Assembly (NCBI RefSeq): GCF_000412185.1
Contig: NZ_ASJA01000003.1
Span: 124,001 to 188,000, forward strand
Length of the DNA stretch: 64,000 nt
DNA from: Euryhalocaulis caribicus
GTDB taxonomy: Bacteria; Pseudomonadota; Alphaproteobacteria; Caulobacterales; Maricaulaceae
Reading direction: 5' to 3'
A program made the position numbers and the translations under genes. Of the stretch, positions 1 to 64,000 are shown in pieces. Numbering within the stretch: the first letter of the stretch is position 1; each line of letters begins with the position of its first letter. A model generated the notes under the pieces. The model searched no databases and was not told the origin of the DNA. It worked only from the letters and a program-made list of their open reading frames with translations.

Positions 1-427
1 GGAAAATGGCGAAGGCCGCGTCAATGAAAGCCTTCCCGCCGACCTTCTGGAATTCAAGCGGCTGGCCAACATGTTTGGCGATTTCGGGCTGGACAAGTGG
101 CTGGCCGGCGTGGCGGCGGCCGGGGAGTGGGCGCCAAAATACCGCATGAGCGCCGAACTGGCCGAGCAGTACCGGACGCTTTACGCCGACTCCAACCAGA
201 GGGTGGTCGACGCCTATTTCGACGGCGACAAGTCTGCTCTGGCGCTGGACGATGCGCCCGCGGACCCGGATCGCGGCGTGGACTTTACCGGCGCGCTGCC
301 GGCCGAAACGCTCGCCAAACTGTTTGCGGTCCACCTCAAACAGACACGCCGTCGCGAGAAGGAATTGCGGGACCGGATCGCGGCGCTGGAAGAGCGGCTC
401 GGCGTCAAGCATGAGCCGGACTCCTGA
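1..427 (+). CDS. Sulfotransferase-like protein, C-terminal fragment (5' end outside window)
   Basis: An open frame enters from the left edge (the first full codon begins at base 2) and ends at the TGA at 425-427, so only about 141 C-terminal residues are visible. The fragment contains an N-E-S-L-P-x-D-x-L-E-x-K-R stretch and later S-N-Q-R-V-V-D-x-Y-F. The order resembles the C-terminal part of PAPS-dependent sulfotransferase-like proteins in polysaccharide clusters, and is weakly echoed near the end of the protein at 2708-3682. The last 30 residues are charged and probably a coiled coil. The stop overlaps the start of the downstream FkbM gene by 17 bases, so the two are probably co-transcribed and translationally coupled. 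The catalytic N-terminal loop is outside the window, so the family call is an inference from similarity of the tail and from context. Confidence 0.5.
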   Translation, partial: ENGEGRVNESLPADLLEFKRLANMFGDFGLDKWLAGVAAAGEWAPKYRMSAELAEQYRTLYADSNQRVVDAYFDGDKSALALDDAPADPDRGVDFTGALPAETLAKLFAVHLKQTRRREKELRDRIAALEERLGVKHEPDS

Positions 428-1679
428 GCCGCAAGTGACTGCCCCGCCATACGATCCGCCCCGCAGGCCCTGGCGGCTCGGCTGCGGGGGATTCGATCTG
501 GCGGACGATCCGGGCCTGATTGACGAGACCATCGCGCTGGCATTGGCCAATGACGCCTATGAGCGCGCAGAGATCGCCGTGCTGCGCGCGCTGTTGAAGC
601 CGGGCGACCGCCTGCTGGAGATTGGCGGCGGTTTCGGCGTGGTCGCCCTGCACGCGGCCCGCATCCTGGGGCCGGACAATGTCGTCAGCTATGAAGCCAA
701 TCCGCAGACCGCAGACGCGGCGGCGCGCAATTTCCTACTGAATGCAATGCCGGTGCGCCTGATTCAGGCTGCGGTCACCGCGCAGGGCGGAGACAGCGTC
801 CAGTATCGCGCGAACGAGAATTTCCTCGCCGGGTCATTGCATGAAAATGTCGAGGCCGGACGCGGAATGATCGAGGTCCAGACCGTCTCCCTTGCCGACG
901 CGCTGACCGATAGCCGCGCCAATGTCATCCTGATGGACATCGAAGGCGGCGAGGCGGCGCTGGCGGCCTGTGACGCTCTGGGGCCGGCTGAGGCGGTGGT
1001 GGCGGAAATCCATCCGCAAATTCTGGGCGCTGATGGCGCGATCAAAGCCGCGGAAGATTTCGCCGCGGCGGGCCTGTTCCCGCGCGCCGACCTGATCCAT
1101 GGCGATGTCTATGCCTTCACCCGTTCGGCGCGCCATGATGACGCCGCCCGCGCCGCCGTGGCCGCATCGCTGCGCGCCGCCGCCGCGCACAAGGCGGGCG
1201 ATTACGCATCCGCGGCGGAGCAAATGCGGGCCTTTATCGATCTGGCGCCCGGCAATCCGGACGCGCATGAACGCCTGACCCAGATCCACCTGGCCGCAGG
1301 GGACCCGGAAAGCGCATTGGCGGAGGCGGAGACATTTCACCGCCTCGACCCCGCCAATCCGGTATCGTCCTATCTGGCCGGGGTCTGCGAAATGCGCCGC
1401 GGTCATCCGGCGGCGGCGGTGAAATATGCGGAGGCCGCTATTGCGCTGGCCCCGGCCGCGCCGCGCTACCGCCACATGGCCTGTCAGGCTGCACATCAGG
1501 CCGGCATGACGGGCGAGGCGCTGCGCCACGCCGTGCGGCTGGCCGAACTGGCGCCCTATGCGGCGAACCATATCGCTCTGCTGCAGCGGGCTTACCGGCA
1601 GGCCGGGCTGAAAGAACTTGCAACGCACGCGGCGGGCTGGGCCGGGGCGCTGACAAGCCGCGCGTCCGCCAAGGGGTGA
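411..1679 (+). CDS. FkbM-family methyltransferase with C-terminal TPR region
   Basis: This is a 422-residue protein from the ATG at 411; longer frames begin inside the upstream gene. Residues ~60-90 carry a class I SAM-binding motif, L-L-E-I-G-G-G-F-G followed by an acidic strand end (Y-E-A-N-P). The FkbM hallmark M-D-I-E-G-G-E follows at about residue 170. From ~residue 245 the sequence becomes alanine-rich paired helices resembling three or four TPR units. FkbM enzymes O-methylate sugars or small metabolites, and in glycan clusters they usually cap or decorate surface polysaccharide. The C-terminal TPR part could tether the enzyme to partner proteins. The gene follows a sulfotransferase-like gene with overlap and precedes a sugar epimerase by 65 bases. 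The substrate is unknown. Confidence 0.82.
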   Translation: MSRTPEPQVTAPPYDPPRRPWRLGCGGFDLADDPGLIDETIALALANDAYERAEIAVLRALLKPGDRLLEIGGGFGVVALHAARILGPDNVVSYEANPQTADAAARNFLLNAMPVRLIQAAVTAQGGDSVQYRANENFLAGSLHENVEAGRGMIEVQTVSLADALTDSRANVILMDIEGGEAALAACDALGPAEAVVAEIHPQILGADGAIKAAEDFAAAGLFPRADLIHGDVYAFTRSARHDDAARAAVAASLRAAAAHKAGDYASAAEQMRAFIDLAPGNPDAHERLTQIHLAAGDPESALAEAETFHRLDPANPVSSYLAGVCEMRRGHPAAAVKYAEAAIALAPAAPRYRHMACQAAHQAGMTGEALRHAVRLAELAPYAANHIALLQRAYRQAGLKELATHAAGWAGALTSRASAKG

Positions 1680-1744
1680 CCAAGCGGCTGGATGATGTTC
1701 TATCCGCAGGTAGAGTGCATCGCGGGCACACAGACAGGGCTGGC

Positions 1745-2692
1745 ATGAAGCGAATTATCATCTTGGGAGCGAACGGCTATATCGGCCGCCAGCTGAGCCA
1801 GGGCCTCGCCGGGGAGGCGGGCGCGCACCTCACGCTGGTCAGCCGCAATCTGGACGCCGCCCGTTTTGCGCAAATCTGCCCGCGCGGCGACCTGATTTCC
1901 GCCGACTTCAATGAAACCGACCGCATGGTCAATATCTGCCGCAAGGCCGACATCATCATCGACCTGATCAACGCCACGCCTCCGCGCAATGCGGAAGGGG
2001 CGGTGGCGGAGGATGTCGAGAACAACCTGCTGCCGCACATCACGTTTTTCGAGCGCATGGCCGAGCGGTCGCAGGCCAAGCTCATCTTCTTCTCATCGGG
2101 GGGCACGGTGTACGGCAATGCCGACCGCCTGCCGATCCAGGAAGACGCGCCAGCCCGTCCGATCAGCCCGTACGGCGCCTCGAAACTGACGCTGGAGCGC
2201 TATCTCAGCATGTTTCACGCGGCCAAGGGCATGGATTATTCGATCCTGCGCGTGGGGAATATTTACGGCCCCGACCAGCCGGTGAAACGCGGCCAGGGCG
2301 TGATCCCGGCGCTGCTGGAGGCGGTGTTCGAGGACCGCGCCTTCAAGCTGTTCGGGGAGGGCCGGGCCAGGCGCGACTATGTCTATGCAGACGATGTGAT
2401 CGAGGCGGTAAAGGCGCTGATCGCCGCGCCCGATACCTCCGGTCTGACCCTGAATATCGGCAGCGGCCGGGGCCATTCCGTGCAGGATATTCTTCAGGCC
2501 TTCCGCCAGTGGAGCCAGACAGAGCCGGAGATCGACCATCAGGAAGCGGGGGCGCAGGAGGTGCGGGACGTGATTCTGGACATCAGCCGCGCCCGGGCGC
2601 GGCTGGGCTGGCGGCCCCGCGTCGCGTTTCGCGACGGACTGAACAGAACCTTCGAGCACTACGCCGCCCATCACGCCTGGCGCGGCCGGTAA
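1745..2692 (+). CDS. NAD-dependent nucleotide-sugar epimerase/dehydratase (extended SDR)
   Basis: The 315-residue protein starts at the ATG at 1745, immediately followed by M-K-R-I-I-I-L-G-A-N-G-Y-I-G, the N-terminal Rossmann strand with the GxxGxxG NAD(P) loop. A nearby upstream in-frame start adds residues unlike the family. S-S-G-G-T-V-Y-G (about residues 117-124) and Y-G-A-S-K (about 141-145) supply the Ser/Tyr/Lys catalytic set of extended SDRs. An R-R-D-Y-V-Y-x-D-D segment near residue 213 is typical of GalE/WbpP/RffE-like enzymes. It probably interconverts UDP- or GDP-activated hexoses for the surrounding polysaccharide genes. Specificity (for example 4-epimerase versus dehydratase) cannot be decided from the sequence alone. 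Confidence 0.85.
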   Translation: MKRIIILGANGYIGRQLSQGLAGEAGAHLTLVSRNLDAARFAQICPRGDLISADFNETDRMVNICRKADIIIDLINATPPRNAEGAVAEDVENNLLPHITFFERMAERSQAKLIFFSSGGTVYGNADRLPIQEDAPARPISPYGASKLTLERYLSMFHAAKGMDYSILRVGNIYGPDQPVKRGQGVIPALLEAVFEDRAFKLFGEGRARRDYVYADDVIEAVKALIAAPDTSGLTLNIGSGRGHSVQDILQAFRQWSQTEPEIDHQEAGAQEVRDVILDISRARARLGWRPRVAFRDGLNRTFEHYAAHHAWRGR

Positions 2693-2707
2693 ACCAGAAG
2701 AGAAAAT

Positions 2708-3682
2708 ATGCGCGTTGTTCTTCATATCGGCCACAGCAAGGCCGGCAGCTCCAGCATTCAACGCTTCCTGATCGACAATCAGGCGGCGCTTCTGGAGCGC
2801 GGCGTGGCCACGGCCGGCAAGGATTTCGAATTTTCGAACGAGGCTGAAATCCGCCGTCCGCCCAATTTCTGGCTGGAGGACAAGGCCAAGGACCCTGAAT
2901 CGGCCGGCGCAGGCATCCGCGAAGCCCTGGAAAAGGCCTCGCAGGACCGGCGCGTGAAAATCGCGGTCATTTCCGCCGAAACGCTGGGGCGACGAGAGCG
3001 GGCGGCCCTGTTCGAAGGAATGGCGGACAGGTTCGACCTGAAAGTCCTGCATTATGTGCGTCGTCAGGATGCGTGGATCTACGCCGCGTGGAAGCAGTGG
3101 CAGGTGAAGGCGGGCCTGACGCTGGAGGAATGGGTGGAGCAATGCCTGAACCGGACCACGCCCGACTATGAAGGGATCTGGTCGGCCTGGACGCAATCGG
3201 CGATCCCGGAAGAGGCCTATGAAATGGTCTGGCTGAACGAGAAGACGCTGACGGGCGGCGATTTGCTGACCGATTTCTGCGCCCGCGCGGGCATTGACGG
3301 GGACGGGCTGGCGCGCCCGGGCCGCATCAATCCGGGTTTCGACCCGGCCCTGATGGAGGTGTTCCAGCGCGCGCCCTTCCTGTTCGAAGGGCCGCACGAC
3401 AATGTCGTCTATCGTTATCTGGAAGACCGCCTCCCGGAAGAGGCGTTCGTTTCAGGCCGGATGCCGTTTCCGCTGGCGAAAGCCGTCATGGATTCGTTCC
3501 GGGAGAGCAATGAAACCCTGCGCCGGCGTTTCGCGCCGGACGTGGACCATGACGCGCTGTTCGGGCTGGAGCCGCCGGCCGATGAATCCGGCGAGAGCGA
3601 TATCGACCGGCTGTACCGGGCGATGGGCTATGTCCTGCACCTGATGGCGAACGAGAAGCGCGGAAAGAATCCCGCCCGCTAG
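2708..3682 (+). CDS. Sulfotransferase-like protein
   Basis: The protein has 324 residues and begins [18 protein letters not shown]. This H-I-G-x-x-K-x-G-S/T-S-S-I-Q loop is the 5'-phosphosulfate-binding (PAPS) signature of sulfotransferase-like proteins found in polysaccharide clusters. A second feature, V-I-S-A-E-T-L (about residues 91-97), matches the position of the 3'-phosphate-binding strand. An aggaga-type Shine-Dalgarno lies just before the ATG, 15 bases after the epimerase stop, suggesting an operon. The C-terminus has an acidic tail. It probably sulfates a surface glycan or capsule sugar, which is common in marine bacteria, but the acceptor is unknown. The stop codon shares a CTAG palindrome with the convergent rmlA stop. 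Confidence 0.72.
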
Positions 3683-3699
3683 CTGGAAAGCAGGCGGGA
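3670..3699. terminator. Hairpin across the convergent sulfotransferase/rmlA junction
   Basis: TCCCGCC (3670-3676) pairs with GGCGGGA (3693-3699). After one mismatch, GCT pairs with AGC around an eight-base loop. The stem contains the shared CTAG double stop codon (3679-3682). There is no T-tract on either strand, so it could stop or stabilise both transcripts without being a canonical intrinsic terminator. Confidence 0.4.
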
Positions 3700-4545
3700 G
3701 AGATAGCCCGCATATTTGTTGCGGCCCAGCGCATCGATCTGACGCGTAAGCTGGTCGTCGGAAATCCAGTCATTATGGAAGGCGATCTCCTCCGGGCAGG
3801 CGACCTTCAGGCCCTGCCGGGTTTCGATCGTGCGGATGAAATTGGTCGCATCGGCCAGCGAGTCGTGCGTGCCCATGTCGAACCACGCATAGCCGCGGCC
3901 CATGGTTTCCATGGAAAGCTGGCCCTTCTCCAGATAGAGCCGGTTCAGATCGGTAATTTCCAGCTCGCCCCGCGGCGAGGGCTTGAGGGACCGCGCCATT
4001 TCCGCAGCCTTGCCGTCATAGAAATAAAGGCCCGTGACAGCGAGATTGGAGGGCGGGTCCTTGGGTTTCTCGACGATGGAGGTGACCCGGCCGGCGTCGT
4101 CGACCGTCGCAACGCCGTAGCGGGACGGCTTTTCGACGCGATAGCCAAACACGGTCGCGCCCGAGGTCAGCTCCCCCGCGCGCTTCAGCAGCGCGGTCAT
4201 CCCCGCGCCGTAGAAAAGATTGTCGCCCAGAACCAGACAGGACGGATCGCCATTGGTGAATTCCTCGCCGATGATCAGGGCCTGTGCGAGTCCTTCCGGC
4301 TTGGGCTGGGTGGCGTATTCTATGCGCACGCCCCACTGCGAGCCGTCGCCCAGCAGATTTTCAAAGGTTTCCACGTCGCGCGGGGTGGAAATCACCAGAA
4401 TTTCGCGGATTCCGGCCAGCATCAGCGTGCAGAGCGGATAATAGATCATAGGCTTGTCGTAGACAGGCAGGACCTGTTTCGACACCGGAATGGTCAAAGG
4501 ATAAAGCCGCGTGCCGCTGCCCCCCGCCAGTATGATTCCCTTCAC
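3679..4545 (-). CDS. rmlA: Glucose-1-phosphate thymidylyltransferase
   Basis: RmlA joins dTTP and glucose-1-phosphate to make dTDP-glucose, the first step to dTDP-rhamnose and other dTDP-deoxysugars. The motif G-G-S-G-T-R-L-x-P-L-T lies at residues 8-18, followed by [23 protein letters not shown] and E-K-P[13 protein letters not shown]. I choose the GTG at 4545-4543 because it gives 288 residues, the usual RmlA length, and an aaggggaa Shine-Dalgarno lies just upstream. The ATG 24 codons earlier adds a tail unlike the family. The gene is transcribed against its neighbours. No rmlB, rmlC or rmlD is present in this window, so the rest of the dTDP-sugar pathway must be elsewhere. Confidence 0.93.
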
Positions 4546-4802
4546 CCGTGTTCCCCTTTTCCAATCTTCAAAGCCGCCCAACCGCGCCGCTGTGCCAAGT
4601 TTATTCCCGCCCTTCAAGCGGCGAGGCTGAACAGCAGGTTTTTTGAGGCCCGCTCGAAGCGCCGTTTTACGTTACACGGGTAAGCGCAGTTTGGTCTGTA
4701 TCTTGACGCGGTCTTTGGGCACGGTTCAAACCGCTGTCATCTTGGATTGTTCATTTGGCCGGCAAAGCTGGATTGTGAAGAGGCGGCGTTCGGGGAGCAT
4801 TT

Positions 4803-7202
4803 ATGGCCGGTTTGAATGAGCACCCTGACGGTCCCGGCCCGCCGGCTTCGACGGATGCGTTCCTGGCGCGGCTCTATCAGCTTCTGGCCGGGCGTCATCC
4901 TTACAAGCCGGAACTGGAATGGGCGCGGGAGCTGTTGAGCGACGCGGGCCGCGATCCGGTCACCTTGCTGGGGAACCTGATCTATCAGTTCGAGGGCGGT
5001 CTGGAGCGCATTCCGGTCCGGGCGCTGGCGGAAGGCGCGGCGCTGTTCTCCGGGCATTTTCAGTCGCAGGGCGAGCGTCTGGCGTCCTTCCTGAATGTTA
5101 TCGACGGAGCGTTCTCCGCGCTCGAACATCATGCGGCGGTCTCCGCCTCGGCCCGCACCGATGGCGGCGCGGCGGTGGTCCGGGTGCTGAACCCCCTTGA
5201 ATATGCCAGCGATGAAATCGTCCTGATCGGCATTGTCCGGAAAGGCGATCCCGATTGCAGCATCCGGATCCATGTCAATGACGATCCGGTCATGGACGCC
5301 GAGCCTGTTCGCCCCGGCTTTTCCATGCGCTGCGTGCGCCTGCCGCGGGCGCTGACGGCGCAGGACAGGGTCATTGTACAGGCCGGCGAAAAGCGGCTGG
5401 AGTTCAAGCCCGCGCTTGATGAGCCGATTTCACAGGATGCGTTGGAAGCCGCGCAGAAAAAGCTATCGGCCAGCGCGCCGCCGGACAGCGTGCCCGCATC
5501 TGCCGGGTGCTGTTTCCTTAGCCGCTACATGTTCGCCGCCAAGCTGCCGGCCTCTAACCCGGTCAATGCCGACAACTGGCCGTTCGAGGATCATCTGGCG
5601 ATCTACCGGACGCTCCGCCGGCTGTCGCCAGACCTGATCGTCGAAGACGATTATGTTCAGGCGCTGGCCCAGCTGGAGACGATTTCCGGTTTTCAGGCCC
5701 CCTTGCTGTTCTTTCTGGAATTCTGGAAAGACCGCCGTTCGGGCCTGTACGATCAACTCAAGACTTCCGAACGTTGGCGGCGGACCGCGGCTCTGGCCAA
5801 TCGCATCCTGCCCGGCGGCTGGCGGTGGTTGCGCCTGGGTCTGGACGTGGATTGCGCCAGCCTGACCGAACCCGCCTATTCGCTCCATGGCCTGCAGATA
5901 AACCGCTGGGCGGCGCACCGGCTGGACAACGCGGGGGAGTCTCACGCGCGCTCCCTGAGCCGGAGCGAGCTGGCAGAGCGCCTGCTGGCCGCGATTTCCG
6001 ATGCGGGCGCCGCCGGGGCGCGGCGTCTGATCGAGCCGGCATGGGTGGATTTCGTTCTTGAGCGCGCCGGGCCAGCGGAGGCCGGAGACTTGCGCGCTGT
6101 TCTTCTGGCGATCCGGGATGGCGAAAACATCGCTCCCACGCCCGGACCGGGCGTGGCCGTTATCGGAGAGACCGAGCGTTCACTGGGCGATGTGGCGCGC
6201 AGCGCGGCGACGGCGCTGAACGGTTTCGGCCGCAAGGCCCTGAGCCGGCCCGTAGCGGGATTCATACGCCGCACCTCGCGGCTGAAGCCTGAAACCGGCA
6301 CCATCCTGTTTTGCGCCAATGCGCAACGCATTCTGGATATGTATGCGGCGCAATATACCGATCTGACCCGGCGTAATACTGTGGCTTTCCCGTTCTGGGA
6401 GACAACGCGACTGCCGGAAATGCACGCGCAGGCGCTGTCCCGCGTCAGCCGGGTGGTGACCGCCACGCGGTTTGTCAAGGACACGGTTCGGGCCTCGCTG
6501 GGCGATGACGCGGATGTGGTGACCATCGGTCTGCCGATCGATCTTCCGCAAGGGCTGGCGCGCGCAGGACGGTCCGGGCCGACCACGTTTCTTTCCATCG
6601 CCGATGTCCATTCGGGTCTGGCGCGCAAGAACCCGCTCGGCTCCATTCAGGCGTTCCAGAAGGCCTTTCCCGGGAACAGGGACGTGCGGCTGGTTCTGAA
6701 GATCCGCAGTATTGACGAGGATCACTGGGGCGCGGGCGAGGACTGGCCGCTGATCCAGAACCTGGCGGCCCGCGACGACCGTGTTGAAATCGTGTTGGGA
6801 GACCTCCCGGCGGAGGAATACTGGGCCATGATTGCGGGGGCGGACTGTTTTCTCTCGCTGCATCGCGGCGAAGGATTCGGTTACGGGTTGGCGCATTCTC
6901 TGGCGCTCGGCATTCCCGTGGTCTCCACCGATTTTTCCGGCCCGCGCGATTTCTGCACGGAGGAAACGGGATATCCGGTCGCGGCCAGCCTCACGCCTGT
7001 TCCCTATGAAAAGATGGACCAGACGGAATCGCTGGGAGATTGGGCGGAACCCGATCCCGACGCAGCAGTTGAACAGATGCGCGCCGTACACGGAGATTAC
7101 GGCGCGGCGCTGGTGCGCGCGGAACGTGGAAGCGTCTTGATCGGGTCGATTTACAGTCAGGACCGGTTCGCAAGACGGCTGTCCGAAGCGCTGGCCTTCT
7201 AG
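4803..7202 (+). CDS. Large glycosyltransferase, GT4-type C-terminal domain
   Basis: The protein has 799 residues, and a ggggag Shine-Dalgarno precedes the ATG. The N-terminal ~60 residues (L-A-R-L-Y-Q-L-L-A-G-R-x-P) resemble the DUF4214-like helices found ahead of some glycosyltransferases. A region of no recognisable fold follows, to about residue 480. The C-terminal ~300 residues look like a GT4 (GT-B fold) transferase, with F-L-S-I-A-D, K-N-P-L-G-S-I-Q-A-F, V-L-K-I-R and the E-x7-E-like nucleotide-sugar motif in H-R-G-E-G-F-G-Y-G-L-A-H-S-L-A-L-G-I-P-V. It probably adds a sugar to a surface polysaccharide or to a protein such as flagellin. Donor and acceptor are unknown. No membrane segment is evident, so it is likely cytoplasmic or peripheral. 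Confidence 0.78.
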   Translation: MAGLNEHPDGPGPPASTDAFLARLYQLLAGRHPYKPELEWARELLSDAGRDPVTLLGNLIYQFEGGLERIPVRALAEGAALFSGHFQSQGERLASFLNVIDGAFSALEHHAAVSASARTDGGAAVVRVLNPLEYASDEIVLIGIVRKGDPDCSIRIHVNDDPVMDAEPVRPGFSMRCVRLPRALTAQDRVIVQAGEKRLEFKPALDEPISQDALEAAQKKLSASAPPDSVPASAGCCFLSRYMFAAKLPASNPVNADNWPFEDHLAIYRTLRRLSPDLIVEDDYVQALAQLETISGFQAPLLFFLEFWKDRRSGLYDQLKTSERWRRTAALANRILPGGWRWLRLGLDVDCASLTEPAYSLHGLQINRWAAHRLDNAGESHARSLSRSELAERLLAAISDAGAAGARRLIEPAWVDFVLERAGPAEAGDLRAVLLAIRDGENIAPTPGPGVAVIGETERSLGDVARSAATALNGFGRKALSRPVAGFIRRTSRLKPETGTILFCANAQRILDMYAAQYTDLTRRNTVAFPFWETTRLPEMHAQALSRVSRVVTATRFVKDTVRASLGDDADVVTIGLPIDLPQGLARAGRSGPTTFLSIADVHSGLARKNPLGSIQAFQKAFPGNRDVRLVLKIRSIDEDHWGAGEDWPLIQNLAARDDRVEIVLGDLPAEEYWAMIAGADCFLSLHRGEGFGYGLAHSLALGIPVVSTDFSGPRDFCTEETGYPVAASLTPVPYEKMDQTESLGDWAEPDPDAAVEQMRAVHGDYGAALVRAERGSVLIGSIYSQDRFARRLSEALAF

Positions 7203-7271
7203 ACGCCCGGAATACACTGGTTAATGTGTGGTGGTTGAACGCGCTTTTCCCATGGTGGAAGTGATATTCGA

Positions 7272-8318
7272 ATGAAGCCGATCGCCTTGATTACCGGCGT
7301 GATGGGCCAGGACGGCGCCTATCTCTCCCGTCTTCTTCTGGAGAAGGGCTACCGGGTAATTGGCGCGGACCAGCATGTTTCGGATTTTCACTGCGCCAGC
7401 CTGAGAACGCTGGGCGTCGATCTCGACATCGATAAAATCCGCCTGGACATCACGGATCCGGACCAGATACGCACCGCGCTCACGCAATACCGGCCTGACG
7501 AAATCTATAATCTGGCGGCGCTGAGTTCGGTCGCGGAGTCCTGGAACCATCCGGTGGCCTACGCCCATGTGAACGCCATCGCGGTCAATCGATTCCTGGA
7601 AGACATACGCGCTTTCGCGCCGGAAACCCGGTTCTTCCAGGCCTCGTCATCGGAAATGTTCGGAAACGCCCGCATGACGCCGCAGCGCGAGAACACGGCG
7701 CTGCATCCATTGAGTCCCTATGCGGTCTCCAAGGCCTCGGCGCACTGGACGACCGTCAATTATCGGGAATCGTTCGATCTGCACTGTTCGTCGGGCATCA
7801 TGTTCAACCATGAATCGCCGTTGCGGCCGGTCCAGTTCGTGACGCGGAAGGTCGTGCACAGCCTGGTTCAGGTTGCCTATGGCGCTTGCGGCGCATTCAC
7901 GCTCGGCAATCTGGACGCCCGGCGCGACTGGGGATACGCTGGCGATTACGCCGACGCCATGTGGCGCATTCTGCAGCAGCCGCAGGGCGATGATTTCGTC
8001 ATTGCCACGGGCCGCACGCACACCGTCCGTCAGCTTTGTTCCCTGGCCGGCTCCCTGCTGGGCTTTGACATCGTCTGGGAAGGCGAGGACGAGACCGAGA
8101 TCGGCATTGACCGGAAAACGGGGAAGACCCTGGTCCGCGTCGACCCGGCGCTATACCGCCCGCTGGATTCCCTGAGCCTCTGCGGCGATCCTGCGAAGGC
8201 GTACGAGGTTCTGGGCTGGCGCGCCAAGACCAGTTTCGAATTGCTGATCGAGACCATGGTGGCCGAGGATTGCGACCGGCTTTCGGCGCAGAATTTTACG
8301 CGCGTGGCGGCCGGATAA
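7272..8318 (+). CDS. GDP-mannose 4,6-dehydratase family enzyme (divergent)
   Basis: The 348-residue protein follows the GMD template closely: T-G-V-M-G-Q-D-G-A-Y-L at residues 8-18, A-S-S-S-E-M-F-G at 124-131, S-P-Y-A-V-S-K at 148-154, V-N-Y-R-E-S at 162-167 and M-F-N-H-E-S-P at 177-183. True GMDs make GDP-4-keto-6-deoxymannose, the precursor of GDP-fucose, rhamnose and perosamine. Three positions differ from the E. coli enzyme. The catalytic Thr is Ser126, the R-R-x-S NADP-phosphate motif after beta-2 is replaced (residues 31-40), and S-P-R-R-G-E is S-P-L-R-P-V (182-187). The enzyme may therefore prefer another cofactor or sugar nucleotide. It overlaps the convergent GT2 gene by 23 bases. 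Confidence 0.82.
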   Translation: MKPIALITGVMGQDGAYLSRLLLEKGYRVIGADQHVSDFHCASLRTLGVDLDIDKIRLDITDPDQIRTALTQYRPDEIYNLAALSSVAESWNHPVAYAHVNAIAVNRFLEDIRAFAPETRFFQASSSEMFGNARMTPQRENTALHPLSPYAVSKASAHWTTVNYRESFDLHCSSGIMFNHESPLRPVQFVTRKVVHSLVQVAYGACGAFTLGNLDARRDWGYAGDYADAMWRILQQPQGDDFVIATGRTHTVRQLCSLAGSLLGFDIVWEGEDETEIGIDRKTGKTLVRVDPALYRPLDSLSLCGDPAKAYEVLGWRAKTSFELLIETMVAEDCDRLSAQNFTRVAAG

Positions 8319-10599
8319 GCTGGTCCGCACCGGCTTCCGAAATCGGCGAGACGAGAGTTCGCGGCGGCAGGCCCGTGAAATTGGGATTGGCGAGCGGATC
8401 GGTCATGGCGGCTTCGCCGTGGCGGGACTGGAACCGTGAAAACTCATCGGCGCCGCGCAACAGCGCCTCCGGGCTGGCGGCGTCCGGTCCGCGCGTGCCC
8501 GACCCTGCATGGCGCAGCGTCAGCGCCGGCGCGTAGAGCGATTTCAGCCCCCGTTGTTTCATGCGCAGGCAGAAATCCAGATCGTTGTACGCGACCGCGA
8601 ACCCTTCATCGAATCCCTCCAGCGCCCTGAAATCCTCCGCCCGGCAGCACAGGAACGCGCCGGTGACGCCAAGGCAGGCATGATCCAGCCGGGTGAGGTC
8701 GCTGCGCGGCGCGGCGAGGTCCACCGGATCGCCCTCGCAATCGTGAACCGTGCCTCCGCCGGGCCCGCGGATAATCCCGGCGTGCTGAAGCCGGTTGTCG
8801 GGATAAAGCAGGCGCGCCCCCAGAACGCCGATCTCCGGTCTTTGCATCTGCCCCCGCACAATGGCGTCCCAGGCGGGCGTCAGGCTTTCGATATCATTAT
8901 TGGCGAAGACCAGAATTGGCTCGACGGCGTCCGCCGCGCCCGCATTGTTCAGCGCCGCCCAGTTGAAGGGACGCGGATCGCGCAGGACCCTCACCCGCTC
9001 ATATCCTTCCAGCGTGGCCAGATAGGCGGCGGTGGCGTCCTCCGCGCTGCCATTGTCGATCACGGTGATATGCAGCGCCTCGGGCTGCGCCGCCGTTCCG
9101 CGAAGGCTGTCGATACAGGTTTTCAGATCCTCCGCCTTGTCGCGCGTGGGAATGATGACGCGGATCGGTTCGGCTTCCCGGCGGCGCCAGTGAACGGCCA
9201 GCCGGCCGGGCAGGGCCGCGCCGGTAAAAGCGTCCAGCGCAGGCGTTGATTCCGCCAACAGGCCGCGCCGCGCCAGATGGGCCTCAACGGCCTGACGGGC
9301 GCCCGGCTGCGGCTGTTCTGCGCTTTCAGGCGCAAGACTCAGAATGAGGGGAAGATGCAGGAACGCCGCATCCCCGCGCATCTCCCAGAACCGGAGGCAG
9401 GTTTCCATCATCCGTGCATCCGACGCCGGGTCTTCTTCCGCGATTATCCGGGCGTCAGGCCGCGGCAGCGCGATGGCCGCGCCGGGAAGAGCGCCCTGGA
9501 GGAGCAGGTCATAATCGAAACCCGGCTTCCAGAGGGGAGACGCTTCTCCAGCCTTGTCGGTGGTCTGTCCGTCGCAGAACACGGCGCGGCCGCTCGCCTG
9601 CACCGCCCGGGACAGCCATTGCATCGCCCCCGGCCGCCACCTCACGCCCGGCGCCTGCAGGATCACGGTCTCGTTCCGGGCATCCGCCAGCCGCGCGCCC
9701 AGGGGCAGAACTTCCGCTTCGCTTTCGTTTTCCAGCGCGGCTTCCAGGGAATCGTCCGGGCCGCAGGGGATGATGCTGACGCGGCTCGCTTCCGTCCTGT
9801 CGGGCGGGCCAGTCAGGGTCAGGCCGCGCAGCAGGGCGGCGTGTAGCGGCGGCGCTATGCGCGCGGCGCCCCCGGCCATGCGCTCCGGCGTCAGCCCGCC
9901 CGCGCCGGTCAGATGATGAACCGGTCCGATCTGTCGGCCGGTTCCGGTTTCCACGACCCGCAAACTCAATCGTTCCTGCTGAAGCAGCCGGGACGGAATA
10001 TCGAAAAACACATGAAAACCGCAGGCGCCGCCGCCCTCCGGCGCGGCGGCGATATCGGGCCGCCAGACTCCGGTTTCCGTGCGCGCCAGCGTTTCGCCAT
10101 CAATCAGGATGTCCAGCGCAATCGTTCCGCCGCCAGGGCGGAGCGCCCAGCCCCGGCACTCGCCGGCGATCCCGACTTCCAGCGCGCCGCGGATTTCCGA
10201 CTCCGGATGCGCCAGCCTTCGCCGCAGTCCCGCCGCCAGGGATTCACCGTCCAGCCCCGCCGCTTCAAGACCGTCGCGGAAGCCGTCCCGCTCCAGCGCC
10301 GCAAGCAGGGTTTCCGCCCCGCTCGCCGGGCGCGCCGTTTCGCCCGTCAGCCATGACCGGGCGCGGCCCAGCGTGATTGCGGGCAGGGCGTCATGGGGAA
10401 GCGTGGCGTTGTCCTGAATGGCGTCATAAACGCGGCGCTTGAATACGCGCTCGGCGGCCAGCGCCTTCAGGACTTCATCGGGCGCGGCGCCGGACAGTCG
10501 CGCAACCAGCCGCGGCGGCGCCAGCGGCGCGCCGAGCACGGCGGCGCAGGCCCAGTGAATGTCTTCGACGGGCGGGGTTTCAGACGCGGGGCGGCTCAT
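8296..10599 (-). CDS. GT2-family glycosyltransferase with long N-terminal region
   Basis: The protein has 767 residues. The C-terminal half is a GT2 (GT-A fold) domain. It opens with R-V-I-I-P-T-R-D-K-A-E-D-L, continues with V-I-D-N-G-S and V-F-A-N-N-D-I-E (the DxD-like metal site), and closes with F-L-C-C-R-A-E-D-F and F-A-V-A-Y-N-D-L-D-F-C-L-R (the ED-x-D-like acceptor site). This resembles the rhamnosyltransferase/RfbF-like proteins of O-antigen synthesis. The N-terminal ~450 residues have helical and beta segments of no family I recognise. The last ~50 residues are an extra tail. It sits at the end of the glycan block and is convergent with the GMD-like gene. Donor sugar not determinable. 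Confidence 0.82.
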   Translation of the reverse strand: MSRPASETPPVEDIHWACAAVLGAPLAPPRLVARLSGAAPDEVLKALAAERVFKRRVYDAIQDNATLPHDALPAITLGRARSWLTGETARPASGAETLLAALERDGFRDGLEAAGLDGESLAAGLRRRLAHPESEIRGALEVGIAGECRGWALRPGGGTIALDILIDGETLARTETGVWRPDIAAAPEGGGACGFHVFFDIPSRLLQQERLSLRVVETGTGRQIGPVHHLTGAGGLTPERMAGGAARIAPPLHAALLRGLTLTGPPDRTEASRVSIIPCGPDDSLEAALENESEAEVLPLGARLADARNETVILQAPGVRWRPGAMQWLSRAVQASGRAVFCDGQTTDKAGEASPLWKPGFDYDLLLQGALPGAAIALPRPDARIIAEEDPASDARMMETCLRFWEMRGDAAFLHLPLILSLAPESAEQPQPGARQAVEAHLARRGLLAESTPALDAFTGAALPGRLAVHWRRREAEPIRVIIPTRDKAEDLKTCIDSLRGTAAQPEALHITVIDNGSAEDATAAYLATLEGYERVRVLRDPRPFNWAALNNAGAADAVEPILVFANNDIESLTPAWDAIVRGQMQRPEIGVLGARLLYPDNRLQHAGIIRGPGGGTVHDCEGDPVDLAAPRSDLTRLDHACLGVTGAFLCCRAEDFRALEGFDEGFAVAYNDLDFCLRMKQRGLKSLYAPALTLRHAGSGTRGPDAASPEALLRGADEFSRFQSRHGEAAMTDPLANPNFTGLPPRTLVSPISEAGADQLIRPPRA
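8317..8336. terminator. Hairpin at the gmd-like/GT2 convergent overlap
   Basis: AAGCTGGT (8317-8324) pairs with ACCGGCTT (8329-8336), with one G-T wobble, around a four-base CCGC loop. It begins within the GMD-like gene's stop codon and lies inside the end of the opposing GT2 gene. There is no T-tract. It could act as a two-way 3'-end structure; this is structural inference only. Confidence 0.35.
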
Positions 10600-10617
10600 G
10601 GGGCGGGTGCAGACAAA

Positions 10618-11139
10618 TCAGGGCTCTTCATCGTGATGGTTGTTGCGCTGCCGGGCCACTGAGTCCTCGACCTCGTCCATGCCATCCTTTGTCTGCGCGG
10701 CCAGCGGCCCCAGCAGCAACAACACGCCCAGCGCCGAGAGCGCGCCCAGCAGGGCAAGGCCGTAAAGCCCCATGCCGCAGCAGATCCCGACCGCGCCCAT
10801 GACCCAGACGCTGGCCGCCGTCGCCGCGCCGTTCACCGCGCCGTCGGCGCGGAACATCGCGCCGGCGCCCAGGAAGCCGATTCCGGTGATAATTCCGTTG
10901 AAGACCTTGGCCGGATCGACGGAGACCGGCAGCTCGGTATTGACCGTGGCCGCCAGCTCCATGGTCGCGATCACCGCCAGGCAAGCGCCTACGGACACCA
11001 TCATGAAAGGGCGCACGTCCAGCGGCTTGTCCTTCACGTAGCGCTCAAAGCCGACAGAGAAAGCCAGAAGAGCGGCCAGAACCAGACGCAGAGCCGCCTC
11101 CCAAAGGGGCGTCTGGGTCAGCATCAGAAATTCAGGCAT
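10618..11139 (-). CDS. MgtC/SapB-family membrane protein
   Basis: The 173-residue inner-membrane protein has about four to five hydrophobic segments. The N-terminal part contains the family signature, with L-A-A-L-L-A-F-S-V-G-F-E-R and then D-V-R-P-F-M-M-V-S-V-G-A-C. G-I-I-T-G-I-G-F-L-G-A-G-A-M-F and a later A-A-S-V-W-V-M-G-A-V-G follow. MgtC proteins influence growth at low magnesium and F-type ATPase activity in some pathogens; in free-living bacteria the role is uncertain. The gene lies 18 bases after the GT2 start codon on the same strand, downstream of the histidine kinase gene. It lacks the C-terminal soluble domain of the longer MgtC proteins, which suits the short SapB-type group. Confidence 0.87.
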   Translation of the reverse strand: MPEFLMLTQTPLWEAALRLVLAALLAFSVGFERYVKDKPLDVRPFMMVSVGACLAVIATMELAATVNTELPVSVDPAKVFNGIITGIGFLGAGAMFRADGAVNGAATAASVWVMGAVGICCGMGLYGLALLGALSALGVLLLLGPLAAQTKDGMDEVEDSVARQRNNHHDEEP

Positions 11140-11207
11140 GACAAATCCCGTTTCGGACGGCGGCGCGCCAATTCTAGACGCAGACCGGGCCGGCCGTGAA
11201 ACGAAGT

Positions 11208-12407
11208 TTACGCCGCCTCGTGCCGCTGATCCCCCGCGGGGGTTTCCACTGGAAGGTCGAACCAGAATGTCGAGCCGCCGCTATCGCGATTCCGGAAGCC
11301 GATCTCCCCGCCCATCATGTCGACCAGCCGCTTACAGATGGTCAGGCCCAGACCCGTGCCGCCAAACCGGCGCGTATGTGAGGATTCGGCCTGTGAGAAC
11401 GCCTCGAAAATACGCTCCCGCGCGGCGGCGGGAACGCCGATGCCGGTATCGGCGACCTCCACGCGCAGCCGTCCGCGCCCCGGCGCGGAGCTGTCTTCGG
11501 AAAGGATGCGCACGGTCACCCCGCCTTCAGGCGTGAATTTCAGGGCGTTGCCGACGAGATTGGAGATGATCTGCCGTATGCGGCCCTGATCGGCGTCGAT
11601 GCGGCTGATCTCGCACTTGCATTCGACGGCGTAGCTCAACCCGGCCTCGCGCGCCCGCGCATCCCAGAAGGTTCGCGTATGCTCGGCCAGCGACTCGATA
11701 TCGAAATGCTCGCGATTGAGCTCGGCCTGTCCCGCGTCCATTTTCGACATGTCGAGAATATCGTTCAGCAGGGACAAGAGCGTCTCGCCGGATTCGTGAA
11801 TGGTCCGGGCAAGCTTTTCCTGGTCGGGATTAAGCCCGGCCCGGATGAGTACATTGGACAGGCCCAGAACGCCGTTGAGCGGCGTGCGGATTTCATGACT
11901 CATCGTGGCCAGGAATTCGCCTTTGACGCGCGCGTGCTCCAGCGCCTCCTGCCTGGCGGTTTCCAGATCCACCGTCATCCGTTCCAGCATGGCGGAGCGG
12001 CTTTCGGTCTCTTCCACGGCGGCGGAGAACAGGGCGAATGTCGTGCCCGCGCCCAGAAATCTGCCATCCCCGTCGGCTATGATGAAACCGTCCAGGAGCG
12101 CGGCCGGCCGGGATTCCAGAATATGCGTGTTCAGCCGAGCGACCGGCGTGTCATGCGGCACGATCAGCGGATCGTCCTGCATGAGAAAGGTTACAGGGCG
12201 CTGGGAATACAGCGCCCGGCCGAAACGGTCGGCCATCTGCTGATAGAAGCGGTCGCGGTTCAGCAGGCCGACGGGGCGGCCATGATCGACAACGGCGCAG
12301 ACAAACAGGTTTTCGTCGCTTGAGAATATCTCATAGGCCGCGTCCCCGGTCGTTTCCGGCGGGAGTGCGGGCGCGTCGACGATCAGGGATTCAACAGTGC
12401 GTTCCAT
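11208..12407 (-). CDS. Soluble sensor histidine kinase
   Basis: The protein has 399 residues and no membrane segment. Residues ~1-130 resemble a pair of CBS-like sensory repeats, with P-V-G-L-L-N-R-D-R-F and later F-I-I-A-D-G-D-G-R-F-L-G. A linker helix leads to the HisKA dimerisation domain, with the phospho-acceptor His171 in M-S-H-E-I-R-T-P-L-N-G. The ATPase domain follows, with the N box in S-N-L-V-G-N-A-L-K-F, the G1 box V-A-D-T-G-I-G-V, the F box F-E-A-F-S-Q and the G2 box G-G-T-G-L-G-L. There is no receiver domain and no response regulator nearby, so the partner is unknown. CBS-like input suggests sensing of a cytoplasmic nucleotide or energy signal (inference). Confidence 0.85.
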   Translation of the reverse strand: MERTVESLIVDAPALPPETTGDAAYEIFSSDENLFVCAVVDHGRPVGLLNRDRFYQQMADRFGRALYSQRPVTFLMQDDPLIVPHDTPVARLNTHILESRPAALLDGFIIADGDGRFLGAGTTFALFSAAVEETESRSAMLERMTVDLETARQEALEHARVKGEFLATMSHEIRTPLNGVLGLSNVLIRAGLNPDQEKLARTIHESGETLLSLLNDILDMSKMDAGQAELNREHFDIESLAEHTRTFWDARAREAGLSYAVECKCEISRIDADQGRIRQIISNLVGNALKFTPEGGVTVRILSEDSSAPGRGRLRVEVADTGIGVPAAARERIFEAFSQAESSHTRRFGGTGLGLTICKRLVDMMGGEIGFRNRDSGGSTFWFDLPVETPAGDQRHEAA

Positions 12408-12514
12408 TCAAAGGACCCGGTAAAGGCGCAGGGAAATCTACCGCGTTCTTCTGTGGGAACGGTGTTTCACGCATCTTAATGAGGGCCGCCGGCGCGGCAG
12501 ATTTCACGAAAGCT

Positions 12515-12841
12515 TCACGCCCCGCAGCTTTCGTCCAGCCAGGCCAGATAGGGCGCGTGGGAGGCGGTCTCGTCCAGCGGGATCGCGCTGAGCGCCGGAA
12601 CGTCATAGGGGTGAAGGTCGGCCAGCCGGCGGATCAGGGTTTCCGCGCTTCCCGCCGTGGTCTTGAACAGCATGATGCATTCGGGGTCGCGCATGGTCTT
12701 GCCCTCCCATTGAAAGACCGACACGGCGCCGGGCAGGATATTGGCGCACCCGGCCAGCTTCTCCGCGATTACGGTCCGCGCGGCGGCCTCCGCGGCTTCG
12801 GCGTCGGGCCACGTGCTGTAAATCAGGCGGTGCTCGCTCAT
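12515..12841 (-). CDS. cutA: Divalent-cation tolerance protein CutA
   Basis: The 108-residue protein matches the small trimeric CutA1 fold. A-R-T-V-I-A-E-K-L-A-G-C-A-N-I-L-P-G is the family N-terminal core. S-V-F-Q-W-E-G-K-T-M is the central strand pair, and H-P-Y-D-V-P at about residues 77-82 is the conserved loop. CutA is linked to copper tolerance in E. coli, but its biochemical role is still unsettled. The length is normal. It stands alone on the minus strand, divergent from queC with about 58 bases between their starts, so both promoters must lie in that short gap. Confidence 0.92.
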   Translation of the reverse strand: MSEHRLIYSTWPDAEAAEAAARTVIAEKLAGCANILPGAVSVFQWEGKTMRDPECIMLFKTTAGSAETLIRRLADLHPYDVPALSAIPLDETASHAPYLAWLDESCGA

Positions 12842-12899
12842 GCGAATACTCCCGTCGGGGGCTATACAGGCGGCGAAAGAATACCGATTTAGGGCATAG

Positions 12900-13604
12900 A
12901 TGACCGCACAATCTCAATCCGCGCTGGTGTTGTTTTCCGGGGGGCAGGACTCCACGGTCTGCCTTGCATGGGCGCTCGCCCGCTATGACAGAGTGGAAAC
13001 CATCGGCTTTGATTACGGCCAGCGCCATGCGGTGGAAATGGAATGCCGCGCGAATGTCCTGCGGGAATTTCCCGTCCGGTTTCCGGAATGGGGCGCGAAG
13101 ATGGGCGAGGACCTGGTCGCCGACCTGACCGGGTTCGGCCGGCTGGCCGAAAGCGCGCTGACGGCCGATCAGGAGATTGCCGCGCCCGAGGGCGAATTGC
13201 CCTCCACCTTTGTCCCGGGCCGTAATCTGGCCTTCCTGACATCGGCGGCGGCGCGCGCGGCGGTGCGCGATATAGACGATCTGGTCGGGGGCATGTGCCA
13301 GACGGATTATTCCGGCTATCCCGATTGCCGGCGCGACACGATGGACGCCATGGAAACCGCGCTGGAGCGCGGCATGGGCCGGCCAGTGCCGATCAGGACG
13401 CCGCTGATGGATCTGACCAAGGCGCGGACCTGGGCGCTGGCCGACGAACTGGGCGGGGCGGCGCTGACCGGTCTGATCGTGACGGAAACCCATACCTGTT
13501 ACCGCGGCGACCGTACCCCCCATGACTGGGGCGCGGGCTGCGGCGATTGCCCGGCCTGCGATCTGCGCGAAAAGGGCTGGCGCGAATGGCGGAGCGCAGC
13601 GTGA
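12900..13604 (+). CDS. queC: 7-cyano-7-deazaguanine synthase QueC
   Basis: QueC is an ATP-dependent enzyme that turns 7-carboxy-7-deazaguanine into preQ0, on the way to the tRNA nucleoside queuosine. The PP-loop S-G-G-Q-D-S is at residues 13-18. [16 protein letters not shown] and Y-S-G-Y-P-D-C-R follow in family order. The C-terminal zinc site is visible as H-T-C-Y-R-G-D, C-G-x-C-x-x-C. The length of 234 residues is normal. The gene overlaps queE by 19 bases in a different frame, so the two are almost certainly translated together. No preQ1 riboswitch is apparent in the short upstream gap. Confidence 0.96.
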
Positions 13605-14233
13605 AAATCTATTCGGTCAAAGAGACGTTCCTGACAGTGCAGGGCGAAGGCGCGCAGGCCGGCCGTCCGGCCGTTTTCCTGCGCTTTGCGGGCTGCAATC
13701 TGTGGACCGGGCGGGAGCAGGACCGCGAGAAAGCCATCTGCCAGTTCTGCGATACCGAATTTGTTGGCGTGGACGGTCCCGGCGGCGGCCGGTTTGAAGG
13801 GCCGGAGGCGCTGGCGCGCCACGTCAAATCCTTCTGGCCGGCGGGCGGCGATCCGCTGGTCGTTTGTACAGGGGGCGAGCCGATTCTTCAGCTGGACGCC
13901 CCTCTGGTGGCGGCGCTGCACGCCGAAGGGTTCGAGATTGCGGTGGAGAGCAACGGCACGCTGCAAGCGCCGGACGGCATCGACTGGCTCTGCGTCAGCC
14001 CGAAAGCCGGGGCGCCCCTGAAACAGCTTCACGGAGACGAGCTGAAACTGGTCTTTCCGCAAGACGGGCTTGAGCCGTCTGCGTTTGAATCGCTGGAGTT
14101 TGGCCGCTTTTCGCTACAGCCAATGGATGGGCCGCAGCGGCAAGAGAACGCCGCCGCGGCCTATCGCTATTGTCTGGACCATCCGAAATGGCGTCTGAGC
14201 CTTCAGACGCACAAATGGATCGAAGTCCCTTAA
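13586..14233 (+). CDS. queE: 7-carboxy-7-deazaguanine synthase QueE (CX14CX2C type)
   Basis: QueE is a radical-SAM enzyme that converts carboxy-tetrahydropterin into 7-carboxy-7-deazaguanine, the substrate of QueC. From the ATG at 13586 it has 215 residues; the GTG at 13601 is a possible alternative. T-V-Q-G-E-G and [12 protein letters not shown] are family marks. The [4Fe-4S] ligands are Cys37, Cys52 and Cys55. This is the CX14CX2C spacing seen in some proteobacterial QueE proteins instead of the usual CX3CX2C. C-T-G-G-E-P, V-E-S-N-G-T and S-P-K-A-G follow. The stop shares a TTAA palindrome with the stop of the opposing gene. queD and folE are not present in this window. Confidence 0.95.
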
Positions 14234-14823
14234 GAAGTCGGCGTCAGCTTGCCCGGCAGCTTGCGCGCGAAGCGCTCGATGCCGCGATTGGCCGTTGTCC
14301 AGGTGGCGTAACCCTTGACGTCCTCGAGGGTGTTTTCCTCGTAATCATAGGTCACGGTTCCAAGGCTCGCGCCGGTCTGGTCGACGAACTCGGCGGTGAC
14401 TTCCACGCCGCCGAGCGCAATGCTCTGAAGGCTGAGCGAGTTTGACTGCGAGACACGCGCGCGCGGGTCGTCGGAGTCCCCGAAGACGCCCTTGCCGGAC
14501 AGCTGCCAGTGCGTCGGACGGTTCGGCTCCGCATCGGCCAGATACAGGTTCACCGTCACCGCGGAGGGGCCGGAGCCAAGAAGCCCGGCCTTGCCGAGCG
14601 ACTGTTCGGCGTCACTGCGCAGATCGGCCAGAAGGTCCTGAACATCGTCAGGTCCGACATTCTGGGCGGTTTCTTCCATCTCCGCGGTCAATGAAACCGT
14701 GCCGATGGTCAGCGGACCCTGAATCTGTGCGTTCAGAGTGTTTTCCCAGTCGCCTCCCGCCATGGCGGGCGTCGCAGCCAGCGCCAGGATCGAAGAGGCG
14801 GCAATTGCGATTTGGTTACGCAT
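14230..14823 (-). CDS. Secreted protein of unknown function
   Basis: From the ATG at 14823 the product has 197 residues and starts with a clear Sec signal peptide: a short basic end, a hydrophobic run, and A-T-P-A-M-A-G-G as the likely cleavage site near residue 22. A longer in-frame start at 14895 would bury this signal and is less likely. The mature protein is mildly acidic and alternates beta-like stretches, with pairs such as L-T-I-G-T-V-S-L-T and V-T-V-N-L-Y-L. The C-terminal third has G-V-E-V-T-A-E-F-V-D-Q and W-T-T-A-N-R-G-I-E-R-F-A. I do not recognise the family. It is predicted to be periplasmic, lies downstream of the thiolase on the same strand, and ends head-on with queE. Confidence 0.7.
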   Translation of the reverse strand: MRNQIAIAASSILALAATPAMAGGDWENTLNAQIQGPLTIGTVSLTAEMEETAQNVGPDDVQDLLADLRSDAEQSLGKAGLLGSGPSAVTVNLYLADAEPNRPTHWQLSGKGVFGDSDDPRARVSQSNSLSLQSIALGGVEVTAEFVDQTGASLGTVTYDYEENTLEDVKGYATWTTANRGIERFARKLPGKLTPTS

Positions 14824-14912
14824 ATTGAGGCTCCCGAATTGGTGTTCGCCCCCCGCGGCCGATTGTAGCCCAATCCGCCGCCAAGGGTAAGACACATGTA
14901 TAAATCAGGAGC

Positions 14913-16100
14913 TTAGTCGAGCATTTCAAGAGCCACCGCCGTGGCTTCACCGCCGCCAATGCAAAGCGAGGCAACGCCGCGCTTGGCTTTGCGGTTTTCC
15001 AGCGCCGCCAGGAGCGTGGCCATGATGCGCGCCCCGGACGCGCCGATGGGATGGCCCAGCGCGCAGGCACCGCCATTGACGTTCACCTTGTCGTGGGAAA
15101 GGCCCATTTCCTTCATCGCGATCATCGGGACCACGGCGAACGCCTCGTTGATTTCCCACAGATCGACATCGTCTTTTTTCCAGCCTGATTTTTTCAGCAC
15201 GCTTTCCATCGCCGGGACCGGCGCGGTCGTGAACCACTCCGGCTCGTGCGCGTGGGCGGCGGTGGCGACGATCTTGGCGATGGGCTTTAGGCCCTTGTCC
15301 TTGGCCGTGGAGGCGCGCATCAGCACCATGGCCGCCGCGCCGTCGGAAATGGCGCTGGCATTGGCCGCGGTGATCGTGCCTTCCGGCTGGAAGGCCGGCT
15401 TCAGGGACGGAATCTTGTCCGGACGGGCGCGCTTGGGCAGCTCGTCCTCGGTCACCACGATCTCGCCCTTGCGGTCGGCGATGGTCACCGGGCTGATCTC
15501 GCGCTTGAAGTCGCCCTCGGTCGTCGCGCGCTGGGCGCGGCTGAGCGTCTCGATGGCGTAGGCGTCCTGCGCCTCGCGCGTGAACTGGTATTTCTTGGCG
15601 GCTTCGTCGGCGTGATAGCCCATCGGCTTGCCGTCATAGGCGTCGGTCAGGCCGTCCAGCGCCATATGGTCCGGCAGCTCGGCGGAGCCGTATTTGTGGC
15701 CCTTGCGCAGGTTCATCAGGTGCGGGGCGTTGGTCATGGATTCCATGCCGCCGACCACGATGATCTCGCCTTCGCCGGCCAGCAGCGCATTGCGGCCCAT
15801 GATCGCGGCCTGCATGCCGGATCCGCACATCTTGTTCAGCGTGGTCGCCTCGACGCCTTTGGGCAGACCGCCCTTGATGCCGGCCTGGCGGGCCGGGGCC
15901 TGGCCCTGACCGGCGGACAGCACGTTGCCCATGTAAATGGAGGTCACGTCATCGCCGGAGACGCCGGCGTCTTTCAGCGCCGCTTCCACGGCGACGGCGC
16001 CCAGCTCATTGGCGTTCATGGCCGAAAGCTCGCCCAGCAGGCCGCCCATGGGGGTGCGGGCATAGCCGACAATGACGATCGGATCGGATTCTTGGGACAT
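14913..16100 (-). CDS. Acetyl-CoA acetyltransferase (thiolase)
   Basis: The 395-residue thiolase carries the nucleophile Cys92 in N-K-M-C-G-S-G-M. The second-site residues are His350 in G-H-P-I-G-A-S-G-A-R and Cys380 in C-I-G-G-G-E-A, and N-E-A-F-A completes the active site. The group is PhaA/AtoB-like: biosynthetic or degradative thiolases that condense or cleave acetoacetyl-CoA. It acts in polyhydroxybutyrate synthesis, ketone-body use or fatty-acid turnover. No phaB or phaC lies beside it, so the pathway cannot be assigned from context. Length and motif spacing are standard. Confidence 0.94.
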   Translation of the reverse strand: MSQESDPIVIVGYARTPMGGLLGELSAMNANELGAVAVEAALKDAGVSGDDVTSIYMGNVLSAGQGQAPARQAGIKGGLPKGVEATTLNKMCGSGMQAAIMGRNALLAGEGEIIVVGGMESMTNAPHLMNLRKGHKYGSAELPDHMALDGLTDAYDGKPMGYHADEAAKKYQFTREAQDAYAIETLSRAQRATTEGDFKREISPVTIADRKGEIVVTEDELPKRARPDKIPSLKPAFQPEGTITAANASAISDGAAAMVLMRASTAKDKGLKPIAKIVATAAHAHEPEWFTTAPVPAMESVLKKSGWKKDDVDLWEINEAFAVVPMIAMKEMGLSHDKVNVNGGACALGHPIGASGARIMATLLAALENRKAKRGVASLCIGGGEATAVALEMLD

Positions 16101-16237
16101 GGCGGGCTCCTCAATTCAAGGTCTGAAATTCTCTTTCCCGCTATATGGACCCGGCTCTGACGCACCGCAACAATCCCGGCAGAAGATGACCCGGCCGCAT
16201 GGCTTTCCCCGTGCGGCCCATCCCCTATGATCGTCCC

Positions 16238-17383
16238 ATGAAGCTGGACCGCCTCTATAATACCGCCGATTTCCGTGAAGCCGCGCGCCGCCGCCTGCCG
16301 GCGCCGATGTTCAACTATATTGATGGCGGGGCGGACGATGAGTGGACGTTGAAACGCAACACGGCCGCGTTCGACGATTACGAGATCACGCCCGGCCAGT
16401 TGAACGACATCTCGGCGGTGGATACCGGGATCGAATTGTTCGGACGCAAGCTGGACTGGCCGGTCTTCCTTGCGCCCACCGCAATGACCCGGCTGTTTCA
16501 TCACGAAGGCGAACGGGCCGCGGCCCGGGCGGCGGACGCCACAGGCACGCTCTATTCCGTGTCCACGCTCGCCACAACCAGCATGGAAGATATCGCGTCG
16601 GCGACGCCGGGGCCGAAAATGTTTCAGGTCTATATTTTCAGGGATCGCGGCCTGACGGCGGAGTTCGTGGAGCGCGCGAAGGCTTCCGGATACGACGCGC
16701 TTTGCCTGACCGTGGATACGCCCGTGCAGGGCAATCGGGAGCGGGACCTGAAGACCGGCATGACCATCCCGCCGCGTTTCTCCCTGAAATCTGCGCTGTC
16801 TTTCGCCGCCCATCCGCACTGGGCGCTGACCACGGGCTTCGGCGGGTTCGAGTTGGAGAATGTCTCGCATGGCGGCGGCGGACTGTCGGGCAAGACGATG
16901 TCGCTGCTGCAATATATCCATACCCAGTTCGACAGCACGCTGACCTGGAAAGACGCCGAATGGCTGCGCGAACACTGGGATGGCCCCTTCGTGATCAAGG
17001 GATTGCAGAGTGCGGCGGACGTGGCGCGTGCGGCCCAACTCGGAGCCGATGCAGTGATGATCTCCAATCATGGCGGCCGCCAGCTGGACAGCGCTCCAGC
17101 GCCGGTGGACGGCATCGCCGCCGCCGTCGAGGCCGCGGACGGAAGGCTGGACGTGATCTGCGATGGCGGAATCCGGCGCGGCAAGCACGCCGTCATCGCG
17201 CTGGCGCTGGGCGCGAAGGCCTGTTCCGTGGGCCGTCCCTATCTCTACGGCCTTGCCGCAGCGGGGGAGGCGGGCGCGACCCGCGCGCTGACACGCCTCA
17301 AGGAAGAAGTTACGCGCACATTGGCGCTGATGGGGAAGCAGAACATCGCCGGACTTTCGTCCGGCGATGTTCAACGCCTCTAG
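16238..17383 (+). CDS. lldD: FMN-dependent alpha-hydroxy-acid dehydrogenase, probably L-lactate dehydrogenase
   Basis: I choose the ATG at 16238 (381 residues), where the family N-terminus begins ([16 protein letters not shown]). [11 protein letters not shown] and the FMN-binding P-T-A-M-T-R are followed by the active-site stretch S-N-H-G-G-R-Q-L-D, in which the His abstracts the substrate proton. D-G-G-I-R-R-G and G-R-P-Y-L-Y-G form the phosphate site. The enzyme oxidises L-lactate or a similar hydroxy-acid and passes electrons to the respiratory chain or oxygen. Substrate choice within this family is hard to read from sequence. Its last codons form a perfect 14-bp inverted repeat (see the hairpin entry), and its stop is shared with mnmA. 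Confidence 0.87.
17341..17372 (-). terminator. Perfect 14-bp stem, four-base loop, inside the end of lldD and just after mnmA
   Basis: GAACATCGCCGGAC (17341-17354) is the exact reverse complement of 17359-17372, separated by TTTC. On the minus strand it begins 7 bases after the mnmA stop codon, and the loop reads GAAA, a stable GNRA tetraloop. On the plus strand it lies in the last codons of lldD. No T-run follows on either side. It probably acts as a 3'-end barrier or stabiliser for mnmA mRNA, possibly for both transcripts. Confidence 0.6.
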
Positions 17384-18552
17384 CTGTTTTCCGTGCCTGT
17401 GATCCAGGCGCCGCCGAGGACGCGCATCGGCCGTGCGGCGTCGTAAAAAACCGCCGCCTGTCCTGGAGCCACGCCTTCCTCGGGATCATCCATGATGACC
17501 GATAGCGGCGTTTCGCCTTTAGTGGAGAGGCGTGCGGGCAGCGGCGGCCGGGTGGAGCGCACGCGCACCAGCACCGGCTTGCCGTCCAGAGCGTCCGAAT
17601 CCAGCGCCTCGTCGCCCAGCCAGTTGACCTCTTTCAGCGCAATTCGCGACACGCCCAGTTCCTCGCGCGGGCCGACGATGACGCGGCTGTTTTCAGGGTC
17701 CAGCCGGATCACGAACAGCGGCTCGCCCGTGGAGACGCCAAGGCCCCGCCGCTGACCCACCGTGTAGTGGATCACCCCGTCATGGCGGCCCAGAACCCGG
17801 CCGTCGACATGCACGATGTCGCCCGGATCGGCCGCGCCGGGGCGCAGTTTCTCGACCACGTCGGTATAGCGGCCCTGCGGCACGAAACAGATATCCTGAC
17901 TGTCAGGCTTTGACGCCACGCGCAGGCCGAACTCGGCGGCCAGCTTGCGCACCTCGTCCTTTTCCAGACCGCCCAGCGGAAAGCGTAAGTAATCCAGCTG
18001 TTCAGCCGTGGTGGTGAACAGGAAATAGGACTGGTCGCGCGAGTCATCGGCGCCGCGATGCAGTTCGGCGCCCGCCTCGCCCATGACGCGCTGCACGTAA
18101 TGGCCGGTGGCCATGCAGTCCGCGCCCAGATCCTTGGCGGTTTCGAGGAGGTCCTTGAACTTCACCTTCTGGTTACAGCGCACGCAGGGAATGGGCGTGG
18201 CGCCGGCCAGATAGGTGTCGGCAAAGTCCTCCATCACGGAGTCGCGGAACCGGTTTTCATAATCCAGAACGTAATGGGGTATGCCGCAGGCCTCGGCCAC
18301 GCGGCGCGCGTCATGGATGTCCTGACCGGCGCAGCACGCGCCCTTTTTCTTCAGCGCCGCGCCATGATCGTAAAGCTGCAGCGTGACGCCGATAACGTCA
18401 TAGCCCTCTTTGGCCAGCATGGCGGCGACGACGGACGAATCCACGCCGCCCGACATGGCGGCGACCACGCGGGTTTCCGAAGGCGGTTTTGCGAATCCAA
18501 GGGAGTTCAGCCCGGCGCGCATTTCGGGCGCAGGGGCGGTCATAACGCTCAT
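17380..18552 (-). CDS. mnmA: tRNA-specific 2-thiouridylase MnmA
   Basis: MnmA thiolates U34 in the anticodons of tRNA-Lys, -Glu and -Gln. The PP-loop S-G-G-V-D-S-S is at residues 34-40, followed by [18 protein letters not shown] carries the first catalytic cysteine, and D-I-C-F-V contains the second, which holds the persulfide. G-T-x-x-G-Q-R-R-G-L-G-like sequence ([10 protein letters not shown]) begins the C-terminal beta-barrel. The length of 390 residues includes a ~25-residue N-terminal extension before the PP-loop strand; an internal ATG three codons on is also possible. The stop codon is the complement of the lldD stop (shared CTAG). Confidence 0.96.
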
Positions 18553-18619
18553 CTCATCCTCTCCCGCGGGGTCAAGGCCCGCGACAAAGCTTGTTTTTCA
18601 AGCGCGTCAGGTAGGCGAT

Positions 18620-19546
18620 CTAGCGCAGAAAATCCAGCAATGAGGTGCGGGAGAGCGATGAGAAGACCCGCGCCGAGGCCTCCACGGCCAGCTGGGATTG
18701 CTGCAGCCGGCTGATGGCTTCCGCCATGTCCACTTCTTCCAGATCGCTGACCAGACCTTTCAGGTAATCGGACTTCGCCGTCTGCTGCGCGAAGGCGTCG
18801 TCGACCTGTGACTGCAGCAGGCCGTTCTTGGAAACCGCCGCGCTGACATCGTCCGTCGCTCCGGAGATGTTCTGCAGCTCGGTGGTCAGAAAGGTTCGCT
18901 GGGCGTCGGTCAGGTCGGCCCCGAAGGGACCGTTGGGCCCGGCGTCGAATTCGGCAATCCGCTTGAAGCTGGCGAACAGCTCCCGCGCCGCCTCGTCGGC
19001 GACCGGGGCGGCTTCCACAATCCGGTCATCGTCCAGCCGCGTGACCCGCGCCCGGTCCGCATTGTCGAAAATGTCGTCGACGCTGGCCGCGGCGGCCAGA
19101 TCGGCCATTGAGTTGATATTGACCGGGGGCGTGTCGGTCTTCACGCCGCCGAACAGATATTGCCCGCCCTGTTTCACATTGATGGCGTTCACCGCGTCCA
19201 GGAAGACGCGCTCCACTTCCTGCATCAGAACATCGGCGTCATCGACGGACATGGCGTTGGTGACGATTTCCCGCAGGCCGGTCGCGGAATCATAGACGTT
19301 TTCCAGCGCCAGGTTTTGCGCCGAGGTCTGGTTCTGCAGCACTTTCAGATTATCCAGATAGCCTTCGGTGCGCGATTGCAGCCCGCGCGCCGAAAGCAGC
19401 GCCGGCGCGTCGGCGCCAAACCCTTTGAGATCCTGCGCCTTCTTGCCGCTATTGACCTGTTGCAGCGCGTCGAAGCTTTGCTGTTGCGCGCGCATGAGGT
19501 CGGCCAGCGCCGACTGGTTCAATTGAGATGTTGCGATACGCGTCAT
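18620..19546 (-). CDS. flgL: Flagellar hook-filament junction protein FlgL
   Basis: FlgL (HAP3) forms the last ring between hook and filament and is exported by the flagellar secretion apparatus. The 308-residue protein has the flagellin-like amphipathic N-terminal helix (M-T-R-I-A-T-S-Q-L-N-Q-S) with the V-N-S-G-K-K element. G-G-Q-Y-L-F-G-G-V-K-T-D-T-P-P near residue 130 is the FlgL mark. The C-terminal helix (E-A-I-S-R-L-Q-Q-S-Q-L-A-V-E-A-S) completes the coiled pair of helices. It lies 13 bases downstream of flgK and is probably in the same transcript. It is shorter than enterobacterial FlgL, as expected in alphaproteobacteria. Confidence 0.9.
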   Translation of the reverse strand: MTRIATSQLNQSALADLMRAQQQSFDALQQVNSGKKAQDLKGFGADAPALLSARGLQSRTEGYLDNLKVLQNQTSAQNLALENVYDSATGLREIVTNAMSVDDADVLMQEVERVFLDAVNAINVKQGGQYLFGGVKTDTPPVNINSMADLAAAASVDDIFDNADRARVTRLDDDRIVEAAPVADEAARELFASFKRIAEFDAGPNGPFGADLTDAQRTFLTTELQNISGATDDVSAAVSKNGLLQSQVDDAFAQQTAKSDYLKGLVSDLEEVDMAEAISRLQQSQLAVEASARVFSSLSRTSLLDFLR

Positions 19547-19559
19547 GGCTTCAAATCCC

Positions 19560-21680
19560 CTAGACCATGTTGAGGAGGGTGTCGGTCATTTCCTTGGCCG
19601 CCTGGATGAGGCGCGCCGAGGCGTTATAGGACTGTTGGTAGATGGTCATGTTGGCCAGTTCCTCGTCCATATTGACGCCGGAAATCTCAGCCCGTTTCGC
19701 CTCGGCCTGTTCGGCCAGCGCCAGCGCGCTCGCCCGGTCGGAATCGGCGCGGGCGGCGCGCAGGCCGATATCCCCGGCCACGCGGCTTGCGAACTGCTCA
19801 AGACTGGTCTGCGCGGAATTCAGCCCGCCCGCGGCGTCAAAGGCGCGGGACGAGGTCAGCATGCTCTGCAGGGCCAGCCCGCCGCGATTGTCGCCCGCGA
19901 ACAGCACCGTGTCGCCCACCGCGCCGCTGGCAAGGTCCAGCTGCGCCAGGGAAAGCTGCTCTGGATTGTTCGCGATGCGGTCTGCGACGGAGAACGCCTC
20001 CGCCCGCCCGGCCGCCGCCTCCCGGCTCAGACCGAACATCTGGGAGAAGGACAGGCCTGTCCCGCCCCGGCTGGTCGTGTCGCCGACAAGCTGGATGGAA
20101 TTGCCGCCGCTCTCGCTGATCGACAACTGCCCGTCCGCGTCGAACTGGATAGAGCCGTAATTGCCGATGCCCGATGTCGCGTCATTGATCGCGTTGCGCA
20201 GGTCCGCGAAGCTGGTCCCGCCCACCGTCACGTCGATGTCGCGCACCGTTCCGTTCGCGCCGGTCACCCGGAATGTCAGGGTCTCCCCCGGCGTGAATCC
20301 GTGCGCGTCGGCGTCGCTGAGACCCGTCTCAAAGAAGGCCGGGCGCTCCGACACGATCATGTCGTTCAACCCGAAGAAATGAGAGAAGCCGCGCCCGCCG
20401 CGATCGCTGGGATTGGCCTCGTCCTGCAGCATGGAGACGCCGCCGCCCCCGGCTGCGGAAATCTGCAGCGATCCGTTCGTGAAGCTGGCCGACCCGCTGC
20501 CGCCCAGCGCGGTGTTCAGCGCGGTGACCAGATCGCCCACCGTGCCGCCCCCGATGGGCGTGGCGCCGCCGCCATCGACGGACAGGGTTCCGGCGTCGAA
20601 ATCGATATCCACGCGCCGGGCCAGCGTACCGTCCGCATTGGTGATGGCCACGGTCGTCGCCCCGTAAAAGTTCAACGCATCGCCCGCCATAAGGCCGGTA
20701 TTGCGGCCCGTCAGGCTGGCGGGCGCGGGAACGGCGGTGGCGTTGTTATGCGCCTCGTTCAATGCATCGGCGCTGCCTGCCGCCAACTCCGACAACTCGG
20801 CGGCGAGTTCCGGAAGTTCGTGATCGCGCACGTCCAGAAGGCCGCGCAATTCGCCGGACTGGATGTGCGGTTCGATATTGATGGCCGTGCCGTTTTCGCT
20901 GCGTAGCGTGATGGCGGAATAGGCGGCGTTCAGTCCGCCCTGTCCGGAGGCGTTATATTCAAACGTCTTCAGCGTCTGGCCGACCAGCTCCACCCCGTCG
21001 CCCGTGCGTACGATCACCCCGCCGGACGACCCGGCCTGTGTGCGCACATCGACATATTTCGACAACTCGTCGATCAGTTGTGACTGGCGGTTTTCCAGAC
21101 CCGTCACATCGCCGCCCGAGGCGTGCAGACGGGAAATCTGGGCATTGATGTCGTGAATCTCGGTCAGCAGGGAATTGACCTTGCCGATGGAATCCCCGAT
21201 CCGCGCGTCGGTTTCCGCGCGCACCGTCCGGATCTCGGCCGACAGGCGGGAGAATTCATCGAACAGCTGCTCGGCCTGGCTGATGGCGGACTGGCGTCCG
21301 GCGATGCTGGCGGGGTCCAGCGCGGCCGCGCCGATCTTGGTGAAGGTGGATTGCAGCCGCGCGAAGATGGAGCCGGAATCATCCGGCGAACCGAACTGGG
21401 CCTGCACGCGGTCCAGCAGGTCTGCGCGCGTTTCCGCTTCGCTCGCCCCTGAAGTTGTGCGCAGGGCGGAGCCGTCCAGAAATTCGCTGACCACGCGGCG
21501 GATCGTGCCGATTTCCACTCCGGCCCCGATGCCGGCATAGGACCGCGCGGAAAACTGCGTATCGACGCGCGCATAGCCGGGCGTGTTCACATTGGCGATA
21601 TTATTGGAGGTGTTGCGCATCGCGGTCTGGCTTGTCAGCAGACCGGTCAGGGCGTTTCCAAGAACTCCGTTGATGCTCAT
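19560..21680 (-). CDS. flgK: Flagellar hook-associated protein FlgK
   Basis: FlgK (HAP1) is the first hook-filament junction protein. The 706-residue protein has the rod/hook-type N-terminus M-S-I-N-G-V-L-G-N-A-L-T-G-L with N-T-S-N-N-I-A-N-V-N-T-P-G-Y. This is followed by Y-A-G-I-G-A-G-V-E-I-G-T-I and R-L-H-A-S-G-G-D-V-T-G-L-E-N-R-Q-S-Q-L-I-D. The C-terminal S-G-V-N-M-D-E-E-L-A-N-M-T-I-Y-Q-Q-S-Y is the conserved flagellar basal-body/HAP C-domain. The middle region is Gly/Ser-rich and variable. The start lies about 390 bases from fliK, which runs the other way. The gap holds repeated FlbD-site-like elements, so the two units may be regulated together. Confidence 0.95.
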   Translation of the reverse strand: MSINGVLGNALTGLLTSQTAMRNTSNNIANVNTPGYARVDTQFSARSYAGIGAGVEIGTIRRVVSEFLDGSALRTTSGASEAETRADLLDRVQAQFGSPDDSGSIFARLQSTFTKIGAAALDPASIAGRQSAISQAEQLFDEFSRLSAEIRTVRAETDARIGDSIGKVNSLLTEIHDINAQISRLHASGGDVTGLENRQSQLIDELSKYVDVRTQAGSSGGVIVRTGDGVELVGQTLKTFEYNASGQGGLNAAYSAITLRSENGTAINIEPHIQSGELRGLLDVRDHELPELAAELSELAAGSADALNEAHNNATAVPAPASLTGRNTGLMAGDALNFYGATTVAITNADGTLARRVDIDFDAGTLSVDGGGATPIGGGTVGDLVTALNTALGGSGSASFTNGSLQISAAGGGGVSMLQDEANPSDRGGRGFSHFFGLNDMIVSERPAFFETGLSDADAHGFTPGETLTFRVTGANGTVRDIDVTVGGTSFADLRNAINDATSGIGNYGSIQFDADGQLSISESGGNSIQLVGDTTSRGGTGLSFSQMFGLSREAAAGRAEAFSVADRIANNPEQLSLAQLDLASGAVGDTVLFAGDNRGGLALQSMLTSSRAFDAAGGLNSAQTSLEQFASRVAGDIGLRAARADSDRASALALAEQAEAKRAEISGVNMDEELANMTIYQQSYNASARLIQAAKEMTDTLLNMV

Positions 21681-21697
21681 CGCGTCAAACCCGCCTT

Positions 21698-21709
21698 CCC
21701 GGCAAGAAC
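21698..21709. promoter_or_regulatory. FlbD-site-like element 1 (CCCGGCAAGAAC)
   Basis: First of three copies of CCCGGCAAGAA in the flgK-fliK gap, 18 bases upstream of the flgK start codon. FlbD binds ftr elements near sigma-54 flagellar promoters in Caulobacter. I infer the identity from repetition and position, not from an exact consensus match. Confidence 0.4.
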
Positions 21710-21719
21710 TTCCGTGGAG

Positions 21720-21737
21720 CCCGGCAAGAACCGCCCG
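21720..21737. promoter_or_regulatory. FlbD-site-like element 2 (CCCGGCAAGAACCGCC)
   Basis: Second copy, 22 bases from the first (about two helical turns), so two proteins could bind the same DNA face. It shares CCCGGCAAGAA with elements 1 and 3 and ends in CCGCCCG. It overlaps the expected transcription start region of flgK, so it could repress as well as activate. Confidence 0.4.
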
Positions 21738-21747
21738 TCCGCTTGAG

Positions 21748-21763
21748 AGCGGAGGGCGCGCCT
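21748..21763 (-). promoter_or_regulatory. Weak candidate sigma-54 promoter for flgKL
   Basis: On the minus strand the sequence reads AGGCGCG-CCCT-CCGCT. The GG and GC pairs have the required 12-base spacing, and about 8 of the 12 consensus bases match. The predicted start would be ~57 bases before flgK. It is the best minus-strand candidate I found in the gap but is far from certain. Confidence 0.28.
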
Positions 21764-21914
21764 GATTTCCCGTAACTCATTGTCATTCTTGCGTTTCTTC
21801 GCGTTTCTTTTGCCGCGCGACGTCAGCCCGCGCAGTGCTCTGGCGGACTCTGTTTCAAGCGGCGTGCCGCAATGGCGGGGGCGGAAAACTCTTCCCTCAG
21901 GGGGGTAGAATCGA

Positions 21915-21932
21915 CCCGGCAAGAATGGCGGG
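21915..21932. promoter_or_regulatory. FlbD-site-like element 3, imperfect palindrome
   Basis: CCCGGCAAGAATGGCGGG is an imperfect inverted repeat, CCCG(G/C)CA-N4-TG(G/C)CGGG. Its centre lies ~95 bases before the predicted fliK transcription start, the distance at which FlbD ftr enhancers act on sigma-54 flagellar promoters. It is the best-formed copy of the four found. Confidence 0.55.
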
Positions 21933-21992
21933 TTGAAAAACGTGAATCAAAAAATAGACAGTTAAAACAATAAGTTATGCGTTTTTGAAAAC

Positions 21993-22008
21993 TGGCTTGC
22001 TCCTTGCT
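21993..22008 (+). promoter_or_regulatory. Sigma-54 (-24/-12) promoter for fliK-flgD-flgE
   Basis: TGGCTTG-CTCC-TTGCT matches about 10 of 12 positions of the sigma-54 consensus TGGCACG-N4-TTGCW, with correct GG-to-GC spacing. The predicted start is near 22019, leaving a leader of about 50 bases to the fliK ATG. It fits the class III flagellar genes driven by sigma-54 and FlbD, whose gene is at 60495-61859. Confidence 0.75.
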
Positions 22009-22071
22009 GAAGTCAGGCAGGGACCGGGCGCGGGGTGCGCTCAGGACAGGGTAGACGCGGAAATACGCACA

Positions 22072-23967
22072 ATGGACGCAGCCAATCTCCTGAATCTGGT
22101 TTTCGCCGGCGCGACGGGGGGCTCCGCCTCCACAGGCAAGACTGGCGGAAAGAACGCCAGCCTGTTCTCCTCCATGCTGTCCAATGCGGGATCCGCGGCG
22201 ACCGGCGAGGCGGGCGCGGGCAAAGCCAATTATAATGGCGGCCTGGCGCGCACCCTCAAAGCCGCCGCTTCCACGGGCGCGGGCGCGTCTTCCGAAAGCG
22301 GCAAGGCCGGTTCGTCTGGCGGCGGCGCTGAAACCACCGGCGCTGAAACTGAAGACGCCGCCGCGGCGGTCGCCACCAATCCCGAGGCCGCCGCTGCCTC
22401 GGCGCCGGGCTATCAGCTTCTGTCCGATGAAGAGCTGGCCGAGCGCGCCGCGGCCCAGGCCGGGCACCAGGAAACCCTGAACACCCTGATGGGTCTGCGC
22501 TGGTCGAAGACATTCGTGCGCGGCAACACCGAAATGGGCGATTTCCGCGGCACGGCGGGCGACCCCATGCGCCTGAACAGCTTCGCCCACAAACTGATGA
22601 ACAATATGGCCGCGCGTGAAGCGCATCAGGCGGAAGCCGCCGCGCGCCGCGCCCTGTTCGCCAATGTCACGATCTCGCCCGACGGCGCGCAGCCTAATTA
22701 TAATGGCGGCTCCCCGACCGGCGGGGATATCACCGTGAAGCCGCCCGCGACGGGCGACACCACGCCCTCCCTGCTGCCCGTTCCGGATGAACAGCCCGGC
22801 GTTGTCCCGGTCACAGACCCCAAAACCGGCGCGGTGATCGGCAACCCGACAGACCGTGCGGCGCTGCCGGTCCCGGGCGCCCTGACTGAAGGCGCTGCCG
22901 CACAGTTTGCGCGCAATATAGAATCCCGCTTTGGCAGCCGCGCGGGCCGGACCGCGCCGGACGCTGTCGCTGTCAAGGCTGACCCGTCCGCCGCCAATGC
23001 ACAAACGGCGGCCGGGGCGGGGAAATCCGCAACCGCTCAGACCGCGGCGCAATCCGCCCCGCAGTCGAACGGAGAGTCGTCAAGAACGTTGGCCCAGGCG
23101 GCGGCCGCCGCGGCCGGTGACGCTGATGCCGGCAAGCTCAATCTTTCCATTCGCCAGAGCGCGACGGGCGCGGCTTCCGCCACGCCGGGCGCCCAGCTGG
23201 CCGCCGCCCACGCCGCTGCGAACGCGCAACGCGCGGGCGGTCAGTCCGCCGGCGCCAATCGCGGCGCGGAAACAGGCGCGCCCCAGACGGCAGCGGCCTC
23301 CGCGCCGTCTGCAACAACTCCCGGCGCCGTGGCCCCTGTCATGGAAACCGCCGTCGCGGCCGCCGCGATGAATGAAAAGCTGGGTGACGGCGGTCAGATG
23401 GCCGACCCCGAAGGCGATTGGGCGATGGACACGATGAATCGCGCCGCCGATGGCGCCCGCGCCGATCGCAGCGCCGCCACGCAACAGGCCCAGACCCGCC
23501 CGGGTCCGCATGTCGACGCGGCGGCCGTGGCGCGCATGGCCAAGGATATTGCGCGGCAGGCCAATAATGGCTCCCGCCGCTTCGAGATCCGTATGGACCC
23601 GCCGGAGTTGGGCAAGGTCGAGGTGCGGCTGGAAATCGGCGCCGACAAGAAAGCCCATGCCATTCTGCTGGCCGAGCGCCCCGAAACCCTCACCGATCTG
23701 AAACAGGCCGCCCGCGCGCTGGAGCGCGCCCTGGCCGATTCCGGTCTGGATTTGCAGCAGGACAGCCTGCAGTTCGGCCTGCGTCAGGATAATGCCGGCG
23801 GACAATTCGGATCGCAGCGGCAGGGCGGCGGATCGAACGCCCCGGCCATCGCCTCGGCTGATGGCGCGGCCGAGGCCACAGCCCGGATCGAAACCCCCGT
23901 CGAGCGCAGCGTGGACGCCTTTGGCTTCCGCCTTGCCGCCCGCGGCGGCATGAGCGTCAGGATTTAA
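22072..23967 (+). CDS. fliK: Flagellar hook-length control protein FliK
   Basis: FliK measures hook length and switches export from hook to filament proteins. From the ATG at 22072 it has 631 residues; an earlier in-frame start at 21985 lies upstream of the sigma-54 promoter's predicted start and is rejected. The first ~430 residues are Ala/Gly/Ser/Thr-rich and disordered-looking, as expected for the ruler part, with the short motif N-Y-N-G-G twice (about residues 49 and 209). The C-terminal Flg_hook domain (~500-600) includes F-E-I-R-M-D-P-P-E-L-G-K-V-E-V-R-L-E-I and L-A-D-S-G-L-D-L-Q-Q-D. It is followed by flgD after 10 bases. Confidence 0.92.
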   Translation: MDAANLLNLVFAGATGGSASTGKTGGKNASLFSSMLSNAGSAATGEAGAGKANYNGGLARTLKAAASTGAGASSESGKAGSSGGGAETTGAETEDAAAAVATNPEAAAASAPGYQLLSDEELAERAAAQAGHQETLNTLMGLRWSKTFVRGNTEMGDFRGTAGDPMRLNSFAHKLMNNMAAREAHQAEAAARRALFANVTISPDGAQPNYNGGSPTGGDITVKPPATGDTTPSLLPVPDEQPGVVPVTDPKTGAVIGNPTDRAALPVPGALTEGAAAQFARNIESRFGSRAGRTAPDAVAVKADPSAANAQTAAGAGKSATAQTAAQSAPQSNGESSRTLAQAAAAAAGDADAGKLNLSIRQSATGAASATPGAQLAAAHAAANAQRAGGQSAGANRGAETGAPQTAAASAPSATTPGAVAPVMETAVAAAAMNEKLGDGGQMADPEGDWAMDTMNRAADGARADRSAATQQAQTRPGPHVDAAAVARMAKDIARQANNGSRRFEIRMDPPELGKVEVRLEIGADKKAHAILLAERPETLTDLKQAARALERALADSGLDLQQDSLQFGLRQDNAGGQFGSQRQGGGSNAPAIASADGAAEATARIETPVERSVDAFGFRLAARGGMSVRI

Positions 23968-23977
23968 GGAGGCCCCC

Positions 23978-24664
23978 ATGGATATCGGCGGCATCGCATC
24001 ACAGGGACAGGCGGCGGGCGCCACCAACGCCTCCGCGTCACTGGCCAATAATTTCGAGACTTTCCTGACCCTGCTGACCGAGCAGATGAAGAATCAGGAC
24101 CCGCTCAATCCGCTGGAATCGACCGAGTTCATGACCCAGCTGGTCCAGTTCTCCGGCGTCGAGCAGCAGATCAAGCAGAATGAAAGCCTGGAGACGATGA
24201 TCGGCCTGCAATACGCGGCCGCGTTCGGCTCCACCGCCAGCTATCTGGGCCGCGAGGCGACGGTGTTTTCCAACCAGTCTCCGCTGATCGATGGCCAGGC
24301 GAAATGGTCTTACAACCTGCCGCAGGACGCGGCCGAAAATAAGCTGGTCGTGACCGACGAGAAGGGGCGCGTGGTCTTCGAGACTGAAGGCGCGCTGGAA
24401 TCCGGCGATCACGAATTTGTCTGGGACGGAACCGACAATAACGGGGACCCGCTGGAAGACGGCGTCTACACGATGAAGGTCACCGCCCTGAACGAGGACG
24501 GCGACAAGATTACCGCCAGAACCACCGTTACTGGCCGCGTCACCGGCGCCGATTTCACGGGGGCCGAGCCGGCCCTCCTGATCGGCGACCTTCGTGTCGC
24601 GCTCGGATCGGTCAAGGATTTGCGGGAGGCGCAAGCCCCCGCCACTGAAGACCCGGCCGCCTGA
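23978..24664 (+). CDS. flgD: Flagellar hook capping protein FlgD
   Basis: FlgD is the scaffold cap at the tip of the growing hook. The 228-residue protein has the N-terminal export/cap motif N-F-E-T-F-L-T-L-L-T-E-Q-M-K-N-Q-D-P-L-N-P-L with E-S-T-E-F-M-T-Q-L-V-Q-F-S at about residues 27-62. An Ig-like FlgD domain follows, with F-V-W-D-G-T-D-N-N-G-D-P-L-E-D-G-V-Y-T near residues 147-167. An aaggaggc Shine-Dalgarno precedes the ATG. It is the middle gene of fliK-flgD-flgE. Length and motifs are normal. Confidence 0.96.
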   Translation: MDIGGIASQGQAAGATNASASLANNFETFLTLLTEQMKNQDPLNPLESTEFMTQLVQFSGVEQQIKQNESLETMIGLQYAAAFGSTASYLGREATVFSNQSPLIDGQAKWSYNLPQDAAENKLVVTDEKGRVVFETEGALESGDHEFVWDGTDNNGDPLEDGVYTMKVTALNEDGDKITARTTVTGRVTGADFTGAEPALLIGDLRVALGSVKDLREAQAPATEDPAA

Positions 24665-24670
24665 ATAAAC

Positions 24671-24777
24671 GGCCGGCGCTCCCCATCGGCAAGAACGCCG
24701 GAAACGGGAGCGAAATGAAAACAAAGCGCAAAACGCGCTCCCTCACATAAGGACACAAACAAAGGGAGCACTCTCCA
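24671..24777 (+). promoter_or_regulatory. flgE leader with mutually exclusive hairpins covering the ribosome-binding site
   Basis: Four complementary segments occur in order: A CGCTCCC (24677-24683), B GGGAGCG (24706-24712), C CGCTCCC (24736-24742) and D AGGGAGC (24763-24769). A can pair with B, B with C, and C (GCTCCCT, 24737-24743) with D, seven base pairs each, so the pairings exclude one another. D contains the flgE Shine-Dalgarno (AGGGAG, nine bases before the ATG). Pairing C-D would hide it and pairing B-C would free it. A further stem CCGGCG/CGCCGG (24673-24678/24696-24701) competes with A-B and contains a CGGCAAGAAC element like those upstream of fliK. The layout suggests translational or co-transcriptional control of hook protein. 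Confidence 0.55.
24687..24701. promoter_or_regulatory. Fourth FlbD-site-like element, upstream of flgE
   Basis: CGGCAAGAACGCCGG shares CGGCAAGAAC with the elements near fliK and lies 77 bases before the flgE ATG. I see no sigma-54 promoter between it and flgE, so a role as a DNA site is uncertain. It may instead belong to the RNA structure of the leader. Confidence 0.3.
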
Positions 24778-26130
24778 ATGTCCATCAACTCTGCGCTTCT
24801 CGCCGGAACGACCGGCCTGGCCGCAAACTCCAGCGCCCTGGCCGCGATTTCGGACAATATCGCGAACGTGAACTCGGTCGGCTACAAGCGGACCGACACC
24901 CTGTTCGACTCTCTGTTCCAGGCCGATTCCTCGGCTTCCAGCTCCTATTCCGCGGGCGGCGTCAAATCCACGACGCGCCAGCTGGTGAACACGCAGGGCC
25001 AGCTGACCGCCACGGGCAACAGCTCCGACCTCGCCATTTCCGGCGCCGGCTTCTTCGTGGTCAGCCCGACCGCCTCCACCGGGCAGGCTTCGGACTATTT
25101 GTTCACCCGCGCTGGCTCCTTCAATGTCGATGAAAGCGGCCTGCTGGTGAATTCCTCGGGCTATTATCTGCAAGGCTGGCCGGTGAATCCGGACGGCAGC
25201 GTCACGGCGAACCCGTCCGACCTGACCGCGCTCGAGCCGGTGGATATCGGCTCCATCTCCGGCGTCGCGGAGGCCACCAGCAACGTCAAGATCAACGCCA
25301 ATCTGCGCGCCTCGACAGAGATCAGCGCCGCGGAAGCCACCTATGACGCCACCGCCACGGCCAACAACATGGCCTCCGGCGCCGTGGATCCGGACTTCAC
25401 GCGCACCATCACCGTTTACGACTCCCAGGGCGGTTCGCGCACGCTGAATCTCGCTTTCCTGAAATCCAGCGCCAATCCGAACGAATGGCATGTCGAGGTC
25501 TATTCCGATCCGCCGGGCGACGTGAATGGCGCGCCGCCGTTGGTCGACGGCCAGATCGCGACCGGTATCGTGACGTTCGACGCCAACGGCCAGATCGATG
25601 CGGGGGGAACCACGCTTCCGGCGTCTCTGGACATTCCCTGGGCGGCCTCCACCGGCGTGGAATCGCCCCAGACCGTGGCGCTGAATCTCGGCGGCCCGGG
25701 CGAGACCGGCGGCCTGACCCAGTTCGACAGCCCGTCCGTGCTGGTTTCCACCGCCATTGACGGCTCGGCCTTCAACGATAATCCGTCCATCTCCATCGAT
25801 GACGAAGGCTTCGTCGTGGCGTCCTTCGGCGACGGCGTGGTGCGGAAAGTTTATCAGTTGCCGCTGGCGACCTTCCCGAATCCTAACGGGCTGATCTCCG
25901 AAGTCGGCGGCGCCTACCGCATCTCTGGGGACTCCGGCGACTTCTCCCTGAAGGTGCCCAAGACCGGCGGCGCCGGAATAATCTCTTCGGCGACTCTGGA
26001 GGCGTCGAACGTCGATCTGGCGACCGAATTCGCCAATCTTATCAAGACTCAGCGGGCTTATTCGGCCAGCTCGAAAATCATCACAACCGCCGACGAAATG
26101 CTCGACGAGCTGATCCGGATGAAGCGGTAA
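24778..26130 (+). CDS. flgE: Flagellar hook protein FlgE
   Basis: FlgE is the subunit of the flagellar hook. The 450-residue protein starts M-S-I-N-S-A-L-L-A-G-T-T-G-L and contains the rod/hook signature I-S-D-N-I-A-N-V-N-S-V-G-Y-K-R-T-D-T near residue 23. A FlgE-type central domain follows with L-T-A-T-G-N-S-S-D-L-A-I-S-G-A-G-F-F-V-V. The C-terminus ends with S-N-V-D-L-A-T-E-F-A-N-L-I-K-T-Q-R-A-Y-S-A-S-S-K-I-I, the conserved D1/D0 helix. The 113-base gap after flgD contains the hairpin leader described separately. It is highly expressed in related bacteria and secreted through the flagellar export gate. Confidence 0.96.
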   Translation: MSINSALLAGTTGLAANSSALAAISDNIANVNSVGYKRTDTLFDSLFQADSSASSSYSAGGVKSTTRQLVNTQGQLTATGNSSDLAISGAGFFVVSPTASTGQASDYLFTRAGSFNVDESGLLVNSSGYYLQGWPVNPDGSVTANPSDLTALEPVDIGSISGVAEATSNVKINANLRASTEISAAEATYDATATANNMASGAVDPDFTRTITVYDSQGGSRTLNLAFLKSSANPNEWHVEVYSDPPGDVNGAPPLVDGQIATGIVTFDANGQIDAGGTTLPASLDIPWAASTGVESPQTVALNLGGPGETGGLTQFDSPSVLVSTAIDGSAFNDNPSISIDDEGFVVASFGDGVVRKVYQLPLATFPNPNGLISEVGGAYRISGDSGDFSLKVPKTGGAGIISSATLEASNVDLATEFANLIKTQRAYSASSKIITTADEMLDELIRMKR

Positions 26131-26161
26131 TTGAGGGGGCATGGGAGACGCCGGCTGAGCC

Positions 26162-26222
26162 GATTCAGCCGGCGTTAACCATATGATTAAGCTAACAAAT
26201 CGACTCGATGGTCGATGATTGC
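26162..26222 (+). promoter_or_regulatory. sciP upstream region: CtrA-like box and two GANTC sites
   Basis: TTAACCAT (26175-26182), the CtrA half-site octamer, continues into ATGATTAA to give a near-palindrome TTAA-N8-TTAA (26175-26190). GANTC sites for the CcrM methylase occur at 26162-26166 (GATTC) and 26202-26206 (GACTC). The classic CtrA box is TTAA-N7-TTAA, so the spacing is one base longer. The region suits cell-cycle control of sciP by CtrA and, through methylation, GcrA. Confidence 0.5.
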
Positions 26223-26292
26223 TTTAGCCGATTGTTAGGACGCTTGGGGTAAGACATACGTCATAACAAACAAGGGAATTGGCTGACCGACC

Positions 26293-26565
26293 ATGAATCC
26301 GCGCCGAACAGAAAATTACGTTATGGGACCCGATGGCAGCCCGCTGACCCTGGCTGATCTTCCCAAGCCGGAAACCCGCCGGTGGGTCGCCCGCCGCAAG
26401 GCGGAAGTCGTCGCCGCGGTCCGTGGCGGCCTCCTCAGCCTGGAGGACGCCTGCACCCGCTACCGCCTGACGGTCGAGGAATTCCTCGCCTGGCAGCGCA
26501 GCCTGGACGATCACGGCCTCGCCGGCCTGCGCACCACGCGCGTCCAGAAATACCGCAATCACTAG
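26293..26565 (+). CDS. sciP: SciP, DUF1153-family inhibitor of CtrA
   Basis: SciP is a small helix-turn-helix-like protein that binds CtrA, and possibly DNA, and blocks CtrA-activated transcription in G1/swarmer cells. The 90-residue product matches the family across its length: V-M-G-P-D-G-S-P-L-T, L-P-x-P-x-T-R-R-W-V-x-R-R-K-A-E-V-V-A-A-V-R-G-G-L-L-S and R-Y-x-L-T-V-E-E-F-L-x-W-Q-R. In Caulobacter sciP also lies next to hook genes, so the context supports the call. The ATG at 26293 is used; the ATG at 26323 would begin at the conserved core. A hairpin terminator follows. Confidence 0.92.
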   Translation: MNPRRTENYVMGPDGSPLTLADLPKPETRRWVARRKAEVVAAVRGGLLSLEDACTRYRLTVEEFLAWQRSLDDHGLAGLRTTRVQKYRNH

Positions 26566-26597
26566 GCATTACGCTTTTACATGTCAGGCGAAGAAAC

Positions 26598-26626
26598 GGG
26601 GCCGCGAAAGCGGCCTCTTTCATTTT
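26598..26626 (+). terminator. Intrinsic terminator after sciP
   Basis: GGCCGC (26600-26605) and GCGGCC (26610-26615) flank a GAAA tetraloop, followed by TCTTTCATTTT. A GC-rich stem with a stable loop and a T-rich tail is a standard rho-independent terminator. It ends the flagellar transcript before ruvC. Confidence 0.75.
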
Positions 26627-26710
26627 GACCTGACGCGCGCTGCGCGTCCGCGCTGAAATCTCCGCCGCGCCTATCGACGTTTCCTTTACGTTCTCGTTTA
26701 TGATGGCCCC

Positions 26711-27214
26711 ATGCGGGGAGCGATTCGCATTCTGGGGGTGGACCCCGGCCTGCGCCGGTGCGGCTGGGGCGTCGTCACGGTCGAGGGCGCGCGGCTGACC
26801 CATGTCGCCCATGGCGTGATTGCGCCGCCGACCGATGCGGCCATGTCAGACCGGCTCTGTGTGCTGTTTGACGCGCTGGATGCGCTGATCGCCGAACACG
26901 CGCCCCATCACGCCGCCGTCGAGGAAGCCTTCATGGCCAAGAACGCATCGTCCGCCCTGAAACTGGGGCAGGCCCGCGCCATGGCGCTGCTGGCCCCGGC
27001 GCGCGCCGGTCTGCCGGTGGCCGAATACGCCGCGCGGGAAATCAAGAAATCGGTCGTCGGCACGGGCGGCGCGGAGAAAAGCCAAGTGGCCTCCATGGTC
27101 TCCGTCCTGTTGCCCGGCTGCCGCGCGACGGCGGACGCGGCCGATGCGCTGGCCGTTGCGATTTGCCACGCGCACACCGGGCTGACGCGCGACCGTCTGG
27201 CGGCCGCCTCGTGA
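26711..27214 (+). CDS. ruvC: Holliday junction resolvase RuvC
   Basis: RuvC cuts four-way DNA junctions made during recombination repair. The 167-residue protein has the four acidic catalytic residues of the family. They are in I-L-G-V-D-P-G-L-R-R-C-G-W-G near the N-terminus, A-V-E-E-A-F around residue 75, and the C-terminal A-D-A-A-D-A-L-A-V-A-I-C-H. F-M-A-K-N-A-S-S-A-L-K-L-G-Q-A-R is the DNA-contact helix. It is first in ruvCAB. Its TGA stop lies inside the GTG start of ruvA (GTGA overlap). Confidence 0.97.
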   Translation: MRGAIRILGVDPGLRRCGWGVVTVEGARLTHVAHGVIAPPTDAAMSDRLCVLFDALDALIAEHAPHHAAVEEAFMAKNASSALKLGQARAMALLAPARAGLPVAEYAAREIKKSVVGTGGAEKSQVASMVSVLLPGCRATADAADALAVAICHAHTGLTRDRLAAAS

Positions 27215-27840
27215 TCGGCAAACTGAAAGGCGTCGTCGACACGATCGGCGAGGGCGAGGCGATCCTGGACGTCCACGGGGTCGGCTATCTGGTCTTCGCC
27301 GGGGCGCGGACGCTGCGCAATCTCCAGATCGGCGAGGCGGCGGAGCTGCATATCGAGACCGAGGTGCGCGAGGACGCCTTCAAGCTCTGGGCCTTTGCCA
27401 GCGAGGGCGAACGCGCCTGGTTCGCCCGCCTGAAGGAAGTGCCGGGCGTTGGCTCCAAGGTCGCCGCCGCGATCCTCGACGCCCTGACCCCGGACGACCT
27501 GATGAACGCCTCCGCGCTGGAAGACGCCGGCGCGGTGTCCCGCGCCCATGGCGTCGGCAAGAAGCTGGCCGCCCGCGTGGTATCCGAACTCAAGGACAAG
27601 GCGCCGCCTTCCGGGCGGGGCCTTGCCGCCGCGCCCGCGCCCTCTGGGCCAGGCGCGGCGCCCAATTCGCCCGCCGCCGCGGCTTCCGGCGTGCGGCTGG
27701 ACGCCGTCTCGGCGCTCACCAATCTTGGCTATGACCGCACCGACGCCCAACGCGCCGTGGCCGAGGCGCTGGCGGACGCCGGCGATGACCCCGAACTCGA
27801 CGCCGTCCTGAAAGCCGCGCTTAAAGAGCTGGCCCGGTGA
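27211..27840 (+). CDS. ruvA: Holliday junction branch-migration protein RuvA
   Basis: RuvA binds the Holliday junction as a tetramer and loads the RuvB motor. I use the GTG at 27211, giving 209 residues that begin [10 protein letters not shown] as RuvA does. V-H-G-V-G-Y-L-V is in the OB domain. [16 protein letters not shown] and [19 protein letters not shown] are the two helix-hairpin-helix motifs. A Pro/Ala-rich linker leads to the C-terminal RuvB-contact domain (A-L-T-N-L-G-Y). It overlaps ruvC and ruvB by four bases each. Confidence 0.97.
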
Positions 27841-28871
27841 GCGAGGAAGACCGTCTCATATCCGGCGAACGTCAGGACGATGACGGCCGCGACAAGGCGC
27901 TGCGCCCAGAAACGTTCGATGAATTCGTCGGCCAGCGCGATCCGGTCGGCAATCTGAAAGTGTTCGTGCGCGCCGCCGCCAATCGCGGCGAGGCGCTGGA
28001 TCATGTCCTGCTGTCCGGCCCGCCGGGCCTTGGCAAGACCACGCTCGCGCAGATCACGGCGCGGGAGCTGGGGGTGAATTTCCGCTCCACGTCCGGCCCG
28101 ATCCTCGCCAAGGCGGGGGACCTCGCCGCGCTGCTGACCAATCTGGAGCCGCGCGACGTCCTGTTCATTGACGAGATCCACCGCCTCAACCCGGCGGTCG
28201 AAGAGGTCCTCTATCCGGCGATGGAGGATTTCGAGCTGGACCTGATTATCGGGGAGGGGCCGTCGGCCCGCTCGGTGAAGGTCGGCCTGGCTCCCTTCAC
28301 ACTCATTGGGGCCACCACCCGCGCCGGGCTTCTGGCCACGCCCCTGCGCGACCGTTTCGGCGTGCCCGTGCGGCTGGATTTTTATGAAGTCGAGGAGCTG
28401 GCCCATATCGTCGCCCGGCAGGGGCGCAAGCTGGGCGCGCCGCTCAGCGAGGAAGGCGCGCTGGAAATCGCCCGCCGCGCCCGCGGCACGCCGCGTGTCG
28501 CCGGGCGCCTGCTGCGCCGCGTGCGCGACTTCGCCGAAAGCGACGGCGCGGAAATGATCGACCGCGCCGAAGCTGACAAGGCGCTGAAACGGCTTGGCGT
28601 GGACGCTATCGGGCTGGACCGGCAGGACCGCCGCTACCTGAAAGCCCTGGCGGAGATGTTCGGCGGCGGCCCTGTCGGCGTGGAGACCATGGCCGCGGCG
28701 CTGGCGGAAGCGCGCGACGCCATTGAGGAAGTGATCGAGCCGTTTCTGGTGCGCGAAGGTTTTGTCATGCGCACCCCGCGCGGCCGCGTCGCCTGCCCCC
28801 GCGCCTATGAACATATGGGCCTGACCCCGCCGCCCAGCGGCCCGCAGGCCGGCCTGTTCGGCGAGAAATAG
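27837..28871 (+). CDS. ruvB: Holliday junction helicase motor RuvB
   Basis: RuvB is the AAA+ motor that drives branch migration. It starts at the GTG at 27837, overlapping the ruvA stop by four bases, and has 344 residues. R-P-x-x-F-D-E-F-V-G-Q is at residues 23-33 and the Walker A loop G-P-P-G-L-G-K-T at 61-68. Walker B is [10 protein letters not shown], sensor 1 G-A-T-T-R-A-G-L-L, and the arginine finger region P-L-R-D-R-F-G. The winged-helix domain ends with R-T-P-R-G-R-V-A. Length is usual. Confidence 0.98.
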
Positions 28872-28874
28872 ACC

Positions 28875-29339
28875 ATGAGCGGAAAAGAGCAGCCGGCTCA
28901 GGGCCGGATCGAAGACGGCCTGCACCGCCTGCCCGTGCGCGTCTATTACGAAGACACCGATTTCACCGGCGTTGTCTATTACGCCAATTATCTGAAATTC
29001 ATGGAGCGCGGCCGCACCGATTTCCTGCGCTGCGCAGGCGTGGCGCATGCGGCGCTGGCGGAACTTGATCCGCCTCTGGGCTTTGCCATCCGGGAAGCGA
29101 ACCTGAAATTTCATGCCCCGGCGCGGATCGACGACGCCCTGATTGTGGAAACACGGCTGGTCGATGCGCGCGGGGCGAGACTGAAGATGGAGCAGCGTAT
29201 CCTGCGGAAAGAGGCCATGCTGATGGAAGGGAGCGTGGAGGCGGCTTGCATCGATTTTGCAGGACGTCCGCGTCGCCTTCCTGCAACAGTAAGCGAACAG
29301 ATAATCCGCCACGCCCGATCCGTCCTGAAATCGTCATAA
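28875..29339 (+). CDS. ybgC: Tol-Pal-associated acyl-CoA thioesterase YbgC
   Basis: The 154-residue hot-dog-fold thioesterase has V-R-V-Y-Y-E-D-T-D-F-T-G-V-V-Y-Y-A-N-Y-L at about residues 20-40. It contains the catalytic Asp (in E-D-T-D) and the conserved Tyr, followed by F-M-E-R-G-R-T-D-F-L-R. YbgC hydrolyses acyl-CoA or acyl-ACP and is linked with phospholipid enzymes. Its gene normally precedes tolQ, as here. It starts 3 bases after ruvB, so it may be read through from ruvCAB. The C-terminus has an additional basic stretch. Confidence 0.93.
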   Translation: MSGKEQPAQGRIEDGLHRLPVRVYYEDTDFTGVVYYANYLKFMERGRTDFLRCAGVAHAALAELDPPLGFAIREANLKFHAPARIDDALIVETRLVDARGARLKMEQRILRKEAMLMEGSVEAACIDFAGRPRRLPATVSEQIIRHARSVLKSS

Positions 29340-29362
29340 TCAGCCGCGAAACGAAGCTGAAC

Positions 29363-29419
29363 TTGACCGGGCGCGCGGCGGCCCAAGAATAACCCGCGAC
29401 TCGCGAGAGAATTAACCAT
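29363..29419 (+). promoter_or_regulatory. tolQ promoter region with CtrA-like octamer and GANTC site
   Basis: TTGACC (29363-29368), a 16-base spacer and AAGAAT (29385-29390) form a plausible housekeeping promoter. GACTC (29398-29402) is a CcrM methylation site near the predicted start. TTAACCAT (29412-29419), the CtrA octamer, lies 16 bases before the tolQ ATG, where binding would be expected to repress. The same pair of motifs occurs before sciP. Confidence 0.42.
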
Positions 29420-29435
29420 GGGGAGACCCGCCTAG

Positions 29436-30161
29436 ATGGACATTCTGATGCTGGCCGCCGCCGGACCCGCCGCGCTCGGCCCCGGCGAAGCCGACTATTC
29501 GTTCATCGGCCTGTTTTTCAGGGCCGATATTATCGTCAAGGCCGTGATGATCGGGCTGGCGCTCGCCTCGATCTGGTCCTGGGCCATTATTCTGGACAAG
29601 CAGTTCCAGTTGATGGGCCTGCGCCGCAAGGCGCGCCGGTTCGAGGATGATTTCTGGGCCGGCCGCTCTCTGGACGATCTGAACAACACCTTCGCCGCCA
29701 AGCCGCGCGACCCGATGAGCCGGGTCTTCGCCGCGGCCATGTCCGAATGGCGGGAGTCGAAGGACTCTACCTCCGAAGGCCAGATGCTGAGCCTGCGGGA
29801 ACGCATCGACCGCGTGATGAACGTCGCCGTGCAGCGGGAAATTTCCAATCTCGAAAGCGGTCTCGGCGCGCTGGCCTCCATCGGCTCGGTGTCGGTGTTC
29901 GTGGGCCTGCTGGGCACGGTCTGGGGCATCATGAACTCTTTCCGCGCCATCGCCGCCTCGCGCGACACCAATCTCGCCGTCGTTGCGCCCGGTATCGCGG
30001 AGGCGCTGTTCGCCACCGCGCTGGGCCTGGTCGCGGCCATCCCGGCGGTGATTTTCTACAACAAGTTCTCCACCGACATCTCCAGATACGCCGTGCGTCT
30101 TGAAGGCTATGCGGACGAGCTGTCGGCGATCCTGTCCCGCCGCATCCACGGGCGGCGCTGA
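29436..30161 (+). CDS. tolQ: Tol-Pal motor protein TolQ
   Basis: TolQ is the inner-membrane stator homologous to MotA/ExbB. With TolR it uses the proton-motive force to energise TolA and pull the outer membrane inward at division. The 241-residue protein has a first hydrophobic segment at about residues 32-55 (V-K-A-V-M-I-G-L-A-L-A-S-I-W-S-W). Two C-terminal segments contain S-I-G-S-V-S-V-F-V-G-L-L-G-T-V-W-G-I-M-N-S-F and A-T-A-L-G-L-V-A-A-I-P-A-V-I. A gggga Shine-Dalgarno lies before the ATG. It overlaps tolR by one base. Confidence 0.96.
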   Translation: MDILMLAAAGPAALGPGEADYSFIGLFFRADIIVKAVMIGLALASIWSWAIILDKQFQLMGLRRKARRFEDDFWAGRSLDDLNNTFAAKPRDPMSRVFAAAMSEWRESKDSTSEGQMLSLRERIDRVMNVAVQREISNLESGLGALASIGSVSVFVGLLGTVWGIMNSFRAIAASRDTNLAVVAPGIAEALFATALGLVAAIPAVIFYNKFSTDISRYAVRLEGYADELSAILSRRIHGRR

Positions 30162-30607
30162 TGGGAGCCGGAGTCACTCATCAACCGCGCGGGCGCGGCG
30201 GCGGGCGTTTCCGCCCCCGGGCCGAGATCAACGTCACGCCGCTGGTCGACGTCATGCTGGTGCTGCTGATCGTGTTCATGATCACAGCGCCGCTGCTGAC
30301 CGTCGGCGTGCCGGTGGACCTGCCCAAGACAGAGGCCAAGGCCCTGTCGGCGGATTCGGAACCCCTGACCATCACCATCCAGCCGGACGGAACGATCTTC
30401 CTTCAGGAGACCGAAATTCCGATGGAGGAACTGGTGCCGCGTCTCTCCGCCATGTCGGAGGCCGGTTATCAGGAGCGCATCTTCGTGCGCGGCGACAACG
30501 CCGTTGAGTACGGCAAGGTCATGCGCGTCATGGCGCGGCTGAATTCGGCGGGCTTTACCAATATCGGCATGGTCACAGACCCGACCGAAACCACCGAAAA
30601 CGAATAA
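30161..30607 (+). CDS. tolR: Tol-Pal motor protein TolR
   Basis: TolR has one transmembrane helix and a periplasmic domain, and carries the proton-channel aspartate of the TolQ-TolR motor. In this 148-residue protein I-N-V-T-P-L-V-D-V-M-L-V-L-L-I-V-F-M (about 23-41) contains that Asp. Downstream, V-D-L-P-K-T-E and I-F-V-R-G-D match the ExbD/TolR fold. It is preceded by a Gly/Arg-rich N-terminal cytoplasmic tail. The ATG overlaps the tolQ TGA. Confidence 0.96.
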   Translation: MGAGVTHQPRGRGGGRFRPRAEINVTPLVDVMLVLLIVFMITAPLLTVGVPVDLPKTEAKALSADSEPLTITIQPDGTIFLQETEIPMEELVPRLSAMSEAGYQERIFVRGDNAVEYGKVMRVMARLNSAGFTNIGMVTDPTETTENE

Positions 30608-30613
30608 AGACCG

Positions 30614-31453
30614 ATGCGCGCCGGACTGCCCTTATCCATTATCGGGCACGCCGTGCTGATCACCGGCGGGCTGATCGCGCTGCCCTATGCCGCAAAGACG
30701 GTGGACGATTCCCCCGTGCCGGTGGTCCCGATCGAGCTGGTGACGATCGGCGAGGAGACCAATATCCGCGCCGCGGTGGAGGACGAGGAGCCCGAACCGG
30801 TGGAAGAGCCGGAGCCGGCCGTCGAGGAAACCCCGGACGAGGAGCCGCCCGCCGAACAGGTCGAGGAAGCTCCGGCCCCCGAACCCGAGCCGGTCGAGGA
30901 AGAGCCCGAGGCCGAGCCGGAAGTCATCGACGCCCCGGACGAGGAGCCGGTTGAGGAAGAACCTGAACCGGAGCCTGAGCCCGAACCCGAGCCGGAAAAG
31001 GAAGAGTTCAATCTCGACCGCATCGCCTCCCTGGTCGACAAGGCCAAGGAGGAGCAGCGCCCCCCTGACCGGCGCGAGGATTCCGGCGACACCCCGCCCG
31101 AACGCGCCGAGGAGGCGCGCCCGGCCGCCGGGCTCGGCACCGACATGACGATTTCCGAATATGACGCCCTGCGCCGCCGCATGCTGGAATGCTGGCGCGC
31201 GCCGCTGGACGCGCCCAATCCGGAAGAACTGGCGGTCTCCGTGCGCGTTCAGCTCAACCGGGACGGCACGCTGGCCTCCCAGCCGCAGCTTCTGAACGCC
31301 AACCGGATTCGCCTGTCAGGCGATCCTTATTTGCGGCTGGCGGGGGAGCGGGCTGTGCGCGCGGTGCAACAGTGCGCGCCATATTCTTTCCTTCCTGCTG
31401 ACAAATATTCCGCCTGGCGCGAGATCACGATGAACTTCGACGCGTCGAACTGA
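30614..31453 (+). CDS. tolA: TolA, acidic Pro/Glu-linker type
   Basis: TolA spans the periplasm, linking the TolQR motor to Pal. The 279-residue protein has an N-terminal membrane anchor ([19 protein letters not shown]). The linker at about residues 55-135 is made of repeated Glu-Pro, Glu-Glu and Pro units. A C-terminal TonB/TolA-like domain starts near residue 180 ([14 protein letters not shown]). The linker of enterobacterial TolA is instead Lys/Ala-rich and helical; an acidic Pro-rich version is common in alphaproteobacteria and more like TonB. The Cys pair expected in the C-terminal domain is present (C-W and Q-C-A-P). Assigned by position and architecture. Confidence 0.88.
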
Positions 31454-31491
31454 CTGCGCTACACATTGCCCGCCCGTCTGGCGGCGAAACG

Positions 31492-32808
31492 ATGAGAGAG
31501 ATGTCCATGCAACGCTTTCTGATGCTTGTCCTCCTCCCGGTCCTTCTGGTGGTTGCGCCCGCGCACGCCCAGATCGAAGTGGACATCAACAAGGGCCACC
31601 TGAATCCGCTGCCCGTCGCGGTCGACCCGTTCATGGGCGATACGCCCGAGGCCGCCGATCTGGGCGCCGACATCGCCGGCGTGGTCACCAATAATCTGGA
31701 GCGGTCCGGCCTGTTCGAGCCGATCTCCCAGGAGGCCTTCGTCGAGGACATCCAGGACTTCAATGTGCGTCCGCGCTTTCAGGACTGGCGGCTGATCAAC
31801 GCCCAGGCCCTGCTGACCGGCGAAGTGGAGCTTCAGTCGGAGTCGCGCATGCGCGTCGCCTTCCGCCTGTGGGACGTCTATGGCGAGGAGGAAATCCTGG
31901 CCCTGTCCTTCACCGCCACGCCCGATCTGTGGCGGCGGATCGCGCACAAGGTCTCCGACCAGATCTATAAGCGCCTGACCGGCGAAGAGGGCTATTTCGA
32001 CACCCGCATCGTCTTTGTCTCCGAAAGCGGGGACAAGATGAATCGCGTGAAACGCCTGGCGATCATGGATCAGGACGGCGCCAATATGCAGTTCCTGACC
32101 AGCGGCGATTACACGGTGCTGACGCCGCGTTTCTCGCCGTCGAACCAGATGATCACCTATATGAGCTACCGCACCGGCAAGCCGCAGATTCATCTGTTCG
32201 ATATCGAAACCGGCCGCCACGAGACGCTGGGCAATATCGGCAATATGACGTTCGCCCCGCGCTTCTCCCCCGACGGATCGAAAGTGGTCATGTCGCTGGA
32301 GGAGGCCGGCAATACCGACATCTATGTGATGGATTTGCGCTCGCGCCAGATGACGCGCCTCACCTTCGGCCAGTCCATCGACACCTCTCCCACCTTCTCC
32401 CCGGAAGGCGACCGCGTGGTGTTTGAATCCGACCGCGGCGGTTCGCAGCAGCTCTACATCATGAACGCCGACGGTTCGGGCGTGGAGCGGATCAGTTTCG
32501 GCGAGGGGCGCTACGCCACCCCGGTCTGGTCTCCGCGCGGCGACCTGATCGCCTTCACCAAGATTACGGGCGGCCGGTTCGCCATCGGCGTCATGCGCTC
32601 CGACGGGTCAGGCGAGCGCCTGCTGGCCGACGGGTTCCGCGCCGAAGGCCCCACCTGGGCGCCCAATGGCCGGGTGATCATGTTCTGGCGTGAAGAGCGG
32701 GGCGGCGAACCCTCCATCTGGAGCATTGACCTGACCGGCCAGAACCTGCGCCGGGTGAATACGCCCGGCTCGGCCTCCGATCCGGCGTGGTCGCCGCTGT
32801 TGGACTGA
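31492..32808 (+). CDS. tolB: Tol-Pal periplasmic beta-propeller TolB
   Basis: TolB binds Pal and controls its link to peptidoglycan. The 438-residue protein has a signal peptide ([17 protein letters not shown]) and an N-terminal alpha/beta domain. A WD40/PD40-like propeller follows, with repeats such as [21 protein letters not shown] and P-V-W-S-P-R-G-D. Three in-frame ATGs lie at 31492, 31501 and 31507. A gagag just before the last makes 31507 possible, but the signal peptide is intact either way. It lies between tolA and pal. Confidence 0.95.
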
Positions 32809-33006
32809 CACTCGCCTGAAAAGGGAATTTATAGAAATCGTTGGAACTCCGTTGCGTTTCTCGCGTAGAATGCCGTTCTGGAAGGGCGCGCACGGCGTAA
32901 TGCGATAGCGCGCGGTCCGGTTGCCCGGATCGCAACGTTGACGGGGCTGACGGATGCCGTGCAGACGCTCGCCCGAAAGAAAAGTTTTTTGTTCAAGGGG
33001 AATCCC

Positions 33007-33531
33007 ATGAAGTTCCAGATTGCCTTGTTTGCCGCCGCCGCCCTCGTGGCCGCCGGTTGCGCCAAAAAAGACGAGCCGGTGGATACCACGCCGTCTCAAC
33101 CGCCCCAGACCACTGATCGCGGCGATCCCAACGCCAATATCGATCGCGGTCCGGTTCCCGGAACCGAAGCCGATTTCGTCGAGAATGCGGGCGACCGCGT
33201 TTTCTACGAACTCGACTCCTATCAGCTGGACAGCGAAGGCCGCGCGACGCTCGACCGTCAGGCCGCCTGGCTTCAGGAATATCCGAACGTGACCGTTCTG
33301 GTCGGCGGCCACGCCGACGAACGCGGCACGCGCGAATACAACCTCGCCCTGGCGGCGCGCCGCGCCAACTCGGCGAAGGACTATCTGGTGTCGCGCGGGA
33401 TCGATCCCTCGCGTCTGTCCACGGTGTCCTACGGTGAAGAACGCCCGGTCTGCTCTGCGTCTTCGCAGGAGTGCTGGGCTCTGAACAGGAATGCGACCAG
33501 CAACATCGTCTCCGGCGCCGTCTCCAGCTAG
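33007..33531 (+). CDS. pal: Peptidoglycan-associated lipoprotein Pal
   Basis: Pal anchors the outer membrane to peptidoglycan. From the ATG at 33007 it has 174 residues and a lipoprotein signal ending V-A-A-G-C, with the lipidated Cys near residue 18. The OmpA-like domain contains V-G-G-H-A-D-E-R-G-T-R-E-Y-N and A-R-R-A-N-S-A-K-D-Y-L-V-S-R-G-I-D, followed by S-T-V-S-Y-G-E-E-R-P. A ~30-residue Pro/Thr/Asp-rich tether separates the two. The 198-base gap after tolB suggests that pal may have its own promoter. Confidence 0.97.
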   Translation: MKFQIALFAAAALVAAGCAKKDEPVDTTPSQPPQTTDRGDPNANIDRGPVPGTEADFVENAGDRVFYELDSYQLDSEGRATLDRQAAWLQEYPNVTVLVGGHADERGTREYNLALAARRANSAKDYLVSRGIDPSRLSTVSYGEERPVCSASSQECWALNRNATSNIVSGAVSS

Positions 33532-33577
33532 GAGACGCGTAGCGGAAAGGCCGTTCGCGGCTGACGACGCTTGAAAT

Positions 33578-33616
33578 ACGGCGCCCGCCGGGACCTCCCC
33601 GCCGGGCGCCGTTTGC
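33578..33616 (+). terminator. Probable terminator after pal
   Basis: ACGGCGCCCG (33578-33587) pairs with CGGGCGCCGT (33603-33612) around a 15-base loop, followed by TTGCG. The stem is strong but the T-tract is short, so termination may be partial, with read-through to cpoB. Confidence 0.5.
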
Positions 33617-33671
33617 GTTCCGGCCCGGCCCGGCCATAGTTTCGCCAACCCTATTGCCTAATGGACGACCC

Positions 33672-34583
33672 ATGCGCGCACTGACCACATTCCTGATTTT
33701 CGCCCTTGTCGCCGTCTCCCTGCCTCAGGACGCCTCGGCCCAGAGCCGCCGCGAACTGGACGAACGCCTTCGCGCGGTCGAAGCCACGATGCGCCAGATG
33801 GAATCCCGCCAGATGTCGGGCGACCCGGCGGCCGTGCGCATGCTGACGCGCGTCGATGATCTGGAGCGGCAAATCCAGAACCTCACCTCCCAGGTCGAGG
33901 AGGTGAAATACGAGAACCGCCAGCTGAAGCGTCAGTATGAGGCGCTGCAGGAGGACATGTTCGCGGTGATGGACCGCGGCGGCGCAGCGGGCGGCGAGGG
34001 CGAGGAAGCCTTCAACGGCAATAACGGCGCGCGCAATTATTCCAGCAATTCCGGCGGTTCGGGCGATCGCGGTCCTGTCAGCCTTGTCGACGACCCGGAC
34101 GCCGATGTCGCCATCGTCAATCCGGACGACCCCAATGCGGAGGCCAAACGCGCCGCCACCCGGCCGCTCGGCTCCAGCGTGATGGATTCGCGCGACATGA
34201 ACGCGGACCCGGACCTTCTCTTCGCCCAGGCCCAGACCCGCCTCAATGAAGGCGATTACGGCGCGGCCCGCGGCGCCTATCAGGATTTCCTGGCCGCCGC
34301 GCCGGACGATCCGCGCCGGGGCGAGGCCTATTTCTGGGTCGGCCGCCTGCAACTGATCGAGGGCGAGTCCGCCATCGCGGCCGAATCCCTGATGCAGGCC
34401 ATGCAGGCCGGCGGTCCGCGCGCGCCGGAAGCCATGGTGCAGCTGGGCGTGGCGCTGGTCGATATGGGCCAGAAGAACGACGCCTGTCAGACGCTGGGCG
34501 CTGTGGCCCAGCAATTCCCGCAAGCCAGCGACTCCGTGCTCCAGGCCGCCAGCCGCGAGCGCAGCCGCGCGGGCTGCAGCTGA
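33672..34583 (+). CDS. cpoB: Cell division coordinator CpoB (YbgF)
   Basis: CpoB works with the Tol complex and coordinates peptidoglycan synthesis with outer-membrane constriction. I choose the ATG at 33672 (303 residues), which begins a signal peptide ending D-A-S-A-Q-S. A coiled coil covers about residues 28-95 (R-R-E-L-D-E-R-L-R-A-V-E-A-T-M and later heptads). After a Gly/Asn/Asp linker, TPR-like repeats form the C-terminal half (A-Q-T-R-L-N-E-G-D-Y-G-A-A-R and G-E-A-Y-F-W-V-G-R-L). It closes the Tol-Pal set and touches tilS directly. Confidence 0.93.
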   Translation: MRALTTFLIFALVAVSLPQDASAQSRRELDERLRAVEATMRQMESRQMSGDPAAVRMLTRVDDLERQIQNLTSQVEEVKYENRQLKRQYEALQEDMFAVMDRGGAAGGEGEEAFNGNNGARNYSSNSGGSGDRGPVSLVDDPDADVAIVNPDDPNAEAKRAATRPLGSSVMDSRDMNADPDLLFAQAQTRLNEGDYGAARGAYQDFLAAAPDDPRRGEAYFWVGRLQLIEGESAIAAESLMQAMQAGGPRAPEAMVQLGVALVDMGQKNDACQTLGAVAQQFPQASDSVLQAASRERSRAGCS

Positions 34584-34654
34584 CCGGGGACGTTCCACTT
34601 TCTGATGATATCGCCGGGCGTCTGACCCGGCTGACCGCCGGCGCGGACCGCGCC

Positions 34655-35991
34655 GTGATTGCGCTGTCCGGCGGCGGCGATTCCATGGCGCTGGCCCGGC
34701 TAGCCAAGCCCTGGGCGGACGCTTCCGGCGTCGCCCTTCGCGCAATTATCATCGATCACGGGCTTGCGCCGCATTCCGCCGATCACGCCGAATTCGCCGC
34801 CACAGCGGCCCGTCACATGGGTCTGGACGCCAAAATCATCGGCTGGCGCGGCGAGAAACCGGAAACCGGCGTGCAGGCCGCCGCCCGGCAGGCGCGCCAC
34901 GCCCTGATCGCGGACGCCGCGCGGGATTTCAAAGCCAGCATCATCCTTACCGGTCACACGCTGGACGATCAGGCCGAAACGGTGTGGATGCGCGCGGCGC
35001 GCGGCGGCCACTGGCGTGCGCTGGCCGGGATGACGCGGCGCGGCCCGCATCCGCTCTGGCCGCAGGGGCGGGAGCTGGAAATCGTCCGGCCGCTTCTGGA
35101 CAGCCGCCGCGACGCCCTGCGCGCCTGCCTGCAGGAGGGCGAGATCAGCTGGATCGAGGATCCGGCCAACGAGAACGCCCGGTTTGAACGCATCCGCATC
35201 CGCGGCGCGCTGGCCCGGCTTGAGACTGCGGGGATCGCTCCCGAACGCCTCGCCTTGCTTGCGGACTCCGCCCGGCGCCTCGCGGACCGGGAGGATGCGG
35301 GCGCCGCCGCCATTCTTACCGAAGCCGAGTTTCGCCCGGAAGGCTGGGCGCGTATCCCGCTTGCGGTTCTTCGTGACGCCCCCGCGCCGCTTGCGGGCCG
35401 CGCGCTGCAGGGTTTGATCGCGGCGGTTTCGGGGCAGGCGCATCCGCCCGCGCGGGACCGCGCTGATCAGGCGGCAGAGGCCCTGACAGGCGGCGAGGCG
35501 GCAAGCCTGACGCTGGGCGGCGCGCTTCTGTGGCTGGACGGCGGCGCGCTTCACGCCACGCGGGATTCCGGTGCGGTTCTGGGCCGTTCGGACAAATCCG
35601 CTCTGCCGCCCTTGCCGCTTACGCTTGATAACCCCGCCGACTGGGACGGACGCTATCAGATCACGGCCCGGGAGGCGGGCCTGACAGCGGCGCCGCTGGG
35701 GCGCAATGCGTCCGCGCTGCCCGCCGCCGCCCGCAATCGCCTGAGCGGCCTGCCGGAACGCGCGCGAGCGACCCTGCCTGTGCTGATGCGGGGCGCGCAT
35801 ATCGCCGCAGCGCCGCTTCTGGACTATAATGCAGGTCTTGCGGGGCTGGATTATCTGGCCCCTGCGCGGCTGGCGCATATGCGGCTTGGCGCAAAAACTG
35901 CGGGTCCGGGTGGCGAAGGGCGTTCCGGCGCCCCACATTCGGACTCTGAAATTCGCGGCGAGCGCCGCTCTTTGAAACCTGGTTTAGGTCC

Positions 35992-35995
<4 letters not shown>
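34655..35995 (+). CDS. tilS: tRNA(Ile)-lysidine synthase TilS
   Basis: TilS adds lysine to C34 of tRNA-Ile(CAU) so that it reads AUA. The PP-loop S-G-G-G-D-S-M-A-L lies at the very N-terminus. [17 protein letters not shown] and W-I-E-D-P[13 protein letters not shown] follow. The first ordinary start, GTG 34655, leaves only four residues before S-G-G, fewer than usual. The same open frame extends upstream with family-like residues (D-D-I-A-G-R-L-T-R-L) to a CTG at 34580, which overlaps the cpoB TGA by four bases and may be the true start (471 residues). The stop overlaps the ftsH ATG (ATGA). Confidence 0.92.
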
Positions 35996-37923
<1,928 letters not shown>

Positions 37924-37989
37924 CGCCGGGAACCTCCGCGCAGAATCACCGTTCGGCTCCCTTGAGGATGATCTCGAGGGAGCCGTTTC

Positions 37990-38862
37990 ATGTCCGGTAT
38001 TGAAAAACTTGAAGGCGGTCCGCCGCGCCAGTCTCAGGATTCGCTTCCGGGCAGGGAGACAGAGCTGGATCCGCCGCCCGATTACGAACCGAAATTCCGC
38101 GGCTCTGACCGCTTGAAAGGCAAGTCGTGCATCATAACCGGGGGCGATAGCGGCATTGGCCGCGCCATTTGCGTCCTGTTCGCCCGCGAAGGCGCCGATG
38201 TCGCCTTTCTCTACAAGGGCGAGGAGGAGGACGAGGACGCGAAAAAAACCGTCGCGTTGATAGAGCGCGAGGGCGGCAAGGCGTTCTGCCGCCGCGGCGA
38301 TGTCGGCGAAGAGAAATTCTGCAAACAGTTTATCGCCGACACGGTCCGGGAATTCGGCGGCCTCAACGTGCTGGTCAATAACGCGGCCGAGCAGCATGTC
38401 GACGAACATCTGGAGGATATCTCCACCGAGCAGTTCGAGCGCACGCTGAAGACCAATGTGATGGGCTATTTCTTTATGACCAAGCACGCTCTCCCGCATC
38501 TGGAGAAGGGCGACGCCATCGTAAACACGGTCTCGATCACGGCATATAAAGGCCAACCCGTATTGGTGGATTACTCCGTCACGCGCGGCGGCATGGTCGC
38601 CTTCACGCGTTCTCTCTGTCAGCAACTGACAGACAAGGGCATCCGGGTGAACGGCGTGGCGCCGGGACCGATCTGGACGCCCCTCAACCCCGCCAGTTTT
38701 GAAGCTGGGCAGGTTGAGGAGTTCGGTGCGGACACACCCATGGGCCGCCCCGGCATGCCCAACGAGGTTGCCCCCTGTCACCTGTTTCTGGCTTGCGCGG
38801 ATTCCAGCTACATGACCGGACAGGTGCTGCATCCCAATGGCGGCACCGTGGTCGGCGGCTAG
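37990..38862 (+). CDS. SDR-family NAD(P)-dependent oxidoreductase (YghA-like)
   Basis: The 290-residue protein has an N-terminal extension with Q-D-S-L-P-G-R-E-x-E-L-D-P-P-P-D-Y, typical of the YghA/YhdF subgroup. The cofactor loop I-I-T-G-G-D-S-G-I-G-R-A is at ~48-59. L-V-N-N-A-A-E-Q-H follows, the catalytic Ser is in N-T-V-S-I-T-A-Y, and the Tyr/Lys position is at D-Y-S-V-T-R. The Lys expected in the Y-x-x-x-K motif reads as Arg (Y-S-V-T-R), which is unusual and may reduce classical SDR activity. Subgroup members are stress-associated aldehyde or alcohol dehydrogenases. A Shine-Dalgarno (gagg) lies upstream. It stands between ftsH and folP. Confidence 0.85.
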   Translation: MSGIEKLEGGPPRQSQDSLPGRETELDPPPDYEPKFRGSDRLKGKSCIITGGDSGIGRAICVLFAREGADVAFLYKGEEEDEDAKKTVALIEREGGKAFCRRGDVGEEKFCKQFIADTVREFGGLNVLVNNAAEQHVDEHLEDISTEQFERTLKTNVMGYFFMTKHALPHLEKGDAIVNTVSITAYKGQPVLVDYSVTRGGMVAFTRSLCQQLTDKGIRVNGVAPGPIWTPLNPASFEAGQVEEFGADTPMGRPGMPNEVAPCHLFLACADSSYMTGQVLHPNGGTVVGG

Positions 38863-38903
38863 GAGTCTTTTCGCGGAAGCGGAAAACGGATAGGGCAAGA
38901 GTC

Positions 38904-39734
38904 ATGGCCGATCTCCTGCCCCCTGAGCGCCCCGCCATCATGGGCATTCTCAACGTCACGCCGGATTCGTTCTCGGATGGCGGGCGATTTGCCGCGCGCG
39001 ACGCCGCCATGCGTCAGGCCATGGCGATGATCGATCAGGGCGCGAACATCATCGATATCGGCGGTGAATCCACCCGTCCCGGCTCCGATCCTGTCAGCGA
39101 GGCCGAGGAACTGGACCGCGTCATTCCTGTTATCGAGGCCCTGCGCGCTGAAAGCGCCACGCCGGTCTCCATCGACACGATGAAGCCGGCCGTCGCCCGC
39201 GCCGCCATCGGCGCCGGAGCGAATATCTGGAATGATGTGACCGCCCTTCGCTTCGCTGACGACAGCCCCGCCACCGCAGCGGAGCTGGGCGTCCCCATCG
39301 TCCTGATGCATATGCGCGGCGACCCCAAGACCATGCAGGCCGATCTCGCGCCCTATGACGACGTCGTGGCCGATGTCGCCGCTTTCCTGACCGGCCGCGC
39401 CGGGGCCGCGGAAGCGGCGGGCGTCAGCCGCGAAAATATCTGGCTGGATCCGGGGATCGGATTCGGAAAATCGCTGGAGGACAATCTCGCTCTCACGCGC
39501 GGCCTGCGCCAGGTCAGCGATCTGGGCTTCCCCGTGCTCTACGGGGCCTCCAGAAAGCGTTTCATCGCCCTGCTGGACCCGGCCGCCGACTCCGTGGCGG
39601 ACCGTCTGGGCGGCTCCGTGGCGGCCGCCATCGCGGCGGCGCAGGGCGGCGCGCGCGTGCTGCGCGTGCATGATGTGGCGGAAACCGCGCAGGCGCTGAA
39701 AGTCTGGCGCGCCATAAAGGACAGGAAAACATGA
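38904..39734 (+). CDS. folP: Dihydropteroate synthase FolP
   Basis: FolP condenses p-aminobenzoate with dihydropterin pyrophosphate in folate synthesis and is the sulfonamide target. From the ATG at 38904 it has 276 residues. I-M-G-I-L-N-V-T-P-D-S-F-S-D-G-G is the N-terminal signature and I-D-I-G-G-E-S-T-R-P-G-S the second one. S-I-D-T-M-K, N-D-V-T-A-L-R, M-H-M-R-G-D-P, D-P-G-I-G-F-G-K and G-A-S-R-K-R-F-I follow. The last four bases overlap the start of the SMR gene (ATGA). Confidence 0.97.
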   Translation: MADLLPPERPAIMGILNVTPDSFSDGGRFAARDAAMRQAMAMIDQGANIIDIGGESTRPGSDPVSEAEELDRVIPVIEALRAESATPVSIDTMKPAVARAAIGAGANIWNDVTALRFADDSPATAAELGVPIVLMHMRGDPKTMQADLAPYDDVVADVAAFLTGRAGAAEAAGVSRENIWLDPGIGFGKSLEDNLALTRGLRQVSDLGFPVLYGASRKRFIALLDPAADSVADRLGGSVAAAIAAAQGGARVLRVHDVAETAQALKVWRAIKDRKT

Positions 39735-40063
39735 TCGGTCCCTGGGGCTTGCTGGTGATTGCTGGCGCGCTGGAAATCGTCTGGGCGCTGGGTTTCAAAT
39801 ATCTCTGGGGCCGCGGCCTGCCGTGGAAGGCGCTGTGCATCGGCGCGCTGGTTCTCTCCATGGTCCTGCTGATCCGCGCCTTGCAGGCTTTGCCCGCCGG
39901 AACCGCCTACGCCGTCTGGACCGGCATCGGCGCGGTTGGCGTGGCCGTGCTCGGCATCCTGTTCTTCAAGGAGCCGGCGACCTGGCCGCGCATCTTCTTT
40001 ATCGCGCTGATCCTCGCCGGGATTGTGGGTCTGAAACTGGCCACCGCGCCGCAGGGCGCCTGA
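39731..40063 (+). CDS. SMR-family exporter, Gdx/SugE guanidinium type
   Basis: The 110-residue protein has four membrane helices. The functional Glu lies in the first (A-G-A-L-E-I-V-W-A-L-G-F-K-Y). The run L-P-A-G-T-A-Y-A-V-W-T-G-I-G-A-V-G follows the SugE/Gdx subgroup rather than multidrug EmrE. Gdx proteins export guanidinium in exchange for protons, and many are controlled by guanidine riboswitches. Here the ATG overlaps the folP stop, so there is no room for a riboswitch and the gene must be co-transcribed with folP. The extra residues at the C-terminus are not informative. Confidence 0.88.
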   Translation: MIGPWGLLVIAGALEIVWALGFKYLWGRGLPWKALCIGALVLSMVLLIRALQALPAGTAYAVWTGIGAVGVAVLGILFFKEPATWPRIFFIALILAGIVGLKLATAPQGA

Positions 40064-40176
40064 GCGCGCGAAAAACACAGCGTCACTTCATTGTCACAGT
40101 TTGCGCGGCCCCGGGCCTTTGCTATTGAGCGCGGCGAAACCCCCGACGCCGATCCCATGACGGAGAGCCCCGCCCC

Positions 40177-41109
40177 ATGAAGCTGATGTGCGGCAACGCC
40201 AATCCCGAACTCGCCTCCGCCATCGCGGATTATCTGGACGTCCCGCTGACCAATGCGCAGGTCAAGACGTTCGCCGACGGCGAGATTTTCGTCACCATCG
40301 ACGAAAATGTCCGCGGCGAGGACGTGTTCATGGTCCAGTCGACCTCGGCCCCGGCAAACAATCACCTGATGGAGCTGCTGATCAGCATTGATGCGCTGAC
40401 CCGCGCCTCGGCCAAGCGCATCACCGCGGTGATCCCTTATTTCGGCTATGCGCGTCAGGACCGGAAGACCGGCGGCCGCACCCCGATCTCCGCCAAGCTG
40501 GTCGCCAATCTGATAGAGGCCGCCGGCGCGGACCGCGTGCTGACCATGGATCTCCACGCCGGCCAGATTCAGGGCTTCTTCGACATCCCGACCGACAACC
40601 TCTTCGCCACCCCGGTGATGGAGGACGATATCCGCAAGAAATACGATATCGAGAACATGATGATCGTCTCGCCGGACGTTGGCGGCGTGGTCCGCGCGCG
40701 CCAGCTGGCCGCCCGCATCGGCGCCGATATCGCCATCGTCGACAAGCGCCGTCCCAAGGCCGGCGAGTCCGAGGTAATGAACATCATCGGCGACGTTTCG
40801 GGCCGCCGCTGCATCCTGTTCGACGACATGGTGGATTCCGGCGGCACGCTGGTGAACGCCGCCGCCGCCCTGAAGGAACAGGGCGCGGTGGAGGTCAGCG
40901 CCTATGCCTCGCACGGCGTGCTGTCCAACAGCGCCTGGAACAAGGTCGCGAATTCGGAGCTGACCGAGCTGGTCGTGACCGACTCCATCCAGATGCCCGA
41001 AGACGGCAAGGCGGCCCGCAATACCCGCCAGGTGACCGTCGCCCCCCTGATCGGCGAGGCCATCCGCCGCATCGCGCACGACGAATCCGTTTCCAAGCTC
41101 TTCGACTAG
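40177..41109 (+). CDS. prs: Ribose-phosphate pyrophosphokinase Prs
   Basis: Prs makes PRPP from ribose-5-phosphate and ATP for nucleotide, histidine and tryptophan synthesis. The 310-residue protein has the start [13 protein letters not shown] and the ATP site [16 protein letters not shown] is the flexible loop, with [10 protein letters not shown] and [11 protein letters not shown]. The PRPP loop is [14 protein letters not shown]. All expected motifs are present. A purine-rich gene start follows the 113-base gap after the SMR gene. Confidence 0.98.
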
Positions 41110-41246
41110 GATTCACGCCCGCCCCGTATCGCAGGGAACGGGAAGGGCCGTTGAGTCGTTTATCCAGGCACAATGAGACAATAGCGCCACGCGGCGGCCC
41201 ACCGGACGGGCGGCGCGCGCGGCTTTTTGAAGCCTGGAGACCCAAA

Positions 41247-42482
41247 ATGAAGACCCAGTCCCTTTTTGCAGCGACCGCCACCATTGCGCTCATGGCGTTT
41301 TCCGCCAATGCGCAGGATGACAGCGCCTTTGCCGCCCTCGATGCGAACGCCGACGGCGAGCTTTCGCTTGAAGAAATTCAAGCCGAATCCAAGGCCGTCA
41401 CGCAAGCCGATTTCGATATCTACGACACCGATTCCAGCGAAGGTCTCTCCCAGACCGAATACGACGCCTGGATGACGGCGAAGACCGAGATGGACGCCGA
41501 CGCTGAAACCGGCCTGGAAATGGAAATGGAAGCGCCGGAAATCGACGCGCCGGAGCCTGACGCCGGCATCGCCGCCGATGTGGGCGCGGACATGACCGCG
41601 GAAACCGATTCCGGCGACATGGACATGGATGTCGAAGCCGATACCGGCGTGGAAGCCGGCCCTGACGCCGAAATGGATATGGGCGCGGAGACGGACATGG
41701 ACGCCATGGCCCAGCCCACCGTCGATGACGAAACCCAGCCGGAAACGGTTGTGGAAAGCGACGCCGAAATCGGCGTTGATCAGGAAGTCACCAACGATGG
41801 CGACGGCGACATGGAAGCGCCGGTCGATCCGCCGGCCGACGCCATGAACACGGACACGGAAGTGACCGACGCCGAGGCCGAAGCCAATACCGAGATGGGG
41901 CTGACCGCCGATGGCGAAACCCCGGAAGCGGCGGCCAACAACACGCCGCAGGCCGATGACGACGCCACGCCTCCGGCCAAGCTGACCTCGCCCGATGATA
42001 CCGCGGGCGGCGATGGCGCCAGCGCCTCCATGTCTGCGGACGCGGACATGCAGGCCAGCGCGCCGATGGCGTCGGATTACGGCACGGAAGACGACCAGGT
42101 CAGCTTGCTGACCAGCTTCACCGCGATGGACGCGGACGGCAATGGTTCGGTGTCCTCGAACGAATGGTCGGACTGGCAGGCGGAAGACACCGCCAGCCGC
42201 ACGCAGGGCTTCACCGCGGTTGACACTGACGGCAGCGGCCGCGTGGTGTTTACCGAGTTCGCCGAAGCCTATGGCTGGACTCCCGTCGCCGTGATGGCGG
42301 TGGAGTCTGATGCGGGCGTTGCGGCCGATGTCGGCGCGGACATGATGGTCGATCCGGAAACGGATGCCGGCGTGGACGGTGAAGCGGGCATCGAAACCGA
42401 CATCGAAATGGATGACGGTCAGGGCGATGACGCCGCCATGGACGATGATGCGATGACCGATGACAATCCGGAACAGCAATAA
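41247..42482 (+). CDS. Secreted acidic EF-hand calcium-binding protein
   Basis: From the ATG at 41247 the protein has 411 residues: a signal peptide (residues 1-23, ending S-A-N-A-Q) and a very acidic mature part rich in Asp, Glu, Met and Ala. EF-hand loops are at 32-43 (D-A-N-A-D-G-E-L-S-L-E-E), 60-71 (degenerate), 295-306 (D-A-D-G-N-G-S-V-S-S-N-E) and 326-337 (D-T-D-G-S-G-R-V-V-F-T-E). They form two pairs separated by about 220 residues of repeats such as A-A-D-V-G-A-D-M and E-x-D-x-G-x-x-x-x. The phrase A-G-I/V-A-A-D-V-G-A-D-M occurs before and after the second EF pair. It may bind calcium in the periplasm or outside the cell. Function unknown. A good terminator follows. Confidence 0.8.
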   Translation: MKTQSLFAATATIALMAFSANAQDDSAFAALDANADGELSLEEIQAESKAVTQADFDIYDTDSSEGLSQTEYDAWMTAKTEMDADAETGLEMEMEAPEIDAPEPDAGIAADVGADMTAETDSGDMDMDVEADTGVEAGPDAEMDMGAETDMDAMAQPTVDDETQPETVVESDAEIGVDQEVTNDGDGDMEAPVDPPADAMNTDTEVTDAEAEANTEMGLTADGETPEAAANNTPQADDDATPPAKLTSPDDTAGGDGASASMSADADMQASAPMASDYGTEDDQVSLLTSFTAMDADGNGSVSSNEWSDWQAEDTASRTQGFTAVDTDGSGRVVFTEFAEAYGWTPVAVMAVESDAGVAADVGADMMVDPETDAGVDGEAGIETDIEMDDGQGDDAAMDDDAMTDDNPEQQ

Positions 42483-42510
42483 AAGCCTTTTCCGGATAGA
42501 ATAACCGCAT

Positions 42511-42548
42511 AAAAAGGCCGGCCCGCAGGGGCCGGCCTTTGCTTTGTC
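42511..42548 (+). terminator. Strong intrinsic terminator after the EF-hand gene
   Basis: AAAGGCCGGCCC (42513-42524) and GGGCCGGCCTTT (42529-42540) form a perfect 12-bp stem with a GCAG loop, followed by GCTTTGTC. The A-rich flank on the left means it can work in both directions. Confidence 0.85.
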
Positions 42549-42627
42549 ATCACGGTGTAATTACAACGACGGATGAATGGGGGCTTCAGCGTTCAATCAG
42601 CCTCGGACTGGTAAGCTCTGAAGCAAG

Positions 42628-42798
42628 ATGACCAGACTTATGAAAACAAGACAGGCGCGTTTTCTGATCGCCGTCAGCCTTTTGATCGCGGCGGTGTCCG
42701 CCGTGGCGGTTTACAGCCACGCGGAAGAGCTGGAGAGCGCGGCCAGTGATAACGGCATCGTGCTCTGGCTGGGCGATCCGGACATGCGCCGCGACTAG
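42628..42798 (+). CDS. Small membrane or secreted peptide, 56 residues
   Basis: An ATG at 42628 (or 42640, fifth codon) opens a frame ending at the TAG at 42796-42798. The product has a basic N-terminus (T-R-L-M-K-T-R-Q-A-R). One hydrophobic helix of ~18 residues follows (F-L-I-A-V-S-L-L-I-A-A-V-S-A-V-A-V-Y). The tail of about 27 residues contains H-A-E-E-L-E-S-A and ends D-P-D-M-R-R-D. This is a bitopic or signal-anchor pattern. A strong terminator lies upstream, so it needs its own promoter. The Shine-Dalgarno is weak. No family is recognised. The codon pattern is typical of the surrounding genes. Confidence 0.5.
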   Translation: MTRLMKTRQARFLIAVSLLIAAVSAVAVYSHAEELESAASDNGIVLWLGDPDMRRD

Positions 42799-42861
42799 CC
42801 GCAGTGCATGGCTTGCGCCCGGCGCGCTTATCCCATAAAAGCGCCGCCTTAAATTCAATGC

Positions 42862-42887
42862 CGCGGAACGGCAGTGGCGGTTCCGCG
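42862..42887. repeat. Inverted repeat in the leader of rplY
   Basis: CGCGGAAC (42862-42869) is the exact complement of GTTCCGCG (42880-42887), with a 10-base loop. It lies 57 bases before the L25 start codon, downstream of the small membrane peptide. There is no T-tract, so a leader structure is more likely than a terminator. Confidence 0.4.
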
Positions 42888-42943
42888 AGGCGCCGGCCCG
42901 CAACGGGGCGGCGGATACGTTTTTAGGTGAAGGCGGCAAAGCA

Positions 42944-43633
42944 ATGAGCGATATCGTTCTCAAGGTCGATGTGCGTGAATCCAAAGGCACGGGCGGCGCC
43001 CGCGCTGCACGGCGCGAAGGTCTGGTCCCGGGCGTGATCTATGGCGGCGAGCGTGGCTCGGTCGCGATCGCCTTCAAGGAAAACGAACTGGTCAAGGCCA
43101 TCAAGCAAGGCAACCTGCTGGCCCACATGATCGAGATCGAATATGACGGCGAGCGTCAGCCCGTCATCACCCGCGACATCCAGTTCCATCCGGTCACCGA
43201 CAAGGCGCTGCACATTGACGTGCTGCGGGTCGAGGAAAACACCCGGATCGACGTCGAGATCCCGGTCCACTTCATCAATGAAGAAGCCTCTCCGGGCCTT
43301 AAGCGCGGCGGCGTCCTGAACGTTGTCCGCCACATGGTCGAGGTGAACACCCCGGCCGGCTCCATTCCGGAAGAGCTGATCGCCGACCTGACCGGCCTGG
43401 ACATCAACGACGCCGTGCACATCTCCTCTATCCCGATGCCGTCCGGCGTCCGCCCGACGATCACCGACCGTGACTTCACCGTCGCCACCATCGGCGCGAA
43501 GATGAAGAAGGAAGAAGAGATCGTTGAAGAGGAAGTCGCCGCCGACGAGGTGCCGACGACCGAGCAGGAAGAGGATATCGACACCTCTGACAGCGAAGCT
43601 GGCGATATCGAACCCGAGAAGGAAGAAGGCTAG
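42944..43633 (+). CDS. rplY: 50S ribosomal protein L25 (Ctc form)
   Basis: L25/Ctc binds 5S rRNA in the large subunit. The 229-residue protein has the N-terminal L25 domain (V-R-E-S-K-G-T-G-G-A-R-A-A-R-R-E-G-L-V-P-G-V-I-Y-G-G). The C-terminal TL5/Ctc beta domain follows (F-I-N-E-E-A-S-P-G-L-K-R-G-G-V-L-N and V-E-V-N-T-P-A-G-S-I-P). The last ~45 residues are a strongly acidic tail (many Glu and Asp), common in alphaproteobacterial Ctc. It precedes pth, as in many bacteria. A ggcaaag sequence lies before the ATG. Confidence 0.97.
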   Translation: MSDIVLKVDVRESKGTGGARAARREGLVPGVIYGGERGSVAIAFKENELVKAIKQGNLLAHMIEIEYDGERQPVITRDIQFHPVTDKALHIDVLRVEENTRIDVEIPVHFINEEASPGLKRGGVLNVVRHMVEVNTPAGSIPEELIADLTGLDINDAVHISSIPMPSGVRPTITDRDFTVATIGAKMKKEEEIVEEEVAADEVPTTEQEEDIDTSDSEAGDIEPEKEEG

Positions 43634-43677
43634 TCCGCTTTTTCAGGCGGACGCATCCGAAAGCCTTCCGGAGCGTC

Positions 43678-44283
43678 ATGCAGATATGGGCCGGGCTCGG
43701 CAATCCGGGTCCGAAATACGCCGGACATCGTCATAATATCGGTTTCATGGCCGTGGACGCGATTGCCGCGCGCCACGGCTTTGGCCCATGGCGCGCCCGC
43801 TTTCAGGCGGAAAGCGCCGAGGGCGTGATCGATGGCGAGAAGATCCTGCTTCTCAAGCCCCAGACCTACATGAATGAAAGCGGCCGTTCGATTGCCGAGG
43901 CGATGCGCTTTTTCAAGCTCGCCCCCGAGGACATCGCCGTTTTTTACGATGAAATCGACCTGGCTCCGGGCCGCTTCCGCATGAAAACGGGCGGCGGGGC
44001 GGCCGGGCATAACGGCATCCGCTCCATGATCAGCCACGCCGGCGCCGATTTCCGCCGCGCCCGCATGGGCGTTGGCCATCCCGGCCACAAGGACATGGTC
44101 CATTCCTATGTGCTGCATGATTTCGGCAAGGCCGAACAGCGGGACTGGCTGACCCCGCTCCTGGACGCCTGCGCGGACGCCGCGCCCTATCTCGCCTCGC
44201 GCGATGAGGAGCGTTTCCAGACGGAGGTAATGCGTCTGGCGCCCGCCCCGAAAGCCGATCCCCGCAAGGCGGCTGACAGCTGA
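43678..44283 (+). CDS. pth: Peptidyl-tRNA hydrolase Pth
   Basis: Pth recycles tRNA from peptidyl-tRNA that drops off ribosomes. The 201-residue protein has G-L-G-N-P-G-P-K-Y-A-G-x-R-H-N-I-G-F at residues 6-23, with the catalytic His and the substrate Asn. L-L-K-P-Q-T-Y-M-N-E-S-G is followed by Y-D-E-I-D-L-A-P-G-R-F-R and G-G-G-A-A-G-H-N-G-I-R-S. It follows rplY by 44 bases and precedes ychF, a conserved translation-related trio. Confidence 0.97.
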   Translation: MQIWAGLGNPGPKYAGHRHNIGFMAVDAIAARHGFGPWRARFQAESAEGVIDGEKILLLKPQTYMNESGRSIAEAMRFFKLAPEDIAVFYDEIDLAPGRFRMKTGGGAAGHNGIRSMISHAGADFRRARMGVGHPGHKDMVHSYVLHDFGKAEQRDWLTPLLDACADAAPYLASRDEERFQTEVMRLAPAPKADPRKAADS

Positions 44284-44355
44284 ACCTTGACGCGCGGCCC
44301 CGCCGGCCGCATCACCTCGCGCTCTAACCCTTTAACGCCAACGGAATTTTCATCG

Positions 44356-45453
44356 ATGGGCTTCAAATGCGGCATCGTCGGCCTGCCCAATGTCGGCAAG
44401 TCGACCCTTTTCAACGCGCTCACCCAGACGGCGGCGGCGCAGGCGGCGAATTATCCGTTCTGCACGATCGAGCCGAACGTGGGCGAGGTCGCCGTGCCCG
44501 AACCGCGCCTGATGAAACTGGCAGAGATCGCAGGCTCGAAGGAAATCATCCCGGCGCGCATGAATTTCGTCGACATAGCGGGCCTGGTCCGCGGCGCCTC
44601 GAAGGGCGAAGGGCTGGGCAACCAGTTCCTGGCCACTATCCGCGAGGTCGACGCCGTGGCCTATGTCCTGCGCTGTTTCGAGGATGGCGACGTCACCCAT
44701 GTCGAGGGCCGCGTCGATCCCATTGCGGACTTTGAGACCGTCGAGACCGAACTGATGCTGGCCGATATGGACAGCCTGGAAAAACGCCGCGCGGGCGTGG
44801 AGAAGAAAGCCAAGTCCGGGGAGAAAGAGGCCAAGGCTCAGCTTGTCCTGATCGACCTGGCGCTGGACCAGTTGCGCGAGGGCAATCCGGCCCGCAACGC
44901 CGATGTGCCGGAAGAGGCGAAAAAGGACTGGAAGATGCTCCAGCTTCTGACCGCCAAGCCGGTCCTGATGATCGCCAATGTGGACGAGGAATCGGCCGCT
45001 GCCGGCAACGAACACTCCGAAAAGGTCATGGAACGGGCGCAGCAGGAAGGTGCCCCCGCGGTGGTCATTTCTGCCAAGATCGAAGCGGAACTCGCCCTTC
45101 TGGAGCCTGATGAGCGCGCCGAATATCTGGGCGAGCTGGGGCTGGAGGAGCCGGGCCTGAACCGGATGATCCATACCGGCTACCAGCTTCTGGGCCTGCA
45201 GACCTATTTCACGGTCGGTCCCAAAGAGGCCCGCGCCTGGACCATTCGCGAGGGCTGGACCGCGCCCAGGGCCGCCGGCGTCATCCATGGCGACTTCGAG
45301 AAGGGCTTTATCCGCGCCGAGACGATTTCATACGACGATTATGTCGCGGTGGGCGGCGAACAGCCGGCCAAGGACGCCGGGAAAATGCGTCTGGAAGGCA
45401 AGGAATACATCGTCCGCGAGGGCGACGTGATGCATTTCCGCTTCAACGCCTGA
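44356..45453 (+). CDS. ychF: Ribosome-associated GTPase/ATPase YchF
   Basis: YchF (OLA1 family) is an Obg-type P-loop protein that prefers ATP, binds ribosomes and dampens the oxidative-stress response in E. coli. I use the ATG at 44356, giving 365 residues that begin [44 protein letters not shown] and the atypical G4 motif N-V-D-E follow. A C-terminal TGS domain ends with [14 protein letters not shown]. Length is typical. Confidence 0.97.
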
Positions 45454-45466
45454 GGGCTCTCCGGAC

Positions 45467-47308
45467 CTATTCGGCCGTATCCTCGCCCAGCCAGGCGCGG
45501 CGGAAGCGTTTTTGCGCGCGGCTCGGATCGCGGTCCGCGTCCTCGAACGCGACCACTTCCAGCGTCTGGTCCTCGCCGAACGTCACGGTTTCGGTGCGTT
45601 CCCGGCCGCGTTTGACGAACACAATCTCCGCCGTATCGCCCGGCTCGAAGCGCGAAACGGCGTCCTCCCAGTCGCTTTCGCTGTCGATGGTCAGCCGTCC
45701 AAGGCGCAAAACCTCGTCGCCGCGATCCAGTCCCGCGGCGTAAAGCGCGCTGTTCCGGGCCGCATTCGAGGCGATTTCCACCGCTTTCCCGTCCGTTTTC
45801 AGAGTCACCGGGCCTAAAGACGCGTCGCCTTCATTGGCCTTTCGCAGCATAAGTCCCGCCTGTTCCAGCAATTCGCCGAGGTCCGGCAGGCCGCTTTCCT
45901 CCACATATTGATCGAAAAACGCTTCCGCGAAGGCCGCATCGCCTGTCACCTCGGCCAGTCCGGCTTCCAGATCGGCGGGCGTATAGGGTGTTTCCGCGCG
46001 GCCGTGGGTCTCCCACATGCGCCGCATATAGTCGTCCAGCGTCACATCATCGAAGCGTTCACGCAGGGTCAGGTCCAGCGTCAGCCCGATAACCGCCCCG
46101 TACGGATAATAGGACACGAAGGTGTTGGAATAATTCGTGGGGTCGATGGCCGTCGCCGCGTCCACAAACGGGGCGCGAAGGCTCATATCCTGCGGCGAGG
46201 CGAGGTCCCGTCCGCGCCCGTTCAGCACATAATCCAGCGTGCCGGAGAGGTCCTCCAGATACTCGTCCAGATCGGTTTCGCCCGCGCGCAGGGTGAAGAG
46301 CGGCGCGTAATAGGAGGTGAACCCTTCAGCAAACCACAGGGACGGGGTCGGATTGGCCTTGGTAAAGTCGAACGGCTCCAGCTCCGCCGGGCGCAGGCGC
46401 TCCACGTTCCAGGCGTGTATGAACTCATGGCTGAGCGTGCCCAGCTGCCCGAATTCGGCCTTATAGAGCCCGTTGGCGGAAGTCAGGATGGTGGAATTGC
46501 GGTGTTCCATCCCGTCCCCGTTCACATGCGGCAGGTAACAGGCGATGAAAGTGTAGGTCCCATAGTCGAAATCGGGGATGTCGCCCCACATTTCGATCTG
46601 CGCCTCGGTCACGTTCTGCGCCATTGCGGCGTATTCATCGGCGTCTTCGGCCGTGCCGTCATGGTGCAAGGCAAGGCGGATCGTATAGCTGCCGGCTTCT
46701 TCCTCCACCGTCCATTCGCGCAGGTCGAAGTCGGAAAGCTCGGTCGGGCTGTCCATGAAATACTGGAAATCGGGCGCCCGGAAGACGTTTGGATCGCCGG
46801 TCGGCTCCAGTTGCGTGGCGATTTTCCAGTCCGGATCGGCGGGATTGAAGGTGATCTCGACCGGCCGCTCCCCCAATCCCTCCGCCCACAGGAAGGCGGA
46901 GGGCATGTTCAGATGCGCATGGGTGGTGTCGACCTGCGAATAGGTGCCGTCGGCGCGGTCTGCATACAGCGTATAGGTCGCCGTCACCGTCCCGTCATGG
47001 CCCGAAACCGTCCAGCTATAGGGGTCTTCGCGCGATACGGTCAGGGCGTTCCCGGCGCTGTCGGTCGCGGAAAAGTCATAGACGTTCTTGGCGAACTCAT
47101 GGATCGCGTAGCGCCCGGGGGAGGAGCGCGCCATGCGGAAGGTCACGGGCGCGTCGCCGGCATCCTCATACGTTACCGAAATGCGTGCCTCGTGATGCGC
47201 CGCGTTCTCGAAACTCGCCTCATACTGGACCGGCGCGGAGCCGGCGGGCTGGGCGGCGGCGAGGGCGGGCGCAAGAAATACGGCGCTGGCGAGCAGTTTT
47301 GGCGACAT
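45467..47308 (-). CDS. M61-family metallopeptidase with PDZ domain
   Basis: The secreted or periplasmic zinc peptidase is of the glycyl-aminopeptidase (M61) family. From the ATG at 47308 it has 613 residues; an ATG three codons earlier also exists, but the Shine-Dalgarno spacing favours the second. A signal peptide ends A-L-A-A-A-Q. An M61 N-terminal beta domain is followed by the zinc site H-E-F-I-H at 294-298 with A-W-N-V-E-R-L-R-P, and by W-F-A-E-G-F-T-S-Y-Y. A PDZ domain at about residues 480-570 (A-L-Y-A-A-G-L-D-R-G-D-E-V-L-R-L) leads to a basic C-terminus. It likely trims peptides rich in Gly or Ala. Confidence 0.9.
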   Translation of the reverse strand: MSPKLLASAVFLAPALAAAQPAGSAPVQYEASFENAAHHEARISVTYEDAGDAPVTFRMARSSPGRYAIHEFAKNVYDFSATDSAGNALTVSREDPYSWTVSGHDGTVTATYTLYADRADGTYSQVDTTHAHLNMPSAFLWAEGLGERPVEITFNPADPDWKIATQLEPTGDPNVFRAPDFQYFMDSPTELSDFDLREWTVEEEAGSYTIRLALHHDGTAEDADEYAAMAQNVTEAQIEMWGDIPDFDYGTYTFIACYLPHVNGDGMEHRNSTILTSANGLYKAEFGQLGTLSHEFIHAWNVERLRPAELEPFDFTKANPTPSLWFAEGFTSYYAPLFTLRAGETDLDEYLEDLSGTLDYVLNGRGRDLASPQDMSLRAPFVDAATAIDPTNYSNTFVSYYPYGAVIGLTLDLTLRERFDDVTLDDYMRRMWETHGRAETPYTPADLEAGLAEVTGDAAFAEAFFDQYVEESGLPDLGELLEQAGLMLRKANEGDASLGPVTLKTDGKAVEIASNAARNSALYAAGLDRGDEVLRLGRLTIDSESDWEDAVSRFEPGDTAEIVFVKRGRERTETVTFGEDQTLEVVAFEDADRDPSRAQKRFRRAWLGEDTAE

Positions 47309-47438
47309 GAAAACCATCCTTGAAAGGGCGGGCGCGTGGATTGCGCGTGAGGAAATTCAAACTGCGCGATTGAACACGCCTGCGGCATTCGTCTCAAGAT
47401 GGCGGGAAATCGCAGCCGGTCTGATCTAGTCTTTCGCC

Positions 47439-48185
47439 ATGTTCTACATCTTTCTCGCCCTGGCCGGCTTCATGGCCTGGATCGTTTCCACCATTGGCGG
47501 CGGAGGCGGGGCGCTGATCCTTGTGCCGGTCGTGGGTTTTCTGGCCGGGGCGCAGGCCGTGGCGCCGGTGGTGACGCTGGCGACCGTGATTGCCGGGGGC
47601 GGCCGTCTGCTGGCTTTCTGGAAATCGGTGGAATGGCGCGTGGTGCGCTGGGCCTTGCCCGGCGGGGTGCTTGGCGGCGCCATCGGGGCGGTTCTGTTTT
47701 CCGTCGCCCCGGCACCGTGGCTGCAGATCCTGATCGGCCTGTTCCTGATTTCCACCGTGGCGCAATACCGTCTGGGCCGCGTCGAACGCACGTTCCGGGT
47801 CCGCTACTGGCTGTTTTTGCCGGCGCAGGCGGTCGTCGGCCTGATTTCGGGCCTGGCCGGGGCCTCGGGACCCATCCTCAATGTTCTTTATCTGAACGCG
47901 AAGATCACAAAGGGCCGCATGGCGGGGACCAAGACGGCGGTTTCCCTGCCCATGCATGCGGTGAAACTGGCTGCCTATGCCGCGTTCGGGGCGATGAGCG
48001 GACAGATATGGCTGTTCGGTCTGGCCGCGGGACTGGGGGCTTTCAGCGCCAACTGGCTGGCCAGGGCGTGGCTGGAGCGGATGCCGGAACTACAGTTTCG
48101 CGGCGTCGTGATCGCGGTGATGGCGGTCTGCGGCGCGGTGATGATCTGGGATCAGCGCGCGCTTTTGGCCGGCCTGTTCCAATAG
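47439..48185 (+). CDS. TSUP-family permease (TauE/SafE type)
   Basis: The 248-residue inner-membrane protein has about seven or eight hydrophobic segments. The TSUP start is F-M-A-W-I-V-S-T-I-G-G-G-G-G-A-L-I-L-V-P. A repeated second half contains A-V-V-G-L-I-S-G-L-A-G-A-S-G-P-I-L-N-V-L-Y-L, as in TauE/SafE proteins that export sulfite, sulfoacetate or other sulfur and organic anions. The substrate cannot be read from the sequence. It stands divergent from the M61 gene, with a 130-base gap. Confidence 0.87.
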   Translation: MFYIFLALAGFMAWIVSTIGGGGGALILVPVVGFLAGAQAVAPVVTLATVIAGGGRLLAFWKSVEWRVVRWALPGGVLGGAIGAVLFSVAPAPWLQILIGLFLISTVAQYRLGRVERTFRVRYWLFLPAQAVVGLISGLAGASGPILNVLYLNAKITKGRMAGTKTAVSLPMHAVKLAAYAAFGAMSGQIWLFGLAAGLGAFSANWLARAWLERMPELQFRGVVIAVMAVCGAVMIWDQRALLAGLFQ

Positions 48186-48274
48186 CCTCGCGCAGCGCGC
48201 GTCCGGATTTTTCTCGACAGTTCCGCGCGCCCGGCAATAATACCGCCTACGGGCGTTTCGGGAGGGCCGCCAGC

Positions 48275-49399
48275 ATGACGGGAACACGCATCTTGCAGCC
48301 GGGCGAACCGGCCCCCTGGTTCAGACAGCGCAGCACGTCCAACCCGAACTATGCGTTCGATACGGTGGGCGGGCGCTATGTCGTGCTGTGCTTCCATCAT
48401 TCCGCCGGCGACGCGGCGGGCCGTGAAATGCTGCGTATCGTGGAAGAACGGCGGACCCTGTTCGACGACGACACGGTCGCCTTTTTCGGCGTCTCCACCG
48501 ATCCGGCGGACGAGAAGGAACAGCGCCTGAAGCCGATGCTGCCGGGCGTGCGCTATTTCTGGGATTTCGACCGCAAGATCAGCCAGCTCTATGGCGTTTC
48601 CGGCCCGCAAGGCGACCGCCGCGTCTGGATGGTGATGGACCCGACATTGCGCATCCGCGCCGTCTTCCAGTCGGAGGGCGGGGCCGAATGGCGGAAAGTG
48701 GCTGATTACCTGGCCGGTCTTCCCCCGGTTGCAGAACATCCGGGCCTGCCCGTCCATGCCCCCGTCCTTGTCCTGCCCAATGTGTTCGAGCCGGAATTCT
48801 GCGAGCGCCTGATCGGGCTTTACGAGACGCATGGCGGGCGCGAGTCCGGCTTCATGCGGGAAGTGGACGGCAAGACGACCCGCCTGTTCGACAACGCCCA
48901 CAAGCGGCGCGCCGACTATGATATCGAGGACAAGGCCCTGCAGGCCGAGCTGCGCATGCGCATCATCCGGAAGGTGGTTCCGGAAATTTCCCGGATCCAC
49001 AATTTCAAGGTGACCCGGATGGAGCGCTATATCGTGGCCTGCTACGACAGCGTCACCGGCGGCCATTTCCGGCCCCACCGGGATAATACCTCCAAGGGCA
49101 CGGCGCATCGCCGCTTCGCCGTCTCGATCAATCTAAATGACGCGTTCGAGGGCGGAGAGCTGTATTTTCCGGAATACGGCCAGCGCTCGATCAAGATTCC
49201 CAAGGGGGCGGCGGTGGTGTTCTCCTGCGCGCTGATGCACGCGGTGACGCCGGTGACGGCCGGACGGCGCTTCGCCTTCCTGCCCTTCCTCTATGATGAC
49301 GCGGCGGCCGCCATCCGCGAGGCCAATAACCGCTATCTGGCGCAGGATGTCGGGCAATATCACTCGAACGCCGCGGCCCGCCCCGCCGCGGACGCTTGA
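48275..49399 (+). CDS. Peroxiredoxin-like domain fused to a 2OG-Fe(II) oxygenase
   Basis: From the ATG at 48275 the protein has 374 residues. Residues ~1-155 follow the AhpC/TSA-redoxin pattern (L-Q-P-G-E-P-A-P-W-F, R-Y-V-V-L-C-F-H-H-S-A-G-D, F-F-G-V-S-T-D-P-A-D-E-K). The expected peroxidatic Cys region reads H-H-S-A-G-D with no Cys, so peroxidase activity is unlikely. Residues ~185-350 are a prolyl-4-hydroxylase-like jelly roll. The iron ligands are His268-x-Asp270 (P-H-R-D-N) and His322 (A-L-M-H-A-V-T-P-V), and the 2-oxoglutarate Arg is in G-R-R-F-A-F. It probably hydroxylates a protein or small molecule. The redoxin domain may serve for binding. It follows the TSUP gene by 89 bases on the same strand. 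Confidence 0.82.
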   Translation: MTGTRILQPGEPAPWFRQRSTSNPNYAFDTVGGRYVVLCFHHSAGDAAGREMLRIVEERRTLFDDDTVAFFGVSTDPADEKEQRLKPMLPGVRYFWDFDRKISQLYGVSGPQGDRRVWMVMDPTLRIRAVFQSEGGAEWRKVADYLAGLPPVAEHPGLPVHAPVLVLPNVFEPEFCERLIGLYETHGGRESGFMREVDGKTTRLFDNAHKRRADYDIEDKALQAELRMRIIRKVVPEISRIHNFKVTRMERYIVACYDSVTGGHFRPHRDNTSKGTAHRRFAVSINLNDAFEGGELYFPEYGQRSIKIPKGAAVVFSCALMHAVTPVTAGRRFAFLPFLYDDAAAAIREANNRYLAQDVGQYHSNAAARPAADA

Positions 49400-49644
49400 G
49401 GGGATGGCCCGGAGAAACGCCTTCAGGCCTTAAAAACCGGGACCGTTCCGGTCCATTGCAGGCCGGACTGCAATCACTGCACAGGACCGGCGCGCCATGC
49501 AGTCTTATAAATAATTGAATTTATTGATAAATCGGGAATTTGGCGATTTCTGACGATTCCGCCGTCACAACTTCCAGAACCTGCCGCAAAGCCGCCTTGG
49601 TTCATGCATTTATACCCCATGTGAGACACGAAAAGGAGGCTCTC
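49400..49644. other. Gap before the acidic secreted protein gene; nothing coding seen
   Basis: These 245 bases contain a small hairpin TTGCAG-N6-CTGCAA (49456-49473). An AT-rich patch around 49503-49535 (runs of A and T, unlike the surroundings) is a likely promoter zone for the gene at 49645. No sigma-54 or CtrA-like match was found. Confidence 0.3.
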
Positions 49645-50157
49645 ATGCGTAATATTCTTTATTCCGCCGCTGCGATTGCGGCCCTGATCTCTGCGCCCGC
49701 CCTGGCCCAGGAAGTCGATTCCAACATCGACACGGACGCTTCGGGCGAAGTTGAGCTTCAGAACGAACTGCCGTCCGTCGACGGCGATCTTGAGACCACT
49801 CAGGAGCCGATGGTCGACGACGTCGAGCTGGAAGCTGAAACGGACGCCGAGGCGAACGCCGAGGCCGACGCGGAAGTGACCGCCCCTGACTATGTGACCG
49901 AAGCCAATCTTGGCTCCGACGTCTATTACCAGGGCGAAGTCATCGGCACGCTGGACACGCTGGATGCGGATACCGCGAATGCGACCATCCTGCTGGCCAG
50001 CGGCGAGACGGTCGACGTCGAGTCGGAAAGCCTGATCATCGCTGACGATGGCACCATCGTCGCGGCCGTGACGGAAGACGAACTGAATCCGTCCGCCGGC
50101 GCCGAAACGGACGTCGAGACCGAGATTGACGCGGAAGCGGACGTTTCGGGCTCGTAA
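49645..50157 (+). CDS. Small secreted acidic protein
   Basis: The protein has 170 residues, and a strong aaaggagg Shine-Dalgarno precedes the ATG at 49645. The signal peptide is M-R-N-I-L-Y-S-A-A-A-I-A-A-L-I-S-A-P-A-L-A-Q. The mature part is very acidic, with an N-terminal E/D/A-rich stretch (residues ~22-75). A central folded-looking domain (Y-Y-Q-G-E-V-I-G-T-L-D-T-L-D-A-D, V-D-V-E-S-E-S-L-I-I-A-D-D-G) resembles a PRC-barrel or small beta-barrel. The C-terminal tail is E-T-D-V-E-T-E-I-D-A-E-A-D. It shares composition, not domains, with the EF-hand protein at 41247. Function unknown. Two hairpins follow. Confidence 0.75.
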   Translation: MRNILYSAAAIAALISAPALAQEVDSNIDTDASGEVELQNELPSVDGDLETTQEPMVDDVELEAETDAEANAEADAEVTAPDYVTEANLGSDVYYQGEVIGTLDTLDADTANATILLASGETVDVESESLIIADDGTIVAAVTEDELNPSAGAETDVETEIDAEADVSGS

Positions 50158-50180
50158 GAAGACCAAAAATCTCCGTTGAT

Positions 50181-50220
50181 CCGGTCCGGCTAGCGGTTCC
50201 TTGGTTCCGCGCCGGACCGG
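50181..50220 (+). repeat. Long inverted repeat after the acidic protein gene
   Basis: CCGGTCCGGC (50181-50190) pairs exactly with GCCGGACCGG (50211-50220). Across a two-base bulge, GCGG (50193-50196) pairs with CCGC (50207-50210), giving a 14-bp stem with a 10-base loop. It may protect the mRNA 3' end; the terminator follows directly. Confidence 0.55.
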
Positions 50221-50228
50221 ACACCTTC

Positions 50229-50260
50229 AACCCCGCCGTGCTTCACGGCGGGGTTTTTTC
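50229..50260 (+). terminator. Intrinsic terminator after the acidic protein gene
   Basis: CCCCGCCGTG (50231-50240), a CTT loop, CACGGCGGGG (50244-50253) and six Ts (50254-50259) form a textbook rho-independent terminator. Confidence 0.92.
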
Positions 50261-50370
50261 TGCGCCGCGCTTGATTTTGCAGTGCAGCAGGCCGAAATCG
50301 GTAAGAACCAATCGCCGGTTCACCGTTTGCGCGCGCCGGGGCATATCAATTCCTCCCGGAGGCTGGCGTC

Positions 50371-51624
50371 ATGGCGCAGGCGGATTCCCGCTCACATCCC
50401 GTTATTGCGATTCCCGAACTGATCGCGATGGTCGCCAGCCTGATGGCGCTGAACGCGCTGTCCATCGACATCATGCTGCCCGCCCTTCCCGATATCGGCG
50501 AGGCGTTCGAGCTGACGGACCCCAATCGCCGGCAGCTTGTGGTCATTGTCTATCTGTTCGGGTTTGGCCTGGCGCAGCTTGTCTATGGCCCGCTGGCCGA
50601 TTCCTACGGGCGCAAGGGCGTGCTGCTCTCCGCGCTGGGCGGGTTCATGGCGGCCACGCTGCTTTGCATCATCGCGCCGACCTTTCTGACCCTTCTGATC
50701 GCCCGCACGCTGCAGGGCGTGGCGGCGGCCGCCACGCGCGTCATCGCCATGGCGGTGGTGCGGGACCTGGTGCACGGGCGGCGCATGGCGCGGGTGATCT
50801 CTCTGGCCATGACCGTGTTCATGGCCGCGCCCATCCTGGCGCCCTCGCTGGGCCAGCTGATCCTGTTCGGGGGTGAATGGCACTGGATCTTCGGCGCGCT
50901 CCTGGCCGCCGGGGCCGGTCTGTTTATCTGGATTTTCACGCGCTTGCCGGAAACGCTGGCGGCGGAGGACCGCTCCGAATTCCGCCTCATGCCGATCCTG
51001 AAGAATTACGCGATTGCCTGCTCCCACCGCATCACGCTGGGCTACATGCTGGCTTCCAGCCTGATCTTCGCGGCGCTGTTTTCCTTCATCGCCACGTCTG
51101 AGCAGATTATGGCGCAGCAATATTCGCTGGGCGCGGTGTTCCCGCTGGCCTTTGCCGGCATCGCGGGCGGGTTGTCGATCTCCAATTTCATCAATGCGCG
51201 CATGGTCGAACAGGTGGGGCAGCGGCGGCTGTCGCACGGCGCGCTGATCCTGTTCATCCTGATCAGCGGCGGACACGCCCTGCTGATCTCCGCCGGGATC
51301 GACGGATTCTGGGTGTTCTATTCGCTGTTGTTCGCCGCAATGTTCCTGTTCGGCATGATCGGCGCGAACTTCTCCTCGCTGGTCATGGAGCCGGCGGGCA
51401 AGCGCGCGGGCGTGACCTCGGCCGCCTATGGCGCGGCGACCTCCACCATCAGCGCGGTCATTGGCGGCTTTATCGGCGCGGCCTATGCCGGCACGGCTTT
51501 CCCGCTGGTCTTCGGCGACGCCATCCTCGGCGTCCTCGCCCTTCTCATCATCTTCGCCACCGAACGCGGCAAGCTGTTCGGCGCGGAGGAATATGAGGAC
51601 GAGGAAGACGGCGCGGCGGCCTGA
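50371..51624 (+). CDS. MFS transporter, Bcr/CflA-type drug exporter
   Basis: The 417-residue protein has twelve hydrophobic segments. The Bcr/CflA start (A-L-N-A-L-S-I-D-I-M-L-P-A-L-P-D-I) is followed by MFS motif A, Y-G-P-L-A-D-S-Y-G-R-K. I-A-R-T-L-Q-G-V-A-A-A-A-T-R-V and motif-C-like M-A-A-P-I-L-A-P-S-L-G-Q-L come after. These proton-driven pumps export drugs such as bicyclomycin or chloramphenicol, or sulfonamides. A ggagg Shine-Dalgarno lies 9 bases before the ATG. The tail is acidic (E-Y-E-D-E-E-D). The substrate is unknown. It stands alone on the plus strand. Confidence 0.9.
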   Translation: MAQADSRSHPVIAIPELIAMVASLMALNALSIDIMLPALPDIGEAFELTDPNRRQLVVIVYLFGFGLAQLVYGPLADSYGRKGVLLSALGGFMAATLLCIIAPTFLTLLIARTLQGVAAAATRVIAMAVVRDLVHGRRMARVISLAMTVFMAAPILAPSLGQLILFGGEWHWIFGALLAAGAGLFIWIFTRLPETLAAEDRSEFRLMPILKNYAIACSHRITLGYMLASSLIFAALFSFIATSEQIMAQQYSLGAVFPLAFAGIAGGLSISNFINARMVEQVGQRRLSHGALILFILISGGHALLISAGIDGFWVFYSLLFAAMFLFGMIGANFSSLVMEPAGKRAGVTSAAYGAATSTISAVIGGFIGAAYAGTAFPLVFGDAILGVLALLIIFATERGKLFGAEEYEDEEDGAAA

Positions 51625-51730
51625 AACCGTACAGCTTCTAACTAAGCGCCAACTTACAATTTGTCGCTACAATTGCGCTTACCGTACAGTGAGGTGAGAA
51701 AGCCCCGAACCTGCCGAGCAATGTGATCCA

Positions 51731-52036
51731 ATGTCGCCTGTCACCGCGTTTTTCGCATCGCTCTTCTTCATCGTCAGCATACGGTTCGTGATTTACGTCC
51801 ACACATCAATCTTCCTGCATGTGGCTTTTTCGAAATTAACTTCGATAAGAAGTCTGCGCTTCTGCAAATATGTCGATGTACCAGGACTCGTTTGCTTTAT
51901 TTCCGGGTGGATGGCGCTTTCAGATGTTTTTAGAGAGCTTGCCGCTGTCATATTGGGCGTCAGCTTCTTTTTTTATTGTGCTCTGTTAGTCAGAAATATC
52001 GCGGCATCGGCGACCAATCGCCCAAAAGAAGAATAA
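51731..52036 (+). CDS. Small orphan membrane protein in an AT-richer patch
   Basis: The 101-residue protein has an N-terminal hydrophobic segment (V-T-A-F-F-A-S-L-F-F-I-V-S-I-R-F-V-I-Y-V) and two further ones in the second half (V-C-F-I-S-G-W-M-A-L and A-V-I-L-G-V-S-F-F-F-Y-C-A-L-L-V). The tail is polar (S-A-T-N-R-P-K-E-E). Base use differs sharply from the neighbours, with many A/T-ending codons and several TTT, AAA and ATA. No good Shine-Dalgarno precedes the ATG. No family is recognised. It may be an acquired or decaying gene. A GGCG-N5-CGCC hairpin (52047-52059) follows the stop. Confidence 0.5.
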   Translation: MSPVTAFFASLFFIVSIRFVIYVHTSIFLHVAFSKLTSIRSLRFCKYVDVPGLVCFISGWMALSDVFRELAAVILGVSFFFYCALLVRNIAASATNRPKEE

Positions 52037-52065
52037 GCTCATAACCGGCGAAAATCGCCAAAGCG

Positions 52066-52725
52066 CTAGACACTCTTGTAGCGCCGCGTCGCGTCGCACC
52101 AGGCGGCCAGCGCGGTCAGGACCGTAAAGACAATCAGGATGCTCACCGCGCCTTGCGTCACCGTCTGATCGGGCATGGAGACGAAGAGGTGGGACGCCTC
52201 CAGCAGGGCCAGGACGCCCAGCAGGATGAAGGGCGTCACGCGGCCCAGCGCCGATTTCGCGGTCGAGACGGTCATATAGAGCGCGAACCCGGCGGCCAGA
52301 ACGATCAGTTCCGACCCCAGCCCCAGCGGCCAGCTATCCCACCAGCCCAGCCCGACCTTGGGCCCGCCGGGCCACAGCGCCAGATCCGGCGTATGGACCA
52401 GCAGGTCCAGGAACCAGTGGCTGAGCACCGCCGCGCCGATCACCAGACCGCGCGGCCAGCCGCGCCTCAGAACCAGCGCATAGAGGGCCGCCGCTGCGCC
52501 CGCCCAGACCAGCGAGGCGGCAAGGCTGTGCGTCCACGGCATGTGATAGAGATCGTAAGGGCTCATCGCCGTGAAGCCCGGTTCGATCCGCATTTTCTCG
52601 ACGCCGAGGATCGACAGTATGGCCCAGCCGTAATCGACCAGCTGTACGGCGATGAAGAGGTGCCAGAGCGGTATGCGCCGCGCGGCGGGGGCGGCGAAAG
52701 CCGGTCCGTAATGGCCGATGAACAT
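52066..52725 (-). CDS. Integral membrane protein, possibly YdjM-like metal-dependent hydrolase
   Basis: The 219-residue protein has about six hydrophobic segments. It begins M-F-I-G-H-Y-G-P-A-F-A-A. H-M-P-W-T-H-S-L-A-A-S-L and S-H-W-F-L-D-L-L-V-H-T-P-D follow. These His/Asp-containing stretches on membrane helices recall the YdjM/DUF457 metal-dependent membrane hydrolases (G-H, T-H-S, H-x-x-x-D). The match is by pattern only. It lies 28 bases downstream of an SDR gene on the same strand and may be co-transcribed with lepB and that SDR. Confidence 0.6.
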   Translation of the reverse strand: MFIGHYGPAFAAPAARRIPLWHLFIAVQLVDYGWAILSILGVEKMRIEPGFTAMSPYDLYHMPWTHSLAASLVWAGAAAALYALVLRRGWPRGLVIGAAVLSHWFLDLLVHTPDLALWPGGPKVGLGWWDSWPLGLGSELIVLAAGFALYMTVSTAKSALGRVTPFILLGVLALLEASHLFVSMPDQTVTQGAVSILIVFTVLTALAAWCDATRRYKSV

Positions 52726-52753
52726 GTTTGCGTCTCCCCCTTCCGGCGCCCGC

Positions 52754-53635
52754 CTAGCCCATCAGGCTGACATCCATCACCTTCACGCCCGGCGGGGCGG
52801 GATAGCCCTTGTCCGGCACGAAGAAGTCCGGCAGCAGCTCTTTCGAGGGGTCGACCTTGTACTGGTCGAAATCGGTAATGCCTTCCGAATGCAGGAAGGT
52901 GTCGTCGATCAGGAAATTGCCGGTGAACTTGCGGGAATCCTTCACGAAGACGCGATAGGCGCAATCGGCCAGAATTTCCGGCTTGCGGCACTGTTTCATG
53001 CCTTCCTCGCCGGCCAGCACGTTCTGGATGGCGGCGGTGGCGATGGCGGTGCGCGGCCACAGCGCGTTTGCCGCTATGCCGTCCTCGGCCAGCTCCCCGG
53101 CCCAGCCCAACACGCACAGGCTCATCCCGAACTTGGCGCTGGTATAGGCGACATGCGGGGCGAACCACTTGGTCTGCATGTCCAGCGGCGGGGAGAGGGT
53201 GAGAATGTGCGGGTTCTCGGCCTTCTTCAGGTAAGGCAGGCATTTCTGGGTGACCAGGAAGGTGCCGCGCGCATTGACTTGGTGCATCAGGTCATAGCGC
53301 TTCATCGGCGTGTCCGCCGTGCCGCGCGGGAAGATGGCCGAGGCGTTGTTCACCACGATGTCGATGCCGCCAAACTCGCCCGCCGCCATTTCAACCGCGC
53401 GCTGCACCTGATCCTCGTCGCGGATATCGCACTGCACGGGAAAGGCTTCGCCCCCGGCCTCCTCGATCTCTTTTGCGGCGGTGTGGATCGTGCCGGGCAG
53501 GCGCGGGTCCGGCTCCACCGTCTTGGCGGCGATGGCGATTTTCGCGCCGTCGGCGGCGCATCTCTTGGCGATGGCCAGGCCGATGCCGCGGCTGGCGCCG
53601 GTGATGAAAATGGATTTGCCCTTGAGGAGGCTCAT
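52754..53635 (-). CDS. HSDL2-like short-chain dehydrogenase
   Basis: The 293-residue protein begins M-S-L-L-K-G-K-S-I-F-I-T-G-A-S-R-G-I-G-L-A-I-A-K-R, the cofactor loop of classical SDRs. It continues A-K-T-V-E-P-D-P-R-L-P-G-T-I-H-T-A-A, a segment characteristic of hydroxysteroid-dehydrogenase-like protein 2. V-N-N-A-S-A-I, the Ser in L-T-L-S-P-P-L and the pair Y-T-S-A-K complete the site. It lacks the SCP2 domain of animal HSDL2, as bacterial members do. It probably acts on fatty-acyl or steroid-like alcohols. Substrate unknown. Confidence 0.88.
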   Translation of the reverse strand: MSLLKGKSIFITGASRGIGLAIAKRCAADGAKIAIAAKTVEPDPRLPGTIHTAAKEIEEAGGEAFPVQCDIRDEDQVQRAVEMAAGEFGGIDIVVNNASAIFPRGTADTPMKRYDLMHQVNARGTFLVTQKCLPYLKKAENPHILTLSPPLDMQTKWFAPHVAYTSAKFGMSLCVLGWAGELAEDGIAANALWPRTAIATAAIQNVLAGEEGMKQCRKPEILADCAYRVFVKDSRKFTGNFLIDDTFLHSEGITDFDQYKVDPSKELLPDFFVPDKGYPAPPGVKVMDVSLMG

Positions 53636-53662
53636 AACTCTGTCCCTTGTATCTGCAGGTCT

Positions 53663-54385
53663 CTAGAGACGCCGCCACAGGCGGCCTTCGGTTTCGGGTT
53701 CGGCGTGGGAGCGGTGAAAGGGCGCGAAGGTGTAGATCACCGTCTCCGCCCGGCCGGTGACGTTCTCCAGCGGCGCGCCGCCCCAGACGCGGCTGTCGAT
53801 GGAGTTGTCGCGATTGTCGCCCATCATGAAAAGCTGTCCCTCCGGCACCTGGAACGGCCCGGCATTGTCCAGCGCGCTCGGCCCCAGATCATAGGTGATG
53901 TATTCGCGGCCATTGGGCAGGCGCTCGCGTTGCGTGTCCGCCCATCGCTCCGGACCCTGTTCGGCGGTCACGCGTACGCGGCCGGCGGGCATGGCGGGCA
54001 GCGCCTTCCCGTTCAGGATCACACGGCCGTCCCGCACAGCCACTGTGTCGCCGGGCAGGCCGATGACCCGCTTGATCAGGGTGACGCCGGTTTCCGGATG
54101 GCGGAACACCACAACATCGCCGCGTTCGGGCGTATGGCCCATGATCTTGCCGCCCGCCGGCAGCAGTCCGCCCACATTGAACGGCAGGGAATGACGGCTC
54201 CAGCCATAGGCGTATTTGGAAACCGCGATGCGGTCCCCGACCGCCAGGTTCGGCCGCATGGATTCGCTGGGAATATAGAATTGCCCGAACGCGGCGGTGG
54301 TGAAGACGGTGTAGACCGCGGCGGCGGCGGCAAACAGTTTCGCCGTGGCCCAGAACTCGGCCGCCAGATTGCGCCAGTCCGTCAT
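53663..54385 (-). CDS. lepB: Signal peptidase I LepB
   Basis: LepB removes signal peptides from exported proteins at the periplasmic face. The 240-residue protein has one N-terminal membrane helix, F-Y-I-P-S-E-S-M-R-P-N-L with the catalytic Ser near residue 60, and V-T-L-I-K-R-V-I-G-L-P-G-D with the catalytic Lys. L-F-M-M-G-D-N-R-D-N-S-I-D-S-R is box E. It overlaps the upstream YbjQ-like gene by four bases, so the two are probably one transcript. This paralogue need not be the main LepB, since only one copy lies in the window. Confidence 0.96.
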   Translation of the reverse strand: MTDWRNLAAEFWATAKLFAAAAAVYTVFTTAAFGQFYIPSESMRPNLAVGDRIAVSKYAYGWSRHSLPFNVGGLLPAGGKIMGHTPERGDVVVFRHPETGVTLIKRVIGLPGDTVAVRDGRVILNGKALPAMPAGRVRVTAEQGPERWADTQRERLPNGREYITYDLGPSALDNAGPFQVPEGQLFMMGDNRDNSIDSRVWGGAPLENVTGRAETVIYTFAPFHRSHAEPETEGRLWRRL

Positions 54386-54696
54386 TTCAGTTTCACCGCC
54401 GTTCCATAGGCCAGAATCTCCGACGTGCCCTCCATGATGGCGGCGGAGGCGAAGCGGAAACTGATCACCGCGTCCGCGCCCATTTCGGTTGCGTGTCTGG
54501 TCATGCGGTCCAGCGCCTGTTCACGGGCCTCGGCCAGCAGCTTGGAATATTCATTCACCTCGCCGCCCACCAGGTTTCGCAAGCCGGCGATGAAGTCCCG
54601 CCCGATAAAACGCGCGCGCACCACATTGCCGCGGGTCACGCCGACCACTTCGGCGATTTCACGGCCCGGAACGCTCTCTGCCATTGTCACGATCAT
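54382..54696 (-). CDS. YbjQ/UPF0145-family protein
   Basis: The 104-residue protein has the YbjQ pattern: G-R-E-I-A-E-V-V-G-V-T-R-G-N at ~11-24, F-I-G-R-D-F-I-A-G-L-R-N-L-V-G-G-E-V-N-E-Y, and A-T-E-M-G-A-D-A-V-I-S-F-R-F. These small pentameric proteins have no settled role (heavy-metal binding has been suggested). An internal ATG four codons on is an equally good start. It is upstream of lepB on the same strand, overlapping by four bases. Confidence 0.9.
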   Translation of the reverse strand: MIVTMAESVPGREIAEVVGVTRGNVVRARFIGRDFIAGLRNLVGGEVNEYSKLLAEAREQALDRMTRHATEMGADAVISFRFASAAIMEGTSEILAYGTAVKLK

Positions 54697-54797
54697 GGGC
54701 TGGTCTTTCTCTCCCTTGAACTTGTGCGGGCCGCAGCCCTTCGGGCATCCTGCGCGCGGGCGCCGTGCGGGCGCAAGAGACTTGGGAACGGGAAAAC

Positions 54798-56336
54798 ATG
54801 ATCAGACACGCCGCCGCGCTTTCGCTTCTCGCCGCCGCCGCGCTCGCCGCCCCGGCCCGGGCGCAATCCCCGGACGTCGAACCGGCCATGCAGGCGGCCG
54901 CCGACTGGCGCGCCGGAAACGCCCCGGCGATCATGGCGGAGCTGGACGCCCTGCTGCGCATTCCCAACGACGCGGCGGTCCCCGAAGACATCCGCGCCAA
55001 TGCGCAACACCTGACCGGGCTGTTCGAGGCGCGCGGGTTCGAGACGGAGATTCTTGAGGTAGGCGACGCCCCGGTCTCCGTGCTGGCCACGCGCCAGACG
55101 CCGGGGGCGGAGCGCACCCTGATGCTCTACGCCCATTTCGACGGCCAGTCCGTGGATCGCGCGCGCTGGGTCAGCGACCCGTATGATCCGGTCTTGATGA
55201 CCGCCCGCCGCGACGAGGGCGGGGAACCGGCCGCGCTGGAAACCGCGGAGGATTTCCCCGATGAGTGGCGGCTCTATGCCCGCTCGGCCAGCGACGACAA
55301 GGCACCGATCGTGGCGATTCTGGCGGCGATAGACGCGCTGGACGCCGCCGGAATCGCGCCCTCCGCCAATCTGAAGATTTTCCTGGAGGGCGAGGAGGAA
55401 AAAGGCTCGCCCAATCTGGACCGGCTGCTGGCCGCCCATGCGGACAAGCTGGCCGCCGATGTGTGGATTTTCGCGGACGGGCCGGTGGATCCGTCCGGCG
55501 ATCCGCGCATCATATTCGGCGTACGCGGGGTGATCGGCGCGGAATTAACCGTCTATGGCCCGCCGGGGCCGCTGCATAGCGGTCATTACGGCAATGTCGC
55601 GCCCAACCCGGCGGCGCGGCTGACGCATCTGGTCGCCTCCATGCGCGATGACGAAGGCCATATCCTGATTGAAGATTTCCCGTTCGGCGAAACGCCGGGC
55701 GAGGCGGCGCGGGAAGCCGCGCGCACCGCGCATGACGATGAACGCATGGCGCGGGACGGCGGACTGGCCGAATTTGAAAGCGCGGAATCCTACGGCGAGT
55801 CTCTGATGCGTCCGGCGCTGAACGTGCTGGGCCTGCGCGCCGGACCGCTCAGCGGCGCCGCGCCGAACGCCATCCCGTCAGAGGCCACGGCCTTTCTCGG
55901 TGTGCGGCTGGTCTCGGGACAGGAAATTCCGGCGGTGCAGGCCGCCATCGCCCGCCATGTGGAGGGTCAGGGCTATCAGCTTGTGACGGAAGAGCCGGAC
56001 CGCGCCATGCGCGCCGCCAACGCCAATCTGGCAAAGCTGGAATGGGAAGAGTCGGGTTACGCCGCCGCCCGCACGCCGCTGGACCTGGCCGTGTCCGAAC
56101 GCCTGATCGACGTGGTGCAGGCCGCCACCGGCGGCCGCGCCCATGTCGTGCCGACGCTGGGCGGCTCCCTGCCCATTTCAATCATTACCGAGGCGATGGA
56201 TGCGCCGGCCATCATCATCCCGATGGTCAATCCGGACAATAACCAGCACGCCCCGAACGAAAATCTGCGCCTGGGCCATCTCTGGGACGGTATTGATCTT
56301 TATGCGGCGATCATCGCCGAAGGCGGCGAATTCTAG
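54798..56336 (+). CDS. Secreted M20-family metallopeptidase
   Basis: From the ATG at 54798 the protein has 512 residues and a signal peptide ending A-R-A-Q-S. The M20 catalytic core has the zinc ligand His in Y-A-H-F-D-G-Q with its Asp. S-D-D-K-A-P-I-V-A-I, L-E-G-E-E-E-K-G-S-P and F-A-D-G-P-V-D-P-S-G-D-P-R carry the glutamate base and metal carboxylates. G-P-L-H-S-G-H-Y-G marks the dimerisation domain. It is probably a di- or carboxypeptidase cleaving peptides outside the cytoplasm. Its stop is the complement of the opposite gene's stop (CTAG). A hairpin CGGCG-N5-CGCCG lies near the end (56305-56319). Confidence 0.92.
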   Translation: MIRHAAALSLLAAAALAAPARAQSPDVEPAMQAAADWRAGNAPAIMAELDALLRIPNDAAVPEDIRANAQHLTGLFEARGFETEILEVGDAPVSVLATRQTPGAERTLMLYAHFDGQSVDRARWVSDPYDPVLMTARRDEGGEPAALETAEDFPDEWRLYARSASDDKAPIVAILAAIDALDAAGIAPSANLKIFLEGEEEKGSPNLDRLLAAHADKLAADVWIFADGPVDPSGDPRIIFGVRGVIGAELTVYGPPGPLHSGHYGNVAPNPAARLTHLVASMRDDEGHILIEDFPFGETPGEAAREAARTAHDDERMARDGGLAEFESAESYGESLMRPALNVLGLRAGPLSGAAPNAIPSEATAFLGVRLVSGQEIPAVQAAIARHVEGQGYQLVTEEPDRAMRAANANLAKLEWEESGYAAARTPLDLAVSERLIDVVQAATGGRAHVVPTLGGSLPISIITEAMDAPAIIIPMVNPDNNQHAPNENLRLGHLWDGIDLYAAIIAEGGEF

Positions 56337-56581
56337 TCGTGGATGTCGTTTGAGTAGTGGCGGTCTTCGGGATCGTTCATCCGGTCGCGAATCACTTTGA
56401 TCAGAAGAATGCCCACTCCGATCACCGGCAGGCCCAGCACGCTGATTGCCAGCAGGGAGAGCGGGCCGGCGATGACAATGCCCGCCACCAGCGTCGCCAG
56501 AACGCCGACGCCATAGATTAACGCGCCCGCCCCGATCAGCGCATAGGCCAGCAGGGTCAGTCCGTCCTGTTTCTCGCGCAT
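56333..56581 (-). CDS. Small two-helix membrane protein
   Basis: From the ATG at 56581 the protein has 82 residues. Two hydrophobic segments (L-L-A-Y-A-L-I-G-A-G-A-L-I-Y-G-V and A-I-S-V-L-G-L-P-V-I-G-V-G-I-L-L-I) are separated by a Gly/Ala/Ile loop. The charged tail ends R-D-R-M-N-D-P-E-D-R-H-Y-S-N-D-I. No family is recognised. A longer in-frame start at 56689 adds an unlikely polar N-terminus. It opposes the M20 gene and shares its CTAG stop. The frame is hydrophobic in the right places, so I think it is real, but with moderate confidence. Confidence 0.55.
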   Translation of the reverse strand: MREKQDGLTLLAYALIGAGALIYGVGVLATLVAGIVIAGPLSLLAISVLGLPVIGVGILLIKVIRDRMNDPEDRHYSNDIHD

Positions 56582-56597
56582 GGCGTTTTCCCTTATC

Positions 56598-56750
56598 GAC
56601 TCGGCGGCTCTGCCCAAGGATACGCCTCCGCGCCCGTTGCGCCTAGCGCCATGGAATTTCTGCGGAAAACTGCAGGCGAAAACCGTCAATCTGCTCCGTA
56701 TTAACGTCTCGGTTACGCCACACTGGGTAATTCCTGCCTAGTCGATGATT
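56598..56750 (+). promoter_or_regulatory. fliF upstream region with palindrome and GANTC
   Basis: The 200-base gap before fliF holds TTAACGTCTCGGTTAC (56701-56716). This contains the perfect palindrome TAAC-N6-GTTA and fits TTAA-N8-TTA(C), the same spacing as at sciP. GACTC (56598-56602) is a CcrM site farther upstream. GTCGATGATTTGC (56741-56753) nearly repeats GTCGATGATTGC before sciP (26211-26222). A CtrA-controlled class II promoter, as in Caulobacter fliF, is plausible. Confidence 0.4.
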
Positions 56751-56781
56751 TGCAGACGGGTCGGGGGACCTTCAGCGCGAA

Positions 56782-58419
56782 GTGAACGGACTGACGGAAT
56801 TTCTCAAGGGACAGGGCGCCATGCGCCTGGCGCTGATTATCGGCGTCACCGCCGGCGTGGCGATCGCGCTGGCGCTGATCATGTCGCGCGCCGGGGGGCA
56901 GGGCGAATCACTGCTCTATGGCGGTCTGGCGGCGCAGGACGCGGCCGCCGTGACCCAGCAGCTGGACGCGGCGGGCATTGAATACCGCCTCGAAAACGGC
57001 GGCTCCTCGATCTATGTCGGGCGCGATTCCGTGGCCAATGCGCGCCTTCTGGTGGCGCAGGAAGGCCCGCTGGGCTCCGGCTCCGTCGGTTACGAGATTT
57101 TCGACGAGACCGACGCGCTGGGCGCCACGCAATTCATCCAGAACATCAACGCCAAGCGCGCCACGGAAGGCGAGCTGGCGCGCACCATCCTGTCGCTGCG
57201 CGGCATCCGTTCCTCCCGCGTGCATCTGGTGATGCCCGAGCGCCGCCTGTTCGAGCGCGAATCGCAGGATCCGACCGCCACCGTGGTCATCGGCCTGGCC
57301 GATTCCTCCATGGGCGCCTCGCACGCCAACACGATCCGAAATCTTGTGGCCACCTCCGTGCCCGGCCTGCAGCCGAACCGCGTGACGGTTGTTGACGAGA
57401 CGGGCCGCACGCTGGCCAACGGCGCGGAGGGAAGCGGCGACGAATATAACGCCATGGCCGTCGCCGATCAGCGCGCCGGGCTGGAAGAGCGCCTGCGCCA
57501 GAAGGCGCTGGACGCGATTGAGCCGATTGTCGGCAATGGCGCGGTCCGGGTTCAGGTTGCCGCCCAGCTGGACATGAACCGCATCACCGAAAACGCCGAG
57601 GTCTATGACCCCGACAGCCAGGTCGTGCTGTCCACCCAGACGGTCGAGGAAACCTCCCAGGATCAGGAAAGCGACCAGCAGCAGGGCGTCACCGTCGCCA
57701 ACAACCTGCCGAACCAGCAGCAGGCCGCCGACGGCCCCACCGCCAGCTCCTCCCGCGAGCGGCTGGAAGAAACGGTCAATTACGAAAACTCCCGCACCAC
57801 CCGCACAGAGGTCCGCGAACCGGGCGCGGTGACGCGCCTTTCGGTCGCCGTGGCGGTGGACGAGCGCCGCGTGGTCGCCGAGGACGGCACGGTCACGTTC
57901 GAAGCGCGCGAGCAGGCGGAGCTGGACCGCATCGCCGCCCTGGCCCGCGCCGCGGTCGGGTTCGAGGAATCGCGCGGCGATGTCCTGGAAATCACCTCGC
58001 TGCCGTTCCAGCACATGGATACGACGATGGGCACGGAAGGGACCGCGCCGGGCCTGTTCTCTTTCTCCAAGAACGACATCATGCGCGCTGCGGAAATCGG
58101 CGTTCTGCTGATCATCGGACTGGCGCTGATCTTCCTGGTCGCGCGTCCGCTGGCCAGCGGCCTGACCTCGCCCATGACCCCGGCGCTGGCGGGCGCCGGC
58201 GCGCAGGGCGCGTTGCCGGGCGCCCAGACCGCGCAGGTCACCGACCAGAGCAGCCAGCCGCGCGCGCTGCCCGGGCCGGAGGATGACGGCGCGCGCATCG
58301 ATATCGACCGCGTGGACGGCAAGCTGAAAGCCTCCACCGTCAAGCAGATCACCGAGATCGTGGAAAACCACCCGGAGGAGTCCCTCTCCATCCTGCGCAC
58401 CTGGATGAATGAGGCCTGA
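56782..58419 (+). CDS. fliF: Flagellar MS-ring protein FliF
   Basis: FliF builds the membrane ring on which the flagellum assembles. The 545-residue protein starts at the GTG at 56782 (an ATG thirteen codons on is possible). A first membrane helix near residues 14-32 ([13 protein letters not shown]) is followed by the YscJ-like domains (L-Q-G-E-x-like G-G-S-S-I-Y-V and [10 protein letters not shown]). A periplasmic loop comes before the second helix at about residues 440-460 ([15 protein letters not shown]). The C-terminal cytoplasmic tail binds FliG. It is the first gene of the fliF operon. Confidence 0.95.
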
Positions 58420-59453
58420 TGGCGATGGCGCGCAGGGACCGCAGAGCGATTGATACTTCCGAACGCCTCACGGGCGCGGAAAAGGCGGCCGTCGTCCTGC
58501 TGGCGCTGGGCGATGAGAGCAAGCCCATCTGGTCGATGATGGACGAAGACGAGATCAAGGAAGTCTCGTCCGCCATGTCCAATCTGGGCAATGTCGCGTC
58601 CGGCGCAGTCGAAACGCTGATGCTGGAATTCGTCGAGATGATGTCCTCGACCGGCTCGCTGATGGGCTCCTACGACGCGACCCAGCGCATGCTCGCCAAG
58701 TTCCTGCCAGAGGACAAGGTCGACGGCGTGATGGAGGAAATCCGCGGTCCCGCCGGCCGGACCATGTGGGACAAGCTCGGCAATGTGAACGAGACGGTTC
58801 TCGCCAATTACCTGAAGAACGAATACCCGCAGACCGTCGCGGTGATCCTGTCCAAGATCCGCTCCGACCACAGCGCGCAGGTGCTGGGCGCCCTGCCGGA
58901 GGAATTCGCGCTGGAGGTCGTCTCCCGGATGCTGCGGATGGAGCCGGTGCAGCGCGAGATCCTGGACAAGATCGAGGAGACGCTGCGCACCGAGTTCATG
59001 TCCAATCTGGCCCGCACGTCCAAACGCGACAGCCACGAAATGATGGCCGAGATTTTCAATAATTTCGACCGCCAGACGGAGAACCGCTTCCTGGCCTCGC
59101 TTGAAGAGCGCAACCGCGACGCGGCCGAGCGCATCCGGGCCCTGATGTTCGTGTTCGAGGATCTGTCCAAGCTGGACCCGGGCGGCGTGCAGACGCTGAT
59201 CCGGACGGTGGAGAAGGACCAGCTGGCGCTGGCGCTGAAGGGCGCGTCGGATTCCCTGCGCGATCTCTTCTTCTCCAACATGTCCGAGCGGGCCGCCAAG
59301 ATCATGAGGGAGGACATGGCCGCGATGGGTCCTGTCCGTCTGAAGGATGTCGACGCCGCCCAGCAGGCCATGGTCGCCACCGCCAAGGACCTCGCCGGGC
59401 GCGGGGAAATCATGCTCGCCGACTCAGGCGGCGACGACGAGCTGATCTACTAG
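58419..59453 (+). CDS. fliG: Flagellar motor switch protein FliG
   Basis: FliG couples the switch complex to the stators and FliF. The 344-residue protein has the N-terminal start [15 protein letters not shown], the middle E-H-P-Q-x-like [12 protein letters not shown], and [13 protein letters not shown]. The C-terminal charged torque helix is in [32 protein letters not shown] is the typical ending. Its ATG overlaps the fliF TGA. Confidence 0.97.
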
Positions 59454-59465
59454 GGGGCCGGGACG

Positions 59466-60092
59466 ATGAAGAACGCAAAACCCTTCCAGTTCGGCACCGA
59501 GTTCTCGGCGGACGGCGAAGTGCTGCGCTCGGCGGAGACCAAGCGCGTCCTGACGCTGGAGGAAGTGGAAGCCGAGAAGGACAAGGCCCGCGAAGAGGGC
59601 CGGCAGGGCATGGAGGCCGAGGCCGCGCAGGCGCTGAAGACGCTGGCCGGCCAGATGCAGATGGCGCTGAGCCAGACCGCCTCCATTCACGATTCCCTGC
59701 GCGCCGACGCGGCCGAACTGGCCCTGACCGCGGCGCGGAAGATCGCCGGCGCCGCGCTGGACGGCTACCCGGACGCGGAGCTGACCGACCTGATCGAGTC
59801 CTGCGCCAGCGAGCTGCGCGCCGCGCCGCGCCTGCGCGCCCGCGTTCCGGCGCATCTGATGGACCGGCTGAAACCGGCGCTGGAGCAGGCCGTCGCCGAG
59901 ATCGGCTTTGAAGGCATGCTGCGCGTCGACCCGGTCGAGGACGCAGCCTCAGGCATGGTTTGCCTGGACTGGGACGAAGGCGCGGTGACCTTCGACCCTG
60001 AAGAGACAACGGCGCGGATCGAGACTCTCGTCCGCGGCCGCATGGGCCGCGCCCCGGCGGGCGGCGGCGATGATGAAGAACAGGCGGCCTAG
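59466..60092 (+). CDS. fliH: Flagellar export ATPase regulator FliH (FlbE type)
   Basis: FliH/FlbE inhibits and positions the FliI export ATPase. The 208-residue protein has a polar N-terminus and an alpha-helical middle (K-D-K-A-R-E-E-G-R-Q-G-M-E-A-E-A and following). A conserved C-terminal part contains A-L-T-A-A-R-K-I-A-G-A-A-L-D and V-D-P-V-E-D-A-A-S-G-M-V-C-L-D-W-D. It lies between fliG and fliN, the position of flbE/fliH in Caulobacter. The sequence is divergent from enterobacterial FliH, so the name rests on both order and pattern. Confidence 0.85.
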   Translation: MKNAKPFQFGTEFSADGEVLRSAETKRVLTLEEVEAEKDKAREEGRQGMEAEAAQALKTLAGQMQMALSQTASIHDSLRADAAELALTAARKIAGAALDGYPDAELTDLIESCASELRAAPRLRARVPAHLMDRLKPALEQAVAEIGFEGMLRVDPVEDAASGMVCLDWDEGAVTFDPEETTARIETLVRGRMGRAPAGGGDDEEQAA

Positions 60093-60104
60093 AAAGGAAT
60101 CGCC

Positions 60105-60479
60105 ATGAGCGACAATGATCTGGATCTACCCGAATTCGAGAACCAGAAGGACACGCAGGACGCCAACGCCCTGACCACGACGGGCGGGCAGGAAGCGCAA
60201 ATCCTGGACGAGGATGGCGGCGTGAAGGCCGCTGCGGATCTGCAGACCGTGTTCGACGTGCCGGTGAACATCTCGGCCGTTCTGGGCAAGACCTATGTGG
60301 ACGTCGCCTCGCTGTTGAAGCTCAACGCGGGAACCGTGCTGGAGCTGGACCGCAAGGTCGGCGAAGCGATCGATATTTACGTCAACAACCGCCTGGTTGC
60401 GCGCGGCGAGATTGTGCTGGTCGAGGAACGGCTGGGCGTGACGATGACCGAGATCATCAAAGACAACGGCGCGAACTAG
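60105..60479 (+). CDS. fliN: Flagellar motor switch protein FliN
   Basis: FliN forms the lower C-ring of the motor switch and docks export substrates. The 124-residue protein has an acidic N-terminal ~45 residues. The SpoA domain follows, with F-D-V-P-V-N-I-S-A-V-L-G-K-T, L-L-K-L-N-A-G-T-V-L-E-L-D and V-N-N-R-L-V-A-R-G-E-I-V-L-V-E-E-R-L-G-V-T. A ggaatc sequence lies before the ATG. Position (after fliH, before flbD) is conserved. Confidence 0.96.
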   Translation: MSDNDLDLPEFENQKDTQDANALTTTGGQEAQILDEDGGVKAAADLQTVFDVPVNISAVLGKTYVDVASLLKLNAGTVLELDRKVGEAIDIYVNNRLVARGEIVLVEERLGVTMTEIIKDNGAN

Positions 60480-60494
60480 GGAAGGGCGAAAACA

Positions 60495-61859
60495 ATGCGG
60501 CTTCTTATTGTCGGATCACTCAGCGGACAGCTCTCGGAGGCGACCTCCATCGCGCACCGGCGGGGGGCGAAAGTCTCCCAGGTCGATAGCATCGAACAGG
60601 CCACCCGCGCGCTGTGCGCCGGGCAGGGGGCCGACCTCATCATGGTCGACCTCAATCTGGATATCGCGGCGCTGATCGCCGCGAACGAGGCCGAGCGCAT
60701 CCATGTGCCGATCGTGGCCTGCGGCGTGAACGTGCGCCCGGAAGCGGCGGCCGCGGCCATCCGCGCCGGCGCCAAGGAATTCATCCCGCTGCCGCCGGAC
60801 TCGGACATGATCGCCGCCGTTCTGGCCGCGGTCTCCGATGACGAGCGCGCGATGATCGCGCAGGACCCCGCGATGCAGGACATCACGGGCCTGGCCGACC
60901 AGGTCGCCGGCTCTGACGCCTCCATCCTGATCACCGGCGAGTCCGGGGCGGGCAAGGAAGTCATGGCCCGCTATGTCCACACCAAGTCCAGACGCGCCAA
61001 GAATCCCTTCATCAGCGTGAACTGCGCCGCCATACCGGAAAACCTGCTGGAATCGGAGCTGTTCGGCCATGAGAAGGGCGCCTTCACCGGCGCCACGGCC
61101 CGCCGCATCGGCAAGTTCGAGGAAGCCGACGGCGGCACGTTGCTGCTGGACGAAATCTCGGAGATGGACGCCCGCCTGCAGGCCAAGCTTCTGCGCGCCC
61201 TGCAGGAGCGCGAGATTGACCGCGTCGGCGGCTCCGGCCCCGTAAAGGTCGATATCCGCATCATTGCCACCTCCAACCGGGACCTGAAGAAGGCCGTCGC
61301 GGAAAACCAGTTCCGCGAAGACCTGCTGTTCCGCCTGAACGTGGTGAACCTGCACCTGCCGGCCCTGCGCGAGCGCCCGGCCGACATTCTGGCGCTGGCG
61401 GATCATTTCGGGAAGAAATACGCCGCCGCCAACGGCTTGTCGCACAAGGCCATCTCCAAGGATGCGCGTGACCTGCTGCTGACCCGCAACTGGCCGGGCA
61501 ATGTGCGGGAGCTGGAAAACACCATGCACCGCGCCGTCCTGCTCTCCCGCGAGGAAGAGATAGAGCGCAACGCCATCCGCATGCCGGACGGGTCTGTCTA
61601 TACGCCGGGCGAGGACAATACCGCCCGCCGCGCCGCGGAAACCGCGGAAGCGGCGCAGAGCGCGGTCGGCAAGACGGTGGCCGAGGTCGAACAGCAACTG
61701 ATCCTGGACACGCTGGAGCATTGCCTGGGCAACCGCACGCATGCGGCCAATATCCTTGGTATTTCCATCCGCACCCTGCGCAACAAGCTGCGCCTCTATA
61801 TCGATGAGGGCGTCCAGGTGCCCCAGTCCGGCCAGTCCCGCGCCGGCGAAGCGGCCTGA
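60495..61859 (+). CDS. flbD: Sigma-54-dependent flagellar activator FlbD
   Basis: FlbD switches on sigma-54 flagellar promoters (hook, rod, flagellin) and represses fliF in Caulobacter. The 454-residue protein begins M-R-L-L-I-V-G-S-L-S-G-Q-L-S with a degenerate receiver: Asp52 is kept (M-V-D-L-N-L-D), but the acidic pair expected near residues 8-10 is absent. The AAA+ core has G-E-S-G-A-G-K-E at ~149-156, G-A-F-T-G-A at ~196-201, which contacts sigma-54, and L-L-D-E-I-S-E-M. The C-terminal helix-turn-helix is H-A-A-N-I-L-G-I-S-I-R-T-L-R-N-K-L. It sits in the operon expected for it. It is probably assisted by FliX (not in this window). Confidence 0.96.
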   Translation: MRLLIVGSLSGQLSEATSIAHRRGAKVSQVDSIEQATRALCAGQGADLIMVDLNLDIAALIAANEAERIHVPIVACGVNVRPEAAAAAIRAGAKEFIPLPPDSDMIAAVLAAVSDDERAMIAQDPAMQDITGLADQVAGSDASILITGESGAGKEVMARYVHTKSRRAKNPFISVNCAAIPENLLESELFGHEKGAFTGATARRIGKFEEADGGTLLLDEISEMDARLQAKLLRALQEREIDRVGGSGPVKVDIRIIATSNRDLKKAVAENQFREDLLFRLNVVNLHLPALRERPADILALADHFGKKYAAANGLSHKAISKDARDLLLTRNWPGNVRELENTMHRAVLLSREEEIERNAIRMPDGSVYTPGEDNTARRAAETAEAAQSAVGKTVAEVEQQLILDTLEHCLGNRTHAANILGISIRTLRNKLRLYIDEGVQVPQSGQSRAGEAA

Positions 61860-61868
61860 TCGCGCTAG

Positions 61869-63989
61869 GTGTCGGACACAACAGCCACTTCTGACGCACC
61901 CGCTTCCGGCGCACCCGCCTGGAACTGGGGCGCCATCATGCGTTCGCCGCTGCGCGGCGACGTGGCGCTGGCCGTCGGCATTCTCGCCATTCTGGTGATG
62001 CTGATCCTGCCGATGCCGCGCTGGCTGCTGGATTTCGCGCTGGCGATCTCGATTTCCTTCTCGGTGCTGGTCCTGATGACCGCGCTGTTTATCAATAAAC
62101 CGCTGGAATTTTCCGCCTTCCCGGCGGTCCTGCTGATCGCGACCATGTTGCGATTGGGGCTGAATATCGCCTCCACCCGGCTGATCCTTTCGCACGGGCA
62201 CGAGGGCACCGGCGCGGCGGGCGATATTATCGAGGCGTTCGGCGCCTTCGTGATGAACGGCTCCTACGTCATCGGGATCATCGTTTTCATCATCCTGGTG
62301 ATCGTGAACTTCGTCGTGATTACCAAGGGTTCGGGCCGGATCGCCGAAGTGGCGGCGCGCTTCTCGCTGGACGCCATGCCCGGCAAACAGATGGCCATCG
62401 ACGCCGATCTCTCCTCCGGCCTGATCAGCGAGGACGAGGCGCGCGCCAAGAGGAAAGAGCTGGAATCGGAATCCAATTTCTTCGGCTCGATGGACGGCGC
62501 GTCGAAATTTGTGCGTGGCGACGCGGTCGCGGGCCTGCTGATTACCGGCATCAATATCGTCGCGGGCATGGTCATCGGCATCATGCAGCACGACATGGCG
62601 GTCGGCGACGCCGCCAACGCTTTCACCAAGCTGACCATCGGCGACGGCCTGGTCTCCCAGATCCCGGCCCTGATCATCTCCATCGCCGCCGGCCTGCTGG
62701 TTTCCAAGGCCGGCGTGGAGGGCGCGGCCGACAAGGCGCTTGTCGCCCAGTTCTCCGGTTATCCGCAGGGCCTGACCATGGTCGCCATCATCGCCCTGAT
62801 GGCCGGCCTGCTGCCCGGCATGCCGCTGCTTCCCTTTGCGTTGATGTCGGCGCTGGCCGGCGGCAGCGCCTATGTCATTCACCGCCGCACGCGGGAGGCC
62901 AACGCCGCCGAGGTCGCCCGCGCCGCCATCGAACAGCAGGAGACAGAGCCCGAAGAGGCGCCGATCTCCGAAGCGCTGGCCATGGATGTCCTGAAGATCG
63001 AGCTGGGCTACGGCCTGCTGCCGCTGATCAACGAGGTCGAGGGCCGCCGCCTGACCGACCAGTTGAAGGCGCTGCGCCGGTCTCTGGCGCAGGAGATGGG
63101 TTTCGTCATGCCCTCGGTCCGCATCCTCGACAACATGGTGCTGGAGAGCGACGAGTACGCGATCAGCGTCAAGGAGATGCGCGCGGGCGAGGGCAAGCTG
63201 AAGCTGAATCATCTTCTGGTGATGGACCCCGGCGGCGCGCAGATCGATATGGGCGGCGAGCATGTGAAGGAACCCGCGTTCGGCCTGCCCGCGACCTGGA
63301 TCGACGACAATATGCGCGAGGAAGCGACCTTCCGCGGCTACACCATTGTCGACCCGGCCACGGTTCTGGCGACCCATTTCACGGAAATCCTCCGCGACAA
63401 CATGCCCGAGCTGCTTTCTTTCGCGGAGACCGAAAAGCTTCTGGACGAGCTTTCCAAGGAGCACCAGAAACTGCTGGACGATATCGTGCCCAGCCAGATC
63501 ACCCGGTCGGGCATCCAGCGCGTGCTTCAGAACCTGCTGGCCGAACGCGTCTCCATCCGCGACCTGCCCGCCATTCTGGAAGGCATCGCCGAGGCCAGCT
63601 CCCATTCGCAGAATCTCAATGCGGTCACCGAACATGTGCGGTCCCGCCTGGCCCGTCAGCTCTGCCATCAGAATATCAGCCCGGACGGGACGCTCAGCGT
63701 CATCACCCTGTCTCCGCCGTGGGAGCAGGCCTTCGCCGAGTCCCTGATCGGGCAGGGGGACGAGCGTCAGCTCGCCCTGCCGCCGACCAAGCTGCATGAA
63801 TTTGTCACCGCCGTCCGGAACGCCTTTGACGAGGCCGCGCAGCGCGGCGAGGCCCCGGTCTTGCTGACCAGCCCGGCCATCCGCCCCTATGTCCGCTCCC
63901 TGATCGAACGCTTCCGCGGCCAGACCCCGGTCATGTCGCAGAACGAGGTCCACCCCAAATCGCGGCTCAGGACCGCCGGGCAGGTTTGA
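61869..63989 (+). CDS. flhA: Flagellar export gate protein FlhA
   Basis: FlhA is the large membrane subunit of the flagellar type III export gate. The 706-residue protein starts at GTG 61869 and has about eight membrane helices in the first ~330 residues. The FHIPEP signature region contains L-R-L-G-L-N-I-A-S-T-R-L-I-L. K-Q-M-A-I-D-A-D-L-S-S-G and A-R-A-K-R-K-E-L-E-S-E-S-N-F-F-G-S-M-D-G-A-S-K-F-V-R-G-D form the cytoplasmic loop. The C-terminal cytoplasmic domain (~360-706) binds export chaperones. Its stop overlaps the next ATG. Confidence 0.97.
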   Translation: MSDTTATSDAPASGAPAWNWGAIMRSPLRGDVALAVGILAILVMLILPMPRWLLDFALAISISFSVLVLMTALFINKPLEFSAFPAVLLIATMLRLGLNIASTRLILSHGHEGTGAAGDIIEAFGAFVMNGSYVIGIIVFIILVIVNFVVITKGSGRIAEVAARFSLDAMPGKQMAIDADLSSGLISEDEARAKRKELESESNFFGSMDGASKFVRGDAVAGLLITGINIVAGMVIGIMQHDMAVGDAANAFTKLTIGDGLVSQIPALIISIAAGLLVSKAGVEGAADKALVAQFSGYPQGLTMVAIIALMAGLLPGMPLLPFALMSALAGGSAYVIHRRTREANAAEVARAAIEQQETEPEEAPISEALAMDVLKIELGYGLLPLINEVEGRRLTDQLKALRRSLAQEMGFVMPSVRILDNMVLESDEYAISVKEMRAGEGKLKLNHLLVMDPGGAQIDMGGEHVKEPAFGLPATWIDDNMREEATFRGYTIVDPATVLATHFTEILRDNMPELLSFAETEKLLDELSKEHQKLLDDIVPSQITRSGIQRVLQNLLAERVSIRDLPAILEGIAEASSHSQNLNAVTEHVRSRLARQLCHQNISPDGTLSVITLSPPWEQAFAESLIGQGDERQLALPPTKLHEFVTAVRNAFDEAAQRGEAPVLLTSPAIRPYVRSLIERFRGQTPVMSQNEVHPKSRLRTAGQV

Positions 63990-64000
63990 TGAGGCGGGCA
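63989..64000 (+). CDS. Start of the next flagellar gene (cut by window edge)
   Basis: An ATG at 63989 overlaps the flhA TGA (TGATG) and begins M-R-R-A before the window ends. The overlap pattern is like that of fliF-fliG. In related genomes fliR or flhB often follows flhA, but four codons cannot show which. Confidence 0.3.

Follow-up and report, generated by a model that had tools for sequence, protein, structure and literature searches.

The flgE leader and its fold

The window, by which we mean the whole 64,000-nucleotide stretch of the Euryhalocaulis caribicus genome analysed here, carries the gene run fliK-flgD-flgE, with the flgD stop at 24664 and the ATG of flgE at 24778. The gap between these two genes is the flgE leader; its parts are given below with the evidence on which each was placed.

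24665..24777, + strand: flgD-flgE gap, the flgE leader (sequence, open reading frames, fold z -3.33)
24677-24683, + strand: arm A, CGCTCCC (sequence)
24677..24712, + strand: A-B hairpin (sequence, minimum-energy fold)
24687-24700, + strand: inner stem of the A-B hairpin, CGGC-AAGAAC-GCCG
24706-24712, + strand: arm B, GGGAGCG (sequence)
24725..24739, + strand: hairpin X, AGCGC-AAAAC-GCGCT, of the C(ARAAn)G class (sequence, pair counts, energy gap)
24737..24743, + strand: arm C, GCTCCCT, the anti-Shine-Dalgarno; CGCTCCC(T) when read from 24736 (sequence, pair counts across leaders)
24763..24769, + strand: arm D, AGGGAGC, the flgE Shine-Dalgarno, SD (sequence, SD-pairing probability)
24778..26130, + strand: flgE, hook protein, 450 aa (open reading frame, homologues in 51/61 related genomes)

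An earlier note on this DNA had described the leader as four segments, A to D, with the logic of an attenuator or riboregulator. The four arms do lie where it placed them, the neighbours A-B, B-C and C-D are each complementary over 7 bases in this genome, and D holds the flgE SD. The folding-energy check that it proposed also came out in its favour: the 107-base leader folds at -35.3 kcal/mol, whereas dinucleotide shuffles average -24.1 kcal/mol (sd 3.36; z -3.33), and none of 200 shuffles was as good. A-B and C-D coexist in this minimum-energy fold, and ARAA-loop hairpins equivalent to A-B are found upstream of X in 19 of 44 X-bearing leaders. The GGAG of the flgE SD is also pairable with a CUCC right before the start codon (GGAG-CACU-CUCC, window 24765-24776, + strand), a local occlusion of the SD that can compete with both X and C-D in this genome.

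Two competing hairpins at the Shine-Dalgarno

The flgD-flgE gaps of 110 FlgE loci yielded 95 distinct leaders. Most of those from the Maricaulaceae and related genomes retain GCAGAAnGCTCC, followed by a loop of about 12-28 nt and by GGAGC a few nucleotides before the start codon, while the remaining sequence is too diverged for easy alignment. Across the relatives, C-D complementarity amounts to 5.35 bases, against 3.64 with shuffled upstream sequence; for B-C, the corresponding values over 34 leaders are 3.62 and 3.75, with 7 bp of B-C complementarity in this genome and its genus mate L002. Since B-C is at chance and C-D is kept, arm B belongs at best to this one genus, and it is the SD-covering hairpin that is conserved. 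The pairing probability of the SD points the same way, with a mean over 39 leaders of 0.90 with the real upstream sequence and 0.68 with shuffled sequence, so that the idea of a structured leader able to cover the flgE SD holds up. The C-D pairs themselves are invariant throughout the aligned set and, because they never vary, give no covariation evidence; it is the conserved pairing of the SD that argues for a sequestering hairpin. The Caulobacteraceae flgE leaders L071, L078, L091 and L098 do not retain the C-D anti-SD hairpin, and their X-like site reads GC-AGCA(A/G)-GC rather than GC-AGAAn-GC; the hook leader of that family may work differently.

Hairpin X, which the earlier note did not list, is the conserved rival of C-D. 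It takes the form AGC-AGAAn-GCT in most leaders and AGCGC-AAAAC-GCGCT in this genome, with GCGC-AGAA-GCGC in leaders of the Hyphomonadaceae type and GCC-AGAA-GGC in a few. In this genome X and arm C have GCT 24737-24739 in common, and in 37 of 38 leaders the 3' arm of X overlaps the anti-SD arm C by 2-5 bases; full X and full C-D are therefore mutually exclusive. Mutually exclusive folds, as the earlier note had proposed, thus do exist, in the shape of X against C-D, and it is the B-C alternative that is not conserved. The covariation that it proposed to test among the four arms is likewise found elsewhere, as compensatory changes in the X-type hairpins. The pairs of X were tallied by script, and MAFFT misaligned leaders having a 4-base loop; the third pair is AT in 21 leaders, CG in 9, GT in 6 and GC in 2, and the second is GC in 36 and CG in 2.

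By computed energies, C-D has a median advantage over X of 2.4 kcal/mol across the leaders, and of 2.1 kcal/mol in this genome; on these models the leader looks like a poised switch, with C-D ahead of X by just ~2 kcal/mol. The fragment 24720-24790 of this genome folds with X formed and with the SD paired to the downstream CUCC, and so, in this genome, formation of X by itself does not necessarily make the SD accessible. Within the genomes searched, flgE was the one place where a search model combining X and C-D (R1), derived from relatives whose X has the AGAAn form, matched strongly (E below 0.001); it missed the diverged flgE leader of this genome itself.

A hairpin class in flagellin and hook leaders

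The class to which X belongs is also found in front of flagellin genes. Among 94 distinct flagellin leaders from this genome and its relatives, hairpins whose loop is C(ARAAn)G or C(AARAAn)G often stand in tandem; 35 leaders carry two or three, and in 31 none was detectable by the criteria of the script. Counting stems of at least 4, there are 93 such hairpins in 13.8 kb of flagellin leader (1.9 in shuffles), 38 in 8.7 kb of flgE leader (0.9 in shuffles) and 9 in the 128 kb of both window strands (5.3 in shuffles), an enrichment of ~95-fold in flagellin and ~65-fold in flgE leaders whose significance the shuffles overstate, because the leader sequences are related by descent. When 105 flgE loci were counted, the flgE leaders contained 3.9/kb and the remainder of these loci, on the same strand, 0.06/kb. 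Nearly all of these hairpins lie on the sense strand, the ratio of sense to antisense being 93:1 in flagellin leaders, 38:0 in flgE leaders and 131:1 in total. The only other hairpin of the class in the window with a stem of at least 5 is GCGCC-AGAA-GGCGC at 57495-57508 (+ strand), possibly a chance occurrence.

Centring the analysis on the loop, with no selection for pairing, gave 102 distinct flagellin sites, in which flank pairs 2-5 are formed in 86/78/74/61% of cases, compared with 40/37/43/43% for shuffled partners; all standard pair types occur. The same test on flgE leaders is positive and weaker than in flagellin leaders, with covariation absent beyond pair 3. The argument rests on the covariation, on the bias to one strand and on how widely the hairpins are spread among divergent leaders; together these point to an RNA hairpin whose loop is fixed and whose stems are free to vary. 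This element, essentially confined to the sense strand, is common to flgE and flagellin leaders.

The two kinds of leader differ in where the SD lies. The last flagellin hairpin often bears the SD in its 3' arm, as in CTTCC-AGAAT-GGAGG, and a CAGAAnGGA-type sequence stands at the SD in 31/94 flagellin leaders; in flgE leaders it is the anti-SD that X bears. Sigma-54 boxes are found ~75 nt before the ATG in 40/94 flagellin leaders, which would place many of the flagellin hairpins within the transcribed leader.

A candidate reader and the proposed switch

The genome encodes FlbT (G000:C4:43978-44352; PF07378, E 3.3e-43), within a flagellin cluster (L143, G000:C4:36000-48000) where flbT and flaF lie among three flagellin genes. 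FlbT is present in 51/61 related genomes, and FlgE matches were found in just as many. In Caulobacter crescentus, FlbT reportedly controls flagellin mRNAs through their 5' UTRs (Anderson and Gober, 2000). CsrA (PF02599) was found in 0/26 genomes (this genome and 25 relatives, positive controls included), and was rejected as a reader of the leader. FlbT has been reported to bind a flagellin 5' UTR and to repress translation (PMC3930126), and co-repression of Caulobacter flagellin translation by FlbT and FljJ (Ardissone et al., 2020) is reported in PMC7591256; a review of RNA-binding proteins lists the action of FlbT on flagellin mRNA as unresolved (PMC4347634). Because CsrA is absent, flagellin-UTR binding has been reported, FlbT is as widespread as FlgE among the relatives and its gene lies in the flagellin cluster, we infer that FlbT is the leading candidate reader of C(ARAAn)G hairpins, as a putative binder. 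The earlier note had pointed to FlbT-type control, and this pointer gains support because the hairpin class of X also fills flagellin leaders; FlbT binding itself has the standing of a candidate. In other alphaproteobacterial families, 10 hairpins were found in 40 flagellin leaders from genomes with FlbT and 1 in 20 from those without, a weak association on small numbers. Some flagellin starts in this class-wide set were called automatically, and a few may be wrong.

In its AlphaFold model (pLDDT 88.5), FlbT shows five short strands and then a bundle of four helices; the helical part resembles many helical bundles, a FliS chaperone among them, without significance. By eye, the N-terminal strand pattern and the motif LREKDI look CsrA-like, and comparisons gave this idea no support: hhalign of FlbT with E. 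coli CsrA produced no match, the whole model found matches to its helical part only, without significance, in Foldseek and VIA-align, and the N-terminal 50 residues alone gave no meaningful match in fold comparison. We found no solved structure related to FlbT by sequence. This lack of a match is compatible with a CsrA-like fold.

The RNA element itself is well supported, by its conservation, the overlap of X with arm C, the small energy gap and the occurrence of the class in flagellin leaders as well. We suggest, at a probability of about 0.45, that the flgD-flgE gap is a translational switch between X and C-D, with FlbT the most likely regulator and activation of flgE as its effect. By default, arm C (GCTCC) would pair with the SD in D and flgE would be poorly translated; X, with its ARAA loop, would take the GCT of arm C and so compete with C-D. 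A regulator recognising C(ARAAn)G, most likely FlbT, would bind X, often together with another hairpin of this kind further upstream, and by keeping C off the SD would allow flgE to be translated. In flagellin leaders the layout is reversed, the last hairpin often having the SD in its 3' arm, and binding would repress. The flagellin part agrees with the known repression, and activation of flgE is a prediction; FlbT as reader, an effect on translation and activating polarity on flgE are what we infer.

The sign could also be the opposite, a regulator on the ARAA element keeping flgE off and the SD-covering fold being the bound state. The known repression of flagellins by FlbT (PMC3930126, PMC7591256) and the fact that C-D is the default fold of the flgE leader speak for this; in most leaders, however, full X and C-D use the same bases, so that a hairpin binder would destabilise C-D, and we regard the inverted sign as unlikely. 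About equally unlikely is a leader that works without any factor, C-D and the upstream hairpins fixing the FlgE:FlgD level, or the gap acting on the processing or stability of the RNA between the two cistrons. The products of flgD and flgE are required in very different amounts, and structured gaps are common in operons, but this reading leaves unexplained why the ARAA loop is conserved, why the hairpins favour one strand and why flagellin genes have matching ones.

Less probable again is a reading at the level of DNA, in which the repeats centred on ARAA serve as sites for the activator FlbD (ftr elements). In Caulobacter, such elements are known to lie downstream of sigma-54 promoters, and reference titles mention downstream elements ftr2 and ftr3. 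The A-B loop holds the ftr-like word CGGCAAGAA (24687), which is also present at 21700, 21722 and 21917 in the flgK-fliK intergenic region, next to a sigma-54-like box (21993-22007). It occurs, however, in only 3/95 flgE leaders and 0/94 flagellin leaders, the flgE leaders yielded no sigma-54 box, and DNA sites would account neither for stems that vary with compensation around a fixed loop nor for a 131:1 bias to the sense strand. The A-B loop of this genome may be an FlbD site, with ftr a poor fit for the element as a whole. In the divergent flgK-fliK region, where the box reads TGGCN7TTGC, the three copies of the word are probable FlbD (ftr) sites of the hook-operon promoter. A second sigma-54-like box, TGGCTTCCGCCTTGC, lies at 23922-23936 (+ strand) in the 3' end of the fliK-like gene, just upstream of flgD; it could be a promoter of flgDE's own, or chance, ~2 such boxes being expected in the window. 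The four-arm riboswitch or transcription attenuator, finally, can hardly be right: against the 7-bp complementarities of this genome, and the B-C type match in its genus mate, stand chance-level B-C pairing over the relatives and a scan for terminator-like sites that found no U-run after a hairpin on the + strand of the flgE leader.

Relation to known systems and possible meaning for hook and filament assembly

As in the FlbT control of flagellin 5' UTRs in Caulobacter crescentus, the element lies in the leader of a flagellar subunit gene, in a genome that encodes FlbT, and the same hairpin class is present in flagellin leaders of this and related genomes; it differs in that its target is the hook gene, not a reported FlbT target in the papers found, and in that the flgE-leader hairpin holds the anti-SD rather than the SD, with FlbT a putative binder. 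The CsrA-FliW system similarly times a flagellar subunit post-transcriptionally via leader hairpins at the SD, but CsrA reads GGA motifs (PMC4894983), whereas the loop here is ARAA and CsrA is absent. The flg-Rhizobiales RNA (Rfam RF01736) is also a candidate cis-regulatory RNA at alphaproteobacterial flagellar genes, of a different structure, and its consensus, in the parts shown, contains no hairpin with an ARAA loop; its covariance model gave no match in the window or in the related leaders scanned, the RNA was not found in this genome, and the single weak hit overlaps the start of an flgF-like gene. No credible Rfam family was found for the flgE or flagellin leaders scanned. Our search of the open literature, outside which most subscription papers fall, turned up no description of a comparable hook-gene leader; the flagellin hairpins may have been published before. 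The conserved leader element is, we conclude, real, and within the reach of our search it is new for a hook gene. It would be a variant of the known FlbT-type control of flagellin leaders, with FlbT as the candidate regulator.

That X-type hairpins occur in both flgE and flagellin leaders points to a single RNA-binding regulator of hook and filament, probably FlbT. A fuller version, which we regard as doubtful, has FlbT recognising the same ARAA hairpin on both kinds of mRNA, hook and flagellin, to opposite effect, as a reciprocal translational switch from hook to filament: until the hook is complete, FlbT would open the hook SD and close the flagellin SDs, and once a flagellin partner of FlbT is secreted the pattern would flip. 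A fixed loop on covarying stems, in flagellin and hook leaders across the Caulobacterales, provides a precise candidate binding site for FlbT, which makes the question of its action testable and widens its possible regulon to the hook. If this is true, the opposite placement of SD and anti-SD means that one assembly signal could switch the hook off and the filament on.
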